This document shows, piece after piece, positions 1 to 64,000 of a stretch of 64,000 nucleotides of DNA. This stretch comes from Pyramidobacter sp. YE332 (GTDB taxonomy: Bacteria; Synergistota; Synergistia; Synergistales; Dethiosulfovibrionaceae): NCBI RefSeq assembly GCF_033060595.1, contig NZ_CP133038.1, forward strand, positions 1,922,001-1,986,000, in the 5' to 3' direction. The translations under genes were made by a program, and so were the position numbers. Below the pieces are notes generated by a model. It worked only from the letters and a program-made list of their open reading frames with translations, was not told where the DNA came from and searched no databases. Numbering within the stretch: the first letter of the stretch is position 1; every line of letters starts with the position of its first letter.

Positions 1-345
1 CGACGCATTGTCCCCTCCCTCGCCGCCTGTCGTGGCCGGGCGATCTTCGTTCTGGGACCGACCGCCGCTTTTACGCTGCACGGGTTGAGCGATGATCACG
101 TTGTCAATTTTCTCTTTTTTCGTCACCACGCCGTCTTTCTTGTCCCCGACGATCCCCGCACTCTGGTGTTGGGCAATCGGGCGCGGCTGTGTGATAACGG
201 TCGGCTTCGGAGGACTGGGAGCCCAAAGAAGGCGGATCCCCACCACGACAATGCCCAACGCGACAACGCCAAGAATCGGCAGCATAAAGTCGCCAAACGG
301 GACAGCCGGCTTCTGCTTGAAACGGCTCGTTGATCTGGCTGCCAT
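1..345 (-). CDS. membrane-anchored protein of unknown function, N-terminal part (cut by window edge)
   Basis: An open frame of 115 codons runs from an ATG at 345 off the left edge. A ribosome binding site (AGGTGA) lies about 8 bases upstream. The first 17 residues are basic. Residues 20-42 (DFMLPILGVVALGIVVVGIR) form one membrane segment. The rest is Pro-, Lys- and Gly-rich and looks like a disordered periplasmic linker, so the protein is probably a bitopic inner-membrane protein with its C-terminal domain outside the window. It follows ftsZ by 79 bases on the same strand, which suggests an envelope or division role. Such architecture is common in SPOR-domain proteins, but no SPOR domain is visible here, so no function is assigned. 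Confidence 0.7.
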   Translation of the reverse strand, partial: MAARSTSRFKQKPAVPFGDFMLPILGVVALGIVVVGIRLLWAPSPPKPTVITQPRPIAQHQSAGIVGDKKDGVVTKKEKIDNVIIAQPVQRKSGGRSQNEDRPATTGGEGGDNAS

Positions 346-385
346 AAAAATCACCTCAGTTTCATAGAATCATGACATAACAACA

Positions 386-411
386 ACGGAGACAAGCAGA
401 CTTGTCCCCGT
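386..411 (-). terminator. weak hairpin between ftsZ and the next gene
   Basis: An 11-bp stem with one G-U pair and a 4-base loop lies just after ftsZ. On the minus strand it is followed by TGTTGTTATG, a poor T tract. It may only attenuate transcription into the downstream membrane protein gene. Confidence 0.4.
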
Positions 412-424
412 CCGAGAATCTTCG

Positions 425-1597
425 TTACTTTTTGCGGCGTCTGTAAGTCGTCGGGATATCAAGTCCGGAGCCAAGCCCTTCAAAAATACTGTGCGGCTCT
501 TCCGAAACCACGTCGCTGGGCGTCAGGTTCTGTTTCTCGAACAAGCCGGCGGAATCTGAGCCAGCCTGCGTCTTGGCGTCGTTCTTATCGGCAAGAATGT
601 CCTTGAATCCCGTAGCGATCAAGGTAAAGCGCACGGTATCGCCCATCGAGGGATCGATGCCCTGTCCCCAGATGATGTTCGCGTCCTCGCGGGCAGAAGC
701 GGAGATCAACTTCGCCGCTTCGTTCATCTCGAGAATGCTCAGATCCTCGCCGGACTCGATGCAGTACAGCACAGAAGAAGCTCCGTTCATCGGCGCTGTC
801 ATCAGCGGCCCGTTCATCGCCGCGCGGGCCGCCGCGAGCACACGGCCATCGCCCTTGGCTTCGCCGACTCCCATGATCGCCGTCCCCGCGTCGCGCATGA
901 TCGTGCATACGTCCGCAAAATCCACGTTGACCTGCATGATTTTGCGAATGACGCCCGTCACGCCGGCAACGGCCTGCCGAAGGACTTCGTCGCTCATCTT
1001 GAAGGCTTCCTGCCACGTCGTCGATTTATCGGAAAGCTCGATGATGCGGTCGTTGTGTACGATGACCAGAGCGTCGACTTTCTCGCGCAATCTGCTGATG
1101 CCCTCGGTCGCCTGCCGAATGCGCTTCGGCCCCTCCCAGCTGAAAGGATACGTAACAATCGCGACGACCAGCGCGCCGACCTTTTCCTTGGCGATGCCAG
1201 CGATCACGGGAGCAGCGCCCGTACCGGTCCCGCCGCCCATACCGGCGGTGATGAAGACCATGTCGGCTCCTTCAAGAAGGTTCGTGATCTCCTCTTCAGA
1301 CTCCTGAGCCGCTTCCTGTCCCACGCTGGGATTCGCACCGGCGCCCCGCCCCTTGGTCAGATTGCGTCCCAGGATCAGTTTCGACGAGGCTTCCGAAAGC
1401 CGCAGCGCCGCAACGTCAGTATTGCCGGCAATAAAATCCACATCATCAATGCCGCTGCGAATGATCGTATTCAGCGCGTTGCCGCCGGCGCCGCCGACAC
1501 CTATAACCTTGATAACTTCTCGAGGAACTAACGCACTGATATCGTCATCCTCAAGGGGTGCATCGTTGGTGATCGAGAAGATCTCGCTGTCGTCCAT
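425..1597 (-). CDS. ftsZ: cell division GTPase FtsZ
   Basis: Tubulin-like GTPase that polymerises into the cytokinetic ring at midcell. At 390 residues it has normal family length. Residues 31-45 hold the first nucleotide loop (GVGGAGGNA), and the tubulin signature GGGTGTG lies at 121-127. The catalytic T7-loop region follows ([11 protein letters not shown]). The C-terminal tail ends in the conserved [11 protein letters not shown], the usual docking peptide for FtsA. The start has a strong site (AAGGAGG) placed within the end of ftsA, so the two are translated together. It is the last classical gene of the dcw cluster. No anomalies were seen. Confidence 0.98.
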
Positions 1598-1611
1598 GGA
1601 ACCGGTCCTCC

Positions 1612-2919
1612 TTAGAATAATTCTCTGAAAAGTTCTTTCGCATTGCGGGCAAAGGCTTTAAGGGGCGACTGAGAAGGTCTTCTTGCACCTTTCATTCTCT
1701 TAGAAGATTTGCCGGGGGCAATGTTTTTGAAGATCGACATAGGCGCTTCCACGTATACGAAGGGATTCTTTCTCCTTTCCATCAGATACACGATGATCCC
1801 CGATACGGCACTGTAGCGGCAGTCATTGCGTCCTCGCTGCATCTCCTCCCGAAGCACGGGCACGCCGACTCGCACGGATGTTCCCAAATAAGAATCGGCA
1901 AACGGAACGATACCTTTGGTCATCACGACGCCGCCCGTCAGAATCACATCAGTGGGAAGCCCTGCTTTTTGGATAGCCTTGAGACTGGGAACGACGCTGT
2001 CGGCAAAAAGTTCGTCCAGACGGCTCGCAATGATCTCCCCCACTTCCTCCTTGCCGAGTTCACGCTTTCGGCCGCGTTGTTCCACTGTCAGCGATCCGTC
2101 TGTTTCCGCCTTCGGATCCACGTCAATATCCTTTTTCAGCTCTTCCGCAATCGCAAAGGGAATTTTCATGACGCAGGAAATGTCGTTGGTAATATGATCG
2201 CCGCCAACGGGAATCTCCGCGGCGTGGATCATACGTCCTTCGGAAAAGATCGACACGCTCGTCGTTCCGCCGCCGATCGCCACAAGGGAAGCGCCCATCG
2301 ACCGCTCGTCGACACTCAGCGTTCCCAAAGCTTCGGCGACAGGTTTCAGAACAAGACCGACTACAGAGACTCCCGCTTTTTCCACACAGTTTACCACATT
2401 TTGCGCTACGGTAGTAGGGATTACGAGCGCCGTCAGTTCGACCTCCAGACGGATGCCCGTCATCTCCAAAGGGTTGTCGATCCCGCTGTTCCCGTCGATA
2501 GCATATTTGATGGGAATTGAATGAAGACAGCAGCTGCTCGGCGGCAGCTGGAGCTCGCTCAGTGCCGTCTCGATGACCCGTTCGATGTCTTCGGCCATGA
2601 TCTGGCGCGGCGAACGTCCCAGGGAAATCTTTCCCTTCAGTACGTGGCATTTTACGTCGATGCCGCTGAAAGCGACCACAGCACGGCTGATCTTTATACC
2701 GCTGAGCATAGATTCGGCATCGGCGATAGCGTCGGAGACCGAACTGACCGCCTGATCGAGATTGACGATCATGCCTTTGCGCAGACCTCGGGAAGGTGCC
2801 TGTCCTATGCCTATGATCTGCGCTTTATCGGGATTTTCCGGCGCTCGTTCGGCAACTGCCACGGCTATTTTCTTCGTACCGAGATCAAGTCCCACCAGGA
2901 TGTCAGAATCTCTGCCCAT
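1612..2919 (-). CDS. ftsA: cell division protein FtsA
   Basis: Actin-fold ATPase that tethers FtsZ filaments to the membrane and recruits late division proteins. The N-terminus GLDLGTKKIAVAVAE is the phosphate-1 loop of the family. The last residues (LKAFARNAKELFRELF) form the amphipathic membrane-targeting helix. The frame is open up to an ATG at 2943, but the ATG at 2919 has AGGAGAG six bases upstream and gives the normal N-terminus (MGRDSD), so it was chosen (435 residues). It lies 27 bases after ftsQ and 14 bases before ftsZ, in one operon. Confidence 0.97.
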   Translation of the reverse strand: MGRDSDILVGLDLGTKKIAVAVAERAPENPDKAQIIGIGQAPSRGLRKGMIVNLDQAVSSVSDAIADAESMLSGIKISRAVVAFSGIDVKCHVLKGKISLGRSPRQIMAEDIERVIETALSELQLPPSSCCLHSIPIKYAIDGNSGIDNPLEMTGIRLEVELTALVIPTTVAQNVVNCVEKAGVSVVGLVLKPVAEALGTLSVDERSMGASLVAIGGGTTSVSIFSEGRMIHAAEIPVGGDHITNDISCVMKIPFAIAEELKKDIDVDPKAETDGSLTVEQRGRKRELGKEEVGEIIASRLDELFADSVVPSLKAIQKAGLPTDVILTGGVVMTKGIVPFADSYLGTSVRVGVPVLREEMQRGRNDCRYSAVSGIIVYLMERRKNPFVYVEAPMSIFKNIAPGKSSKRMKGARRPSQSPLKAFARNAKELFRELF

Positions 2920-2946
2920 GAATTCTCTCTCCTTTGCCCTCAAACA

Positions 2947-3708
2947 TCATTCAGGGATGACGCTGTTCTTCTTAATAATTATTTTATCCTCGTACGTCGC
3001 GTCGATCGACGTTTTTTGTTCCGGTTTCGCGCCAGTCAATTCTCTCACGACGATGAGACTTTTTTCAAGATGAGACACTTTTCCAATAAAAGACGACTGG
3101 CTTTTTGTCCTCATGTTTTCAAAAACACAGGCGATCACATCTTCTCCGCCGCGGCGGAGCAGTTCAACGTCGGAAGCTTTCAGGTCCTTCTGGGAAAGCA
3201 GGGTCTGCTGCAGTGAATCAAGCCATTGATACGAAACCGTCAAATGAGTAACTCCGTTGAGTCCCAGATCCTCAAGCAAGGGGAACGAATTCCCCACCCG
3301 AAGTTCAGGGAGCTGCGGAATTTCCGCAGTCAGCACCTTCTCCCACAGATCGCGGCGCCATGCCGCGCCGTCCTGCGCGATAAGATACTCGGCATGCTGC
3401 CAGACGATTTTCATGGCCGGAACAAAGGGGACCGCGGTCAGCTTCAGAGCGCCGCGAAAGGGGTTCCACTGCGTTTCTATCGTAAAGGGGTACTGTCGCT
3501 CATAGCTTTTGAGTTCGCTTTTTGCCAGAAGCCATGCCGGATGAAAATTCAGGAACGACTCGCTCCAATCGCGCAGATTCGTCTCGAACTCGGCCGAAAA
3601 ATTCTCCACCTGCAACGACTTCAGATGAAAGGGTTGAAAATGATCGTTCAGGCACAGGAAAGATCCCGTTAAAAAAGAGTATAGGCACCACCGCAATCTT
3701 TTCCCCAT
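2947..3708 (-). CDS. ftsQ: cell division protein FtsQ/DivIB
   Basis: Bitopic division protein of the FtsQBL subcomplex. The 253 residues begin with a short hydrophobic segment (about 5-20), followed by a periplasmic part with a POTRA-like beginning (LKSLQVENF) and a beta-rich region. Sequence identity to well-known FtsQ is low, as is normal for this family. The call rests on size, topology and its fixed place between murC and ftsA. The start is the ATG at 3708; the GGGGGCGGG upstream may act as the binding site. Confidence 0.85.
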   Translation of the reverse strand: MGKRLRWCLYSFLTGSFLCLNDHFQPFHLKSLQVENFSAEFETNLRDWSESFLNFHPAWLLAKSELKSYERQYPFTIETQWNPFRGALKLTAVPFVPAMKIVWQHAEYLIAQDGAAWRRDLWEKVLTAEIPQLPELRVGNSFPLLEDLGLNGVTHLTVSYQWLDSLQQTLLSQKDLKASDVELLRRGGEDVIACVFENMRTKSQSSFIGKVSHLEKSLIVVRELTGAKPEQKTSIDATYEDKIIIKKNSVIPE

Positions 3709-3734
3709 TGCCCGCCCCCATAAAATTTAAGACG

Positions 3735-5165
3735 TCAAAGAGCCGACGCGAAACCCCTGTTCAACTCCTGAACGACCAGATCTCCAATCACACAGACATC
3801 GCCCGCTCCTTCAGTCAGGACCAAGTCGCCGGGACGAACCAACGACAGGACTCTTTCAGCGGCTTCAACTTTATTCTGAGCGAGGACGCAGTTTCCGCCG
3901 CGTCTGGCCACTGTGGCGCCGATCAGTTCGGACGACACGCCGGGAATCGGTTGCTCGTCCGCCGCATAGATCGGCAGCAGCACGACCTGGGGCACGCTGG
4001 CCAGCACTTCTGCGAAACGATCGAAAAGAGCCTGGGTCCGCGTGTAGCGATGAGGCTGAAATATCAACAGGATTCGACGGTCAGGGTACATAAGCCTGAC
4101 CGCATTCAGCGTTGCCTCAATCTCGCGGGGATGGTGTCCATAGTCGTCGTATACCAGGATATTGCCAGGACACATGGCGCGCAGCTGAAGACGCCGCTTC
4201 GCCCCGTGAAACATCCTCATGGCCTTTTGAATGATATCGAAAGAAACTCCCAATTCATGAGCGACGCCGCACGCCGCAAGCGAATCGAGAACGTTATGTT
4301 CGCCGGAAATCACCAGCTCAATGGTTCCCATTTTCCGGCCCTTCGCATGGAAAGTGTAGTTCAAACCGCCGCCGCAATGATACTGGATATCCGCAGCGTA
4401 AAAATCGAACGAAGGGTCGCGCCCGAAAAGATGCACGCGCTTCTTCAAATCGTCCGGAAGCGCTTCGATCACCCTTTTAACTCCGACATCTTCCCCGCAC
4501 AGGAAAAGCTTGCCACCTTCCTTGGTGTTGCAGAGGAAACGGCCAAAAGCGTCGATGACGGCCTGAAGATCGGGATACTGATTCACGTGGTCCCAATCGA
4601 CGTTGGTCACGACGGAGTAAAGAGGATGGAAATACTCAAAAGACTCGTCGCTTTCGTCAAGCTCGGCGACCATATACTCCCCCATGCCGAGCTTGGCGTT
4701 GCATCCGATGTCACAAAGTTCACCGCCAACCGCAATGGTGGGCTGCATGTCGGCCTGCTCAAGGATATAGCTGATCAGCGAAGTCGTCGTCGTTTTGCCA
4801 TGGGTTCCGGCCACGCCGATGCCGCGTTTGGAGTCGAAAAGAAGGCTCAGCAGCTCGGCCCGCTGCAGCACAGGGATCTCTTTCCTGCGCGCCTCGGCCA
4901 GCTCGGGATTGGACGCGGGAATAGCGCTGCTGTACGCCAGCAAATCGACTCTGCATTCATCCAAATGGTGCACGTCGTGTCCGTAAAGGATTTTTACGCC
5001 GGCTTTCTCCAGCTTTTCGACGTAAGCCGTGCGTCCCATATCGCAACCGCTGACATTGAAGCCCAACTCGTGGAAAAGCAGTGCCAGCCCGCTCATCCCC
5101 GCTCCGCCAACACCCATAAGATGGATGTTCTTGATACTGCCCAGATCTATTTTTTTTCGACTCAC
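3735..5165 (-). CDS. murC: UDP-N-acetylmuramate--L-alanine ligase
   Basis: Cytoplasmic ATP-dependent ligase that adds L-alanine to UDP-MurNAc. The N-terminal Rossmann domain carries HLMGVGGAGMSGLA, and the ATP loop GTHGKTTTT lies near residue 108. The Mur central domain continues with DESDESF and NVDWDH, and the C-terminal domain with YDDYGHHPREI, all MurC-specific. The frame is open to a TTG at 5183. A GTG at 5165 (VSRKK) has AAAGGGG eight bases upstream, overlapping the end of murG, and is preferred (476 residues). Confidence 0.96.
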   Translation of the reverse strand: MSRKKIDLGSIKNIHLMGVGGAGMSGLALLFHELGFNVSGCDMGRTAYVEKLEKAGVKILYGHDVHHLDECRVDLLAYSSAIPASNPELAEARRKEIPVLQRAELLSLLFDSKRGIGVAGTHGKTTTTSLISYILEQADMQPTIAVGGELCDIGCNAKLGMGEYMVAELDESDESFEYFHPLYSVVTNVDWDHVNQYPDLQAVIDAFGRFLCNTKEGGKLFLCGEDVGVKRVIEALPDDLKKRVHLFGRDPSFDFYAADIQYHCGGGLNYTFHAKGRKMGTIELVISGEHNVLDSLAACGVAHELGVSFDIIQKAMRMFHGAKRRLQLRAMCPGNILVYDDYGHHPREIEATLNAVRLMYPDRRILLIFQPHRYTRTQALFDRFAEVLASVPQVVLLPIYAADEQPIPGVSSELIGATVARRGGNCVLAQNKVEAAERVLSLVRPGDLVLTEGAGDVCVIGDLVVQELNRGFASAL

Positions 5166-5179
5166 GTGGGATTCCCCTT

Positions 5180-6216
5180 TCAAACTGTGAGGCTGCGCAA
5201 GGCTTCATAAAGTTTTACCGCGCCTGCACTCAGATCCTCACAGCTCACGCGCCGCTCTGCGACAGACTGCAAGGCCGCGCGAAACTGCTCCTGTGAAGAG
5301 CCTTCCAAAAAGACGGGGGCTCCCGTCAATTTGGAGAAATATTGGGCATTGCTCAACTGGTGCTGTCCAACGGCTTTTAACCACGGCACGACGAGCACCG
5401 GAATTCCCAGAGCCCGAAGCTCTGCCAGCGTCGAAGCTCCGGCCCGACAGACGATCATGTCCGCGGCAGAAAACACCGTCGTCATGTCCCAGCAGGCTTC
5501 ATGAACCAGCGCTTCAGGGAAAGGACGATCTTCGGCTTTGATGCCCATGCACAGGACTTTACAACTCGTTGATTTTATCATATTTTGTGCGTCTTGCAGC
5601 ACTTTTCTCAGGCCGCCGCTCCCCAGAGAGCCGCCCAAAATAATAATCAATTTCTCGTCATCCCTCAAAAACGTCCCCAGCAGCCGTTTCTGAGCGTCCT
5701 TTTTATCGATCAGACGGATCTCGCGCAACGGCATCCCCGTCACAATCTTTTTTGCCGTGTCCAGTCCCTTGCAGTCTTCCCAGGCACAAGCGACAGGAAT
5801 ACCGCATCTGGCCGCAAAACGGGTGACTTTTCCCGCCACAGTGTTCTGTTCATGCATGAGCACGGGAACATGGAGGCAACGCGCCGCCAGCAAGACGGGC
5901 ATCGAAAGATAACCGCCGAACAGCACACAACGGTCGATCCGTTCTTTCTTTAAAATCGCGCGCGCCTCGAAAAAAGAACTGAAAAGGTGCTTCCAGCGCG
6001 TCAACGAACGCAGGCCGGACACGCCCAAAGGAGAACCTTCCAGCGACAATCTTTGAGGAACTACGCCATGAGCCTTATAAATTTCATCTTCCAGCGGACG
6101 GCTGCCCGAGAGCCAAATAACCGACTCCCCCCGCTTCTGCAGCCACAGGCCGAAAGCAATGGACGGGATGATATGACCGCCGGTCCCCCGGCCGCCAATA
6201 GGATTCTGTACGTCAC
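5180..6216 (-). CDS. murG: UDP-GlcNAc:lipid I transferase MurG, frameshifted as sequenced
   Basis: Peripheral membrane glycosyltransferase that makes lipid II from lipid I. The intact downstream frame (5180-6049, 289 residues) lacks the family N-terminus. The N-terminus is present in another frame: a GTG at 6216, eight bases after AGGAGG, reads VTYRILLAAGG. It loses frame at a G5 run (plus-strand C5 at 6185-6189) exactly inside the conserved GGTGGH loop. Restoring one base gives LLAAGGTGGHIIPSIAFGLW and a 345-residue protein of normal length. The C-terminal domain is complete (ADMIVCRAGASTLAELRALG). Since the gene is essential and single-copy in its operon, a sequencing error is more likely than a real null allele. 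Confidence 0.9.
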
Positions 6217-6230
6217 GTCACCGTCCTCCT

Positions 6231-7340
6231 CTACGCGTCTTCTATCGGTTCTTTGATCAGTCTGATCAGCAAACCGATCCTTGCCCACATGAATACCAGC
6301 GAGGTGCCTCCGTAACTGATAAACGGCAGAGGCATGCCTGTCAGAGGGATCAGTTTCATGACGCCGCCCAGATTGATGAAAAACGGCAGCAGTACCGCGA
6401 CGCAGCATCCCCAAATGAGAATACGCCGTTCCGGCGTCGCTTTTCTGTATGCGGCATAGACGCGCAGCGTCCAAAACACAAACAGAAGAAAAACGCTCAT
6501 CGTGCCGACAAGCCCCAACTGTTCCCCGAGAGCAGGGAAAATAAAATCGTTATGCACTTCCGGCAAGAACTGCTGGCTCCGCCCAAGCCCGATGCCCCAT
6601 ATTCGCCCGTTGGCAAAAGCGATCAGTCCCTGAATAACCTGATAACCGGAACCCAGCGGATCGGTCCAGGGATCGAGCCATGTTTCGATCCGCTCGGCGC
6701 GATATCCATAATTCGCCATGTACCATAGCACCGGAGACGCGGCAATTCCCGTGACCAATGGCAACAGGATGCCGTACCGTTCGATGAAAAGAGCGCCGAC
6801 GATGCCCACGAGCAGCAGCAGACCGCCAAAGTCAGGTTGTTTCATGATGATCAGGGCAAAGGGAGCAAACAGGATGCCGCTGAGGATCAGCGCTTTCCAC
6901 ATGCCGTCCACCCGCATGTAGACTTTGGCAAGATGGATCATCATCACAAAGCTCACAACTTCCAACGGCTGGAAGTTGACCGGACCGAGGCGGATCCAGC
7001 GGGAAGCCCCTTTGACGACGACTTTCAACGGAGAAAAGACCGTCATCGCCAGCAGCCCAAAGGCCACGGCCAGCAAAAAAACGCTGTGTCTCGACCAGAA
7101 ACTCAGCGGCACCTGCGTCACCACGATAAATCCCGTCAAAGCTACCATGAGCCACAGCGCCTGCTTCAATCCCGGCGAAGAAAGATCCCAGCCCGTCATC
7201 GACGAGACTACAACAACGCCTAACGTGGAAAGGATCAAGGGCACAATCCAAAGCCCAAAAACGCTCCCGCCGCCGGCGTCGCGGTTATAAAACCGCGAAT
7301 CCCTTATCTGGTTAGAACAGTGTTCTGACGAGTTGGGCAA
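6231..7340 (-). CDS. ftsW: lipid II polymerase FtsW (SEDS family)
   Basis: Multi-spanning SEDS glycosyltransferase that polymerises lipid II at the septum together with FtsI. About ten hydrophobic segments are seen from GLWIVPLILSTLGVVVVSS onward. The family signatures PLTGMPLPFISYGGTS and GYQVIQGLIAFANG are present. The start is uncertain. The frame is open to 7427, but the ATGs at 7427 and 7361 lack a binding site, whereas a TTG at 7340 has GGGGAG six bases upstream. That start overlaps the end of murD by 29 bases. It sits between murD and murG, as is usual. Confidence 0.94.
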   Translation of the reverse strand: MPNSSEHCSNQIRDSRFYNRDAGGGSVFGLWIVPLILSTLGVVVVSSMTGWDLSSPGLKQALWLMVALTGFIVVTQVPLSFWSRHSVFLLAVAFGLLAMTVFSPLKVVVKGASRWIRLGPVNFQPLEVVSFVMMIHLAKVYMRVDGMWKALILSGILFAPFALIIMKQPDFGGLLLLVGIVGALFIERYGILLPLVTGIAASPVLWYMANYGYRAERIETWLDPWTDPLGSGYQVIQGLIAFANGRIWGIGLGRSQQFLPEVHNDFIFPALGEQLGLVGTMSVFLLFVFWTLRVYAAYRKATPERRILIWGCCVAVLLPFFINLGGVMKLIPLTGMPLPFISYGGTSLVFMWARIGLLIRLIKEPIEDA

Positions 7341-8622
7341 AATGATCTCCCCGTTCTTCATAACTATGATACATGTCCCAGCTTGTGCAGGCGGGAGAAA
7401 GAAGGACTTTATCGCCGGGACCGGCAAGTTCCGAGGCTTTCTTCACGGCCTCGCCCATATCCTTCGCCCGCACGGCGTGTCGATAACCGGCAGACCGCAG
7501 CGCCGCAAAAATTTTCTCGGCTTCGGAACCGATCACAATCGCGGCAAACGTCTCTTCGCACACGACGCGGGCAAGTTCATCATAGCGTTCGCCCTTGCCC
7601 TGGCCGCCAAGGATGACGAGTTTGCGGCCGCTGATGCTGTGCAAAGCCGCGATCACAGCGGCCACGTTGGTCCCTTTGGAATCGTCGATGTAAAGGACGC
7701 CATTGTGTTCGCCCACCGGTTCACAGCGATGATGGAGGACTTCGAAACTGGCAAGTCCCGCGGAGGGATCGACGTCGCGAAACGCAAGCGCTACGGCGGC
7801 ACAAGACATGGCGGCATTTTCCAAATTATGGGCGCCGAGCAGTTTCAATGAGCTTTTACGGAACAACAGGCGGCGTCTTTCGCGATCGACCAGAAGCACA
7901 TCGCTGTCGTCCATGTCGATCCTCAAATTGCCGCGTCCCAACGCACAAACGGTGCGTCCCGCCGGGACGCGGAACGCGTCGACGTCATGCGTCACCGCGT
8001 AGCACTCCCCCTGACGGGGCAGAAAGATCTTGCACTTGTCGCTTTTGTAGCTCTCGTAACTGCCATGCCAATCAAGATGGTCAGGGGCCAGATTCGTCAG
8101 GACGGCAACGTCCGGCCTGAGCTGCGTGTTCCAGTGCAGCTGAAAACTGCTCAGCTCCATCACGATTGCATCATAGCTTCTGTCCGCATGAGCCGCCAGG
8201 GGATCGCCGATGTTCCCCACGGAGACGGCATTCAGACCGCAACTTTGCAACAGGTGGGCGATCAGCGCCGTGCAGGTCGTTTTGCCGTTTGTCCCCGTCA
8301 CGGCGATGATCTTTCCTTTCAGGAACGGGGCGAGAAGGTCGAGCTCTCCCTGCACAGGCACGTTTTTTGCGCGGGCCATCGACACCGCATCCGATTTTTC
8401 CGAGACGCCCGAGCTCACGACCATCAGGTCGCACTCGCAGCATCTGGGCGTATGGCCGCCGGTTTCCCATTGGATCCGCGTCTTGCTGAAAAGCTCCTGC
8501 GTCTCGCGGGGGATCTCCGCCCGATGATCGGTCACGAAAACACCGGCGCCGCGGCTGGCCGCCCAGAGCGCCAGAGCCCTTCCGCTCACGCCGGCGCCGA
8601 CGACGGTGATCTTATGAACCAT
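7312..8622 (-). CDS. murD: UDP-N-acetylmuramoyl-L-alanine--D-glutamate ligase
   Basis: Cytoplasmic ligase adding D-glutamate to UDP-MurNAc-L-Ala. The 436 residues show the N-terminal Rossmann loop VVGAGVSGRALA, the ATP loop TGTNGKTTC near residue 113, and the Mur signature LAPDHLDWHGSYESY. The C-terminal domain carries DDSKGTN and LSPACTSWDMYHSYEERGD, the latter typical of MurD. The ATG start at 8622 has GGAGGAG upstream. It is followed, with overlap, by ftsW. Confidence 0.97.
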   Translation of the reverse strand: MVHKITVVGAGVSGRALALWAASRGAGVFVTDHRAEIPRETQELFSKTRIQWETGGHTPRCCECDLMVVSSGVSEKSDAVSMARAKNVPVQGELDLLAPFLKGKIIAVTGTNGKTTCTALIAHLLQSCGLNAVSVGNIGDPLAAHADRSYDAIVMELSSFQLHWNTQLRPDVAVLTNLAPDHLDWHGSYESYKSDKCKIFLPRQGECYAVTHDVDAFRVPAGRTVCALGRGNLRIDMDDSDVLLVDRERRRLLFRKSSLKLLGAHNLENAAMSCAAVALAFRDVDPSAGLASFEVLHHRCEPVGEHNGVLYIDDSKGTNVAAVIAALHSISGRKLVILGGQGKGERYDELARVVCEETFAAIVIGSEAEKIFAALRSAGYRHAVRAKDMGEAVKKASELAGPGDKVLLSPACTSWDMYHSYEERGDHFAQLVRTLF

Positions 8623-8694
8623 CTAAACTCCTCCTTCCGCCGCGCCCGAAAAGACCAAACGCACGGTAGCGACGTCGCGCTCAACGAAAATCGA

Positions 8695-9663
8695 TCACGG
8701 CATAAAAAAGAACGCCACGGACTGCGCCGCCGCGGCGCACAGCAGCGAACAAAGCGTATGGACCAGCAAAAAACGGACGACGATGCGGTCTTCGGGCCAG
8801 CCCAACAGTTGAAAATGATGGTGAAGGGGGCTCATTCTAAAAACGCGCCGGCCCCAACCATGAATGGCGATCAGCTGGATCACGACCGACAGCATCTCAA
8901 TGCCGAATCCCGTTCCCGCGGGGATCAGGACCAACACGCCGCCAGCGCCCATAAAAGCGCAGGAAGCCATCAGCCCGGCCAAAAAATGTGCTCCCGCGTC
9001 GCCCATGAAGACCTGAGCGGGATGACAGTTATGCCATAGGAATCCCAAAGCGACGGCCAATCCCGTCAGAGATCCCAGGTAAGGTTCCGGCGAGAGCGAC
9101 GCCAAAACGACGAAAGTCACGACGCTTGCCCCCGCCGCCAGACCGTCCAGACCGTCGGTCACGTTCACCGAATTCTGAATGCCCACGGCGAAAAACAGCG
9201 CCAGAGGCCAGATCCAGCCGCCGATCGAAAAGCCCCAGAACAGAGCGGGAACTTTGCCGTCCAATGCCAGAAGGATGAACCACAGCCCCGTCGTCGTCGC
9301 CTGCAGAGCGAACTTTTGCAGGCTGCGCAGCCCCTCGCTGGAACTGTTTTTGAACTTCAACATGTCGTCGCATAAGCCGACCATAGCGGAAAGGATCGGA
9401 TACGACCAGAAGATCACGCCGGCGCGATCGCCCCGAATCATGTGAGTCAGCAAAAGCCCTGAACCGATCAGCAAAAATACCACGCCGCCCGCCGCAGGAA
9501 CTTTCGCCTTGATCTTCTCGTCGATATGCGTTCCATAAGCCTTCTGCACCTGAGACACGTGACGGCGCCGCATCCAGTCGATCCACGAATGCTGCGCGGC
9601 GACCTCACAGAAGAAAATCACGAAAAGAAGGATCAGCGAATGAGGAGCCAGAAGAGTCATCAT
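8695..9663 (-). CDS. mraY: phospho-MurNAc-pentapeptide transferase
   Basis: Integral membrane enzyme that transfers phospho-MurNAc-pentapeptide to undecaprenyl phosphate, forming lipid I. At 322 residues with about ten membrane segments it matches the family. The catalytic region NVTDGLDGLAAG, the aspartate motif GDAGAHFLAG and the histidine motif SPLHHHFQLLGWPE are all visible. The ATG overlaps the murF stop (ATGA), indicating translational coupling. A gap of 72 bases precedes murD, the longest inside the operon. Confidence 0.97.
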   Translation of the reverse strand: MMTLLAPHSLILLFVIFFCEVAAQHSWIDWMRRRHVSQVQKAYGTHIDEKIKAKVPAAGGVVFLLIGSGLLLTHMIRGDRAGVIFWSYPILSAMVGLCDDMLKFKNSSSEGLRSLQKFALQATTTGLWFILLALDGKVPALFWGFSIGGWIWPLALFFAVGIQNSVNVTDGLDGLAAGASVVTFVVLASLSPEPYLGSLTGLAVALGFLWHNCHPAQVFMGDAGAHFLAGLMASCAFMGAGGVLVLIPAGTGFGIEMLSVVIQLIAIHGWGRRVFRMSPLHHHFQLLGWPEDRIVVRFLLVHTLCSLLCAAAAQSVAFFFMP

Positions 9664-11030
9664 AGTTCGAGCGCCCTCACCACGCGCTCAAGATGATTGC
9701 CGCGCGATCCCTTGACGAGAATCACGTCGCCTTCGCCGGGGCGCGTTCCATCCACCGCCTCGATCAGCGCATCGATGGAGTCGTAGTAATAATCCGCCGT
9801 CCCATCGACGTTCTTCCATTCCTCGCCGAAGAGATACAGCAGGTCGCTGACGTGAAGCGCCCGCTCAAAGATCCTGCCATGTTCCGAAACCGACGCCGTT
9901 CCCAGCTCCAACATTTCGCCGAGGATCAAAAAGCGGCGCCCGGGGATGTCGGCCGAGTCCATGGCAGCCAGAGACGCTTTCACGGCCGCCGGGCTGGCAT
10001 TGTAACACTCGTCGAGAATCGCCGCGCCGCTTTCGGACAGGCGGATCTCTCCGCGCCCGGCGCTGTTGCGGCACTTGGGCAAAGATGCCGCGATCTCGCG
10101 GCTGGAAAGCCCCGCACGCCCCGCGATGGCGATGGCGCAGCAGAGCGGATAGAGCTGATGTACGCCGGCCAACGGCAGAGAAAGGTTGAATGACAAACCG
10201 TCCAGCCCCGTCAGGATCGCGCGCACCGTAAAATGATCTTTTTCCCAGCTCAATCGCTCGCGGGCAAAGAGCACTTCGCCGCGGCGTCCGAAACGGATCA
10301 CTTCCGGCAGTCTCAGTTCTTCGGCGCGTCTGCAAAGCATTCCGTTGTCGCCGTTGATCACGGCGCAGCGCAGATTTTTCGACGCCAAGATCTCCGATTT
10401 GGCCTGAAGCACGCCTTCAAGGGAAGCGAAACTTTCCAGATGCGCCGGAGCCACCTCGGTGATCGCGGCGATCGTGGGCGGCAGATAATTCACCATCGCG
10501 GCGATTTCCCCGTGGTGATTGGCGCCCATTTCCAGCAGCATGATTTCCGTGTCTGCCGGCGCGGCCAGCACCGTCACGGCGCAGCCGATGAGCGTATTAT
10601 AGTTGCCTCCGGCGGCGTGAAGTTTGAAATAATCTTCCAAAAGAGCTTTCGTATCGTTCTTCGCCGAAGTTTTGCCGACGCTGCCCGTGATCGCGATCGT
10701 TTCGCGCAGATGCTCCAGCGACCTCAGATAGGCCGAAGCCAAAGAGGCAAGGCCGTATTCACAGCGTTCCGGCGTCAGAACAAAAGCGCACTGGGGATAC
10801 AGCGAACTCCATTCATCCCGATAGGAGCCAGCCTCGCAGATGATCAGCGAAGCTCCTTTGGCGAGCACGTCGGGAATGAAGCGGTGCCCGTCGACCTTGG
10901 CGCCGTGAAGCGCCACAAATCCTTCGCCTTTTTGCGTTTCGCGGCTGTCCACCCGAATGATCAGAGGCAGCTCGGGGTCGACGCCCTTCACCGTCACGCC
11001 GGCCTGCGACGCCAATCGACTCAATCTCAC
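9660..11030 (-). CDS. murF: UDP-MurNAc-tripeptide--D-alanyl-D-alanine ligase
   Basis: Cytoplasmic ligase adding D-Ala-D-Ala to the stem peptide. The 456 residues hold the N-terminal substrate domain (DSRETQKGEGFVALHG), the ATP loop TGSVGKTSAK near residue 120, GANHHGEI in the central domain, and DECYNASPAAVKASL in the C-terminal region. The start is a GTG that overlaps the murE stop (GTGA), so the two are coupled. Its own stop overlaps the mraY start. Confidence 0.96.
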   Translation of the reverse strand: MRLSRLASQAGVTVKGVDPELPLIIRVDSRETQKGEGFVALHGAKVDGHRFIPDVLAKGASLIICEAGSYRDEWSSLYPQCAFVLTPERCEYGLASLASAYLRSLEHLRETIAITGSVGKTSAKNDTKALLEDYFKLHAAGGNYNTLIGCAVTVLAAPADTEIMLLEMGANHHGEIAAMVNYLPPTIAAITEVAPAHLESFASLEGVLQAKSEILASKNLRCAVINGDNGMLCRRAEELRLPEVIRFGRRGEVLFARERLSWEKDHFTVRAILTGLDGLSFNLSLPLAGVHQLYPLCCAIAIAGRAGLSSREIAASLPKCRNSAGRGEIRLSESGAAILDECYNASPAAVKASLAAMDSADIPGRRFLILGEMLELGTASVSEHGRIFERALHVSDLLYLFGEEWKNVDGTADYYYDSIDALIEAVDGTRPGEGDVILVKGSRGNHLERVVRALEL

Positions 11031-12526
11031 CGGATCTTCACGCCCCTCTCGACGGCCCAGCCCTCGACGACCGACCGGTCGCTATAAGGATATTTGACGC
11101 CGTTGATTTCCAGATACGGCTCCGGCCCCTTGCCGGAGAGCACCAGCAGATCGCCGCGGCGGCACCAGTCCAGGGCCTTGCGGATCGCCGCGTCGCGAGG
11201 CAGCTCGACGGACCAGCAATCGTCGGCGCGGACTTCCTTGATGCCCGCCACGATCTGCTCGGCGATCTTGACGGGATCTTCCGTGCGCGGGTTGTCCATG
11301 GTGACGAAGATCCGGTCGGCTTTCTGCGCCGCCGCCCGTCCCAGCAGCGGACGATGCCCGGCGAAACGATCGCCGCCGTGCCCGAAGAGGCTGACGAGCC
11401 GGCCTTCGGTCAACGGGCGCAGCGTCTCCAGCAACGCTTTCAGCGAATCGGCCGTGTGCGCGTAATCGACGATGACGCGCACGCCGTTGTCGAGATTCAG
11501 GCGTTCCATGCGTCCGGGCACCTGAGGCATGAGAGCCAGGCCTTCGGCGACCTTTCTTTCGTTGCAGCCCTCGGCTAAACAGACGGCCGCCGCGCCAAGC
11601 GCGTTTTCCACGTTGTATCGTCCCGAAAGCGGGATACGGACGCGGCCCATCTTGCGCCCGTCGAGGAGCAGATCGAACTCGCTCCCGTCGATGTCGAGTT
11701 TTACGTTCGTCCCTTGGAGGCGGGCCGGAGAATCGAGCGCCCAGGTCATGGCCTTCGGAAATTCGGCCGCAAGACGGCGGCCGTATTCGCTGGCGACGTT
11801 CGGCGCCACGGCCGCGCCCGGCTTGAGGTATTTGCGGAACAGCGCCACTTTGGCTTCGTAGTAGTTCTCCATCGTCCCGTGAAAGTCGAGATGTTCGGGC
11901 GTCAGATTGGTGAACACGGCGCCGTCGTAGACGCACCCGCTCAGACGCCCCTGCACGATGCCGTGCGAAGAGCACTCCATGGAACAGGCCTGGCAGCCGT
12001 TGTCGACCATTCTCTTCAAAAACTGCTGGATCTCGCTGCCTTCGGGCGTCGTGCGGTCGGCGAGCACAGACTTGGAACCGTCGTCGTAAACGATCGTTCC
12101 CAGCAGGCCGCATTTGACGCCGCAGTTTTGCAGAATGCTGCGCATCATGTAGCTGGTGGTGCTTTTGCCCTGAGTGCCCGTGACGGCGAACATTTTCATC
12201 TTTTCAGACGGCTCTTCGTTCAAAGCCGCGGCGAGATATCCCATCGCCGACCGGACGTCGGTTACCTGGATCCAGGGGATCGGCAGCCCCGGCTCGGGAC
12301 GCTGGATCAAAAGATACGACACGCCGGCTTTCAGCGCCTGCTCGATAAAACGATGTCCGTCGGCATGAAGCCCTACGACGCAGGCAAAAATATCTCCCGG
12401 GCCGACGGTCCGGGAGTCGCTTTTCAGGGTGCAGTCCGCCGGTATTTTGTTCCAGTCACCGCCGATATCTGTCAGAAGCCCAGCATTTTTCAGATCTTCA
12501 AGTCCTCTTTTCAATCGCCGATCCAT
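11027..12526 (-). CDS. murE: UDP-MurNAc-L-Ala-D-Glu--meso-diaminopimelate ligase
   Basis: Cytoplasmic ligase adding the third residue of the stem peptide. Residues near 110 form the ATP loop VTGTQGKSTTS; FTNLTPEHLDFHGTMENYY is the Mur core motif. The motif MDNPRTEDP, with Asn-Pro-Arg, marks enzymes that use meso-diaminopimelate rather than lysine. This fits a Gram-negative-type wall. The frame is open to a GTG at 12532, but the ATG at 12526 has AGGAG at a better distance (nine bases), giving 499 residues. It lies 15 bases after ftsI. Confidence 0.96.
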   Translation of the reverse strand: MDRRLKRGLEDLKNAGLLTDIGGDWNKIPADCTLKSDSRTVGPGDIFACVVGLHADGHRFIEQALKAGVSYLLIQRPEPGLPIPWIQVTDVRSAMGYLAAALNEEPSEKMKMFAVTGTQGKSTTSYMMRSILQNCGVKCGLLGTIVYDDGSKSVLADRTTPEGSEIQQFLKRMVDNGCQACSMECSSHGIVQGRLSGCVYDGAVFTNLTPEHLDFHGTMENYYEAKVALFRKYLKPGAAVAPNVASEYGRRLAAEFPKAMTWALDSPARLQGTNVKLDIDGSEFDLLLDGRKMGRVRIPLSGRYNVENALGAAAVCLAEGCNERKVAEGLALMPQVPGRMERLNLDNGVRVIVDYAHTADSLKALLETLRPLTEGRLVSLFGHGGDRFAGHRPLLGRAAAQKADRIFVTMDNPRTEDPVKIAEQIVAGIKEVRADDCWSVELPRDAAIRKALDWCRRGDLLVLSGKGPEPYLEINGVKYPYSDRSVVEGWAVERGVKIR

Positions 12527-12541
12527 GGTCACGCACTCCTC

Positions 12542-14234
12542 TTACTTGACGCCGACGCCCTTCAGACGTTCCACTTCGTCGACAATTTTTTTGAAAACCG
12601 AACCGGCAACGGGACCGCCGTAGTACAGGCTGCCCGTCACGTCGCCGAAAACGATCAGCATGGTATACTGGGGATCGTTCGCGGGCCAGAAGCCGATCAT
12701 GGACGAATTGTAAAGCCCTTTGACATACTTCCCGTTCCGGGCGACCTGAGCGGTGCCGGTTTTTCCGGCCACGTGGACCAGTTCGCTGTCGGCCGGTTTG
12801 CCTGTGCCGCTGACCACGACCTGGCGCAGGACGCCGCGAAGCCATTTGGAATTTCGCGGCGAAACGACGCGGTTCACCTCCATCGGCTCGGAGTGATACA
12901 CCTGATGCCCCTCGCCGTCGACGGCCGACCGCACCAAGTAGGGGCGAACGAGGATACCGTCGTTGACGATGGCGTTAAAAGCCGTGACGAGCTGAAGCGG
13001 CGTCACCGCGAATCCCTGCCCGATGGCGACGTTTGCGGGAGTGATCCCGTACCATTTATCGGCCGTCGGCAGCAGCCCCATTTCCTCACCGTTCAGTTTG
13101 ATGCCCGTGCGGGAACCGATCCCCAAGAGCGCATCTCTTCATAGGTGCTGAAGGGGGCATTTTCATACCGATCTGGGCCATGCCCACGTTCGACGATTTC
13201 TCGATGATCTGCGCTACCTTCATGACGCCGTTGTCCCTTGGATGGGAATCGCTGATATAACCGTCGGCCACCTTCAGATGCGCGGGACAACGGAACGAGT
13301 CGCTCTGTTTCACCCGTCCCTGTTCGAGCGCCATGGCGACCATGATGGGCTTGAAGGTCGAACCCGGTTCGTACACCCGGTTTACGGCATTGTTGCTCAA
13401 AGCCTTCAGATTCTTAAAGGTAGAACGATTGTTTGAATCGAAAACGGGATAGCTGGCCATGGCCTTGACGGCGCCGGTCCTCGTTTCCAGACAAATTCCC
13501 GCCGCCCAGGGAGCCTTGATCTCGGCGGCCTGAGCGCCAAGAAAGCGTTCTACCGCGTACTGAATTTCAGAGTCGATGGTCAAATACAGCCCCTGGGTGT
13601 CGTTGCGGTTTCTCGATTCCCGTTTCATGCCCGCAGCGACCGAGGCGCCGCGATACCCCGTGTGCATTTTTTCTGGCACCACCAGCGTGCCGTTCCACAT
13701 CAGCTCGATGCCGGCAAGCCCCCAGCCGTCCTGATCGCAAAATCCCAGCAGGTGGGAAAGCATATTCCCTTTCGGGTAGATCCGTTTGCGTTCCTCTCTG
13801 ATGTAAAATCCCTTGCCGCAGTTCTTTACGATCTCTTCCGCTTCGCTGCGCTCGAGATAACGTTTGATCCAATAAAAACGGCGGTCCAATTTCTCCCCCA
13901 GAGCCTGAACTTTCTCCTTACCGATATAAGGCGTCAGATTACTGAGGCTTCCGGGCTCAAAGCCTTCCACTCCCGGATCGAGGAACACGCTGTACATCGT
14001 AATGGAGAGAGCCAGCGGCTCGCCGCGGCCGTCGTAAATGCTGCCCCGATCCATCGCCTTGCGCTCGCTCTGCTGATACTGCTTGGCGAGCTGCTCGACC
14101 GCCCGCCGGTCCGGGTAAATATGGACCCTCACCAGCGCGCCCAGATACCAGGCCATCACGAGAAAGACGAGACACCATTGAATTTTTCTGCGCCTGGGCT
14201 CTTTCTCCGTTTCATTCGTTCCCCATTCCGGCAT
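12542..14234 (-). CDS. ftsI: septal peptidoglycan transpeptidase FtsI (PBP3), broken by two single-base lesions as sequenced
   Basis: Class B penicillin-binding protein that cross-links septal wall with FtsW. The frame from 14234 gives a cytoplasmic tail, one membrane anchor (QWCLVFLVMAWYLGALV), the dimerisation domain and the SxxK active site EPGSTFKPI. It also holds the SSN motif, then derails near 13155. A second frame from 13126 continues with SRTGIKLNGEE and the KTGTAQ motif to the end. Two missing bases explain this: one in a plus-strand G5 run at 13153-13157, one near 13121-13126. Restored, the protein is 564 residues, normal for the family. All three catalytic motifs are present, so the damage is probably technical. 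Confidence 0.9.
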
Positions 14235-14275
14235 TTTTCCGCATCACCCGTTTTTTTGTCACAAACGATCCATCA

Positions 14276-14641
14276 TCAATTGGGCAATCTTATTCCCGAA
14301 TTGGTCAAAGAAGCAGACATCGTGCCGCCAGAGCGTCCCACACCATCCAGACGGACAGCCCCCGCCAGATGGACTTGGGTCATCCCGAGCTGACGGGCCG
14401 CATAGGTATGAATCGCACGGGGCGACATCATGGCCGCCGCTTCGCGCTCCAGATCGCGGCATTCTTTTTCGCACGCTTCCAGCTGTCCCTGAACTACAGA
14501 GATGGCGTCGTCCATCCGCTGAGAATCGTTCCTCAGCATCGACAGAAGCCCCAGACACATGATCGAAGTGATGAAGAACGTCACTAACGCCTGTCCAAAC
14601 TTTCCGGAATTCCTTCTCGAATATCTCACACCTTGCGCCAT
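14276..14641 (-). CDS. ftsL: cell division protein FtsL-like
   Basis: Small bitopic protein of 121 residues. A short cytoplasmic tail is followed by a membrane segment (about 18-38, LVTFFITSIMCLGLLSML) and a leucine-zipper-like coiled coil (about 40-75) that in FtsL pairs with FtsB and FtsQ. The PRAIHTYAARQLGMTQV stretch is the conserved end of the FtsL/DivIC type. The start overlaps the rsmH end by 16 bases. Position between rsmH and ftsI supports the call; primary sequence alone is weak, as in all FtsL. Confidence 0.88.
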   Translation of the reverse strand: MAQGVRYSRRNSGKFGQALVTFFITSIMCLGLLSMLRNDSQRMDDAISVVQGQLEACEKECRDLEREAAAMMSPRAIHTYAARQLGMTQVHLAGAVRLDGVGRSGGTMSASLTNSGIRLPN

Positions 14642-15567
14642 GGTCCGATCCGCCCTTCCGCCTTATTCGGCATATCTTTCTTGAAAAAACCGCGAAGCCG
14701 TGCGCTGCGCGACTTCGGATTGCGCTCTATCTCCTCGTCGTCCGGAACCTGTCCCTTTCGCGGCTCCGGAACGCCTTTTCCCTCTTCGCTCCATTCTTTG
14801 AACCGCCGCTTGACGATGCGATCCTCCAGCGAGTGATACGTCACGACGAGCAGACGTCCTCCCTGAGCCAAGAGCGAAAACGCCTCGTTCAATCCCTGTT
14901 CCAGCGCGCCCAGTTCGTCGTTCACCGCAATCCTCAGGGCCTGGAACACCTTCCGCGCCGGATGCCCGTTCATTTTCCGCATTACCGGAGCGGGGATCCC
15001 CCGGCGGATCACTTCCACCAGTCCCGCCGTGGTCGTTATCGGCCTTTTCAGCCGTTCCTTGACGATCTCGCCGGCAATGCTCCAGGCAAAACGTTCTTCG
15101 CCGTATTTCCTGAAAATCTCCGCCAGAGCTTCCCGTGAAAGATCGTTCACCAATTCCGCCGCCGAGAGAGTTCCCGCAGCGGGATCCATCCTCATATCCA
15201 GCGGCCCGTCCTCGCGGAACGAAAAACCGCGCCGGCCGTCGGCCAGCTGCATATTCGACACGCCCAGATCGAGCACCACACAGTCAACCGCACAGATCCC
15301 GGCGGATACGCACAGTTCCTTCATATTTCGAAAGTCTCCGTCGAGAGCCAGAAAACGCTCCCCAAAAGGAGCCAGCCGCCGGCAGGCAATGTCTCGCGCC
15401 TGTTCGTCGCGATCGATGCCGACGACCCGCCACCGGGAGGAGCGCTTTAAAAACGCCTCCGAATAACCGCCCAGTCCCAACGTGCCGTCAACGATCAACG
15501 CGTCGGCTTTGAGGTCCATGCACTCGACGACTTTCGTCAGGAGCACGGGGACATGTTCAAACTCCAA
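14626..15567 (-). CDS. rsmH: 16S rRNA (cytosine(1402)-N(4))-methyltransferase
   Basis: Methylates N4 of C1402 in the decoding centre of 16S rRNA using SAM. The SAM loop DGTLGLGGYSEAFL lies near residues 26-40, DLGVSNMQLADGRRGFSF in the middle, and VVTYHSLEDRIVKRRFKEW near the C-terminus, all diagnostic. The frame is open to 15672, but that extension overlaps mraZ and is unlike the family. A TTG at 15567 (LEFEHVPVLL) with AAGGGG nine bases upstream gives the normal 313-residue protein. Confidence 0.97.
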   Translation of the reverse strand: MEFEHVPVLLTKVVECMDLKADALIVDGTLGLGGYSEAFLKRSSRWRVVGIDRDEQARDIACRRLAPFGERFLALDGDFRNMKELCVSAGICAVDCVVLDLGVSNMQLADGRRGFSFREDGPLDMRMDPAAGTLSAAELVNDLSREALAEIFRKYGEERFAWSIAGEIVKERLKRPITTTAGLVEVIRRGIPAPVMRKMNGHPARKVFQALRIAVNDELGALEQGLNEAFSLLAQGGRLLVVTYHSLEDRIVKRRFKEWSEEGKGVPEPRKGQVPDDEEIERNPKSRSARLRGFFKKDMPNKAEGRIGPWRKV

Positions 15568-15994
15568 GGTCCGACACCCCTTCGGCCAGGGAGGTGAAAT
15601 TCTCCAGCATCTCGTCATTGCTGGCGGACCATTTCTCGCTGTTCCAGATTTCCAAATGATCATTGACGCCATTGACGACGACCGCGTCGCTTAACTGCGC
15701 GTATTTGCGCAACTTGACGGAAAGAAGGATGCGTCCCTGTCCGTCCACGGGAAGTTCCTCCGCCGCGCCGAGAAGCGTGCGCATAAACTGACGGGCCTGC
15801 CCCTTGGTGAACGGCAGAGACTGAAGCTTTTGCAGATATACGCTCCATGCGTCCATGGGGTAGACGGCAAGACAGTTGTCGAGGCCCACCGTGCAGACCA
15901 CGGTGTCCCCGATCTGGGAACGAAACTTCGCCGGCATGACGAGTCGCCCCTTGTTGTCTATGCGATGGTCATAGCTTCCCATGAACATGTCCAT
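15557..15994 (-). CDS. mraZ: transcriptional regulator MraZ
   Basis: DNA-binding AbrB-fold regulator that heads and represses the dcw operon. The 145 residues contain two tandem SpoVT-AbrB repeats: FMGSYDHRIDNKGRLVMP near the start and ELPVDGQGRILLSVKLR in the second half. These carry the DxxGR signature twice. The stop overlaps the rsmH start region. Three direct GTGG boxes lie directly upstream, so autoregulation is likely. Confidence 0.97.
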   Translation of the reverse strand: MDMFMGSYDHRIDNKGRLVMPAKFRSQIGDTVVCTVGLDNCLAVYPMDAWSVYLQKLQSLPFTKGQARQFMRTLLGAAEELPVDGQGRILLSVKLRKYAQLSDAVVVNGVNDHLEIWNSEKWSASNDEMLENFTSLAEGVSDLGV

Positions 15995-16000
15995 TTTTCC

Positions 16001-16026
16001 CCACTTTCTACCACTTTATTCCACCA
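16001..16026 (-). promoter_or_regulatory. three MraZ boxes upstream of mraZ
   Basis: The minus strand shows GTGG cores at exact 10-base intervals (plus-strand CCAC at 16001, 16011 and 16021), two of them in the context AAAGTGG. MraZ is known to bind tandem GTGG/TGGG-type boxes about one helical turn apart. The boxes lie between the -10 hexamer and the mraZ start, suited to autorepression. Confidence 0.75.
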
Positions 16027-16031
16027 CGGCC

Positions 16032-16060
16032 AGAATATCGTTTTTTTGGAAGAGGGTCAA
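16032..16060 (-). promoter_or_regulatory. promoter of the dcw operon
   Basis: On the minus strand TTGACC (16055-16060) and TATTCT (16032-16037) are separated by 17 bases, a good sigma-70-type promoter. The expected start of transcription is near 16025, inside the MraZ boxes. Confidence 0.75.
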
Positions 16061-16157
16061 TAAGCTGAAAGATTCTATCAATCGTAGCAAAATGAACCTT
16101 TGGTACAATTGTTTACGATTTAAACATCCAACAAAAAAAGGATGACACGCCGAAAGC

Positions 16158-16193
16158 AAAAAAATTGGATCTTCCCCCATCCAGGGAAGATCC
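16158..16193 (-). terminator. intrinsic terminator after rnpB
   Basis: A perfect 10-bp stem (GGATCTTCCC) with a 7-base loop is followed on the minus strand by a T7 run. It lies about 110 bases beyond the 3' end of RNase P RNA and before the dcw promoter, insulating the two. Confidence 0.85.
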
Positions 16194-16303
16194 ACAATGA
16201 ATTGTCTAAATTGTAGAATTACTAATTACAAAAATAATACAGATAATTCAAAATATTATCCGCCCGACGCAGAACTTCTCAGACGGGTCATGCTTTGAGG
16301 AAA

Positions 16304-16649
16304 TGACGGAGTGGCCCGTAAGCCGGGTTCTGTCTGGGATAGTCATTTATCTAGAACATGCATTGCTGCATGTCTCGAGCGATCTGTACCCGGAGGTCAG
16401 CGGGCAGCCTCGGCCCTCCCTATTCGATCTTGCTCCAGACGGGGTTTGCCAGGCACGACAGTCGCCTGTCGTCCGGTGGGCTCTTACCCCACCCTTTCAC
16501 CCTGACCCGGTGCGGAAACCGGGCGGTCTGCTCTCTGTTGCACTTTCCTGTGGCTCGCGCCAACTGGACGTTATCCAGCGTCTTGCCCTGTGGAGCCCGG
16601 ACTTTCCTCTCCCGTTTGCACGGCAGCGACTATCAGGACCACTCCGGTT
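16304..16649 (-). ncRNA. rnpB: RNase P RNA, bacterial class A
   Basis: Catalytic RNA that cleaves the 5' leader of pre-tRNAs. Read on the minus strand, the 5' part holds the universal GAGGAAAGTCCGGGCTCC and the 3' part holds ACAGAACCCGGCTTA, which pair as P4. The ends form P1: CGGAGTGGTCC near 16640-16650 pairs with GGCCACTCCG near 16304-16316. Length is about 346 nt. Exact ends are set from P1 and may be off by a few bases. The partner protein gene rnpA is at 46.4 kb. Confidence 0.95.
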
Positions 16650-16653
16650 CTGA

Positions 16654-16682
16654 AGTATATCATCGTTTCGTGCCCGCGTCAC
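16654..16682 (-). promoter_or_regulatory. promoter of rnpB
   Basis: GTGACG (16677-16682, minus strand) and TATACT (16654-16659) are 17 bases apart. The start of transcription would fall at the first base of the P1 helix. Confidence 0.65.
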
Positions 16683-16703
16683 GCTGCAGTTTTCCGCCAG
16701 CGA

Positions 16704-16732
16704 CTTCCCGCGGCGCTCTTGCCGCGGGAAGT
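16704..16732. other. GC-rich inverted repeat
   Basis: An 11- to 12-bp perfect stem (CTTCCCGCGGC with a 6-base loop) lies between the HD-domain gene and rnpB. No T tract follows on either strand, so it is not a typical intrinsic terminator. It may still end transcription of the HD gene. Nothing else is seen in 16683-16908. Confidence 0.5.
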
Positions 16733-16908
16733 CCGACGACGGAAACCATTTCGCTGAAGCTCCGGTTCTCATAACACAGGCGGCACTTGACTTGATACAG
16801 ATCTTTGATTCATACTATGTCTCAGTTGGAAGATCGAACCTCGCGGCGCTTCGTATGTGAATGCGTTTTATCAAGAAACAGTGTCGGGTTTTTGATTGAA
16901 AATCAGCA

Positions 16909-17469
16909 TCAGTCCACGTTCTCGCTGGCACGCATCGCCTCTATCGTTTTGCCGATCAGTTCGTCGAGTTCCCAGCCCAGCATTTCGGCTCCCTGACGGA
17001 TCACGTCACGTGAACAGCCAGCGGCGAAGCTTTTGTCCTTGAATTTTTTCTTCACGGACTTCACTTCAAGATCGCCGACGCTCTTGGAGGGACGCATGAC
17101 CGCCACAGCGCCGATCAGACCGGTCAGTTCGTCGGCGGCGAAGAGAATTTTTTCCATCTGGTGCTCCGGTTGGACCGCAATCCCCGTCAGACCGAAACCA
17201 TGGCTGGTCGTCGCATGGATTACGCGTTCGTCGACGCCGCGCTCGCGCATGATCTCTTCTTCTTTGACACAGTGCTGCTCCGGATATTTTTCGAAGTCAA
17301 GATCATGAAGAATCCCCACCGTCTGCCAAAAGTCGGCCTCATCGCCGAACCCCTGATCGACGGCGAACCAGCGCATCACGTCGCCGACGATGCGGCCATG
17401 TTTGAGATGAAACTCCCCGTTGTTGTACTCTTTCAACAGTTCATAGGCTTCCTGCGGTGTCGGTGTCAT
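16909..17469 (-). CDS. HD-domain (HDIG-like) hydrolase
   Basis: Cytoplasmic protein of 186 residues with a metal-binding HD domain. His near residue 23 (HLKHGRIVGD), the His-Asp pair in VGILHDLDFEKYPEQH, and a later His in HATTSHGFG match the ligand order of the superfamily. Such proteins are usually phosphohydrolases, often on nucleotides, but the substrate cannot be told here. The C-terminal third is helical and ends DELIGKTIEAMRA. It is transcribed alone from a good promoter and is divergent from the DNA glycosylase gene. Confidence 0.85.
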   Translation of the reverse strand: MTPTPQEAYELLKEYNNGEFHLKHGRIVGDVMRWFAVDQGFGDEADFWQTVGILHDLDFEKYPEQHCVKEEEIMRERGVDERVIHATTSHGFGLTGIAVQPEHQMEKILFAADELTGLIGAVAVMRPSKSVGDLEVKSVKKKFKDKSFAAGCSRDVIRQGAEMLGWELDELIGKTIEAMRASENVD

Positions 17470-17532
17470 CGCCTCACAACCTCCCCTGAAAATTTTCGGA
17501 TAAAAGAGCCGCCCCGCGGCGGCATGTTTTTT

Positions 17533-17561
17533 ATTGTACTCTTTTGCACGGTGCGAATCAA
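17533..17561 (-). promoter_or_regulatory. promoter of the HD-domain gene
   Basis: TTGATT (17556-17561, minus strand) and TACAAT (17533-17538) are separated by 17 bases, about 65 bases before the start codon. Confidence 0.65.
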
Positions 17562-17641
17562 ACCGGCGCGTTCCATTTTAATCCGACGAGAGACCGCCCC
17601 TCCAATGAAGGTCATACGTCGTTGCGCAGGAGGAAAATCAC

Positions 17642-18127
17642 ATGCTCATCGTTCATCCTCTGGAACCTGTTTTCGACGCCTCATCCCGCGTTTTGCTCCT
17701 CGGCACCATGCCCTCGCCGAAATCGCGGGAGGCCGGGTTCTATTACGCCCATCCGCAGAACCGTTTCTGGAAGGTTCTGGCGGCGCTTTTCAAGAGCGAG
17801 GTCCCTTTCGGCCGAGAGGCTCGGCGAGAGTTCGTCCTGCGCCGTCGTATCGCGCTGTGGGACGTGCTGCGCTCGTGCGAGATCGAAGGCGCCAGCGACG
17901 CCTCGATCAAGCGCCCGGTGCCCAACGATCTATCGGTCGTTCTCGATCGCGCCCCGATTCAGGCCATTTTCTGCACTGGTACAAAATCAGCCGCTTTCTA
18001 CCGCAAATTGATCGAACCGGTTACGGGGCATCCGGCAACAACGTTGCCCTCCACCAGCCCCGCCAATTGCGCCGTATCCTTCGAACGGCTTTGCGCCGCC
18101 TACGGCGCCATCCTTCCCTGGCTGTAG
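17642..18127 (+). CDS. DNA-deoxyinosine glycosylase (UDG superfamily)
   Basis: Base-excision repair enzyme of 161 residues that by family removes hypoxanthine (deaminated adenine) from DNA. The N-terminal motif LLLGTMPSPKSREAGFYYAH followed by PQNRFW is the family signature and active-site region. The LWDVLRSC and LPSTSPANC segments are also typical of the UDG fold. The ATG at 17642 has AGGAGG eight bases upstream. It is a single gene ending at a strong hairpin. Assignment to hypoxanthine rather than uracil is from recognition of the motif, without an alignment. Confidence 0.88.
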   Translation: MLIVHPLEPVFDASSRVLLLGTMPSPKSREAGFYYAHPQNRFWKVLAALFKSEVPFGREARREFVLRRRIALWDVLRSCEIEGASDASIKRPVPNDLSVVLDRAPIQAIFCTGTKSAAFYRKLIEPVTGHPATTLPSTSPANCAVSFERLCAAYGAILPWL

Positions 18128-18145
18128 GCGCGCGCTCGCACAAGA

Positions 18146-18187
18146 GAAAAGCGGACGGAAGGCCCCAGTGCCTTTCGTCCGCTTTTA
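18146..18187. terminator. bidirectional terminator
   Basis: A long stem (AAAGCGGACG-AAGGC with its complement) with a short loop and A/T flanks lies between the converging glycosylase and ArsA-like genes. Confidence 0.8.
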
Positions 18188-18197
18188 TGCCGTCGTC

Positions 18198-19160
18198 TTA
18201 CGAAGCGGCGCTTTTCTTCGCCTCAAGCGCAGCCAGCAGAGGCAGGAGCTTTTCCAGCTCCCCCATGCCTTCGATGTCGCCGTCGAGCATCGGCAGCTGC
18301 ACGACGCCATACTTTCCGAACTCCTTTTGGATCTGTTCGAGATATTGAGCCTGCTGAGCTCTTCTTTTCTCGAAAAAACTCCCCGCTTCAGGCGGCATGA
18401 CGCGGTTGACGATCAGCGGCCCCACGGCGATTTCGAATTCGTTCATCAGGGCCACGGCCCGCTCCGTCTCGAGGACTGCCAATTTCTCGGCGTTGAGTAC
18501 AAAGTGGAAGGTCGTCAGTTCGTGATCGGTCAACAAATCGCGGGCACGCTGAAAACGGTCGCGACGGCGAGTCAGCAGATCGAAGACGGGATCTTCTTTC
18601 AGTTTCTCGAGCAGGTCGCGTTCGTAATGGGAGGCCAAGCGCATCATGTCCATAGCCTTGCGGCGTTTTTCCAGCAGATGTTCCATCCACATGCCAAGCA
18701 CCTCGGGCAGCGTCAACAGGCGCAGCGTATGCCCGGTGGGGGCCGTATCGAAAACGATCGCGTCGTATTTCTCCCCCGCGCGCTCCATCAGATCGACAAA
18801 ACAATCGAAGATCGCCGATTCCTCCGAACCGGGAGACACATAAGCGATGCGCAGCTGTTTGTCGATCTCCTCCACAATTGCGGGACTGACGATCTGACGC
18901 ATCTGTTCGCGAATGCCTTCCATGTATTTCTTCGCTTCGAGCGCAGCGTCGATCTCCAGTCCCCAGAGATTTTCCTCGAGCTTGACCACAGAGCTGCCGA
19001 TTCCGGTGCCAAACGCATCGGCCAGGGAATGAGCCGGATCGGTGGACACCGCCAGCGTACGCACGCCTTGGCGAGCCAGATGAAGCGCATAAGCCGACGA
19101 ACACGTCGTCTTGCCGGTACCGCCCTTGCCGCCGAAGAATGTGAACCGTTTATAAGTCAT
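18198..19160 (-). CDS. ArsA/Get3-like ATPase
   Basis: P-loop ATPase of the ArsA/Get3 (SIMIBI) class, 320 residues, single domain. It has the deviant Walker A loop GGKGGTGKTTCSS near residue 10, the switch I region STDPAHSLADAFG, and switch II DTAPTGHTLRLL. No ars genes are near, so arsenite transport is not implied; a membrane-protein or metallochaperone role is equally possible. The frame is open to 19181, but the ATG at 19160 has AAGGAG six bases upstream. It follows the 98-residue gene by 10 bases, so the two probably work together. Confidence 0.88.
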   Translation of the reverse strand: MTYKRFTFFGGKGGTGKTTCSSAYALHLARQGVRTLAVSTDPAHSLADAFGTGIGSSVVKLEENLWGLEIDAALEAKKYMEGIREQMRQIVSPAIVEEIDKQLRIAYVSPGSEESAIFDCFVDLMERAGEKYDAIVFDTAPTGHTLRLLTLPEVLGMWMEHLLEKRRKAMDMMRLASHYERDLLEKLKEDPVFDLLTRRRDRFQRARDLLTDHELTTFHFVLNAEKLAVLETERAVALMNEFEIAVGPLIVNRVMPPEAGSFFEKRRAQQAQYLEQIQKEFGKYGVVQLPMLDGDIEGMGELEKLLPLLAALEAKKSAAS

Positions 19161-19170
19161 GATTTTCTCC

Positions 19171-19467
19171 TTAGCCGTCAAATCCGTACTGTCCCGCCTT
19201 TTCCGCGATGAGCATCTGCCGGTTCATCATGCGGCGCTCCCAGCCGGGAATATCCTTCGCAATGTAAGGCAGCAGCTCCATCATATAGTAAGAGACCGGA
19301 TTGGGGATGCCCAGATAATCGCCGAAAAGCAGCAGCATCAACTCGTCGTTGACGTCGTAAGCTTCCTTGCGAACGACGCCCATGCGCTTGTCAAACGAAG
19401 CGCCCCAGAAAAAGAGACGAATCCACTCCCACGCGGCGGCCATTTTTTCTTTAAAAGTTCTGTCCAC
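19171..19467 (-). CDS. small conserved-looking protein paired with the ArsA-like ATPase
   Basis: 98 residues, not recognised. It is rich in aromatic and charged residues (WEWIRLFFWGASFDKRM; LLLFGDYLGIPNPVSYYMME) and has no signal peptide. The amphipathic hydrophobic stretches could bind a membrane surface. It is the first gene of a two-gene operon with the ATPase, which suggests a substrate or adaptor. A -10-like TATAAT lies at 19526-19531 on the minus strand, without a clear -35. Confidence 0.75.
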   Translation of the reverse strand: MDRTFKEKMAAAWEWIRLFFWGASFDKRMGVVRKEAYDVNDELMLLLFGDYLGIPNPVSYYMMELLPYIAKDIPGWERRMMNRQMLIAEKAGQYGFDG

Positions 19468-19648
19468 TCTGCTCCACCTCTATGCATGATCGTCATATAA
19501 TCCAGCACAGCTCACCGTTTCGTTTATTATACACCACTCCGGCGTATCGGCGACGCCGAAGAGAACCGAACGTCGTTCCGATTTTGTCGCAGGCTCCATT
19601 TCATCCGCTGAAACCGATCCCCGCCGCGCGGACGACGGAACGTCTTGC

Positions 19649-19748
19649 ATGACGAATCACGAGAAACGCTCGCGATGCCCTCTTGCCGGAGTTCCTTCAA
19701 GATATTACAATGAAAATTACAGGATCAAAAATTTCACGGACATTTACC
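19649..19748 (+). other. possible displaced 5' part of the AsmA/TamB-like gene
   Basis: An open frame starting ATGACGAATCACG runs into the left end of the ISAs1-type element. If the element and one 9-bp duplication are removed, this frame joins the downstream AsmA/TamB-like frame without a stop (NFTDIY joins RGVAEMG). It lacks a ribosome binding site, so it could be an untranslated leader that is open by chance. The rest of 19501-19740 holds nothing else that was recognised. Confidence 0.4.
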
Positions 19749-21088
19749 CAGGGCAATCGCTTACGAAAACCCACTCGAGAAAATTGCCATTAAGCTCACG
19801 AGAAGAAGAAAACCGCAACGCAGAAAAGTAAGTTCATCCCAAGAAAGCCTCCCTGCGGTAGAATACAAAGAAACACCGAAAACGCCCCAAAACACCGACA
19901 GGAGGCACGAGAATGAACCAGACATTTCTGGAACTGCTGGCAGAAATTGAAGATTTCCGCACAGGCAACGCGATCCACTATCGGCTCCAGGATATCCTTC
20001 TGGTCAGCGTGCTGGCCGTGATCTGTAACATGGATACCTATACGGAAATGGCCATGTTTGCCGATCATCAGAAGAAATATCTGGCGCCGTTCTGCGACTT
20101 CCGCCACGGCACCCCTTCTCACGATACCTTTGGCAAGGTGTTGAGCCGCCTCGATCCCCGTGTGTTGTCCGAACGCTTCAACGCCTGGATGAGCGAGCTG
20201 TACGTCCACCTGGGCAAGCTGGCGGAGTCAAGAGGCATGACCGTCGCCATCGACGGCAAGACCATATGCCGCAGCGGCAGTTCCGAACAGAAAGCCAGTC
20301 ACGTGCTCACCGCTTTTGCCAGTCGGGCGCAGCTGGTCCTCGGTCAGATCAAGACCGACGAGAAGAGCAACGAGATCACGGCTATCCCCGAACTGCTGGA
20401 TCTCTTTCAGGTCAAAGACACCGTCGTCACCATCGACGCCATGGGGACGCAGAAGGACATCGCCGCCAAGATCATCGAAAAGGGCGGAGATTACGTCCTC
20501 GCCGTCAAAGGCAATCAGAAGAAACTGCACGACGACATCATCTGGCACCTGCGCAGCGAAGCGCAGGACACAAGCACAAGAGAACTCAAAGCCAAAGGAC
20601 AGTATGCCAGCACCCTGGAGAAGGATCATGGGCGCATCGAGAGAAGAGAATGTTACCTTTCCAACGACCTGAGCTGGTTCGAAGGACTTGAAGACTGGCG
20701 AGGCATCACGGGCGTCGCCTGGATCCACAACACCCGGAACGTCGATAACAAGACCAGCACTGAAGACCATTACTTCATCTACAGCCTGAAAGGAGCCCGG
20801 GCGCAAGACCTTCTGCGCATCAAGAGAGAGCACTGGGCGATCGAGAACAACTTACACTGGATGCTGGACATGGCCTTCAGGGAGGATGACTGTCGGGCGA
20901 GAGCGAAGAACGCGGCGGAAGTGATGAACATTCTGCGAAAACTCGCTTTGCAGATGCTGAAGACCTGTGAAACATGCAAATGCGGGATGAGGAGCAAGCG
21001 CAAGCTCTGCGGGCTTGGCATCCCTACGGCTCTGCAGGTCCTGGGGCTCGTCCCTACGGGGGTTCTTATTCCGTAAGCGATTGCCCTG
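19749..21088 (+). mobile_element. ISAs1-family insertion sequence, 1,340 bp, complete
   Basis: Perfect 17-bp terminal inverted repeats, CAGGGCAATCGCTTACG at 19749-19765 and its complement at 21072-21088, enclose one transposase gene. The transposase stop lies only a few bases before the right repeat. All parts are intact, so the element may be active. Confidence 0.95.
19913..21076 (+). CDS. ISAs1-family transposase (DDE)
   Basis: 387 residues. It has the N-terminal DUF4338/H-repeat-type segment (ELLAEIEDFRTGNAIHYRLQ) and a DDE catalytic core with Asp in VAIDGKTICRS (near residue 110), Asp in VTIDAMGTQKDIA and Glu in WAIENNLHWMLDMAFREDD. The C-terminal NAAEVMNILRKLALQML is typical. A GACAGGAGGCACGAGA ribosome site precedes the ATG. 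It is full length compared with ISAs1 relatives. Confidence 0.95.
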   Translation: MNQTFLELLAEIEDFRTGNAIHYRLQDILLVSVLAVICNMDTYTEMAMFADHQKKYLAPFCDFRHGTPSHDTFGKVLSRLDPRVLSERFNAWMSELYVHLGKLAESRGMTVAIDGKTICRSGSSEQKASHVLTAFASRAQLVLGQIKTDEKSNEITAIPELLDLFQVKDTVVTIDAMGTQKDIAAKIIEKGGDYVLAVKGNQKKLHDDIIWHLRSEAQDTSTRELKAKGQYASTLEKDHGRIERRECYLSNDLSWFEGLEDWRGITGVAWIHNTRNVDNKTSTEDHYFIYSLKGARAQDLLRIKREHWAIENNLHWMLDMAFREDDCRARAKNAAEVMNILRKLALQMLKTCETCKCGMRSKRKLCGLGIPTALQVLGLVPTGVLIP

Positions 21089-21111
21089 ACATTTACCGGG
21101 GCGTTGCTGAA

Positions 21112-24100
21112 ATGGGGTTGATGATCATCGACGCGATAAAAAGCAAAGAGCCGCTTCCACAAAAGCGAAACGGCAAAGGACGACCTCGTTGGTTTCTTGT
21201 CCCCAAGATATTGCTGGCGCTGATTGCGCTCATGGTCGGGCTGACCGCTTTCGCGATCTGGGGAGGGCCGCTGGCCACCGACACGATCGCGTTCGGCGCG
21301 GGGAAATATCTGTCGAGAATGCAGTACCTCAGCGCCGCGTTCGAAAAGTTCGACGGCAATCCGTTCGACGGTTACGAACTGCGCGGGCTGACCGTCGGCG
21401 ATAAAAAAGATCCCGCCATCGTCGCCGTGCGAAGGCTCTTCGTCGCCGTCGACCCCGAAGAAAGCTGGCGGCAGCGCAAAGTGATCCTGCGCGGCGAGCT
21501 GGAGGGGCTGCGCGTCACGGAGGACCGGCTGGCGCGGCTGGCCGCCGCGGCGCAAAAAGAGTTTTTTCCCTCGCGGAAAGCCTCCCGCCCGGACGAAGAA
21601 GGCCTGCCCATCCTCTCGATCGTAACGCCGCGGAGCTTCACCGCCAGCGATCTGTCCGGCTCCCGGGGCTGGAAAGTCGAACGCCTGAACGTCGAACAGC
21701 CGGAACCGGACAAACTGGCTTACACTCTGGAACTCGACGCCGATTATTTAAAGGAGCGGATCCGCCTCGACGGCACGTTCGCCGTCGCGGAAACGGGCCG
21801 GCCGGAACGGCTCGACCTGCGCCTCCGCGCGCTGCAAAGCGACGTGCAGATGCAGGCGTCGCTGAAAGACGGACAGATCGCGCTGAAAAAACTCGAAGGT
21901 ACGCTGCTGGGCGCCTCCGTTACGGGCAGCGCTTCCATCGACGCGGCGCCGGCAGATCCGCGCATCGCCGCCGACCTGACGCTGCAAAAAGTCGACTTCA
22001 AGCCTTTGCGCAAGTGGATCCCCGGACTGGGGGCAAGCACGTTGGAAAGCCTTCAGGCCCATATCGCGGGAACGCTTGCCCGGCCGACCGGTAAAATCGC
22101 CCTGAAAAACGGCGACATCGCTTACCAAAAGTATCGGGCCGACAACGTAGAAGGCGTCGTCGAACTGAACGGCGCCAACGTTCAGGCGGCTCTCTCCGCC
22201 AATCTTCTGGGCTCGTCGCTCTCAGTCGTTGGTTCGCTGGGACTGACGCCGGACGCGGCGCTGAACATGAAAGCCACAATTCCCTCGCTGGCGCTGAAGC
22301 ACCTCGCCTCATGGTTCCCCGAGACGGCCGGCGCCGGACTTGACGGCACGCTCCACGCCGAGCTCGGCATCACGGGCACGTTGGCGCAGCCCCGCGTCCG
22401 AATGCTCGCGCACCTGCCGCGCCTGACGGTCCAAAAACAATACGTCGTCTCCGACATTGCCGCCAAAGTGTTTGTCAGCCCCACAGAGCTGACGATAGAG
22501 AACGTATCCGCCAACGTCTTCAAAGGACGCGTCCAGCTTCAGGGGACCGTCGGCCTGACCGGCAAAACGCCGGCGCTCGATCTGAACGGTATGGCCGAAC
22601 GCCTCGACCTCGGCTCGGCCGTTCCCGGCGGAACCGTCGCCGGCACTTTTCACGGCAAATTCCATTTGAAAGGCACGGCGGCCAGGCCCGAACTCGCGCT
22701 CGATTCCCGCATCGACAGGCTGGACGCGGGTCAGTTCGGCGTCAAAGAAGTCGCCCTGAACGTCAGCGGCGGCCGCGAAAAGATGAACGTGGAGATGAAA
22801 GGGCGCACCAAACGGGACGCGCCCTTCGGCGGCGGCGGGACCGTCGTCCTGCCGCTCGACAGACGTCGTTCATCGCTCGACCTGCGGCTCGACGTGGAGA
22901 AAATGGATCTGACGGAAATCCTTCCCCACACGATGAAATTTGCCGGCAACGTGACGGCCTCTCTTCTCGTCAAGGGATCTCTGGAAAAACCGCACGTCAG
23001 CGCCGAACTGGAAAGCGAAGAGATCCAGCTCAGCGGATTCAAGATCGTCAATCCCAAAGGCGCAGCCGAGCTGAAAGAGAACCGCGTCGAAATAAAGGCT
23101 TCGATCGCCGTGGGCGACCGCCGCCCCGAGATCGCCGGCACGGTGGATTTCAAAAAGGGACTGAAAGGCGCGTTCGACGTTACGGCCCCCACGGTCCGCC
23201 TCGACGCGCTCGATCCCTCTCTGGCCGGCGTCGCGGACGGCCGCGTTTCGCTCACCGTCCACAGCGAGATCGACGGCAGCGATATCAGCGTGACAGGACA
23301 GGCCGCTTCGCCGCTTATCACCGCCGCACAGGTGCCGGTGAGCAACGTGCTGATCCCTTTCGCTTTCAGGCAGAACAAAGTGGATATCCCCGACGGACAG
23401 TTCGAACTCGGCGGCGGCGCGTTCCATGTGAAAGCGGACGGCGACGTGGCCAAGGGGACTTATTCGGTGCAGCTGAACGGCAAGGACATCGACCTGGACC
23501 GTCTCGCGGCTCCGTTCGCGCCTCCGGCACAGATCGCCGGAAAAAGCGAAGTCAGCTTCAGGGGCACCGTCCGTTCCGGACTGACCACGCTGGTACAGGG
23601 CGACGGCAGGATCCGCGTCCGGGACGTCGTCGTCGACAAATATCCGGGACAGCTCGCCGTCACCGGCAAAGCCCCGTTCAGAATCCAGCACGGCAACGTT
23701 TTCTTCAACGTCAACGACGGCGAAGTTTTCGTCCTGCCCGGCAGCGCCATCACGGCATGGCCCGACGACACGTTCTTCCACTTCGTTTCCTTCACCGGCA
23801 CGGCATGGAAGCGGGCGCGCACGCTCCCCAAACTGGATCCCGCCATGATCCCCAAGGATCTGCTGCAACGCGGCGACACCGTCTATCACATGTTCGTCAG
23901 CGGCAGCGTCAACATGCGCGTTCTCAACGGTCTGCTGGGCGGCCTTGGCGCCGTCATGCAGGCCGGAGTGTCGGGCAACGTTTCCGCCGAGAGCCTCGCC
24001 TCCAACTTTCTGCAAAAATTCATCGGCGGCAGCCTCGCCGCGCAGTTCCGCGACTTCGATCTGGAAGTTTCCGGCAAAAATTACGGAGAATTCAACATCG

Positions 24101-24273
24101 GCCTGATGAAATTCGGCGGCGAAGGCAGCTATGCCGACGTGGCGACCACCGACTGGACCGAAGACGCCGGGCAGAAAAAAACGTATCAGCGCTACTCTCT
24201 CAGTTATCCTCTTCCCGTCGGCCCCGATCCCGCCAAGCTCAAAGCGAAAAACAGGAACGGCAGGAAGAAATAA
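21112..24273 (+). CDS. AsmA/TamB-like envelope protein
   Basis: Large protein of about 1,050 residues anchored by one N-terminal membrane segment (ILLALIALMVGLTAFAIWGG). A long periplasmic part of repeated short beta-strand motifs follows (DGKIALKNGDIAY, GTVAGTFHGKFHLKGTAARPEL, VKGSLEKPHVSAELESE). This pattern is typical of AsmA/TamB proteins, which form hydrophobic grooves carrying lipids or helping outer-membrane assembly. The frame is open upstream into the IS. The ATGs at 21112 and 21121 are the first after it; neither has a strong binding site, so the start is uncertain. The C-terminus is basic and lacks an obvious TamB end domain. Expression may now depend on the IS. Confidence 0.82.
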   Translation: MGLMIIDAIKSKEPLPQKRNGKGRPRWFLVPKILLALIALMVGLTAFAIWGGPLATDTIAFGAGKYLSRMQYLSAAFEKFDGNPFDGYELRGLTVGDKKDPAIVAVRRLFVAVDPEESWRQRKVILRGELEGLRVTEDRLARLAAAAQKEFFPSRKASRPDEEGLPILSIVTPRSFTASDLSGSRGWKVERLNVEQPEPDKLAYTLELDADYLKERIRLDGTFAVAETGRPERLDLRLRALQSDVQMQASLKDGQIALKKLEGTLLGASVTGSASIDAAPADPRIAADLTLQKVDFKPLRKWIPGLGASTLESLQAHIAGTLARPTGKIALKNGDIAYQKYRADNVEGVVELNGANVQAALSANLLGSSLSVVGSLGLTPDAALNMKATIPSLALKHLASWFPETAGAGLDGTLHAELGITGTLAQPRVRMLAHLPRLTVQKQYVVSDIAAKVFVSPTELTIENVSANVFKGRVQLQGTVGLTGKTPALDLNGMAERLDLGSAVPGGTVAGTFHGKFHLKGTAARPELALDSRIDRLDAGQFGVKEVALNVSGGREKMNVEMKGRTKRDAPFGGGGTVVLPLDRRRSSLDLRLDVEKMDLTEILPHTMKFAGNVTASLLVKGSLEKPHVSAELESEEIQLSGFKIVNPKGAAELKENRVEIKASIAVGDRRPEIAGTVDFKKGLKGAFDVTAPTVRLDALDPSLAGVADGRVSLTVHSEIDGSDISVTGQAASPLITAAQVPVSNVLIPFAFRQNKVDIPDGQFELGGGAFHVKADGDVAKGTYSVQLNGKDIDLDRLAAPFAPPAQIAGKSEVSFRGTVRSGLTTLVQGDGRIRVRDVVVDKYPGQLAVTGKAPFRIQHGNVFFNVNDGEVFVLPGSAITAWPDDTFFHFVSFTGTAWKRARTLPKLDPAMIPKDLLQRGDTVYHMFVSGSVNMRVLNGLLGGLGAVMQAGVSGNVSAESLASNFLQKFIGGSLAAQFRDFDLEVSGKNYGEFNIGLMKFGGEGSYADVATTDWTEDAGQKKTYQRYSLSYPLPVGPDPAKLKAKNRNGRKK

Positions 24274-24289
24274 GCGTTTCGCCCCCTGT

Positions 24290-24342
24290 ACGACGACACA
24301 AGACTCCGCAGCCGGAATAACTGCGGAGTCTTGTGTCGTCGT
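24290..24342. terminator. strong hairpin terminator
   Basis: A perfect 22-bp stem with a 9-base loop ends the AsmA/TamB-like gene. It can work in both directions. Confidence 0.85.
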
Positions 24343-24361
24343 GCCGCCGCCGTGTTATAAT
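24331..24361 (+). promoter_or_regulatory. native udp promoter, now separated from udp
   Basis: TATAAT at 24356-24361 follows a poor -35 (TTGTGT, 24331-24336) at 19 bases. The -35 lies inside the preceding terminator stem. It reads into the udp start fragment at 24421. Confidence 0.5.
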
Positions 24362-24432
24362 TTTTTGTAAAGTCTCGCGCTGTCATTGAATTCCAACGGC
24401 GCAGAAGGAGTGACCTGACCATGACGGGAAAT

Positions 24433-24474
24433 TGGAAATCCAGCGCCGACGCGCCGGAGATGGAGGGGCGGCAG
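24433..24474 (+). repeat. left copy of 42-bp direct repeat bounding the island
   Basis: Exact copy of 28986-29027. It corresponds to 14 codons of udp. Between the copies lie 4,511 bases of accessory DNA, so it behaves as an attachment-site or target duplication. Confidence 0.95.
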
Positions 24475-24481
24475 AAGACAC

Positions 24482-24512
24482 AAAAAAAGCCCCCACCAAC
24501 GAAGGTGAGGGC
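24482..24512 (-). terminator. intrinsic terminator reading out of the island leftward
   Basis: GCCCTCACC and GGTGGGGGC pair around a 6-base loop, followed on the minus strand by T7. No minus-strand gene is left nearby, so it is probably a relic of a lost gene next to the left end. Confidence 0.7.
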
Positions 24513-24545
24513 AAAAAGCAAAATATTAGATTTGTGGGTGACTTG

Positions 24546-24977
24546 ATGCGCGTCCCAGTCGTTAGCCGCGAAATGACGGCGTGCTGCGGCCCGGGAATCG
24601 GAGCAATGGACGTGACTTCTGAATCTGAAGAGCCTGTCTGGATTTCCCGCAGCGAGCTTCGGGCTTATGACGATCTTCGCCCGCCGTTTGCGATTTATGC
24701 AGATGGCGACTGCCTTGCATCCGACGACATAAAATCCGAGGACAAGGTTATTATCAATCCGGCGGAAGAAGCTCAAAACGGTTCCATCGTTTTGGTGCGC
24801 ATGTATGGGATGCTATCTCTTAAAAGATATTATCTGTTACCGAATGATACGGTTGTGCTGCGGAGCGATGACGGAGAGCAGCGGTTGACTCCGAAAAAAC
24901 AGGAAGACGCGGATTTTACTATTATCGGCGTTATGATTGGTTTTTTTCGCGGATGCCCCGGATTGCGATCATTTTAA
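24546..24977 (+). CDS. S24/LexA-type repressor C-terminal domain, truncated
   Basis: 143 residues matching the C-terminal half of phage repressors of the LexA/CI type. The linker MRVPVVSREMTACCGPG and the beta-rich S24 fold are visible. The N-terminal helix-turn-helix is missing. At the place of the usual catalytic serine (GDSM) the sequence reads DGDCLAS, so the nucleophile would be Cys. The catalytic lysine appears kept in LSLKRYYLL. It is probably inactive as a DNA-binding repressor. Translation could be coupled through TGATG to the udp fragment driven by the native udp signals. Confidence 0.75.
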   Translation: MRVPVVSREMTACCGPGIGAMDVTSESEEPVWISRSELRAYDDLRPPFAIYADGDCLASDDIKSEDKVIINPAEEAQNGSIVLVRMYGMLSLKRYYLLPNDTVVLRSDDGEQRLTPKKQEDADFTIIGVMIGFFRGCPGLRSF

Positions 24978-25001
24978 GACTAAAAGAGAGGACGAATCCG
25001 T

Positions 25002-25340
25002 ATGAAAAAAATAGTGATCTTCTTCTTTGTTCTCAGTGTCATCTTCTGTGCTAATGCCTTTGCAAAAGAAAAAACTTCGCAGGAAATCCAGGAAGAGCGA
25101 GCAAGAATCAACAAAAATCCGGCGGTAATTGTTTTTAACGCTATGATTAAGAACGCGACTCTCGCAGATTGCGAAAACATTGCCATCTCTGCCAAACTCC
25201 TTTTAACCTATGTCATCACAAAGCAGTTAAAACAAAATTCCAGTAATACCTACGAAGCCGAAATTTTGATAGCGTCTCTCGATCCTCGGACAGCCGATAT
25301 AGCGTATAACAGAGCAAAAGCCGAATTAGGGTTTGTTTAA
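25002..25340 (+). pseudogene. small exported protein, 3' end replaced by an IS5-type insertion
   Basis: The ATG at 25002 follows AGAGAGG and starts a clear signal peptide (KKIVIFFFVLSVIFCANAFA). The mature part (TSQEIQEERARINKNPAVIV...) is helical and not recognised. The last three residues and stop come from the left end of the IS, which begins at 25329. Removing the element and one TA joins the frame at 26211 and continues open to 26465. A neighbouring frame there (RYNGASDTFSFLDSLQQDWG, then stop) also looks coding. The original C-terminus is therefore uncertain. Confidence 0.65.
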
Positions 25341-26208
25341 AAAACGTCAAAGTTGCCTAAATCGATCCAATCGCTTAAACTTTTCTCATGGAAGAGAGAA
25401 GATATGAACTGACCTCCAGCGAGTGGAATCGAATCAAGAGAATGCTGCCGCCCGAACACCCGAAATCAGGTCAACGTGGACGCCCGGCAAAATACGATAA
25501 CCGCAGGATCATCAATGGGATTCTGTGGCTTGCCAGAAGTGGAGCGCCATGGAGAGATCTTCCGGAGCGTTACGGCAAATGGCAGGCAGTTTACGCACGT
25601 TTCAGGCTGTGGAAACAGCGGGGAATATTCGAGGCGATCTTTGCCGCCCTAAGCGCTGATGCCGACATGGAAAATCTCTCTATCGACTCCACGTCCTGCA
25701 AAGTACATCAAAGTGCCAACGGGAGAGGGAAAACCCCGGAAGGGGGAAAAAAGGGGCTCAAGCGATTGGCATGTCCAGAGGCGGCAAGAATACGAAAATT
25801 CATGCGATAGTAGATGGTTTAGGCAATCCGCTGGCGCTCCTGCTCAGTCCCGGCAATGACCACGATTCCCGCCATGCCGTGTCCTTGCTCGGGCAAGCGG
25901 AAATCAGAGGGAGCAACGTCATCGGCGATAAGGCTTACGGTTCGCAAGCCATCAGAGAGTACATTACTTCTCGGGAGGGAAGTTACACTATCCCGCCGAA
26001 GAGCGATAATCCCGAACCGTGGTTTATAGATGAGCATGTTTACAAGGAACGACACTTGGTTGAATGTTTCTTTCAGAAAATCAAATGGTTCCGTAGAATT
26101 TTCACCCGCTATGACAAACTTGACGCTTCGTTTTTCGCTTTTGTTCTTGTCGCTGCCAGTGTTATTTTATTGAAATAATACAAGCTGAAATGTTTTTTAA
26201 ACAAGCCC
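25329..26208 (+). mobile_element. IS5-family (IS427-like) insertion sequence, 880 bp
   Basis: Near-perfect 17-bp inverted repeats, GGGTTTGTTTAAAAAAC at 25329-25345 and the complement with one change at 26192-26208, are flanked by TA on both sides (25327-25328 and 26209-26210). They enclose two overlapping transposase frames. Size, TA duplication and two-frame structure fit the IS427 group. Confidence 0.92.
25388..26178 (+). CDS. IS5/IS427-type transposase made by -1 frameshifting (orfA-orfB)
   Basis: orfA (25388-25810) holds the N-terminal domain (YELTSSEWNRIKRMLPPE) and the first catalytic Asp (SIDSTSCKVHQ). orfB, in the -1 frame up to 26178, holds the second Asp (GDKAYGSQ) and Glu (ERHLVECFFQKIKWFRRI). 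The heptamer A AAA AAG at 25747-25753 lies in the correct phase of orfA. A -1 slip there gives KKGAQAIGMSRGGKNTKIHA, the normal family sequence, and a fused protein of about 263 residues. orfB alone could also start at 25771. Confidence 0.92.
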
Positions 26209-26465
26209 TAGATACAACGGTGCATCAGATACGTTTTCTTTCTTGGATAGCTTACAACAAGACTGGGGACGTTATAAATAAAGACCCTGTATTATCGTCT
26301 CAATGGATTAATATTTCCCCTAAATCCTTCCTTTACAAAAAATCACAAGTCAAAACTCAAGTTTCGATGAGATGCTATATGAAATCAATCTCTCCGAGAA
26401 AATACAATATTTTGTCTCAAGAGCCCTTTGTGGATTTGAAAAACAAACAAATCTATCTGAAGTAA
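26209..26465 (+). other. right flank of the IS5-type insertion, displaced coding remnant
   Basis: This AT-rich stretch continues the 25002 frame after the IS (DTTVHQIRFLSWIAYNKTGD...). A second frame gives RYNGASDTFSFLDSLQQDWG then a stop. It overlaps the 5' part of the WYL-like membrane protein gene. Which frame was translated cannot be decided from one copy. Confidence 0.4.
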
Positions 26466-26971
26466 TTCCTCCTCGCCCCGCCCCTTCACAACCTGTTATC
26501 GTTCCAGCGAGAAACACTCCTCAGCCTTTGCCTCCTAGCACAGCAAAAAACCCCTCCCCAAACTCATCTACGGCTGCGATAGCTGCTTTCGTTCCTTTAG
26601 TCGGTTTTGCCTTTTTTGTCTGGATAAATTTTTTACTCATGCGTAAGGCCGTAAAAGATGGTATCCTCCGTGCCCATAAAGTAATACAGAAAACGGCGGA
26701 AGGGAATACTTCGCCATGTCCCCCTGCTATAAAGTTTTCGTTTGAAGATTCTCCTCAATCAGCTTCGGATGAAACGGATTATTGGAACAAGCGTAAACGC
26801 ATCGAAGACGCCATCGAGAATCATCGACTCATCACTTTTAGATACCACCGCCGAAATGAAATTGTCCTCGAATCGATGTATTTGAAGAAATACAAAAGTC
26901 ATTGCGTCATAGGGCGACGGCAGAGCGATGGCGCCATTCGAGCATATAAGATCAAAGATATGATCTTCTGA
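26372..26971 (+). CDS. membrane protein with C-terminal WYL-like domain
   Basis: 199 residues. An N-terminal segment and a Pro-rich linker (VIPPRPAPSQPVIVPARNTP) lead to one membrane helix (AAFVPLVGFAFFVWINFLLM). A cytoplasmic part ends in RIEDAIENHRLITFRYHR, then LESMYLKKYKSHCVIGRR, then RAYKIKDM. This order (basic helix, F-x-Y strand, L-x-x-x-x-x-x-x-V-x-G, R-x-Y-x-I) resembles a WYL ligand-binding domain. No DNA-binding domain is seen. GC content is low compared with flanking core genes. The ATG has only a weak ribosome site, so the start is uncertain. Confidence 0.6.
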   Translation: MLYEINLSEKIQYFVSRALCGFEKQTNLSEVIPPRPAPSQPVIVPARNTPQPLPPSTAKNPSPNSSTAAIAAFVPLVGFAFFVWINFLLMRKAVKDGILRAHKVIQKTAEGNTSPCPPAIKFSFEDSPQSASDETDYWNKRKRIEDAIENHRLITFRYHRRNEIVLESMYLKKYKSHCVIGRRQSDGAIRAYKIKDMIF

Positions 26972-27172
26972 TTTATTAAACCTAAAGGAGACCAGCTATT
27001 AAAAGTCAAGTAGGAAATTCGAGCTCATGCCCGAAGTATTTCTAGCCGGTTGCCCGCGTGAAAAAGCCAAAGCGCCCCTGAAAACGGCATATTGGACAGA
27101 ACTCAGACAAAACAAGCACGCGAACGAGCTCACACGGAAGCGACACGAGCAGGGAACCCCGCGGGAACAGGA

Positions 27173-28360
27173 TCATTCTATGCCCTGGCGGCGTACCTCG
27201 TAAGGTTTGTTGGCTTTCAGAACAGCGTAAATCGTATAAAGCAGTTTTCTCGACACAGCCCCCAATGCAGTCCCATGCGCTTTCCCCTCGCCGCGCTTCT
27301 TTTCGTAGAACGCTTTGAAGACAGGATCGCATCTGACTGCTATCAGCGCCGACATCCAGACAGCTCGTCTCAGGTAGGGGGATCCTTTCTTGGACAAGCG
27401 GTTGTGCTGGCCGACATAGTTCCCCGATTGAAACGAAGTCGGATCGATCCCGGCAAAGGCGACGAGTTTCTTGGGATTGGAGAAGCGGCTGATATCGCCG
27501 ATCTCACCGAGGATCACGACGCCCGTCGCCGGCCCCACGCCGGGGACAGTGAGGATGACAGAGCTAAACTTCCTCAGCTGCCGGGCGATCTTCTTGTCGA
27601 TCTCATCGATCTGCTTCTCCGTGAATTCGATCTGTTCGATGAGAATCCTGATTTGAAAGGCAAAGGCATCCGAACACAGAGTCAGGCCGACCGAACGCGC
27701 CGCCAGAGACTTGAGCTCACGGGCTTTGTCAGTACCGTGCCGGCCCCGGCTGGTTTTTCTGAGCAAAGCGGCCAGCGATTTCGTGTTCACGTCGACCACC
27801 TGTTCCGGAGTGCCGTACGTCTTGAGAAATGCCTTTGAACTCTCGCCAAAGACGTTGGAGAACAAGGCAGCATACTCCGGAAACACCTGATCCAGAACGG
27901 TGACGACCTGTCGCTTGTAGTCGGCGCAGGAGTCCTTGAGCGACTCTCTGAAACGGGCCAGATTGCGCAGCGCCATGATATCTTCATCAGCCAGATGAGT
28001 TTCGCTGAACGAGCCGAAACGGATCACCTCAGCCACCAGAAAGCAGTCGACCGCATCCGTTTTCTGCTTCCGGATGTGGAAGTTCCTCAGACTGTCGGAT
28101 TGGATCGGGTTGATCACATGCAGAGCAAAACCCTGCTCCCGCAGAAAGGAGTAGAGCGCGAGCCAGTAATGACCGGTCGCCTCCATGCCGATACAGAAAG
28201 CCTCCCGCTCGGGAAGACTCTGTTCGAGAAAGAGCAGAAGCTGCTGAAAGCCCTCCCGAGCATTGGCGAAACGCAGCGACTTGCCGACGTGGCTGCCGTC
28301 CTCCCTGATAAGCCCTGCTTCGTGATTGTTCTTCCCGATGTCAATACCAAGATAGTACAT
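27173..28360 (-). CDS. IS110-family transposase (DEDD plus serine recombination domain)
   Basis: 395 residues, full length. The N-terminal RuvC-like DEDD domain begins YLGIDIGKNNHEAG and continues with EATGHYWLAL and KTDAVDCFLVAEVI. The C-terminal Tnp_20 domain has VPGVGPATGVVILGEIGD and FAGIDPTSFQSGNYVG with the conserved serine. IS110 enzymes recombine DNA guided by a bridge RNA encoded next to the gene. The element's ends lack inverted repeats and could not be fixed. It lies inside the 42-bp-repeat island, on the opposite strand to its neighbours. Confidence 0.93.
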   Translation of the reverse strand: MYYLGIDIGKNNHEAGLIREDGSHVGKSLRFANAREGFQQLLLFLEQSLPEREAFCIGMEATGHYWLALYSFLREQGFALHVINPIQSDSLRNFHIRKQKTDAVDCFLVAEVIRFGSFSETHLADEDIMALRNLARFRESLKDSCADYKRQVVTVLDQVFPEYAALFSNVFGESSKAFLKTYGTPEQVVDVNTKSLAALLRKTSRGRHGTDKARELKSLAARSVGLTLCSDAFAFQIRILIEQIEFTEKQIDEIDKKIARQLRKFSSVILTVPGVGPATGVVILGEIGDISRFSNPKKLVAFAGIDPTSFQSGNYVGQHNRLSKKGSPYLRRAVWMSALIAVRCDPVFKAFYEKKRGEGKAHGTALGAVSRKLLYTIYAVLKANKPYEVRRQGIE

Positions 28361-28612
28361 GAGTCACCTCACCACAACGTATTTGCAGGTGAATTCTCAC
28401 GCTTCCTGCGGCTCACAACCTCCTTGGACAGACGGAGAAGACCTTCGGTCTCAACATCCAGCTCATTCGTGAACTGCCGCAAGAGGTGAGGCGCCACTCT
28501 CCTTTACGAGGAAATGTCCCCAAGGAAACAAACGGCGACGCTCACACTGCATGCTGACATTATCGCAGATTGTTCCGTTCAATAATCTGTCAACAAGTGC
28601 GACTACATTATT
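28361..28612 (-). other. IS110 5' non-coding region, candidate bridge RNA locus
   Basis: About 250 bases without a gene lie directly upstream of the IS110 transposase, where IS110-group elements encode their bridge RNA. On the minus strand they contain hairpins, for example AGACC-GAAG-GTCT near 28437-28452 and a longer arm around 28480-28520. No RNA boundaries or guide loops could be assigned by eye. A TTGACA and a GATAAT occur near 28565-28595 but are too far apart for a normal promoter. Confidence 0.45.
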
Positions 28613-28627
28613 CTAGGAGGTAGTCTC

Positions 28628-28861
28628 ATGAAAAAGTTCCTGTTTATCATCTGCGTGGTATTGGGTTTTGCAGGCACGGCATTTGTTCAAGACACCTACG
28701 TCAACGGCTATTACCGCAAGGACGGCACTTACGTCCAGGGGCATTACAAGTCGCCGAGCAACGATTATTTCTATGACAACTACTCCAGCTCCGGGAACCG
28801 CAACCCCTACACCGGAGAAAAAGGCTACAAGAAATACCCCAAGAATCCCTACGGGTATTAA
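28628..28861 (+). CDS. small exported tyrosine-rich protein
   Basis: 77 residues. The ATG has CTAGGAGG nearby. A signal peptide (KKFLFIICVVLGFAGTAFVQ) precedes a short mature chain rich in Tyr, Gly and Lys: VNGYYRKDGTYVQGHYKS, then YDNYSSSGNRNPYTGEKGYK. The YRKDGTYVQGHY motif is common in small secreted proteins of bacteria and phages, without an assigned function. It lies between the IS110 element and udp, inside the island. Confidence 0.8.
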   Translation: MKKFLFIICVVLGFAGTAFVQDTYVNGYYRKDGTYVQGHYKSPSNDYFYDNYSSSGNRNPYTGEKGYKKYPKNPYGY

Positions 28862-28973
28862 AGCCGACTCCCGCGGCTCCGCATTGTAGCTGTTGCCATA
28901 CGATAGAGGTAAAAGCTTCTCACACAATCTCTTAAGTGCCCTAAACAGTGTCCTAAACGAGGTGGATATAACA

Positions 28974-29804
28974 ATGGTGAATGCGTGGAAATCCAGCGCC
29001 GACGCGCCGGAGATGGAGGGGCGGCAGTACCACATCCAGTGCGCGCCCGGCGACGTGGCGTCTTATGTGCTTCTGCCCGGCGATCCCGGCCGCGCCGACG
29101 TGATCGCCGCAACGTGGGACGAGCGGCGTTTCGTCGCCGCCAACCGCGAGCACCGCACGTTCACGGGAACGACCGGCGGCGCGCCCGTTTCCGTCACTTC
29201 CACGGGCATGGGCGGTCCATCGACTGCCATCGCCGTGGAAGAATTGCTCCGCGTCGGCGCCGACACGTTCATCCGCCTCGGCACCTGCGGCGTCATCCAG
29301 GAAGACATCGCCTGCGGCGATCTGATCGTCAACACGGCGGCGGTGCGTCACGACGGGGCCAGCAACCTGTACGTGGAAGACCGTTACCCGGCCGCCGCCG
29401 ATCACGAGGTGACGCTGGCGCTGATCGAGGCCTGCGAGGAACTCGACCTGACGTATCACGTGGGGCTCACCTGCTCCACCGGCTCGTTCCACTGCGGGCA
29501 GGGGCGCCCCGGTTACCGCGGCTACCGGCAGTCGTTTTTCGAAAACGTCGTCGAGGACCTACGCCGCGCCCGCGTGCTCAATTTCGAGATGGAGGCGGCC
29601 ACGCTTTTCACGATGGGCAATCTGTACGGCTTCCGCAGCGGCTGCCTCTGCGTGGCCGTGGCCAACCGCGTCACCGACGAGATGGTCTCGTCGCCGCTCG
29701 AACCGGCCATGGCCGCCTGCAACCGGGCGGTCCAGATCCTCTGCGTCCGCGACGCGAAAAAACGCGCCGCCGGCAAAAAATACTGGACGCCGCGGCTCGG
29801 GTAA
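28974..29804 (+). CDS. udp: uridine phosphorylase
   Basis: Cytoplasmic nucleoside phosphorylase that splits uridine into uracil and ribose-1-phosphate. The 276 residues show the phosphate-binding LPGDPGRADVI, GTGGAPVSVTSTGMGGPST (PNP/UDP signature), RLGTCGVIQ and the substrate region NFEMEAATLFTMG. The gene is intact, but its first codons (MVNA) and ribosome site (GAGGTGG) come from the island; from residue 5 it is identical to the remnant at 24421. A convergent terminator follows. Confidence 0.95.
   Translation: MVNAWKSSADAPEMEGRQYHIQCAPGDVASYVLLPGDPGRADVIAATWDERRFVAANREHRTFTGTTGGAPVSVTSTGMGGPSTAIAVEELLRVGADTFIRLGTCGVIQEDIACGDLIVNTAAVRHDGASNLYVEDRYPAAADHEVTLALIEACEELDLTYHVGLTCSTGSFHCGQGRPGYRGYRQSFFENVVEDLRRARVLNFEMEAATLFTMGNLYGFRSGCLCVAVANRVTDEMVSSPLEPAMAACNRAVQILCVRDAKKRAAGKKYWTPRLG
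28986..29027 (+). repeat. right copy of 42-bp direct repeat bounding the island
   Basis: Exact copy of 24433-24474, in frame within udp. Left of it, two related 10-mers (GCCCTAAACA and GTCCTAAACG, near 28938-28960) could be recombinase arm sites. Confidence 0.95.
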
Positions 29805-29871
29805 AAGGCGCGGCGCGAGCGCCGCCCGTCGAATTTTTTCCGCACGTCGCCGCCGGCAAAAGCAATCAAAA

Positions 29872-29904
29872 AGGGATCTGAACTCATGCCGAGCTCAGAT
29901 CCCT
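29872..29904. terminator. bidirectional terminator between udp and metH
   Basis: A 14-bp stem with one mismatch and a 5-base loop is followed by T5 on the plus strand and A-rich sequence on the other side. Confidence 0.85.
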
Positions 29905-29908
29905 GTTT

Positions 29909-32285
<2,377 letters not shown>

Positions 32286-32302
<17 letters not shown>

Positions 32303-32960
32303 GGCAGAAACCGCCCTCTCTTCTGTATTGGCAGGCCGCAAAGGAGCAGTCGTCGCAGCCGCGCCGCCGCCGTTCCGGTACGCTGGAAATCCCGATCAGC
32401 GCCGTCACCGACTTGATGGGGGTCATCATGCCCTGCCGCGTCATCGTCAGGCCGATGCGGCGTTCCGCATCGACAAGCCGGAGCAGGTCGCCGGAAAATT
32501 GCATGGGAACGTCGCCGTAACCGGGGCTGAAGCGCCGCGTCAGGTACTCGCCTTCGCGCAGCGTTTCCCCGACTTCGTCTTCGATCTCGTCGCAAAGCGA
32601 ATCGGCCCGCACGGACGCGCAGGCGTCAAGGCACAGCGCCCGGCTCATGCTGCCGCGGCCGAGAAGCTGCGTGCGGCGATCGACTTCCGGTCCCAGCGTC
32701 ACCGCCATGACGACGCAGGAACGGCAGTTTTTGAACAGCCGGGACAGATCGCGCGAGACGCACTCCACCGAACCGTCCCCCAGCGCGATGCCGCGCTCCC
32801 CGACCGTCAGCGGGAAACGTTTCCAGACTTTGCGCGGATGCGCGCAGCCGCCCAGCTCCGCGAAACCGGCGCGCGCCATCTCCAACACTTCCTCGCGCCC
32901 CCGATCAGGCACGCAGAGATAGCGCAACGCTTCTTCCAGCTGTCTGCGCGTCGGCTCCAT
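32286..32960 (-). CDS. methionine synthase reactivation (SAM-binding) domain protein
   Basis: 224 residues equal to the C-terminal activation domain of MetH, here a separate protein. It binds SAM and remethylates oxidised cobalamin on methionine synthase. The motif LTRRFSPGYGDVPM (R-x-x-P-G-Y) is the SAM-binding signature. The C-terminus is Cys-rich (GCDDCSFAACQYRREGGFC), possibly a metal site not found in E. coli MetH. It overlaps metF upstream and metH downstream, so all three are coupled. Confidence 0.92.
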
Positions 32961-33838
32961 CAGGATCTCTTCACCCGCAGCGAATAAAGGATGCCGTGGA
33001 TATTCTGGGCGATCTGGCGGGTGACGCCGGCCTTGTTCATGCTGTAAATGTGAATGCCCTCCACGCCCGACGCGAGCAGATCGACGATCTGCGACGCCGC
33101 GTAAGCGATCCCCGCTTCCCGGACGGCTTCGGCGTTATGGCCGTAGGCGTCTACAAAGCGCCGCACTGCCGGCGGGATCGAAGCGCCGCACAGGGAGACC
33201 ACTTTGTCCAGCATGCTGGCCTGGGTGATCGGCATGATGCCGGCGATGATCGGGACGTTGACGCCGGCTTTCTGCGCCAGATCGCGAAAACGATAAAAAT
33301 CGTCGTTGTTCAGAAAGAGCTGAGTGATCAGCGCGTCCACGCCGGCGTCGACCTTCTCCTTCAGATGGGCGATATCGGCTTCCAGCGAAGGCGCTTCGGG
33401 ATGTTTCTCCGGATAACAGGCCCCCAGCACGCGAAAATCGTAATTTTTCTTGATGTGAGCCACAAGTTCCGCCGCGTGCTTGAAATAACCGTCCCCGAAA
33501 TCCGCGTCGGCACGGCGGTCGCCGCGCAGCGCCAGGATCGTGCGCACGCCTTTTTCCTTCAGCTCCGCCAGCAGCGCGTCGGTCTGTTCCAGCGAACTGC
33601 CCACGCAGGTCAGATGAGCCACGGCGGGCAGCATGTAACGGTTCTGGATCGTGGAGGCAATTTCGATCGTGTTGTCGCGGTTCGAACCGCCCGCGCCGTA
33701 CGTGACGCTGATCAGATCGGGACGCAGGCTGGCCAGCGCGTCTACCGTGTCGTAAATCGACTCCAGACTGCCGGTCCTCTTCGGGGGAAAGATTTCAAAG
33801 GAGAAATTGGGAAGCATCTCTTCAAAAGCGTTGTTCAT
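32960..33838 (-). CDS. metF: 5,10-methylenetetrahydrofolate reductase
   Basis: FAD-dependent TIM-barrel enzyme that reduces methylene-THF to methyl-THF, the methyl donor for MetH. The 292 residues start NFSFEIFPPKRTGS with the catalytic Glu region, then DLISVTYGAGGSNRD, HLTCVGSS, ALRGDRR and DALITQLFLNNDDFYRF, all conserved. It is the first gene of the operon behind the riboswitch. Its last base overlaps the start of the activation protein. Confidence 0.96.
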   Translation of the reverse strand: MNNAFEEMLPNFSFEIFPPKRTGSLESIYDTVDALASLRPDLISVTYGAGGSNRDNTIEIASTIQNRYMLPAVAHLTCVGSSLEQTDALLAELKEKGVRTILALRGDRRADADFGDGYFKHAAELVAHIKKNYDFRVLGACYPEKHPEAPSLEADIAHLKEKVDAGVDALITQLFLNNDDFYRFRDLAQKAGVNVPIIAGIMPITQASMLDKVVSLCGASIPPAVRRFVDAYGHNAEAVREAGIAYAASQIVDLLASGVEGIHIYSMNKAGVTRQIAQNIHGILYSLRVKRS

Positions 33839-33871
33839 TCGGACACGACTCCTTTTACCTCAAATTTCCAT

Positions 33872-33910
33872 AAAAAAAACAGCCGCCCTGTTCACGACAA
33901 GACGGCTGCA
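33872..33910 (-). terminator. riboswitch-controlled terminator in the metF leader
   Basis: CAGCCGTC and GGCGGCTG pair, followed by T8 on the minus strand, between the riboswitch and the metF start. Such placement permits premature termination. Confidence 0.8.
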
Positions 33911-33929
33911 AAATTTTCTCGCCCCAGCG

Positions 33930-34025
33930 GCTTATCGCTGTCAGCAGGACCACCACGTCCGCACGACGCGGACAGGTTGGCGCAGGATCGTTGAGCTGAC
34001 TCTCTCCCCTGACTCTGGATAAAGG
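33930..34025 (-). ncRNA. probable SAM-clan riboswitch upstream of metF
   Basis: The minus strand shows a P1 stem (TTATC at 34018-34022 with GATAAG at 33931-33936), an AGAG just inside it, a kink-turn-like GAGAGA...AACGA, the core GCGCCAACC, and a P3 hairpin (GTCCGC/GCGGAC). GTCAGC (33995-34000) and GCTGAC (33940-33945) can form a pseudoknot. Layout resembles SAM-I/SAM-IV, but a P4 hairpin is not seen. Downstream CAGCG and CGCTG could pair against P1 as a switch. The methionine operon context supports SAM as ligand. Exact class is uncertain. Confidence 0.65.
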
Positions 34026-34218
34026 AAAACCGATTATTCGGATTTTTGGATAGTATCACAGAATACCGATGGGCGCAAGAGCCTGTTTGCTCGACAACGG
34101 GTTAAAACGATGGAGACGAATGATGTTCTAAATCAGCGGCCGATACTTTTTTTGTACGGGAAATATAGGGTATTCGCCAGAGAACTCGGCTAAAATATGT
34201 GTCGTAGGGGGTCGTGCC

Positions 34219-35064
34219 ATGCAGATGATAAGAGCGTTCAACGAAACCATACGCTATATCGAAAGCGTATTGGGCGGCGAAATCGACGAAAGCAGAGTCA
34301 CCTGTCTGTCAAGTTATTCCTACGCCATGTTCAGCAGATTGTTTTCTATTTTGACAAATATGACGCTGTCGGAATATATACGGCTTAGGAAGCTGACGAA
34401 GGCCGCCGTGGAGATCAAGGAAACAAGCGGCAAAATCATAGATATTGCCATGAAATACGGCTACGAATCATCAAATTCCTTTACGAACGCTTTTAAGAAT
34501 TTTCATCGCGTCACGCCTACGCAAGTACGAAACAGGGAAGCATACCGGGTGTTTTCTCCCATTCAATTAACGCTCAGCATAAGAGGAGGAAAAAGCATGG
34601 ATGTGAAAATCCAAAAGAAAAGCAGATTTGCCGTGGCCGGAGTCAAATTGGAGAACATCGATTCGGCCTCCTGCCCGGCGGTTTGGGATCAACTGTTCGC
34701 AAAGTGGAGCCACGAAACTCTTTCCCGCCTGGGGAACGGTCAAAGCTATGGGATGTGCTTTGACATGAAAAATGGGAACAAGATCAACTATATGGCCTGC
34801 TACCATGTCAACGACATCCCCAAGGCACGGGAAATGGGACTGGAGGTCGTAGAGATCAAAGAAGCTGAATATGCCGTTCTGTCATTGGAGGGAGCGATTC
34901 CCGACTGCATTCACGAAGGGTGGAAATACGCCATGGAAGTGTTCTTGCCGGAACAGGGATACATGCACGCGGGAACACCTGATTTTGAAGTATATTTTAA
35001 GGGCGATATGTACAGTCCGGGGTACACGATGGAACTGTGGATTCCCATCGCCAAAAAGGAATAA
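34219..35064 (+). CDS. AraC-family regulator with GyrI-like effector-binding domain
   Basis: 281 residues. The N-terminal 100 hold two helix-turn-helix motifs of AraC type (SYSYAMFSRLFSILTNMTLS and IIDIAMKYGYESSNSFTNAF, then HRVTPTQVR). From about residue 125 there is an effector-binding domain (KIQKKSRFAVAGVKLENI ... YTMELWIPI), as in Rob and GyrI. This type usually responds to small amphiphilic compounds and controls efflux or detoxification. Base composition is lower in GC than in the neighbours, suggesting transfer. It is a single gene with its own terminator; GGGGG lies seven bases before the ATG. Confidence 0.92.
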   Translation: MQMIRAFNETIRYIESVLGGEIDESRVTCLSSYSYAMFSRLFSILTNMTLSEYIRLRKLTKAAVEIKETSGKIIDIAMKYGYESSNSFTNAFKNFHRVTPTQVRNREAYRVFSPIQLTLSIRGGKSMDVKIQKKSRFAVAGVKLENIDSASCPAVWDQLFAKWSHETLSRLGNGQSYGMCFDMKNGNKINYMACYHVNDIPKAREMGLEVVEIKEAEYAVLSLEGAIPDCIHEGWKYAMEVFLPEQGYMHAGTPDFEVYFKGDMYSPGYTMELWIPIAKKE

Positions 35065-35073
35065 TCAAAAATC

Positions 35074-35110
35074 AAGAGGGCGACAGCCAAAAGCGCTGCC
35101 GCCCTCTTTC
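35074..35110 (+). terminator. terminator of the AraC-type gene
   Basis: GAGGGCG-CAGC and its complement form a stem with a short loop, followed by CTTT. Confidence 0.7.
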
Positions 35111-35189
35111 CATCGTTGAAAATGTATTGTGGACGAAGAGCATCGAACATGGGCTTTTCGCCCGGGGAACTGGATTCTTTCCGAGCGTT

Positions 35190-36071
35190 TCAGGCGAGAG
35201 CCGCTCCCGCTTCCGCGCGGTTCTCGTTCAGCCTCTTCGTCAGCGCCTTGCCCGTGGGCGTCAGCGCGCAGCCGCCGCGGGCCGTTTCCCGCAGCGAGGG
35301 CGGCAGGGCGCGGCCGACGTCGCCCATGGCGTCGATCACCTCGTCGGGCGGGATGATCGAGCGGATCCCCGCCAGCGCCATGTCGGCGGCAATCGCGCCG
35401 ACGGAAACGAGCGTGCCGTTGCGCTTGACGCAGGGCGATTCCACCAGTCCCGCCACGGGATCGCAGGCCAGTCCGAGGATCGACTTGAACGCCAGCGCCA
35501 CGGCGTGGGCGCAGGCTTCCGGCGAGCCGCCTTCCATGTGGCAGAGCGCGGCCGCGCCCATGGCAGCCGCCGCGCCGCACTCGGCCTGACAGCCGCCGGA
35601 AGCGCCCGCCAGCGTGGCGCGCTGGGAGACGATCTCGCCCACCGCCGCGGCGACAATCAGCCCTTCCAGAAGTTTTTCGTCGTCGCCATGCCGCGTTTCC
35701 TGCCAGGCAAAGAGCAGTCCCGGCAGAATGCCGCAGCTGCCGGCCGTCGGCGCGGCGACGATGCGCCCCATCGAGGCGTTGCAGGTGCCCAGCGCCACGG
35801 CGATCTCGCTGGCGCGCCAGACCAATTCGCCCGACATCGGGGCGCGCCGCAAAGCCGCGTATTTGTCCTTATCGTCGCCGATCAGCTTCGGCTGCCAGCG
35901 CCCGGCCAGCGCCGCGGCGAACGTTTCGCGCAGCACCTCGAGGCGCGCGCGCAGACGCGAACGCAGCGCGGCTGCGTCGATCATCTGCTCTTCGGCGTCC
36001 ATGGCGAGGACGGCTTCCGGCAGCGAGCCGCGCTCGCCGGCGCGGACGACCAATTCTTCAAGGGATCTCAT
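35190..36071 (-). CDS. sdaAA: L-serine dehydratase, alpha subunit
   Basis: Iron-sulfur subunit of the two-chain L-serine ammonia-lyase, which makes pyruvate and ammonia. The 293 residues contain CNASMGRIVAAPTAGSCGI and ASGGCQAECGAAAAMG, with cysteines for the 4Fe-4S cluster, and GLVESPCVKRN. The frame is open far upstream, but the ATG at 36071 overlaps the stop of the beta subunit (ATGA) and gives the normal start. It fits a peptide/amino-acid fermenter. Confidence 0.95.
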   Translation of the reverse strand: MRSLEELVVRAGERGSLPEAVLAMDAEEQMIDAAALRSRLRARLEVLRETFAAALAGRWQPKLIGDDKDKYAALRRAPMSGELVWRASEIAVALGTCNASMGRIVAAPTAGSCGILPGLLFAWQETRHGDDEKLLEGLIVAAAVGEIVSQRATLAGASGGCQAECGAAAAMGAAALCHMEGGSPEACAHAVALAFKSILGLACDPVAGLVESPCVKRNGTLVSVGAIAADMALAGIRSIIPPDEVIDAMGDVGRALPPSLRETARGGCALTPTGKALTKRLNENRAEAGAALA

Positions 36072-36751
36072 GCGGACGCTCCTTCCTCGGCGCTTTTCAG
36101 CAGGATCACGCGCCGGCAGGCGGGAACGATCGTCCGGATCCGCTCGTCCAGATCGGCGGGAACGGCGCCGTCGAGGACAAACACGAAAACGGCCATGCCG
36201 CCGCGCACGCGGCGTTCCATCTCCATGCGCGCCACGTTCAGCCCCAGGCGGAAAAATTCGCCGGTGATGGCAGAGACGACGCCCGGCTGGTCGCGATGCA
36301 TGACGATCAGCGCCGGCTGATCGAACGGCACGACCATGGGGAAACCGTCGACGGCGCGCAGCTCCACGGCGCCGCCGCCGATGGAAGCGCCGACGACCTC
36401 GCACTGTTCCGCGCCGTCCGACATGACGACGCGCACGGAATTGGGATGCGCGCCGTCGATCTCTTCCGTGTCGAAAGAAAAATCCAGCCCTTCCGCGCGG
36501 GCGACCTCAAACGATCTGGGAATGCGCAGATCGTCGGGCCGCATGCGCAGCAGGCCGGCCACCAGCCCGCGGTCGGTGCCGTGCCCCCAATAAGTGGCGG
36601 CGAAGGAACCGCGCAGGAACAGTTTAGCCGCGTGCAGCGGACGCTCCCATCCCCAGAGACGCCGCGCCAGCATGCCGATCCTGACGGCGCCGGCGGTATG
36701 GCTCGAGGACGGCCCGATCATCACCGGGCCGACAATATCCAGTAACGACAT
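36068..36751 (-). CDS. sdaAB: L-serine dehydratase, beta subunit
   Basis: 227 residues. The N-terminal domain starts SLLDIVGPVMIGPSSSHTAG, the family hallmark. A C-terminal ACT domain (ALIVMHRDQPGVVSAIT) probably binds serine. It is the first gene of the sda operon and has a strong promoter and AAGGAAGAG site upstream. Its stop overlaps the alpha-subunit start. Confidence 0.95.
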   Translation of the reverse strand: MSLLDIVGPVMIGPSSSHTAGAVRIGMLARRLWGWERPLHAAKLFLRGSFAATYWGHGTDRGLVAGLLRMRPDDLRIPRSFEVARAEGLDFSFDTEEIDGAHPNSVRVVMSDGAEQCEVVGASIGGGAVELRAVDGFPMVVPFDQPALIVMHRDQPGVVSAITGEFFRLGLNVARMEMERRVRGGMAVFVFVLDGAVPADLDERIRTIVPACRRVILLKSAEEGASA

Positions 36752-36858
36752 CTCGATCGACTCTTCCTTAAAGGATGATAAAAATCAGCGGCCGCCCGTT
36801 CGCGGAGAGCCGCCCGCGAGACTTTTCCGAAAGGGAACGCCTCGCCGGATAGCGTGAC

Positions 36859-36887
36859 ATTTTACCACAGCGGCATGGTCCCGTCAA
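36859..36887 (-). promoter_or_regulatory. promoter of the serine dehydratase operon
   Basis: TTGACG (36882-36887) and TAAAAT (36859-36864) on the minus strand are separated by 17 bases. A leader of about 100 bases without a recognised riboswitch follows. Confidence 0.75.
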
Positions 36888-36919
36888 AAATACGCGGCGC
36901 GGCGTTTTCAAAAATGCGC

Positions 36920-36948
36920 TTGATTTCGGAAAACATTTTCATTATATT
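36920..36948 (+). promoter_or_regulatory. promoter of the exported protein gene at 36997
   Basis: TTGATT (36920-36925) and TATATT (36943-36948) are separated by 17 bases, about 48 bases before the start codon. It is divergent from the sda promoter. Confidence 0.7.
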
Positions 36949-36996
36949 GAATCCGTCCTATTCGTGTTGACTATCTGCCATAAAAGGAGCGATCGC

Positions 36997-38781
36997 ATGT
37001 CTTTCATATCGTACCGAACAACGCCGCTGCTTCTCGCCGCCGCGCTGTGGGCCGTTCCCGCCGGGGCGGTGACCACGGCGCAGCTGGTTTCGCCTTTTTT
37101 CAAGGAAGAAAGCCGGCTCTCCATGAGCTGCGAGAACGTGAAAGCGCTTTTCAACGACGGCGCAAGGCCGCTGGAACGGATTTTCAGCAAAGCGGCGGCC
37201 GCCGCCATGGAACTGGACGAAGATCCCGATTTCCGCGAACTGGTCCTGCACGCCGGCAGCGTCGAAGGCCGCTGGCGCTACGACGTCGGCGCACGGAGCG
37301 TCGGCGCGGGAGTTTTCGCCGTCGAACTGGACGACGGATTTCAGCTGCCCTTCGGGAGCGAAACCTTTCCTCTTCATCTGAACGCGGCGCCTCCGGGGAC
37401 CACGCTTGAGACGTTGGCGGTGGCCGGTTCCACGGAGTCGCCCGTCTATATCGCGCTGCTGACGCGCGGCGGGCAACGCTTCATCGTCGGCGCTTCGGAC
37501 GATTCCACCCTGCTCGAAACGATGGCCGCCGTGCCGGATACCGAGCCGCTGGAGCCGAAGCACGCGCCGGCGCCCATAGGATTTGCCTTTTTCGTGCCGC
37601 CGTCGCAGCTGCCGCTCCTGTTCGGACGGAGAAACCTGCCCGGCAGGTTCCTTAAGGCTCCTTTTGCGTTCGAAGTGGGCATCAGCGACACCGAGCGTTC
37701 GCTGCGCGCCCGGCTGTGGAGCAACGCAAGCGGGACCGGGGCGTTCGAAGCCGCCAATGGCAGCGCCGTTACTCGTCCTGGATACGTGCTCCCTCCCGTT
37801 CAGGAAAAGCCGTTTCTTGTCGGCGGCGGACCGCTGCTGGCGCTGCTGAGCGTTGAAAAACTGCTGCCGAGCGAAGACGCTCTGGACAGCTCGCTGCGCC
37901 AGAAGCTGCTCCCCGCGCTGGAAAATTTCGGTCTGACCATGAGCGATCTGGCGGAAGCGCTGCGCGGCCGCATCACCATCGCCGTATCAGGGAGATCCAG
38001 CGGGCTGCTGGGGTCTTATCCCGGTTTTTACATCCATCTGAGCGGCGCCAACCGGCGCGTCTGCGATCTGCTGCTGGGGCTTCTCCAAAAGCAGACTGAA
38101 TCCCGCGCCGCCGCCAAGACCGAGCCGTTCGCCCAAGGACAGTGGAAAGGACTGCGCCTGTCGAACAATCTGCTCTTTTCCGGCTACGCCGCTTCGTCGC
38201 CGCGGGGCTTCATCGCCGCTTTTCAGGACAGCGCCGAACTGGAACGGACGCCCTCGCCGGCCGACGACATCCGGAACGCGCTGGACAAGCCCGGCTATTT
38301 CGCCTTCAGTTTGGATCTCCCCGCCCTCAGGACCGAGCTGAAAAAACTGATCGACCGGTTCGGTTCGCCGGACATGGACGACGAACGACGCCGCGCCGCC
38401 GAAGAGACCGTCGACGCGATGGACGCTTTCGGCGTCTTCAATATCACCATGACCGGCCTCGACGGCGCCGACGCCGAACTGTTCGTCAGGGAACCCCAGT
38501 TCAGCCGTCTGCTCGACCGGAAAATGCGCGAAGGACGGAGAGCCCCCGCCGACGGAGAAAAGTCCACAGGCCCCGATGCCGCCCCGGAGCAGAGGCAAGA
38601 AGAAGCTCCCGGACCAGACGCCGGCATCAGAGCGCGCTCCGGGCGCCAGGTCCACCGGGTCGTCGGCAACGCCGCCGTGGGATCACCTCTTCGGGTGAGG
38701 CGCGGACATCACGAAACGGTTATGATATTTTCAACGGCGAAAACGTCCCCCCGCGGCGATTGTGGAAATCTTTGCGCCTGA
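36997..38781 (+). CDS. exported protein of unknown function
   Basis: 594 residues, not recognised. The ATG at 36997 has AAAGGAG seven bases upstream and begins a signal peptide (SYRTTPLLLAAALWAVPAGA); the frame is open to 36964, but that extension hides the signal. The mature part is a mix of helix and strand without membrane segments, with several similar blocks (FGLTMSDLAEALRGRITIAV; AFGVFNITMTGLDGADAEL). This recalls beta-sandwich periplasmic proteins of the DUF3352 kind, but that is only a resemblance. The last 70 residues are low-complexity and basic, and might result from a frame error. The gene at 38838 follows. Confidence 0.75.
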   Translation: MSFISYRTTPLLLAAALWAVPAGAVTTAQLVSPFFKEESRLSMSCENVKALFNDGARPLERIFSKAAAAAMELDEDPDFRELVLHAGSVEGRWRYDVGARSVGAGVFAVELDDGFQLPFGSETFPLHLNAAPPGTTLETLAVAGSTESPVYIALLTRGGQRFIVGASDDSTLLETMAAVPDTEPLEPKHAPAPIGFAFFVPPSQLPLLFGRRNLPGRFLKAPFAFEVGISDTERSLRARLWSNASGTGAFEAANGSAVTRPGYVLPPVQEKPFLVGGGPLLALLSVEKLLPSEDALDSSLRQKLLPALENFGLTMSDLAEALRGRITIAVSGRSSGLLGSYPGFYIHLSGANRRVCDLLLGLLQKQTESRAAAKTEPFAQGQWKGLRLSNNLLFSGYAASSPRGFIAAFQDSAELERTPSPADDIRNALDKPGYFAFSLDLPALRTELKKLIDRFGSPDMDDERRRAAEETVDAMDAFGVFNITMTGLDGADAELFVREPQFSRLLDRKMREGRRAPADGEKSTGPDAAPEQRQEEAPGPDAGIRARSGRQVHRVVGNAAVGSPLRVRRGHHETVMIFSTAKTSPRGDCGNLCA

Positions 38782-38837
38782 TGTAATGAACACAAGGGAT
38801 TGATTTTAAATTTTTATTGCAAGAGAGTGACTTTATC

Positions 38838-39953
38838 ATGAAAGAGGCAAGGACCGCCGCGCTGGCCGCGGCGGCGCCCGAGGCCGATCAGGATCCGCCT
38901 CGGCTCCCGGTGCCGGAAATCAGTCCCGAGGGACTGAACCTGAAAGTCGCGATGGATTTGCTGGAGCAGATGCACGATATCCGCCGTCCGCTGGCCGTCG
39001 GCACGGTCTTCAAAGACCCCTCCATGGAATTCGCCCTCAGGAATTTCCAGGTCTACACGACGGCGCGCAATTGTTCGACGAGCGGACCGCCATCCGCGAC
39101 ACGGCCCGGAACGTTCAGCACGTCAAGGAAATCATCGAGGCCTACAACACTTACGCAAGAAAATCTACCCTCGACCAATATATGAACCAGTTCGTCACCA
39201 GCATCATGGTCAACAGCATCGTGCTGCGCGCCAACCGGCTCCACGAGTCTTTCGAGTGGTTTCGCAAGTACGACGCGGAGTACGCCGAGACGCTCAGAGA
39301 GTACAACGCCGCCTACCGCGCTTTTCTCTCCATGGTGAAATCGCTGCGCGGCGGGCAGGGGATTTCCGGCCGCGCCTCCCGCAGCGGCGCGTACCCGAAC
39401 AATTATCTTTTCAACGACGTGCTGCTTTATTCCGGCCTCGCTCAATACGTCAACGTCGACGGCAAACGCGCTCGCAGCGGCATCACTAATCTCGCCCGCA
39501 TCATCGACAATCACGTCATGGCCGTCAGCGACGCCAAGCTGAAAGAATATGAAGAGTCCTTCGCGGAGCTGGATCGGCAGCAAAAAGCCGCCAGGAGTTT
39601 CTACGACAAGGCCGTGGACGCCGTGTCGAAACTGCCCGGCGCCGACGCGCTCGGCACCATAGGCGTGGACGACTCTCAGATCCTCGACAACGTCGATAGA
39701 CTGGCCGCACAGGCGATCGCCGAGATCGTCGTCCTGCGCGACCCCGAACTGACCCCGCTGCGCACGAACAAGAACGTCGCCCCCGACGCCTTCAAGGTCG
39801 CCCCCCTCGTACAGCTCCACCGGCGGCCCCGCATACGCGCGCAAGGTGCGCCGTTCCGTCGAGGAGCTGCGCGCGATCTGGAACGGCATGGTCGGCCGGC
39901 TCGACCAGCAGCACCGCGGCGGCCCCGGCTGGCACAGGATGCACGCCGATTAG
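38838..39953 (+). CDS. uncharacterised helical protein, frame broken twice as sequenced
   Basis: The frame from 38838 (KEARTAALAAAAPEADQDPP) reads to NFQVYTTA and then derails near 39063-39070. A second frame from the TTG at 39071 carries on (LFDERTAIRDTARNVQHVKE) to KNVAPDAFKVAP. There a C6 run (39801-39806), one base too long, shifts it again; with C5 it ends in VGRLDQQHRGGPGWHRMHAD at 39953. The restored protein is about 372 residues, strongly helical, with possible coiled coils at KLKEYEESFAELDRQQKAA. No family was recognised. It sits downstream of the exported protein at 36997, possibly in one transcript. Confidence 0.6.
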
Positions 39954-39989
39954 AAAAGCCGCAAGTTTTTTCGATATATCGCAAAAAAG

Positions 39990-40021
39990 ACGCCGCCTCG
40001 ATCATCGTTTCGAGGCGGCGT
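39990..40021. terminator. bidirectional terminator
   Basis: ACGCCGCCTCGA and its complement pair around an 8-base loop, with A6 before and T4 after, between converging genes. Confidence 0.9.
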
Positions 40022-40059
40022 TTTGTGTTCCACGTGGAACATTGTGCCGGCAAAATTCT

Positions 40060-41094
40060 CTACGATCCGGCGATGTCGGCGGCGAGCGCGCGAACGTCTT
40101 CTTCCCTGGTCGCCCAGCTGGTGCAGAAGCGCACGGCCTCGCGGCGTTCGTCGATTTTCGCCCACGGCGAATAAGCGTACTTCTCGCCGAGTTTTTTCAG
40201 CGCTTCGACGGGAACGATCGGGAACTGCTGGTTCGTCGGCGACTCCATCAAAAATTCCCAGTCCTTGGCGCGGCAGGCGTCGCGGATCAGCATGGCCATA
40301 TCCACGGCGTGGCGGGAAATTTTCAGGTACAGATCGTCCGTAAAGAGCGTTTCGAACTGCACGCCCAGCAGGCGTCCCTTGGCAAGCATGGCGCCGCGCT
40401 GCTTTTCAATATAACGGAAGTCTTCCTTCAGCGCCTCGTTGGCGATGACCAGCGCCTCGCCGAACAGCGCGCCGACTTTGGTGCCGCCGATGTAAAAGGC
40501 GTCGGTCAGGCGGGCGACGTCGGCCAGCGTCAGGTCGTTGCCCGCGGCCGCCAGACCGTAGCCCAGGCGCGCGCCGTCCATGTAAAGGAAAAGATTCTTT
40601 TCGCGGCACAGATCGTGCAGCGCCGTCAGCTCGGCCAGGCTGTAGATCGTGCCCAGCTCGGTCGGGTTGGAGACGTAGACCAGCTTGGGCTGGGCCATGT
40701 GCTCGTGGGTGGCGTCGTCCCAATGGTTTTCGACGACGGCGCGCACCTGGGCGGCCGAGATCTTGCCGTCCGTCCCGGGCACGGCGATCACCTTGTGCCC
40801 GGTCGCCTCCACGGCACCGCTTTCGTGCACGTTGATGTGCCCGGTGTCGGCGCAGACGGCGGCCTGGTGCGGGCGCAGCGCCGCGGCGATCATGACGAAG
40901 TTGGCCTGCGTGCCGCCGACGAGGAAATGCACGCCCGCCTCCGGCGCGGCGCAGGCGGCTCGGATCAGCGCGGCGGCGCGTTCGCAGTGCGCGTCCTCGC
41001 CGTAACCGGGCGTCTGCTCCATGTTGGTGCGGACCAGGGCTTCGAGAAGAGAAGGATGGCAGCCCTCGCTGTAATCGCAGTTGAAACGGATCAT
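40060..41094 (-). CDS. low-specificity threonine aldolase (PLP-dependent)
   Basis: Fold-type I PLP enzyme of the beta-eliminating lyase group that cleaves L-threonine or allo-threonine to glycine and acetaldehyde. The 344 residues include PGYGEDAHCERAA near the start, HFLVGGTQANFVMIAA, YMDGARLGYGL with the PLP-binding Asp, and DAFYIGGTKVGALFGEA with the Schiff-base lysine. The ATG has AAGGAGG seven bases upstream. It probably serves threonine catabolism beside serine dehydratase. Confidence 0.92.
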   Translation of the reverse strand: MIRFNCDYSEGCHPSLLEALVRTNMEQTPGYGEDAHCERAAALIRAACAAPEAGVHFLVGGTQANFVMIAAALRPHQAAVCADTGHINVHESGAVEATGHKVIAVPGTDGKISAAQVRAVVENHWDDATHEHMAQPKLVYVSNPTELGTIYSLAELTALHDLCREKNLFLYMDGARLGYGLAAAGNDLTLADVARLTDAFYIGGTKVGALFGEALVIANEALKEDFRYIEKQRGAMLAKGRLLGVQFETLFTDDLYLKISRHAVDMAMLIRDACRAKDWEFLMESPTNQQFPIVPVEALKKLGEKYAYSPWAKIDERREAVRFCTSWATREEDVRALAADIAGS

Positions 41095-41197
41095 ATCGGT
41101 TCCTCCTTGCGCGGAGAAAATTTTGTTCCGAATCCCAAAAGAGCCGCCCGACGCGCGGCGTCGAACGGCTCGGAAAGCGCGGCGGGGCGCGCGGGAA

Positions 41198-42133
41198 TTA
41201 CTTTTTGAGGCTGTCGGCGAAGACGACGGCGGCGGCCACGGAAAGCAGCTTGGTACGGGGCGAATCGGCGCGGCTGGTGAGCACGATGGGAGCGGCGGCG
41301 CCGATGATCAGGCCGGCCGTTTCGTTCTCGGAGAAATAAACGATGGCCTTGAACAGGGCGTTGCCGGCCTCGATGTTGGGCGCGAGCAGGATGTCGGCTT
41401 TGCCGGCCACGGGCGAGTCGATGCCCTTGATCTGGGCGGACTTTTCGCTGACGGCGTTGTCGAGGGCGAAGGGGCCGTCGACGATGCAGCCCTTGATCTG
41501 CTTGCGGTTGTTCATGGCCGTCAAAGCGGCGGCGTCGAGCGTGGCGGGCATGTCGGGGTTGACTTCCTCGACCGCGGCCAGACAGGCGACCTTGGGGCAC
41601 TCGATGCCGAAGGAATGGGCCAGCTGGACGGCGTTGCGGATGATGTCGGCCTTCTGGGCCACGTCGGGATACATGTTGAAAGCGGCGTCGGTGACGAAGA
41701 ACAGATGGTCGTAGCCCTTGATGTGGTGGAAGAAGCAGTGGGAGATCGTGTTCTTGCCGCGGCGCAGGCCCACTTCCTTGTTCAGCATGCCGCGCAGGAA
41801 GTTGGCGGTGTGCAGCTGCCCCTTCATGTAGATGTCGGCCTTGCCGGAGGAAACTTCGGTGACGGCCTTGATCGCCATTTCCGCCTCGCTGGCGGAGCAC
41901 TCGATCACGTTGTAGTCGGCCAGATCGGCGCCGGCGGCCTTTGCGGCGGCCTCGATCTTGGCGCGCTCGCCGGTGAGGGTGAACCTGGCGATGCCGGCCT
42001 TGCGGGCGTCTTCCATGGCCTCGAACAGGCCGGGATCGTCGGCTTTGGCGACGGCGATGCATTTGGGACCTTTGGCGGCGGTGATCTGCTTGGCGTAATC
42101 CAGAAGCGCGCTCAGACTGCGAAGCTGTTCCAT
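41198..42133 (-). CDS. phosphate acyltransferase (phosphate butyryl/acetyltransferase)
   Basis: 311 residues of the Pta/Ptb family, which exchanges acyl-CoA and acyl phosphate; with a kinase it yields ATP in fermentation. The core motifs IYMKGQLHTANFLRGML, HCFFHHIKGYDHLFFVTDAA, GPFALDNAVS and DILLAPNIEAGNALFKAI are of the butyryltransferase (Ptb) type. The frame is open to 42277, but the ATG at 42133 has AAGGAGG. No acyl kinase is adjacent, so the acyl group is open. A gap of 103 bases separates it from the threonine aldolase gene. Confidence 0.88.
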   Translation of the reverse strand: MEQLRSLSALLDYAKQITAAKGPKCIAVAKADDPGLFEAMEDARKAGIARFTLTGERAKIEAAAKAAGADLADYNVIECSASEAEMAIKAVTEVSSGKADIYMKGQLHTANFLRGMLNKEVGLRRGKNTISHCFFHHIKGYDHLFFVTDAAFNMYPDVAQKADIIRNAVQLAHSFGIECPKVACLAAVEEVNPDMPATLDAAALTAMNNRKQIKGCIVDGPFALDNAVSEKSAQIKGIDSPVAGKADILLAPNIEAGNALFKAIVYFSENETAGLIIGAAAPIVLTSRADSPRTKLLSVAAAVVFADSLKK

Positions 42134-42199
42134 AAAAAATTCCTCCTTGGATGATTTGCGCCACAGGAGAAAAGACCTCCAGCGCGATTTTATGCCTTG

Positions 42200-42205
42200 A
42201 TTATA
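42200..42205 (-). promoter_or_regulatory. -10 element upstream of the phosphate acyltransferase gene
   Basis: TGTATAAT on the minus strand about 67 bases before the start codon. The -35 at 17 bases (TTTCAA) is poor. Confidence 0.5.
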
Positions 42206-42367
42206 CACTCGGCGGCAAAAGATTGAAAGGCGAAAGTCAAAATCATTCCCTCGACGGTCTGCCGCAAAAAATTCCATATTGTGCGTTTCGCCATGTTCTT
42301 TCCCGCCGATTCTGCTAAACTACAAAGGTGTTTTCCAAATTCAACGCTACCGAAAGGACTGATCGCT

Positions 42368-44269
42368 TTGAAATTTCTGCTTCTGATCGCCGCTCTGCTG
42401 ACGCTTGCCTCGAGCGCCGGCGCCGCCCAGCGCCCGCCGCTGATCCCCGTCGAGGATTTTTTCCGCCTGCCGGACAAGGCGCGCTTCACGATCGCGCCGG
42501 ACGGGCTCCATTACGCCTGGCTGGCCCCTTGGAAAGGCCGCATGAACGTCTACGTCGCCGCCGTCGACGCGCTCAGCTCGGGCGAAGGCACGCGCGTCAC
42601 CTCCGCCACCGAGCGCGACATCGCCGGCTACGGCTGGGTCAGCAACGACCGCCTCGTCTACATGCAGGACAAGGGCGGCGACGAGAACCACCACATTTAC
42701 TCCGTCGCCAGGGACGGCTCCGACGTCAGGGACATGACGCCGTTCGACGGCGTCAAAAGCGGCATCGTCGACCAGCTCGAGGAGGACGACGAGCACATCC
42801 TCATCGAGATGAACAAACGCGACCGCCGCGTCTTCGACGTCTACCGCCTGAACGTGCTCACCGGCGCGCTCGAACTGATCGCCGAAAATCCCGGCACGAT
42901 CGTGGGCTGGGGCACCGACCACGACGGCAAACTGCGCCTCGCCACCGAATACGTGGGCACCACGACGCGACTGCTTTATCGCGACAGCGAGGATTCGCCG
43001 TGGAAAACGCTGTTCGAGACCGATTTTCGCGACAGCGTCTCGCCCCAGGTCTTCACGGCCGACAACAAACGCCTCTACATCATTTCCGACATCGGCCGCG
43101 ACAAGGGCGCGCTGTTCGAGTACGATCCCGCCGCCGGCACGCAGAAACTGATCTACGAAAACGGCGAAGCCGGCGTCGGCGGCATCATCTGGTCCAACCT
43201 GCACAAAAAACTGCTCGGAGCCACCTACTACACCGACAAGCTGCACCGCGTCTACTTCGACACGGAAGCCGAGGCCTTTTACAACGCGCTTCAGGCGCGG
43301 TTCCCCGGCCTGCGCGTCGGCGTCAGCGACATGTCGAGAGACGAAAAACGCCTGTTCGTCGCCGTCGGTTCGGACCGCGTGCCCGGACGGCTGTATTACT
43401 ACGACAAGGACCAGCCCGGCGCCTTTACGCAGGTCACCGATTTCTACCCGTGGCTCAAGGAAGAACATCTCGCCGAGATGAAACCGATCAGCTACGCCGC
43501 CCGCGACGGCCTGACCATCCACGGTTACCTGACGCTGCCCGTCGGCGTGGAAGCGAAAAATCTGCCCGCGATCGTCGTCGTCCACGGCGGCCCCGAAGCC
43601 CGCGACACCTGGGGCTACGACACCGAAGCCCAGCTCCTCGCCAACCGCGGCCTGGCCGTGCTGCAGGTCAATTACCGCGTTTCCACCGGCTACGGCAAAG
43701 CCTTCTGGGAAGCCGGCTTCAAACAGTGGGGACTGAAACAGCAGGACGACATCAGCGACGGCGTCGCATGGCTGATCGATCAGGGCATCGCCGATCCCAA
43801 GCGCATCGCCATTTACGGCGGCTCCTACGGCGGCTACGCGACGCTGATGGGGCTGATCAAGACGCCGGAACTCTACGCCTGCGGCGTCGATTACGTGGGC
43901 GTCAGCAACATCTTCACGCTTTTCCAGTCCATCCCCGAATACTGGAAGCCGCTGCTCGAACAGATGTACGAAACCATCGGCCATCCCGAAAAGGACAAAG
44001 CCCAGTTCGAAGCCACCTCGCCCGCGCTCCACGCCGACAAAATCAAAGCGCCGCTGTTCGTCGCCCAGGGCGCCAACGATCCCCGCGTCGTCAAGGCGCA
44101 GTCCGACGCCATGGTCGAGGCCATGCGCCGCCGCGGCGTGAAAGTGCAGTACATGGTCAAGGACAACGAAGGCCACGGCTTCCACAACGAGGAAAACCGC
44201 TTCGACTTCTACCGCGCCATGGACGCGTTCCTCACCGAGCATCTGGGACTCGGCCGCGACGGCGAATAA
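42368..44269 (+). CDS. secreted S9-family prolyl oligopeptidase/acylaminoacyl peptidase
   Basis: Serine peptidase of 633 residues. A signal peptide (KFLLLIAALLTLASSAGAA) is followed by a beta-propeller domain (about 30-390, with repeated D-G and Y-D motifs) and a C-terminal alpha/beta hydrolase. The catalytic Ser is in GGSYGGYATL (about residue 486), Asp in GANDPRV (about 571) and His in NEGHGFH (about 603). The frame is open to 42281, but a TTG at 42368 with AAAGGA upstream starts the signal peptide. It probably degrades peptides in the periplasm, feeding the amino-acid fermentation genes nearby. Confidence 0.93.
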   Translation: MKFLLLIAALLTLASSAGAAQRPPLIPVEDFFRLPDKARFTIAPDGLHYAWLAPWKGRMNVYVAAVDALSSGEGTRVTSATERDIAGYGWVSNDRLVYMQDKGGDENHHIYSVARDGSDVRDMTPFDGVKSGIVDQLEEDDEHILIEMNKRDRRVFDVYRLNVLTGALELIAENPGTIVGWGTDHDGKLRLATEYVGTTTRLLYRDSEDSPWKTLFETDFRDSVSPQVFTADNKRLYIISDIGRDKGALFEYDPAAGTQKLIYENGEAGVGGIIWSNLHKKLLGATYYTDKLHRVYFDTEAEAFYNALQARFPGLRVGVSDMSRDEKRLFVAVGSDRVPGRLYYYDKDQPGAFTQVTDFYPWLKEEHLAEMKPISYAARDGLTIHGYLTLPVGVEAKNLPAIVVVHGGPEARDTWGYDTEAQLLANRGLAVLQVNYRVSTGYGKAFWEAGFKQWGLKQQDDISDGVAWLIDQGIADPKRIAIYGGSYGGYATLMGLIKTPELYACGVDYVGVSNIFTLFQSIPEYWKPLLEQMYETIGHPEKDKAQFEATSPALHADKIKAPLFVAQGANDPRVVKAQSDAMVEAMRRRGVKVQYMVKDNEGHGFHNEENRFDFYRAMDAFLTEHLGLGRDGE

Positions 44270-44290
44270 TCCGTCACCCCGCAACAAAAA

Positions 44291-44328
44291 GATCGTCCTG
44301 TCCGCAAATTGGCACGGACAGGACGATC
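44291..44328. terminator. hairpin after the S9 peptidase gene
   Basis: A perfect 14-bp stem (GATCGTCCTGTCCG) with a 10-base loop. Confidence 0.75.
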
Positions 44329-44337
44329 CCTTGAACG

Positions 44338-44381
44338 AAAAAATCCATCCCGATGTTTTCAGACATCGGGATGGATTTTTT
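44338..44381 (-). terminator. intrinsic terminator of the rpmH-jag operon
   Basis: A 19-bp stem with a 6-base loop, A6 on one side and T6 on the other, directly after the jag stop on the minus strand. It can also act on the plus strand. Confidence 0.9.
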
Positions 44382-44383
44382 CG

Positions 44384-45214
44384 TTACTCTGCGTTGTCGT
44401 CCGCGGACGCCTGAGACGCTCCGCCCGACGATGCGTCCGAACGGTGAGAGCGGCGGCGACGGGGCCGGCGGCTGCCGGAGCGCTCACCGCGCTGGCGGTC
44501 GGGACGTTCGCGCCGCTCCTCGTCCTCGTAACGACGCTCGGGACGCCCGCCGCTGATCAGGCGGACGGCCACTTTGCGGCCGGGCTCGACGCCGATGGAA
44601 TGAGTTTCCACGTTGGCGCTTTCGCGCAGGGTCAGGTGGACGATGCGGCGCTCCCAGCTGGACATGGGCTGAAGGTACACGGTGCGCCGCGTCTTCATGG
44701 CTTCCTTGGCGGCGTCCATGGCGATGCGCTCCAGATCCTTCTCGCGCTTGCGACGGAACCCTTCGCAGTCGATGCGCACGTGAGGCACGGGGCCGTCGTT
44801 GCGGGCCATCAGGTTGACGATGTAATCGAGGGCTTTCAGCCCCTCGCCCTGACGGCCGGCCAGCAGGATGCGGCTGTCGGGGCCGGAGAGGTTAACCGAG
44901 CCGTCGGACTGGACGTTGACTTCGAGGTCAAGCCCCGCCGCCTTCAGGACTCTTTCAAGCAAAACGACAAATCCGCCGTCCGCTTCGGCCGCTTTCGCCG
45001 GTCCCGCCGCGGGGGCGGCGGGGCGGCGCGCTTCGACCTTCAGCTTGCGGCCGAAAAGCCCGAAGAGTTTTTTCTCTTCGCCGACGACGGTGAGGAGCAC
45101 ATCTTCCCTGGCGATGTTCCAACGAGACGCGGCGCGGTCGCGCGCCTCGTCTTCCGAGGAAACTTCCAGCACCAGCACTTCGTCGTCCTGAGTCTTCAGA
45201 ATGTTTTCTTCCAT
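44384..45214 (-). CDS. jag: RNA-binding protein Jag/KhpB (KH and R3H domains)
   Basis: 276 residues. A Jag_N domain (about 10-60; ARDRAASRWNIAREDVLL and KKLFGLFGRK) is followed by a KH domain (about 95-155; GRQGEGLKALDYIVNLM) and an R3H domain with MSSWERRIVHLTL. The tail is Arg/Ser/Gly-rich and disordered. Jag proteins bind small RNAs and mRNAs and influence division and cell-wall synthesis. Its place after yidC is conserved in many phyla. Confidence 0.93.
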   Translation of the reverse strand: MEENILKTQDDEVLVLEVSSEDEARDRAASRWNIAREDVLLTVVGEEKKLFGLFGRKLKVEARRPAAPAAGPAKAAEADGGFVVLLERVLKAAGLDLEVNVQSDGSVNLSGPDSRILLAGRQGEGLKALDYIVNLMARNDGPVPHVRIDCEGFRRKREKDLERIAMDAAKEAMKTRRTVYLQPMSSWERRIVHLTLRESANVETHSIGVEPGRKVAVRLISGGRPERRYEDEERRERPDRQRGERSGSRRPRRRRSHRSDASSGGASQASADDNAE

Positions 45215-45243
45215 AGTGCGGGAACCTCCTTCGACGTCAGGCT

Positions 45244-46176
45244 TTACTTACGCCGTTTGGGGATGAAGTCGCTGAAATCATCGTAAGCTTCACCGCTCTG
45301 CACGGCAGCGGAGGGGATTTCCCCGAGCTCGCGCCGGGGAGCCGGGCGGTTCTCTTTGACGGGACGGCGCGTAAAGACGGCTTTCTGAGCGGGCGCTTCG
45401 CCCTCGCGGGGCTTGTCCTTGAACAGGACGGGCTTCTCCTCTTTGGCCACCTTGCGCACCGTGAACCACTGCTGGATCACGGCGAACAGCGAGGACAGCA
45501 TCCAGTAAAGGAGCAGCCCGCCGGGCATGGAAAGGCAGATGAACCCCATAAAGATGGGCATGACGACGTTCATCGTCGCCATCTGCGGATTGCCCTGCGC
45601 GCTGAGCTTCTGCTGATACCAGGTCAAAAAGACGATGAACAGCAACAGGAACGTGATCGGCAGCCAGACGCCGACGGCGGAAAGTCCTGCGGGATTGGTG
45701 CCGACGGCGCGGCACGTGTCCATGAAGCCGGCCGTCAGAGGATCGCCGCTGAAACCGACCGCCTTGGCAATCGAGGAGAGCACCGTGCCGGCCAGAGGCA
45801 CGCCGCAGAAAGTGGACTCGCCGAACTGGGCGCTGGCGTCGCGCAGCACGTTGAACAGCAGGATCAGGATCGGCAGCTGGATGATCAGCGGCAGACAGCC
45901 CGAAGCCGGATTGACCTTGTTCTCCTTGTAGAGCGCCATCGTTTCGCGGCTGAGGGTATCGCGGTCATTGGCGTATTTTTCCTGAAGCACCTTGAGACGA
46001 GGCTGAAGACGCTGCATCTGCTGCATGCTGCGCATCTGCTTGGCGTTCAGCGGATGCAGCGCCAGGCGGACGATCACCGTCAGGGCGACGATAGCCCAGC
46101 CCCAGTTGCCGGTCATGCTGTAAAGGAAGTTCAAAAACTGAAAGAGATAATCACTCAGAGCTTTCCACAAAATCAA
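45244..46176 (-). CDS. yidC: membrane protein insertase YidC
   Basis: 310 residues, of the short type without the large periplasmic P1 domain. The first segment is followed by GWAIVALTVIVRLALHPLNAK, the core helix with the conserved Arg in the substrate groove. MRSMQQMQRLQPRLKVLQEKY, LPLIIQLPILILLFNVL and the later helices (FMGFICLSMPGGLLLYWMLSS) complete the five-helix fold. The basic C-terminal tail may bind ribosomes. It follows yidD with a 1-base gap. Confidence 0.96.
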   Translation of the reverse strand: MILWKALSDYLFQFLNFLYSMTGNWGWAIVALTVIVRLALHPLNAKQMRSMQQMQRLQPRLKVLQEKYANDRDTLSRETMALYKENKVNPASGCLPLIIQLPILILLFNVLRDASAQFGESTFCGVPLAGTVLSSIAKAVGFSGDPLTAGFMDTCRAVGTNPAGLSAVGVWLPITFLLLFIVFLTWYQQKLSAQGNPQMATMNVVMPIFMGFICLSMPGGLLLYWMLSSLFAVIQQWFTVRKVAKEEKPVLFKDKPREGEAPAQKAVFTRRPVKENRPAPRRELGEIPSAAVQSGEAYDDFSDFIPKRRK

Positions 46177-46177
46177 G

Positions 46178-46480
46178 TCACCTTCTCAGTAAATTTGTGA
46201 ACCACGGAAAGAACCTGGAGCTTTTTTTCCGCGCCGGCGGCACCGGATCGAAACCGCCCTCGCTCCAGGGGCCGCAGCGGAGCAGCCGCCAGACGGCGAG
46301 CGCCAGCCCTTTCACGGGACCGTGGACTTTCAGCGCCTCGACGGCGTAACTTGAACAGCTGGGATAAAAACGGCAGTGATGGCCCAGCAGCGGCGAGATC
46401 CAGCGCTTGTAGCCGCGGATCGGCAGCACCAGGAGCCAGACGAAGAACCTACTGATACCAGATCGCACCGGGCCAGTCAT
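46178..46480 (-). CDS. yidD: membrane protein insertion efficiency factor YidD
   Basis: 100 residues with the family motif [17 protein letters not shown], then [16 protein letters not shown]. The N-terminus is amphipathic ([16 protein letters not shown]) and associates with the inner membrane. It overlaps rnpA by 32 bases and is next to yidC, with which it acts. Confidence 0.95.
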
Positions 46481-46826
46481 CTTTCATAAAGCCTCTGCGC
46501 TTCAACAAAGCGCCAAGATCGGCATACACCTCGTCGGCTTTCGCCCGAAGCCCCTGCTCGTTCAGCATGCAGGCGAACCACCAGCCCTCTTTCATCCAGG
46601 GATGGAGACGGCGCAGCGATTCTTTGAGCATGCGGCGGCCGCGGTTGCGCAGGTGCGCCTTGGCGACCTTTCTGCCGACCGCCATGGCGAAGCGCGTTTT
46701 GCCGTCGGGCGCCTTAACAAACAACAACCGCACCAGCCTGCCTTTTAAACGACTGCCGGTGCGGAATAGTGTGTCGTATTCCCAGCCCTGTTTAAGCCGT
46801 AATGAAGCGGGATATGGGAAGACCAA
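46449..46826 (-). CDS. rnpA: ribonuclease P protein component
   Basis: 125 residues. It binds RNase P RNA and pre-tRNA leaders. The basic helix [18 protein letters not shown] holds the RNR signature, and [21 protein letters not shown] is the central strand region. The start is TTG ([10 protein letters not shown]) with no clear ribosome site. It is placed 10 bases after rpmH, so translation is probably coupled. Its RNA partner is at 16.3 kb. Confidence 0.94.
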
Positions 46827-46836
46827 GGCTTGCGGA

Positions 46837-46971
46837 TCAGACGGCCAGGCGCTTGCGGCCTTTGGCGCGACGCGCGGCGAGCACGCCGCGTCCGCCGTGG
46901 GACCGGGAACGGGCGAGGAATCCCATGCTCCTCTTGCGCGATCTGACGTGAGGCTGAAAAGTCTGCTTCAT
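46837..46971 (-). CDS. rpmH: 50S ribosomal protein L34
   Basis: 44 residues, highly basic. It begins [18 protein letters not shown] and ends [11 protein letters not shown], the complete family sequence. TTAGGAGG lies ten bases before the ATG. It is the first gene of the rpmH-rnpA-yidD-yidC-jag operon. Confidence 0.97.
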
Positions 46972-47042
46972 CCGATGTACACCTCCTAATCTAGGAACTC
47001 CAGCACGAAAATACTTTTCTGGATAGTTAATTCAGCCCTCGA

Positions 47043-47072
47043 ACTATATCACATCCGGGGCGAAGTTGTAAA
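47043..47072 (-). promoter_or_regulatory. promoter of the rpmH operon
   Basis: TTTACA (47067-47072) and TATAGT (47043-47048) on the minus strand are separated by 18 bases, about 70 bases before rpmH. Confidence 0.7.
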
Positions 47073-47081
47073 TACGCAAAT

Positions 47082-49022
47082 TCATTTACGAGCGCCGACC
47101 AGGCGGTATTTTTTCACGGGGACCGCCGGCAGACTGTTCAGGATTTTCCAGTCGGGGCGGGTCACGATGCGCCCGTCGAGGATCACCACGCGCCCCCGGT
47201 CGGCGCCGGTGCGGATCAGCCGTCCCGCCGCCTGGCGCAGCTGCATTTTGGCGCCGGGCAGCACCACCTTGACGAAATTTTCGCGGCCTTCCAGCTTGGC
47301 GCGCGCCTCGCCGACGGGATCGTCGGGATGGGGAAAGGGGATGCGGTCGATGATCACCTGCGTGAGCGCCTCGCCGGGCACGTCGATGCCCTCGCGGAAC
47401 GACGCCATGCCCACCAGCACGCTGCGCTCGTTTTCCTTGAACAGTTCCAGCAGCTCCGTGCGCGGCAGGTCGCCCTGCACGAGGATGTTCAGCCGGTCCT
47501 TTTCAGCGTTCATCTTCAGATACGCGGAAACGGCCGTCAGCAGCCGCCGCGACGAGAGCAGGACCAGCGTCGCGCCGCCGTTTTCGCGCGCGTACTTGCG
47601 GCACACCCGCGCCACCGCGTCGGCGTAGCCCGGCGACATCACCTGCAGCCCCAGATCGACGACGTCGATCTCCATCAGCGAAGGCAGATCGAACGGCGAA
47701 TCGAGCACCGCCGTCTCGTCGGGGGCCAGTCCCGTTTCATTGGCCCAGTATTCGAAAGAACGATCCACCGTCATCGTCGCCGACAGGGCGATGACTTTGA
47801 TCTCGTCGTCGTCGAAGGCCGGCGGGATCAGGTCGCTGCCGTTCACGCAGGAGCTCTTCAGGCTGCCGCCCTCGCGCCAATAGGCCCATTCGGGATAGTT
47901 CTGCGTGTCGCAGCACCAGCGCAGCGAGTCGCGGAACGCCGTCAGTTCGCCGTTCCAGACGGCGATCCTGCCGTCGTCCTGCAGAGCGTTCGCGTCGCGC
48001 CCGCCGCCTGCGGCCGCTTCCTGGAGTTCGTCCAGATGGCCGATGATCCGGTCGCATTTGACCAGCAGCTCGGCCGTGTCGTTTTTCAGCTCCGGCGGAT
48101 AGGCCGTGAAACTTTTCCCGTCGGGCAGCCGCGCGGCGAGCTGATCGAAAACGCTCTCGGAGACCCGGCTCAGATCGGCCACTTCCTCGGCGAAACGATC
48201 GGCCGGGCAGTCCACGCTGCGCAGCAAAGACGCCTCCACCTTGTCGAGGCGGGGCGCGCGCCGCAAAAGGCGCTGCCAGTCGCGCACGTCGACGCCCACC
48301 TGCGTGACCGCGCGGGCCGCGTCCTCCATCTTGTGCGCCTCGTCGCAGATCAGCAGTCCGAAAGGAGCCGGAAAGGGCTTGCGCTGCCCCAGCACGTAGG
48401 AGAAATAGACGTGATAGTTGGCGACGATGACGCGCCAATGCGACAGGCTGCGCATCACCTTGTTGTAGAAACAGCGCTCGTGATGCGGGCAATAAGGACC
48501 GAGACAGGTCAGATAGGACGAGGCGATGCGCTCGCGGGCCGGATGGGTGTCGCCCAGGCTCAGCTCGCTCAGGTCGCCCGTTTCGGTGGCGTAAAGCCAG
48601 CCGCTGATGTCGCGCGAAGCCTGCCCCTTATCGCCGCCGAAGTCGAGAAAACCTTCCGCGCCGATCTCGCGGGCCTTGCGGATGCAGGCGTAGTTGCCGC
48701 GGCCTTTGAGCAGTCCGTAGGGCAGGTCGAGCCCCAGCACGTCCAGCAGCGCGGGAATGTCCTTGTAGATCAGCTGTTCCTGCAGCGTGATGCCCGACGT
48801 GAGCACCAGCACGGTGCTGTTGTTCGCCACGGCCCACCGCATGGCGGGGACCAGCATCGCATAGGTTTTGCCGACGCCCGTGGGCGCTTCCGCCGCCAGA
48901 AGACGCCGGTCCGACTGCAAAAAATTCTCTATTTTTTCAGCCAGTTCGCGCTGCTGCCGGCGATATTCGAAATTCGGAAGGTGCGCGTTGAGAATCCCTT
49001 CGGGACCGAAAAAATCTTCCAT
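47082..49022 (-). CDS. ATP-dependent DNA helicase of the DinG/XPD type
   Basis: 646-residue superfamily 2 helicase. Walker A EAPTGVGKT lies at residues 45-53, the DEAH box in LLICDEAHKMEDAARA. Cysteines in GNYACIRKA, LTCLGPYCPHHERCFY fit a 4Fe-4S cluster as in XPD and DinG. C-terminal motifs include GMASFREGIDVPG and RQAAGRLIRTGADRG. Such enzymes unwind structured DNA or R-loops in repair. The start at 49022 has GGTGATC. Its 5' side lies close to the IS30-type element, which may have changed its promoter. Confidence 0.92.
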   Translation of the reverse strand: MEDFFGPEGILNAHLPNFEYRRQQRELAEKIENFLQSDRRLLAAEAPTGVGKTYAMLVPAMRWAVANNSTVLVLTSGITLQEQLIYKDIPALLDVLGLDLPYGLLKGRGNYACIRKAREIGAEGFLDFGGDKGQASRDISGWLYATETGDLSELSLGDTHPARERIASSYLTCLGPYCPHHERCFYNKVMRSLSHWRVIVANYHVYFSYVLGQRKPFPAPFGLLICDEAHKMEDAARAVTQVGVDVRDWQRLLRRAPRLDKVEASLLRSVDCPADRFAEEVADLSRVSESVFDQLAARLPDGKSFTAYPPELKNDTAELLVKCDRIIGHLDELQEAAAGGGRDANALQDDGRIAVWNGELTAFRDSLRWCCDTQNYPEWAYWREGGSLKSSCVNGSDLIPPAFDDDEIKVIALSATMTVDRSFEYWANETGLAPDETAVLDSPFDLPSLMEIDVVDLGLQVMSPGYADAVARVCRKYARENGGATLVLLSSRRLLTAVSAYLKMNAEKDRLNILVQGDLPRTELLELFKENERSVLVGMASFREGIDVPGEALTQVIIDRIPFPHPDDPVGEARAKLEGRENFVKVVLPGAKMQLRQAAGRLIRTGADRGRVVILDGRIVTRPDWKILNSLPAVPVKKYRLVGARK

Positions 49023-49120
49023 GCGATCACCGTGTTTTTCTGATAGAATAGGCGGAGTTTTTCAAAGCGCTCCAGGAAGATATTTTACAAGGTAAATTTT
49101 CAGAGTAAATGCAACCTCGT

Positions 49121-49153
49121 CAAAGTAAATGCGACGGGGTTGCATTTACTTTG
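49121..49153. repeat. 12-bp inverted repeat at the left end of the IS30-type element
   Basis: CAAAGTAAATGC (49121-49132) and its complement (49142-49153) are separated by 9 bases. The arms contain the repeated end motif facing itself, suited to a transposase dimer or to blocking read-through. Confidence 0.85.
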
Positions 49154-49346
49154 ACAGGACAAAAGCAGCAAGCAGTCATTACGAACACATAATAACGATC
49201 AAGATTGCGCTAACGGAACAAATTCAAGGGGATGAAAAGCTGTTACGAGGAAATTGTCCGAAAAAAGTGCATACAAAAGTGATCCTCAACTGAAAGCAAA
49301 ATTTTCAGTTCAGAGTTAATGCAATCAAGAAATTAAAAAGGAGCCG

Positions 49347-50639
49347 TTATTTACCGGCGAGAAGAGTCCGCTTTAAACAGATATCCTGTGGCGGAATAAG
49401 TTCGAGTCCGAGTAAATGCAATACATCCTCGCCATACAGGTTGATAAAGATCTCTGCAGGAGATTTTCCGTTAAATTTTTTCCTCCCGTATGAGTTTATA
49501 TGAGACATCATCAGGTTGATATCAGTTTGGGATAAATTGTCGAAAGTTGTTCCCTTGGGAAGGATCCTTCGAATGAGAGTATGATTATTTTCAACCTTCG
49601 TTTTTTCCTGCGGTGCTTGTGGATTGCAATAGAACATATATGATTTTCTTTCTCCGTCCGGACCTTTTTCGATAGCCGTCGGATTGGAAAACTCTGTACC
49701 GTTGTCAGCAAGAAGGACCTGAAACATGGACTTATAGCGTTTCCTGCCCAGAAGAGTGAAGAGCATTGTAAAAATCTGCTCAACAGATTGAGCAGTATTT
49801 TTATCTCTCAAAAAAGCCAGCATAAAGTTGCAGTTTCTTAAGATGACAGTCAGAAGAACTTTTCCTCCTGTGGTGCCAACGACACTGTCGATTTCGGTAA
49901 TAAGCATGTCCGGATGTTTCTCCGAAAAAGAGAGAAAATCATTGTAGGTACGGCCTTCACGACATTTTTTATCCACCTTCATGTTATTTCTTTTTCCCTT
50001 TCTCTTCTTAAAACGGACAGCTCGGGGCAAGTCTATTTTCCGTGCCTCTAAAATACCCGAAAGCAGGAGCCGTCTGGCGGTACTTTCAGAACAGGGAACA
50101 GTATCTCGATTATTACGGATAATATGATAGAGAGACTGCCCCTGTTTGATGAGAGGAGAGAAAAAAGAATCAATATCTGCAAGCTCGGCATCGGAGATAT
50201 TGAAGCCTTCACGAGCCTCATGCAAAGTTTTCTCGTAAGAGTCATTTGCAGATTTAGCAGAATAGATCCGTTTTTTTAAAGTGCAGCGGTGACGGTTGGG
50301 GCAGCCGTTACAGACATACGGAGGAACCGAAAGCTGCGGGCAGACCTCCTCCTTAAAGTCAGGACACATCGTATTACATCTTGAGCACCGGAAACACAGT
50401 GAACGGCATTTCGGAGAGGTGTTACAAAGGGAAGTAACGGAGCAGTCATACCGGTGAAGGCAGCAGTTTGCTGTCCGGCCATAACAGCCTTTGAAGACAG
50501 TCTCTGCATGTTTTCTGATCTCTCTGGAGATCGTACTCGGCGACTTCAGAACTGTTGAGGCAATACTTCTGAGAGATTCTCGCCGGTTGAGGGCGCTTTC
50601 AATGGCTTTTCTTTCAGCCAGAGTCAAATGTTTGTTCAT
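49347..50639 (-). CDS. IS30-family transposase with cysteine-rich insert
   Basis: 430 residues. An N-terminal helix-turn-helix (LTLAERKAIESALNRRES) is followed by an unusual segment of about 80 residues with many cysteines (CCLHRYDCSVTSLC; CRSLCFRCSRCNTMC; CNGCPNRHRC), probably zinc ribbons. The DDE core has Asp in ITEIDSVVG, Asp in LLADNGTEFSN and Glu in TKVENNHTLIRRILPKG, typical of IS30. The frame is open to 50693; the ATG at 50639 has AAAGGAG nine bases upstream. Confidence 0.92.
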   Translation of the reverse strand: MNKHLTLAERKAIESALNRRESLRSIASTVLKSPSTISREIRKHAETVFKGCYGRTANCCLHRYDCSVTSLCNTSPKCRSLCFRCSRCNTMCPDFKEEVCPQLSVPPYVCNGCPNRHRCTLKKRIYSAKSANDSYEKTLHEAREGFNISDAELADIDSFFSPLIKQGQSLYHIIRNNRDTVPCSESTARRLLLSGILEARKIDLPRAVRFKKRKGKRNNMKVDKKCREGRTYNDFLSFSEKHPDMLITEIDSVVGTTGGKVLLTVILRNCNFMLAFLRDKNTAQSVEQIFTMLFTLLGRKRYKSMFQVLLADNGTEFSNPTAIEKGPDGERKSYMFYCNPQAPQEKTKVENNHTLIRRILPKGTTFDNLSQTDINLMMSHINSYGRKKFNGKSPAEIFINLYGEDVLHLLGLELIPPQDICLKRTLLAGK

Positions 50640-50856
50640 GATGATGAACTCCTTTCCGAGATCTGTTGTCTCGTAAGAAAGGTCTTTCATCAATTCAGAC
50701 TAAATGCAAGCTTCTTTTAATTCAGATTTAATGCAACGGGGTACCGGATGTTGCGTTGCATTTACCTTGAAGAATTTCAAAATATTTTACAACGAATCGG
50801 ACCGTTTGGCCTCCATTCCCATTTTATTGTTTTTCTGGTAGAATATTATTTGTCTG

Positions 50857-50886
50857 TTGCGAATAAACCACGGTCCGTGGTAGAAT
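50857..50886 (+). promoter_or_regulatory. rpsT promoter with embedded palindrome
   Basis: TTGCGA (50857-50862) and TAGAAT (50881-50886) are separated by 18 bases. The spacer holds the perfect palindrome ACCACGG-T-CCGTGGT (50867-50881), which touches the -10 and may be an operator. Confidence 0.6.
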
Positions 50887-50917
50887 TCTTATCGTTTAAC
50901 CGGAGGAGGTGAACCGA

Positions 50918-51199
50918 ATGCCCAATAAGAAGTCCGCTATCAAGCGCGTCCGCACTTCTGAGAGAAACCGTCTTTACAACCGCTACTGGAAGAGCCGCTG
51001 CAAGACCGCCATGAAAAAGGTCCTCGCCACCGTCCAGAACGGCGATGCCGAAGCCGCCGTGCTCCAGCTTAACGCGGCCCAGTCCGTGTTCGACAAAGCC
51101 GTTGTCAAAGGCGTGCTCCATCGCAATACAGCCGCCCGCAGAAAGGCCCTGATGACTGCGAAGGTCAAGTCCCTCTCCGCCGAAAAGCCCGCCGAATAA
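50918..51199 (+). CDS. rpsT: 30S ribosomal protein S20
   Basis: 93 residues, basic and helical. It begins PNKKSAIKRVRTSERNRLYN and ends in a lysine/glutamate-rich tail; KTAMKKVLATV and RRKALMTAKV are typical. The ATG at 50918 lies seven bases after GGAGGAGGT; the GTG at 50909 would fall inside the ribosome site and is rejected. It is a single gene ended by a strong terminator. Confidence 0.97.
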   Translation: MPNKKSAIKRVRTSERNRLYNRYWKSRCKTAMKKVLATVQNGDAEAAVLQLNAAQSVFDKAVVKGVLHRNTAARRKALMTAKVKSLSAEKPAE

Positions 51200-51214
51200 G
51201 TTTCAACGACCATA

Positions 51215-51260
51215 AAAAACGCCGCCGGAAGATGAATGAACGTCTTCCGGCGGCGTTTTT
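51215..51260. terminator. bidirectional terminator between rpsT and holA
   Basis: A perfect 18-bp stem (A5 then CGCCGCCGGAAGA) with a 10-base loop and T5. Confidence 0.92.
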
Positions 51261-51280
51261 GTCCTTTCGATTTTCGGCCC

Positions 51281-52195
51281 TTATCCCGCGGCGCGGGACA
51301 TGACGGCGAGAAGGAGCTTTTCCAGCCCTTCCCAGCCTTCGCCCTCGCCGCTGCGCTCGCTCCAGGACAGGCGGATCAGCTCGCCCAGCCACAGCGACAG
51401 GAGTTCGGGGCCGTAGGTCTGCGCCATGGCGCGGGCCGTCTTTGTCTGAAAATTGGTGAGATGCACCGCTCCCGCCCCGGCATCGCCCAAGCGAGCCGCG
51501 AACATGGCGCCGCGCACGCGCTTATGCACCGCCGCAAGCGCGGGGATCAGTTCGCCTTCCTCGCGCAGGACCGCGAGGCTTTTCACAGCGGCGGCGACGT
51601 CGGCCTTGGCGACGGCGTCGAGCAGGTTGAGCACGCCTTTGCCGCCTTCGTCCATGGAGAGGGAATTGACCTGCTGCACCGTGATGCGCTTGTTCGGCGC
51701 CGCTTTGGCCAGCTTGTCCACCTCGCTGCGCAGCTCTTCCTCGTCTTCGATCCACTCCGCCAGCAGCGCCGCCGCCGCCGCGTCCAGAGAGCAGCCCGAA
51801 GCGCGGGCAAGCCTTTGCAACCAGCCGACACGCTGGTTCGGCCAATAAGGCGCCGCTTCATAGGATACGGAAAAGGCCGTTTCGAAAACGTCGCCCAGTT
51901 CCTTCTGCAAAGGTTTGTCGGAATGGATCAGAAAGATCACGTCGGCGTCGCCGCGCTCGACATATTTTTTGTACGTGTCGGGCAAAACGCCCAGCGACCG
52001 GCCGTCGTCGACCTCGAAAATCCGCCGGGGGGCGAAGAGGCTCGGCGTCAGAGCCTCTTCGAACAGATCGGGCCACGCGGCTGTTTCCAGACGCCGGTCC
52101 AGCGCGTAGCCTTTCTTTTCGTAAGCGGAGAGCGTTTCCGCGCGAAGGCGGGGCTGAGCGCCCGCCGGCGCCGCGATGAGCACCAGCGCGGGCAT
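51281..52195 (-). CDS. holA: DNA polymerase III subunit delta
   Basis: 304 residues of the clamp-loader delta type. The N-terminal half resembles the RecA-like domain without a Walker loop (RRIFEVDDGRSLGVLP; DADVIFLIHSDKPLQKEL). The middle helical part (DEEELRSEVDKLAKAAPNKRITVQQVNSL) and the C-terminal collar (NLLDAVAKADVAAAVKSLAVL, GELIPALAAVHKRVR) match HolA. It begins directly at the leuS stop (TAAATG), so it depends on leuS translation. Confidence 0.85.
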   Translation of the reverse strand: MPALVLIAAPAGAQPRLRAETLSAYEKKGYALDRRLETAAWPDLFEEALTPSLFAPRRIFEVDDGRSLGVLPDTYKKYVERGDADVIFLIHSDKPLQKELGDVFETAFSVSYEAAPYWPNQRVGWLQRLARASGCSLDAAAAALLAEWIEDEEELRSEVDKLAKAAPNKRITVQQVNSLSMDEGGKGVLNLLDAVAKADVAAAVKSLAVLREEGELIPALAAVHKRVRGAMFAARLGDAGAGAVHLTNFQTKTARAMAQTYGPELLSLWLGELIRLSWSERSGEGEGWEGLEKLLLAVMSRAAG

Positions 52196-54706
52196 TTACT
52201 TCACCACCAGATTGACCAGCTTTCCGGGAACGACGATGGTCTTGACGATCGTCTTGCCCTCGAGACGCCGTTTGACCGCCTGGTCGGCCATGACGGCGGC
52301 CAGCAGCGCGTCTTTGTCCAACCCGGCCGGCAGTTCGAGTTTCTCGCGCACTTTGCCGCTGAACTGCACGGGCACCGTCACCGTCTCGCTGACAGTCAAT
52401 CTCTCGTCATACTCCGGCCACTTCGCCAGCGACACGCACGGCGCGTTGCCGATCTTGGCCCACAACTCTTCGGCCAGATGCGGCGCATAAGGCGACAGCA
52501 AACGGGCGAAGACGTCCATCATGCCGCGGTAGCACACGTCGGCCTTGCCGGCTTCGTTGACCAGCACCATCATCTGCGAAATGGCGGTGTTGAAGTTCAG
52601 CGTCGCCGTATCGTCGCTCACCTTCTTGATGGTCCGGTGCAGCGTCTTTTCCAGTTCGGCCGGCACCGGCTCGTCGCTGAGGGGCTTTTCGCCCAGCTTC
52701 CAGACCTTTTCGAGGAAGCGGTACACGCCTTGAAGCCCCTGCGTGGACCAAGGTTTGGACATCTGCAGCGGACCCATGAACATCTCGTACAGCCGCAGCG
52801 AATCGGCGCCATAGTTCTTGACGATCTCGTCGGGGTTGATGACGTTCTTGAGCGACTTCGACATCTTGGCGACGACGCGCTCCAGCTTCACGCCGGTCCC
52901 CTTTTCGACGAACGTGTCGGGAGCGGGGTCCTCCACCTGATCGACGGCGACCAAAGATTTGTCGGGACGCTGATAGGCAAAGGACGTGATCATGCCCTGG
53001 TTGACGAGGCGGGCAAACGGTTCGTCCGTGTTGACCAGGCCAAGATCGTAGAACACTTTGTGCCAGAAGCGGGCGTACAGCAGGTGAAGCACGGCGTGTT
53101 CGGCGCCGCCTACGTACAGATCGACCGGCATCCAGTAGTCGATGGTGTCGCGAGCCGCGAATTCCTTGTCGTTGTGCGGGTCAAGGAAGCGCAAATAATA
53201 CCAGCACGAACCGGCCCACTGAGGCATGGTATTGGTCTCGCGTTTGGCGGGAGCGCCGCAGACGGGGCAGGTCGTGTTCACCCATTCTTCCACGTTGGCT
53301 AACGGCGACTCGCCGGTACCGGTCGGTTCATACTTCTTCACCTCGGGCAGCAGCAGAGGCAGCTGCTCCTCGGGAACGGGGACGGTGCCGCAGTGCGGGC
53401 AGTGGATCAGCGGCATCGGTTCGCCCCAGTAGCGCTGGCGCGAGAAGATCCAGTCGCGCAGCTTGTAGTTGACGGCTTTTTTGCCTTTGCCATGCTCTTC
53501 CAGCCACGCAATGACCGCATCGATTGCCTCCTGCATGCCAAGACCGTCGAGGAAACCGGAATTGACGTGGGGACCGTCGCCTTCGTAAACTTCTTCCTGC
53601 ACGTCCACGTTGCCTTTCAGGACTTCGACGATGGGCAGGCCGAATTTCTTGGCGAACTCCCAGTCGCGGCCGTCGTGCGCCGGCACGGCCATGATGGCGC
53701 CGGTGCCGTAGGAGATCAGCACGTAGTCGGAGATCCAGATCGGCACGCGCTGCTCGTTCAGCGGGTTGACCGCATACGCGCCGGTGAAGACGCCGGTCTT
53801 GTCCTTGTTCAGCTCCGTTCGTTCGAGCTCCGATTTGAGCGACGCCTCGCGCACGTATTCCCGCACCGCTTCGCGGCACGCGGAGGTCGTGATCTTCTCC
53901 ACCAGCGGATGCTCCGGCGACAGCACCATGTAGGTAACGCCGAAAAGCGTGTCGGGGCGGGTCGTGTAAACCTTGAGATCGCCGTGCCCCCCCTCGATCT
54001 CGAAGGTCACTTCAGCGCCGACGCTCTTGCCGATCCAGTTGCGCTGCATGATTTTGATCGGCTCGGGCCAGTCGAGCTTGTCCACATCGTTCAACAGGCG
54101 CTCGGCGTAATCCGTGATCTTCAGCACCCACTGGCGCAGGTTGCGGCGGTAGACCTGATGTCCGCAGCGCTCGCAATGACCTTCCTTGACTTCCTCGTTC
54201 GCCAGTCCCGTCTGGCAGGAAGGACACCAGTTGATGGGGATCTGCGCCTCGTAGGCCAGCCCCTTCTTGAACATCTGCAAGAACAGCCACTGCGTCCACT
54301 TATAATATTCGGGATCGCAGGTGGAGACCTCGCGGTCCCAATCGTAGCTGAACCCCAACGATTTGATCTGAGCGCGGAAAATGTCGATGTTCTTCTCCGT
54401 CGTCACCTTGGGATGAGTGCCCGTCTTGATGGCGTAGTTCTCAGCCGGCAGTCCGAAAGAGTCGAATCCCATCGGGTGCAGAACGTTGTAGCCGTTCATG
54501 CGTAGATAACGGCAGTAGATATCCGTCGCCGTATAGCCTTCGGGATGCCCCACGTGAAGCCCGGCTCCCGAAGGATAGGGGAACATGTCCAGAACGTAAC
54601 GCCGCTTATCGGCGGGGACCGAAGGGTCTTCCACAGTCTTGAAGGTTTTGTGCTCGTCCCAGTAGTCTTGCCATTTTTTTTCAATCGACTTGAAATCGTA
54701 TTCCAT
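52196..54706 (-). CDS. leuS: leucyl-tRNA synthetase
   Basis: Class I aminoacyl-tRNA synthetase of 836 residues charging tRNA-Leu. The HIGH motif HVGH lies at residues 51-54 in [15 protein letters not shown], and KMSKSLKN near residue 600. The editing domain ([41 protein letters not shown]) and a zinc-like C-x-x-C ([24 protein letters not shown]) are present. The frame is open to 54817; the ATG at 54706 with GGAGGAAG upstream gives the family start ([13 protein letters not shown]). Confidence 0.98.
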
Positions 54707-54757
54707 GCAGAAGCTTCCTCCTCGAAAATTCTTGCGCACAAGAAAAAAATCACTGCG

Positions 54758-54788
54758 ATTATAGCAGTTTTTCGGGATCTGTTCACAA
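54758..54788 (-). promoter_or_regulatory. promoter of leuS-holA
   Basis: TATAAT (54758-54763, minus strand) with TTGTGA (54783-54788) at 19 bases, between radA and leuS. No T-box leader was seen. Confidence 0.55.
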
Positions 54789-54800
54789 AATTTTGAAAAA

Positions 54801-56156
54801 CTATGGCTCAACCACACTGGCGCGGGTCAGCGCTTCGCTGACCGAAAGCACGCGGATCATCTCGATTTCGGCGTCGAGCTGCGGCTTCTCCTCGCGGGAA
54901 CTGACCACGGCGCGTTTGAAGCCCAGCCGCGCCGCCTCGCGCAATCTCTGCGCCAGACCGGAAACGGGACGGACCTCGCCGGCCAGTCCGACCTCGCCGA
55001 TCAGGCAGCACTCGGGCAGGACGTTCCGCCCCGTCAGCGCCGAAGCCATCGACGCCGCCAGCGCCAGATCGGCGCCGGGATCGTGGATCTCCAGCCCGCC
55101 GGCGACGTTGCAGTAAATGTCGTCGCGCAGCGAGGGCAAGGCACAGCGGCTCTGCAGCACCGCCAACAGCATGCCGATCTTGTTGGCGCCGAGGCCGATG
55201 CCGGCGCGCTTGGGGTAGGCGAAACTGCTTTGGCTCGCCAGCGTTTGAATTTCGGCCACCAGCGGACGCGAGCCTTCCATGATCACGGTCATGACGACGC
55301 CCGACACGGCGCCGTCGGAACGGTTCCAATAGAGATAGCTGGGATCGGGCACTTCCGCCAAGCCATCGCTGCGCATCTCGAAAATGCCCATCTCGTCGGT
55401 ACCGCCGTAACGGTTCTTGCTGGCCCGCAGCGTGCGGTACACCGACGAATTGTCGTCGGCGAACATGATCACCGCGTCCACCATGTGCTCCAGCAGCATG
55501 GGGCCGGCGATGCGCCCTTCCTTGGTGATGTGTCCGACGAGCACCATGGGTATGCCGTGTTCCTTGGCATAGTTGACGCAGACCTGCGCCGTGGCGCGCA
55601 CCTGCGTGGGCGTGCCCGGCCAGCCTTCGGCCTGCGAAGTGCGCATGGCCTGCACGCTGTCCACGACGATCAGGCTGTGATCCTTCGCCAGCGCCAGGGC
55701 GTCGTCGACGACCGTGTGACAGCAGACATCGAGCCCGTCGTGAAGGATCCTCAGCCGTTTGGCGCGCAGCCCCAGCTGCGACGGCGACTCTTCGCCGGAG
55801 ATATAGAGCACGCGCCGCCCCGTCGACGAAACGTGACCGCAGACTTGCAGCAGCAGCGTCGATTTGCCGATGCCGGGCTGGCCGCCCAGCAGCACGACGC
55901 CGCCGGGCACCCAGCCGCCGCCCAGCACGCGGTCCAGCTCGCCGAAACCGGAGGCGAGCCGCTGAGGCGGTTCCAGCGTGCTGATGTCCACCGGCGTGAG
56001 GATCTTCGCCGTGCCGGCGGCCGCCATGCTGGGCGCGACGGGGATCTCCTCTTCCAGGGTGCCCCAGGCGCCGCAGCGCGGGCACTTGCCCGAAGGGACC
56101 AGGGAAACGTAGCCGCATTCGATGCAGCAGTACCGCTTGCCGTCTTTTTTCGCCAT
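54801..56156 (-). CDS. radA: DNA repair protein RadA
   Basis: 451 residues. It is a RecA-like branch-migration motor. An N-terminal C4 zinc finger ([20 protein letters not shown]) is followed by Walker [11 protein letters not shown] at 91-100, the RadA-specific [15 protein letters not shown] near residue 250, and a C-terminal Lon-protease-like domain ([33 protein letters not shown]). AAGGAGG lies five bases before the ATG. It is 27 bases after the PF04008 gene, probably in one operon. Confidence 0.97.
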
Positions 56157-56183
56157 GGTTCCTCCTTCGCCTCTGACGGCGCG

Positions 56184-56678
56184 CTAACGCTTGTAGCCGA
56201 TGATCCGGTTCAGCAGATCGCGGCGAGCTTCGATGTCTTCCGCCGTCTCGACGCCCGCCGGCGGGAAGCCGTCGATCACGCCGGCGATACCGCGCCCCTG
56301 TTCGGTCTGAGCGACGATGATCTGCAGCGGGTTAGCCGTCGCCGCGAAAACGCGGCACACTTCCTGACAGTTTTTGACGCGGTCCAACACGTTGAGCGGG
56401 TACGCCTTGCGCAGAGCGATGAAGAACGTGTGTCCGCAGGCGATCGCCCGGGCGTTCTTGACGGCCAGATCGACCATCTCCTGATTATTGCCTTCGTAGC
56501 GGATCTTGCAGTCGCCCGACGCTTCGCAGAAGGCCACGCCGAACTCCATGCCCGGCGCCGAAGTCGCCATGACCTCGTAAAGGTCCTCCGCCGTCTTGAT
56601 GAAGTGGCTCTGTCCGACGATCACGTTGCAGTCCGAGGGAAATTCCGTCTGTACGATGTGCCATTGAATGTCCGCCAT
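56184..56678 (-). CDS. adenosine-specific kinase-like protein (PF04008)
   Basis: 164 residues of a conserved family found mainly in archaea and thermophiles, with a structure bound to adenosine derivatives. HFIKTAEDLYEVMATSAPGMEFGVAFCEASGD is seen in two parts (HFIKTAEDLYEV; GMEFGVAFCEASGDC), then GHTFFIALRKAYPLNVL and CRVFAATANPLQIIVA. The biochemical role is poorly established; the name comes from the Pfam label. The ATG at 56678 with GGAGGAG was chosen over the upstream 56726 start. It precedes radA. Confidence 0.9.
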   Translation of the reverse strand: MADIQWHIVQTEFPSDCNVIVGQSHFIKTAEDLYEVMATSAPGMEFGVAFCEASGDCKIRYEGNNQEMVDLAVKNARAIACGHTFFIALRKAYPLNVLDRVKNCQEVCRVFAATANPLQIIVAQTEQGRGIAGVIDGFPPAGVETAEDIEARRDLLNRIIGYKR

Positions 56679-56753
56679 TGTATTCTCCTCCGTTTCAAGC
56701 GTTTTTTTGAGAGCTTGTTCAATCATACAACTTCAGCCGTGAAATCGCGACAA

Positions 56754-56787
56754 AAAAATATCCCGCGTCAGGACGCGGGATATTTTT
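56754..56787 (-). terminator. terminator between skp-like gene 1 and the PF04008 gene
   Basis: A perfect 15-bp stem (A5 TATCCCGCGT) with a CAGG loop and T5, active on the minus strand and possibly on both. Confidence 0.9.
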
Positions 56788-56797
56788 CGTATCAGAG

Positions 56798-57223
56798 TTA
56801 CTTCTTTTTCTTTAGCTCATTGATGACGTCGGCGGTGAGATCGACGCCGCCGAACTGAACGGCCTGTGAGTCGAGAACCACGTCGCAGCCCTTGTTCTTG
56901 GCCACGGTGCGGACGGCCTGGCGGATCTCCTTGTAAATGGGTTCCTTGAGCTTCATCTCTTCCTGCGCGGCTTCGCGGCGTTTGGCTTCGATCGTCTCGG
57001 CGCCTTTCTTCTTGTCGGTAACCTTTTCGAGAGCGCTTTTTAGCTCCTGCTCCTTGGAACGATACACCGCTTCGATCCTCTTGCTGACCTGCGCAAAGCT
57101 GGGATGATTGAAAAGGATCCTCTGCATGTCGGCTACGCCGATCTTCGTATCGGCGTAAGCCGCGCCGGCGATGACCAGCGTCAGAGCCGCAAGCAGTGTA
57201 AAGACATGGAAAAACTTCTTCAT
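56798..57223 (-). CDS. OmpH/Skp-family periplasmic chaperone 1
   Basis: 141 residues. A signal peptide (KKFFHVFTLLAALTLVIAGAAYA) precedes a Skp/OmpH domain: KIGVADMQRILFNHPSFAQV as first strand and helix, long charged coiled-coil arms (about 45-105), and GCDVVLDSQAVQFGGVDLTADV as the last strand and helix. Skp trimers hold unfolded outer-membrane proteins. AAGGAGG precedes the ATG. The arms are shorter than in E. coli Skp. It has its own terminator. Confidence 0.92.
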   Translation of the reverse strand: MKKFFHVFTLLAALTLVIAGAAYADTKIGVADMQRILFNHPSFAQVSKRIEAVYRSKEQELKSALEKVTDKKKGAETIEAKRREAAQEEMKLKEPIYKEIRQAVRTVAKNKGCDVVLDSQAVQFGGVDLTADVINELKKKK

Positions 57224-57657
57224 TTGGTAATTCCTCCTTGGTTCAGTCTGATTGACCGCGATTATTGTACTGCAAAGACGCCATCCCGTCCAGACGACGG
57301 CTCGACGTACGCCGCCGCTCTCCGACGACGGCTTATTGTACCATCAATCGACTCTCTGCGCACGTTTGCCTGTTTTCTGATAAAATTAAGAAACAAATTT
57401 TATTAAAATTCGTCCGAGGTAAAAGAATTTGAACTTCGATCCCTGATACAACACGCTGGTCAGCGCCACCGAGCCAAGCGCCGACGGCTGCGTCGCCGCT
57501 TGGCAGCCTTTATCCGGCAGCCCGACCGCAAAAGCGAAGAGACCGTCTTATACTGTTTCTTGACTAAAAACTAAAATCTCGAACAGCAAAAGAACGCAAA
57601 CCACCGCGGAGAAACCGGACGGAGAAAAAATGAAACGTGACTTTCCGCGAACGAAAG
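57224..57657. other. gene-free region between the two Skp-like genes
   Basis: About 430 bases with no plausible gene. A long hairpin lies at 57473-57504: GCCAAGCG-C-CGACG and its complement with a 4-base loop. A TTGACC near 57250 and AT-rich stretches at 57375-57420 may belong to promoters of the first Skp-like gene. No tRNA is found here. Confidence 0.6.
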
Positions 57658-57705
57658 ATCCCCGATCGGGGGACGCATTTTTTGCGCCTCCCCCGCTCGG
57701 GGATC
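57658..57705 (-). terminator. long hairpin terminator after skp-like gene 2
   Basis: GATCCCCGA and its complement enclose a second G5/C5 stem with a T-rich loop, giving about 20 bp. It lies 30 bases after the stop codon at 57735. Confidence 0.8.
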
Positions 57706-57734
57706 CTGTCGTTCCGTTTTTCCTGTTTCGGCCG

Positions 57735-58265
57735 TTACTTCGCTTCCGCAGACGCCTGTTCCGCCTTGGCGGGGACTTCCGGCTTCTTCACCGTCACCGT
57801 GGGAAGGGCGGCGAACTTCGGCCTGCGCCTGTTCATCTCCTTCAGCACGGCGTCGGTGACGTCCAGCCTGGGCGCCGCGTCGAGCAGCAGCTGACGCGCC
57901 ATCACCGCGTGGAACTTCGGATTCTTCTTCCGCCACGTTTCCACGGACGCCATCAGTTCCGACTGCAGCACCGACGTCACCGCCGCGCGTTCCACTTCCA
58001 TCTGCCGTTCCAGCGCCGCCTGTCCCTGCGCGACCGCGTTCTGCGCCTCGGCCGTGTTCTCCTGGCCGCGGTACAGCGCCCGCAGGTCGTTATACCCTTT
58101 CTGGAGCACTTTCTGCACTGCCTCCAGATGGGCCCGTCCCAGCTTGCCGGGTTCGGACTGGACCAGGAGCTTTTCCGTGTCCACCACGGCGATCTCCGTG
58201 GCGGACGCCGCCGCGGACATAGCGAATGTCAGAAATAAAACTGCCGCCTGCATCAAACGTTTCAC
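57735..58265 (-). CDS. OmpH/Skp-family periplasmic protein 2
   Basis: 176 residues. The start is a GTG at 58265 with GAGGAGG eight bases upstream, beginning a signal peptide (KRLMQAAVLFLTFAMSAAASA). The mature chain starts EIAVVDTEKLLVQSEPGKLG, like the Skp first strand, then helical arms (about 45-130) and an end strand APRLDVTDAVLKEMN. The Pro/Ala/Lys-rich tail is extra. It lies next to the adhesin gene and could help it cross the periplasm. Confidence 0.85.
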   Translation of the reverse strand: MKRLMQAAVLFLTFAMSAAASATEIAVVDTEKLLVQSEPGKLGRAHLEAVQKVLQKGYNDLRALYRGQENTAEAQNAVAQGQAALERQMEVERAAVTSVLQSELMASVETWRKKNPKFHAVMARQLLLDAAPRLDVTDAVLKEMNRRRPKFAALPTVTVKKPEVPAKAEQASAEAK

Positions 58266-58340
58266 TGATAAAACCTCCTCGAATAAATGGCAAATTGATA
58301 GAAAATAAATAGAAACAGATAAAAAACGAACAAAGAAGAA

Positions 58341-58367
58341 GGGCGGAGCGAATAAGACTCCGCCCTT
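58341..58367. terminator. bidirectional terminator after the adhesin gene
   Basis: A perfect 9-bp stem AGGGCGGAG with a 9-base loop; T5 follows on the plus strand and a T/C-rich stretch on the minus strand. Confidence 0.8.
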
Positions 58368-58435
58368 TTTCTCTGCATTGCCGGTCCTTTCTCTTTGCAT
58401 TGCCGATACGGGGACCGGAACGTCGAGCCGAAACG

Positions 58436-61400
58436 CTATCTCCGTTTCGACGCCCGCAGCAGACGTTCCAGCTCGGCCATGCGTGCTTTCATTTCCGCCC
58501 GTTCATGGATCTCGCGGGTAAGCATAGCTTTCATCTCCGCGATCTCCTCGGCCTGATGGGAGTTGGTCTTCTCCATTGACGCCACCTGCGCCTGCAGCTG
58601 GGCGTTCTCCTTCTGCATCACGTAGACGCTGCTCATCGGGCCTTTGCGGTAACGTTCGGGGATCTGTTCCTTGTCTGCTTTCCTGCCGATCTTCCACGTC
58701 AGGCCGGCGTTGGCCATCGACTCGCCGTGGTGGGTGACGGACACTCCGGCGTGGACCATGAAGTCTTCTTTCACGTAGTGCGCCCAGCCGAGGGCCAGGG
58801 CGTATTCGCCTTTGTACGTTCCGAAGCCGGCCATGAGCTGGCTGGGTTCGAGCGGGTCGTACTGCATCGGTTTCAAGGCACTCAGGGCGGAGCCGAGCGC
58901 GCCGACGTTCTTGAGGTCGCGCCGCAGTTCGCCCATCTGGTTGTAGACGTTGCCGAAGTTGTTGTAGACTTTGCCGAACTGTTTGTCTACGGCGCTCAAG
59001 GCGTCGCCGACGGTGTTGTAGCTGCCGCCGTCCACGTACTTGAACTTGTAGGTGGGGGCGGAGACGGTGCCGTCGGGGTTGACGGAGGAGCCGCCGCCGA
59101 GGTGGGTGGCGAGGCTGCTCGAAGCCTTCCACAGCTGCGCTCCGTTGATGGCGTCGGTACTGGCCGCGCTCACGTCTCCGGCTTTGACGTTCTCGATTTT
59201 GTGGTGGGTTGCGTCGAAGCCTTGGGCGCTCACTTTGCCGGCAAAAACGGGCGCGTCGACGACGCTCACGGTGACGTCTTTGCCGTTATGGGGGCGGGTG
59301 ACGGTGACGTTCCTGCCGTTTTTGAACTGGACGGTGTCGCCGTTGCCGATGGGGGTGGCGGTGTCTCCGTTGGTCTGGAGGTTCCAGGCGCCGCTGCCGC
59401 CGCTGCCATTGGCGATGGCGTCGAGGATGTCCTGGTGCAGGCCGATGGTGACGACGCCGCCGGCGGGGGTGGTGGTGACGTTGGTGACGATCTGGTTGGA
59501 GGCGCCGACGAACTGGATGTTGGGGGTCTGGTTCTGGGCAAGGGTGACGGTGTGGCTGTGGGGGGTGCTCGCTCCGTCGCTGACGCTGAACTTTGCGGAG
59601 ATGTTGGTGATGGGCGCGGTGGTGGTGTTGATCAGGGTCTGGAGTTTGGCGGGGTCGAGGCCGACTCTGAGGGTGCGTCCGCTGACGGCGGTGGTGATGA
59701 CGTCGCCTGTGGGGATGATGTCGAGGCGTTTGTGCGCGCTGTCGAGGAGGATGCCGGGGGCGCTTCCGTGGGGGTCGGCGCCGATGGTGTAGGTGGCGTT
59801 CTGTCCCGCGGCGAGGGCGGCGGCTTTCAGCTGGCCTTCGGTGGCGGCCTGTCCGGCGCGGGCGTTTTCGCCCCAGCCGGCGTCGAGGGTGGTGTTGCTC
59901 AAACCGGCGATGGTGCCTGTCGCGCCGTTGAGTTTGATTTCGTTCGCGCCACTTTTGACTGTGACGCTGGCGAACTCGGGGGTCTCGCTCATGACGAGGT
60001 CGAAGCCGTCGCCGGCGGCGTTCTTTTTCACGCCGAGGTTCTTGCCGGATGCGCCACTCGTCACGCTTGCCAGGCCGCCTTTGAGGTTCAGGGTCTGGCC
60101 GAGGGTGCGGTTGACGGCGCCGTCGTTGCCGGCGAAGTTCAATCCGCCGGACAGGGTGCCGGTGATGGTGGTGATGGCGGAGTTGTTGCTGATGTCGATG
60201 TTTTGACCGAGGTTGGGGTTGGCCGACACAGTCACTTTCGCGCCGTCGCTTCCGTCGGCCGCTACGGTCACGTCGATCTTGCCGGTTTCGCCTGCGAACT
60301 TGATGTTCTTCTTGGTTGCGCCGCCGAGGGTGATGTCCTGTTTCGTTCCGGCTTCGTTGCTGACGGTGAAGCCGGCTTTCAGTTTCGAGATGTCGGCGGT
60401 GTGGCCGGTCACGGTGGTGTTGTTGGCGATCTGGTTGTTGATGGCGGTGTTCAGGTTGGCGGCGTTGACTTTGTACTTCACGCCGCTCGTGCCGACTTCG
60501 GATTCGATAATGTTGCCGTCGCCGGCGAACGTGATGATTTCCGTTCCGGTCTTGTCCGCGGTGATGGTTTTCGTTCCGGTCCCGGCGTCGGCGATCTTGA
60601 ATTTCGCTTCGACGTTATTAATCACGGTGGAGCTGTTGTTGATGGTATTGCTCAGTGTCGAACCGTCCAGGCCGATGGTGAGGCCGCCCGCGTCGACTTT
60701 CGTGGTGACGCCGCCGGCGCCTGTGACCACCAGCGGAGTGGCGCTGTTGATCAACTTGCTGCCCGGTACGGCTTCCGCGTCCTTGATCGTCCAGTTCGCC
60801 GTTCCGCCGATGGCGCCGGTCAGGGCCGCGGTGTCGAGGCTGTACTTCACGCCGTCGGTGGTCATGGCGGACTTGATGTAGGTGCCGTCGCCTTCGAATT
60901 TGACGGTCGGTTCGGTGTCCTTGGCCAGCGTTACGGTCTTCTTCGTTCCCGTTTCCGCAGTCACGCCGAATTTGGCGCTGATGTTGGTGATCGGGGTCGT
61001 GGTCGCGTTGTTGATGTTGGTGATCACGCTGCCGGTGATGTTCTGGGCGAGTTTGGCCGTGTCGATGCCGTAGGTGACTTTGGTGCCGGTCAGGCCGACG
61101 GTCATGGTGTCGTCGGTCGTCGCGAACTCGATCGTCGGTTTGGCGCCGCCGAGGGCGACGTTCGACGTGGTGCTGCCGGCTTTCAGGTCGAAGCCGTCTT
61201 TCAACGCGTTGATGGCCGAATTGTTGGCGATGTTGAGGTTGGTTCCGAGGTTGGGGTCGGTCTTCACGGTGACGGTGGCGCCGTCGGAGGCGTTGGCTAC
61301 TTCGACGAGGATTTTGTTGGCTTCGCCCTTGAACTGGATGTTCTTTTTGGACGCGCCGCCCAAAGTGATGTCCTGCTTCGTTCCGGCTTCGTTGCTGACG

Positions 61401-63804
61401 GTGAAGCCGCCGGCGAGGTTCTGCACGGTGGTGTTGTTGGTGATGGCGGTGTTCAGCGCCGTGGTGTTGAGGCTGTACTTCACGCCGTTCGCGGTCATCG
61501 CGGAGGTGATGTAGGCGCCGTCGCCTTCGAACTTGATGGTTTCCGTTCCGGTCTTGTCCGCGGTGATGGTTTTCGTTCCGGTCCCGGCGTCGGCGATCTT
61601 GAACTTTGCCTGTACGTTGGTGATCGGGGTGGAGCCGTTGTTGATGTTGGTGATCAGCTTGCTCTTGTCGATGCCGTAGGTGACTTTCGTCCCGGTCAGG
61701 TCGACGGTGACGGTGTCGTCGGCGCCCGCGAATTCCACGGTCGGGGCTGTCGCTCCGCCTAAGGCGACGTTGTTGGTCGTGCTGCCGGCTTTGAGGTCGA
61801 AGCCGCCTTGCAGTTTGGTGATGTTGCTGGTGTTGGTGGCGATGTTGGCGGTGTTTCCGCTCACGGTGTTGCTCAGGTTCGTCACGGTCGCGTTGTTGCT
61901 GATGTCGAGGTTTGTTCCGAGGTTGGCGTTGGCTGTCACGGTCACTTTTGCGCCGTCAGCCCCGTCGGCCGCTACGGTCACGTCGATCTTGTCGGTTTCG
62001 CCTTCGAACTTGATGTTCTTCTTGGTCGCGCCGCCGAGGGTGATGTCTTGTTTCGTTCCTGCGGCGTTGCTGACGGTGAAGCCGTTCTTGAGCGCGGTGA
62101 TGTCGGTGCCGTGTTGGGTGACCGTGGTGTTGCTGTTCACCTGATTGTTGATCTGGCTGTTCAGCGCCGTTGTGTCGAGGCCGACGGTCAGTTTCTTGGC
62201 GGCGGCGTCGTAGGAGGTCTGGACGTAGTTGATGCCCGCGAACTCCAGGGTGTCGCCGGCCACGATCGGGCCTACGCTGCTACCGGATTTGACGTTGAAA
62301 CCGGCTTTCAGGGCGGTGATGTCGGTGGTGTGCCCGTTTACCGTGGTGTTCAGACTGGTGATGGCACCGTTGTTGGCGATGTTGAGGTGAGTTCCGAGGT
62401 TCGGGTCGGTCTTCACGGTGACGGTGGCGCCGTCGGCGGCGCTCGCCACTTCGACGAGGATTTTGTTGGCTTCGCCTACGAACTGGATGTTCTTCTTGGT
62501 CGCGCCACCGAGGGTGATGGTCTGTTTGGTGCCGGCGGCGTTGCTGACGGTGAAGCCGCCTTTGAGGGCGTTGATGTCAGTGGTGTGTCCGGTGACGGTG
62601 GGGTTGGTGTTCACCTGGGCGTTGATCTGGCTGTTCAGCTTGGTCTGGTCGAGGGTGAAGTTCAGCCCGGCGGCGTTCACCACCGGTTTGATGTAAGCGT
62701 CTCCCTTGACCACCAGCGGGGTGCTGACGTCGATGACTTTGGAGCCGGGCGTCGGGGTCTGGCTGTCCTTGATGGTCCAGGTGGCGGCGCGCTTCAGCTG
62801 CGCCACGTTGACGGCGTCATCGTTGTCGGTCCCGGCCGCCACGCCGGTGATCTGGCGGGTAATGTTACCGGCCAGGTTGCCCACGGCGACGGCGTTGCGC
62901 GTGGAGATCCACGCCGCACCGCTCTGCCCGGCCCCCAGAAACGCCGCTTTCCCGGCGGCGGTATCCGCCATCGCCCCGCTGCCGAGGGCGACGGAATCGG
63001 CCCGCACGGCGCGCGCCCCCACGCCTACGGCGAAGGAATTCACCGCCGCGGTTTCGACGATGCCTCCCGACGCCGCCAGGGAGTTTATAGCCTTCGCCTG
63101 CGAACTTGAACCCATCGCGGTGGAATAGTTGCCCTCGGCAAGGGTATTGCTCCCCATCGCGGTGGAAGCGGCGCCAGTGGCGCGGGTCACGTTCCCCATC
63201 GCGATGGAAGCGTAGCCGGCGGTTTGGGCTTTGTACCCCATCGCGACGGAAGAACCTCCCTTGGCTTCGCTCTCAACCCCCATTGCGGTGGAAACGTTGC
63301 CGATGGCTTTGGACTTGCTCCCCATCGCGGTGGAAGACTCGCCCTCGGCACTGGTTTCGTTCCCCATCGCGGTGGCATAGCCGCCCTTGGCAACCGTTTT
63401 GAACCCGAGCGCGACGGAAATTTCGCCGGTGCTCTCGGCTTCTCTCCCTATCGCGATGGAACCTTCGTTGGTCGCTTTGGTATTCGTACCTATCGCATAG
63501 GAACTGTTGCCTTCGGCGCGGGCCACAAGCCCGAGAGCGAAGGAATTTTGCCCTTTGGCGTAGGACGACTGCCCCATTGCGATAGCGTTGACGCCGATCG
63601 CTTCGGCGCCCGCCCCTATCGCGGCAAGAGCGTGCAAGCCCACAGAAGGAGAGCCATTCGGGCCGATCTTCAGCTTTCCTCCCTCGACCCAGTCGACCCA
63701 GGCGCCGAAAGCGCTTCCCGTTCCCCCAGCGCCAACGCCAGAAGCAGCGCCGCCGCCTTCCGCACGGCGGGCGGTCTGCTCCGCTGCATAAACTTTCCCA
63801 TCAT
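58436..63804 (-). CDS. giant YadA-type trimeric autotransporter adhesin, frame lesion at the signal peptide as sequenced
   Basis: About 1,789 residues, type V secreted surface adhesin. The ATG at 63804 (GAGGAGG nine bases upstream) starts a signal peptide ([15 protein letters not shown]). At a G5 run (plus-strand C5, 63723-63727) the frame is lost; one more base joins it to [16 protein letters not shown]. Then come about 14 YadA head repeats (AIG/AMG-x-x-S-x-A-x-G type; 62.9-63.6 kb), a neck ([12 protein letters not shown]), a long stalk (59.2-62.8 kb) with large repeats, and the beta-barrel anchor (58.69-58.99 kb, ending AGLTWKIG). Unusually, about 82 residues with a coiled coil follow the anchor. 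Transcription is probably from the motif-rich region upstream. Confidence 0.93.
59200..62830 (-). repeat. large stalk repeats in the adhesin
   Basis: Four long units with the core FTVSN-AGTKQ-ITLGGA lie near 62.5, 62.05, 61.37 and 60.34 kb. The sequence after the core alternates between two types: ANKILVEVA (first and third) and [10 protein letters not shown] (second and fourth). Shorter units [20 protein letters not shown] occur near 61.58 and 60.58 kb. This implies duplication of a two-unit block. Confidence 0.85.
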
Positions 63805-63934
63805 CGTATACGACCTCCTCTGAAATCTTCCCAACGCACCGGGCGCCGTTTCGCTTTTTCCGCGTCTTTCGACGCGCGCTGCGCTCCATGCCGGCATACA
63901 ACACGCCATCATAAGAGTGTTCACAAACATATCA

Positions 63935-63988
63935 TACCCCCGTGTAAAGATAACGAGTTGTTTGTGTTTATACTTTACCCCGAGTAAA
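63935..63988 (-). promoter_or_regulatory. paired operator-like motifs upstream of the adhesin gene
   Basis: TTTACTCGGGGTAAA (63974-63988, minus strand, an imperfect palindrome) and TTTACACGGGGGTA (63935-63948) share TTTAC-x-CGGGG-TA and are about 40 bases apart, four helical turns. TATAAA follows the first and TATGAT the second, so each could cover a promoter. No cognate regulator is in the window. Confidence 0.5.
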
Positions 63989-64000
63989 CAAAAGCCGCGA

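Follow-up and report, generated by a model that had tools for sequence, protein, structure and literature searches.

The 199-residue open reading frame (ORF) that a preliminary description presented as a single-pass membrane protein with a WYL-like end is probably what is left, at the 3′ end, of a cargo gene that has decayed within a prophage remnant, a reading which we consider the best explanation of the locus as a whole. The ORF lies in a stretch of 64,000 nucleotides from Pyramidobacter sp. YE332 (the window, to which all positions refer unless a contig is named) and, as first described, it is island-borne: the island measures 4.5 kb, is bounded by 42-bp direct repeats and interrupts a nucleoside phosphorylase gene in its 5′ end. 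Decay of a prophage together with the arrival of insertion sequences (IS) is an ordinary event and would explain the ORF; what would be unusual is the domain order that we reconstruct for its ancestor.

Predicted topology of the ORF and its WYL-like C-terminus

The ORF listing gives 199 codons without a stop at 26372-26971, and when the stretch was resampled by dinucleotides, chance frames as long as this arose in 2 of 1000 cases. The parts of the ORF are as follows.

26372..26971, + strand: the reported 199-residue ORF, most likely the 3′ part of a broken cargo gene
26468..26557, + strand: Pro-rich linker, residues ~33-62, predicted extracytoplasmic side (sequence; charge bias)
26573..26644, + strand: predicted transmembrane helix, residues ~68-91 (hydropathy)
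26792..26968, + strand: WYL-like domain, residues ~141-199, predicted cytoplasmic side (profile matches, below the Pfam cut-off)

The ORF contains a single hydrophobic segment (best 19-residue window at residues 70-88, mean hydropathy 2.22), in keeping with the single-pass protein originally proposed, and domain searches gave no helix-turn-helix match, which agrees with the stated lack of a DNA-binding part. Lys and Arg account for 1 of the 15 residues before the helix and 5 of the 15 after it; because of this bias and the positive-inside rule, the Pro-rich N-terminal part is predicted to lie outside and the WYL-like C-terminus in the cytoplasm. Outside placement of the N-terminal side agrees with the need of an upstream signal peptide. 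The WYL domain had been thought to be tethered to the membrane by a Pro-rich linker; however, the main Pro-rich stretch is N-terminal of the helix, so it would lie across the membrane from the WYL-like domain and not tether it.

The evidence for a WYL-like domain is weak but consistent from one method to the next. PF13280 matched the whole ORF with 12.3 bits (E 0.18) and the isolated C-terminal domain with 15.7-16.1 bits (E 0.012-0.015), and no other Pfam family matched. The alignment of the isolated domain spans positions 5-60 of the 70 in PF13280, with an N-terminal helix, basic residues and a terminal strand in register over most of the domain, as in WYL proteins. The PADLOC WYL model gave an E of 0.0033 and was the only PADLOC match. 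A local profile that combines 25 WYL domains from this phylum scored the domain at 11.1 bits, versus 10.4 for the best shuffle (0 of 2000 shuffles reached its score); a profile of six WYL sequences had given just a short weak match. When the domain was compared with the WYL profile in hhalign, 54 columns aligned (P 4.9e-4, probability 32%). These matches weakly suggest that the C-terminal ~60 residues are WYL-like, and on their strength the domain may adopt the WYL fold.

We call the domain WYL-like and not a member of the family because its score is under the Pfam cut-off, the structure models have no barrel, and other weak PF13280 matches include false ones. The same observations speak for a different reading, which we doubt on balance but take seriously, in which the resemblance to WYL arose by chance and the C-terminus belongs to a phage membrane protein as an unrelated tail, basic and either helical or rich in strands. 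The curated cut-off for PF13280 is 21.8 bits, so the WYL-like C-terminus of the preliminary description holds in its consistent PF13280, PADLOC and hhalign matches and falls short in its score, which reaches 16.1 bits on the isolated domain. Elsewhere, PF13280 matches of 17-19 bits in other genomes of the phylum include evident false ones, such as RelE/ParE-like toxins. Structure prediction, proposed earlier as a check for an Sm-like fold, gave two single-sequence AlphaFold2 models (pLDDT 73 and 69) in which a single helix makes up most of the structure, the end is of low confidence and no barrel is seen, but models of this kind are unreliable. Against a chance resemblance stand the fact that PF13280 and the PADLOC model are the sole matches in their collections and align nearly the whole domain in register, the failure of every shuffle to reach the score with the independent profile, and the hhalign result.

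If the domain is WYL-like, it differs from WYL proteins in being under the cut-off, membrane-tethered and without a DNA-binding or enzyme domain. An excerpt of PMC4012209 names as WYL partners wHTH, helicase, nuclease, nucleotidyltransferase, BRCT and TerB, with no membrane-spanning partner among those it names, and the ligands proposed in that excerpt are nucleotides or nucleic acids. Elsewhere in the same genome (G000) there are three identical full-length WYL-domain matches (C1:9704, 2734979 and 2760766) in open frames of 254-334 codons; these are unrelated to the 199-residue ORF.

A cargo gene probably broken by an insertion sequence and a frame change

The ORF is flanked by two insertion sequences, and an exported frame lies upstream of it.

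25002..25328, + strand: 5′ part of the cargo gene, predicted signal peptide and start of an exported Adhesin_E-like domain (RBS-like AGAGAGGA upstream)
25327..26210, + strand: IS5-family element in the cargo gene (TIR TAGGG[T/C]TTGTTTAAAAAAC; inverted repeat)
26211..26371, + strand: continuation of the exported Adhesin_E-like domain in the frame of 25002-25328 (read-through past the IS; profile matches)
26985..28620, - strand: IS110-family element (ends taken from three copies at least 99% identical in the same genome)

Both elements are typical of their kinds, with nothing unusual about either. The IS5-family element has terminal inverted repeats, a transposase in two overlapping frames (25388-25810 and 25771-26178) and near-identical genomic copies; its ends are fixed by a second copy in the same genome that is 99.7% identical and has different flanks. 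The IS110-family element has one transposase ORF (27173-28360, - strand) without evident terminal repeats, and there are about ten near-identical copies in the same genome. Its insertion point is the ribosome-binding site of a downstream gene for a 77-residue protein; the copy split this site yet rebuilt AGGAGG at its own end.

The frame from 25002 opens with a signal peptide (MKKIVIFFFVLSVIFCANAFA start with a hydrophobic core) and resumes at 26211, directly beyond the IS5-family element, as DTTVHQIRFLSWIAYNKTGDVINKDPVLSSQWINISPKSF. No stop interrupts the frame of the 199-residue ORF from about 26324 onward, and the change from one frame to the other is placed within 26324-26371. The left half alone has no Adhesin_E match, and the read-through matches PF16747 across the IS junction with 15.0 bits. 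When the first residues of the 199-residue ORF (DEMLYEINLSEKIQYF) follow the ISPKSF stretch, the match rises to 19.4 bits (E 0.0013), versus 16.6 bits for the upstream frame's own continuation and 16.5-17.6 for four scrambled tails; the gain from the tail is a modest 2-4 bits, and the score is below the PF16747 cut-off of 23.7 bits. A local Adhesin_E profile from eight proteins of the phylum gave 19.9 bits, versus a mean of 13.8 for 300 shuffled tails, none of them above 19.2. The putative product resembles the Surface-adhesin protein E family (PF16747) in its exported ~100-residue domain with a W-x-x-I-x-P-x-S ending, and like the members of the same phylum, which are secreted, it has a signal peptide. 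It differs from them in its sub-cut-off score and in that a linker, a transmembrane helix and a cytoplasmic part follow where the family's proteins end.

These results support, as the most economical reading of the sequence, one gene broken by the IS and by the frame change. Alternatively, there may have been a pair of overlapping genes, one for the upstream frame and one for the ORF. The ancestral chain would have run from a signal peptide through an extracytoplasmic Adhesin_E-like domain, a Pro-rich linker and a helix to a cytoplasmic WYL-like domain. Because the first residues of the ORF complete the Adhesin_E-like domain, the "about 195-residue" and 199-residue proteins of the preliminary description are probably one broken gene. 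The intact envelope sensor set imagined there is not supported. Of the two exported partners in that set, the 77-residue protein is an exported phage cargo protein, and the ~195-residue one presumably corresponds to the two parts of the IS-split gene joined across the IS (109 + ~86 residues).

Comparison with G011, a genome of the same species, shows how the gene ended. Around the IS110-family copy the window reads TTTATTAAACCTAAAGGAG before and GGAGGTAGTCTCATG after, and the uninterrupted sequence in G011 is TTTATTAAATCCAAAGGAGGCAGTCCCATG; the stop of the 199-residue ORF runs into the same sequence as precedes the 77-residue gene in G011. The stop is therefore native, and the 77-residue gene originally followed directly after this gene.

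The native stop in its native slot would also suit an intact, separate gene expressed as an envelope sensor, with the Pro-rich tail outside and the WYL-like domain in the cytoplasm; a promoter within the IS could still allow expression of the ORF. Such a gene would account for a frame longer than 99.8% of resampled sequences, and the transmembrane and WYL-like matches are real enough. We nevertheless regard an intact gene as quite unlikely: no ribosome-binding site is evident in the 20 bases before ATG 26372, the first residues of the ORF complete the Adhesin_E profile of the upstream frame, IS elements lie immediately on either side, and no relative of the ORF was found in genome contigs, viral contigs, plasmids, phages or 188 genomes of the phylum. 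Rather than a complete gene, the ORF most likely represents the 3′ part of one that has been broken, and the cargo gene today is probably a pseudogene.

Those same collections yielded no intact copy or relative that would prove a one-chain ancestor, phylum-wide surveys of WYL matches and Adhesin_E proteins found neither TM-WYL nor Adhesin_E-TM proteins, and a PDB sequence search with the ORF returned nothing. Within the family, the low-E matches to the ORF are confined to its Pro-rich part and do not represent relatives. With the upstream half as query, the searches found just one partial paralogue in the same genome and another in G011, neither of which has the membrane part. These truncated paralogues of the 5′ part (L045:4917-5210, G000 C1:2003916; L046:6411-6644, G011 C101) share the same end point, before a PadR-like regulator gene. 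Programmed frameshifting from the upstream frame into the ORF was set aside, since the gene is already interrupted by the IS and inspection by eye revealed no suitable slippery site.

The island as the right end of a prophage

The remaining features of the island connect it to phages.

24421..24474, + strand: 5′ end that the host nucleoside phosphorylase gene had originally, now severed by the island (contiguous with the rest in G009 and G010)
24433..24474, + strand: attL, left 42-bp direct repeat (repeat search; the same repeat bounds the G011 prophage)
24475..24977, + strand: C-terminal (S24 peptidase) part of a phage repressor, helix-turn-helix missing (PF00717 E 2.7e-10; phrog_4 E 6e-12)
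24498..24529, + strand: 32 nt identical to a CRISPR spacer of G011 (32 of 33 nt, consecutive; contig C114)
28628..28861, + strand: 77-residue exported phage cargo protein (phrog_29674 E 2.1e-15)
28974..29804, + strand: host nucleoside phosphorylase gene, which takes a new start from the element (ORF; comparison with relatives)
28986..29027, + strand: attR, right 42-bp direct repeat (repeat search; comparison with G011)

In the related species G009 and G010 the site is empty and the nucleoside phosphorylase gene uninterrupted. In G011 (contig C133) the same 42-bp repeats lie 44 kb apart, with a prophage between them that carries an integrase (phrog_1, E 8e-50), terminase, portal, major head protein, tail fibre and repressor. 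The ORF listing shows no integrase or structural genes in 24475-28985; because these are absent here and present at the same site in G011, we term the island a remnant. The new start of the nucleoside phosphorylase gene at attR reads ATGGTGAATGCG TGG..., and the G011 prophage supplies one likewise.

Directly beside attL is the repressor remnant, which is 46% identical to the part after the helix-turn-helix of a complete repressor in viral contig L122. At the other end, the 77-residue protein has a 98.7% identical counterpart adjoining attR of the G011 prophage. Judged by its sequence, the island is the right-end remnant of a prophage, made up of a truncated repressor, the cargo gene, the 77-residue gene and attR, plus two IS.

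The spacer that matches the island comes from a G011 array (C114, L117) with 20 repeats, a 28-nt repeat and 33-nt spacers, type I-E-like by eye; another spacer of this array matches G011's own resident prophage at 32 of 33 nt and is thus self-targeting. The spacer matches are independent evidence that such elements attack the species. That the cargo gene was instead a chromosomal surface-protein gene unrelated to phages, in an island composed of IS elements, is very improbable: the two IS make up more than half of the island and the chromosome has a partial paralogue of the 5′ part at another place, but the att repeats are common to a complete prophage at the same site, an S24 phage repressor remnant is present, a CRISPR spacer matches the island, and the 77-residue gene and its upstream sequence are common to the G011 prophage.

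The slot after the repressor

Prophage cargo ("moron") genes beside the repressor include those for superinfection-exclusion proteins such as P22 SieA/SieB. The cargo gene lies in such a place, beside the repressor in the lysogeny region, and encodes a predicted membrane protein. Four related phages, of which two are distant (one phage in G011, three in viral contigs), have predicted membrane proteins encoded among the first genes that follow the repressor, with 99 residues (G011, L044), 64 (L067), 167 (L122) and 110 (L123, zinc-ribbon), which look unrelated to one another and to the 199-residue ORF. By analogy, this variable slot fits genes for lysogenic conversion or superinfection exclusion, and one of these is the most likely role of the cargo gene; we infer exclusion from gene position and membrane topology alone. 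Excerpts of the literature describe SieA as a prophage-expressed exclusion protein (PMC10883804) and the lipoprotein Ltp of Streptococcus phage TP-J34 as an example of superinfection exclusion (PMC3952083). The cargo gene is like those of SieA/SieB and Ltp in that its putative product is located in the envelope and its place is next to the repressor, close to an att end in a temperate phage; it differs in that no sequence relation is seen, the gene is broken, and the domain layout is another.

Relatives of the 77-residue protein in viral contigs also sit beside repressors or integrases. Small exported Tyr-rich proteins of this kind, with a YYRKDGTYV motif (phrog_29674), recur in several kinds of viral contigs (L067-L075), usually adjoining a repressor or integrase.

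Proposed history

A temperate phage would have integrated site-specifically in the 5′ end of the nucleoside phosphorylase gene, giving the 42-bp att repeats. Most of the prophage would then have been lost, including the integrase, the structural genes and the DNA-binding half of the repressor, and the right end kept, with the repressor tail, one membrane-protein gene, the gene for the 77-residue exported protein and attR. The membrane-protein gene would have come immediately after the repressor, in a slot from which lysogens express genes that alter the host. It would have been broken by an insertion of the IS5 family and a change of frame, and an IS110-family insertion would have parted it from the 77-residue gene.

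The original product was most likely an envelope protein made in the lysogen, probably for superinfection exclusion or another lysogenic conversion, and its cytoplasmic end may have been a ligand- or nucleic-acid-binding signal part, or an anchor part. Read from the predicted domains, a receptor that reports an envelope event to a WYL-like module is possible. The broader idea that the phylum's temperate phages carry a post-repressor transmembrane receptor, Adhesin_E-like outside and WYL-like inside, that relays envelope events such as attack by another phage across its helix to a nucleic-acid- or nucleotide-sensing module is speculative, and we think it unlikely.

Implications

As it stands today, the locus is probably a decayed prophage cargo gene, and it cautions that ORFs split by an IS should not be taken for separate proteins. 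In an intact relative, should there be one, an envelope domain would drive a WYL-like module, and this domain order is not among the WYL architectures named in the excerpt of PMC4012209. In this under-studied phylum, phage exclusion genes may also be sought in one small interval, which runs from an S24-type repressor to the 77-residue exported protein or the att end.
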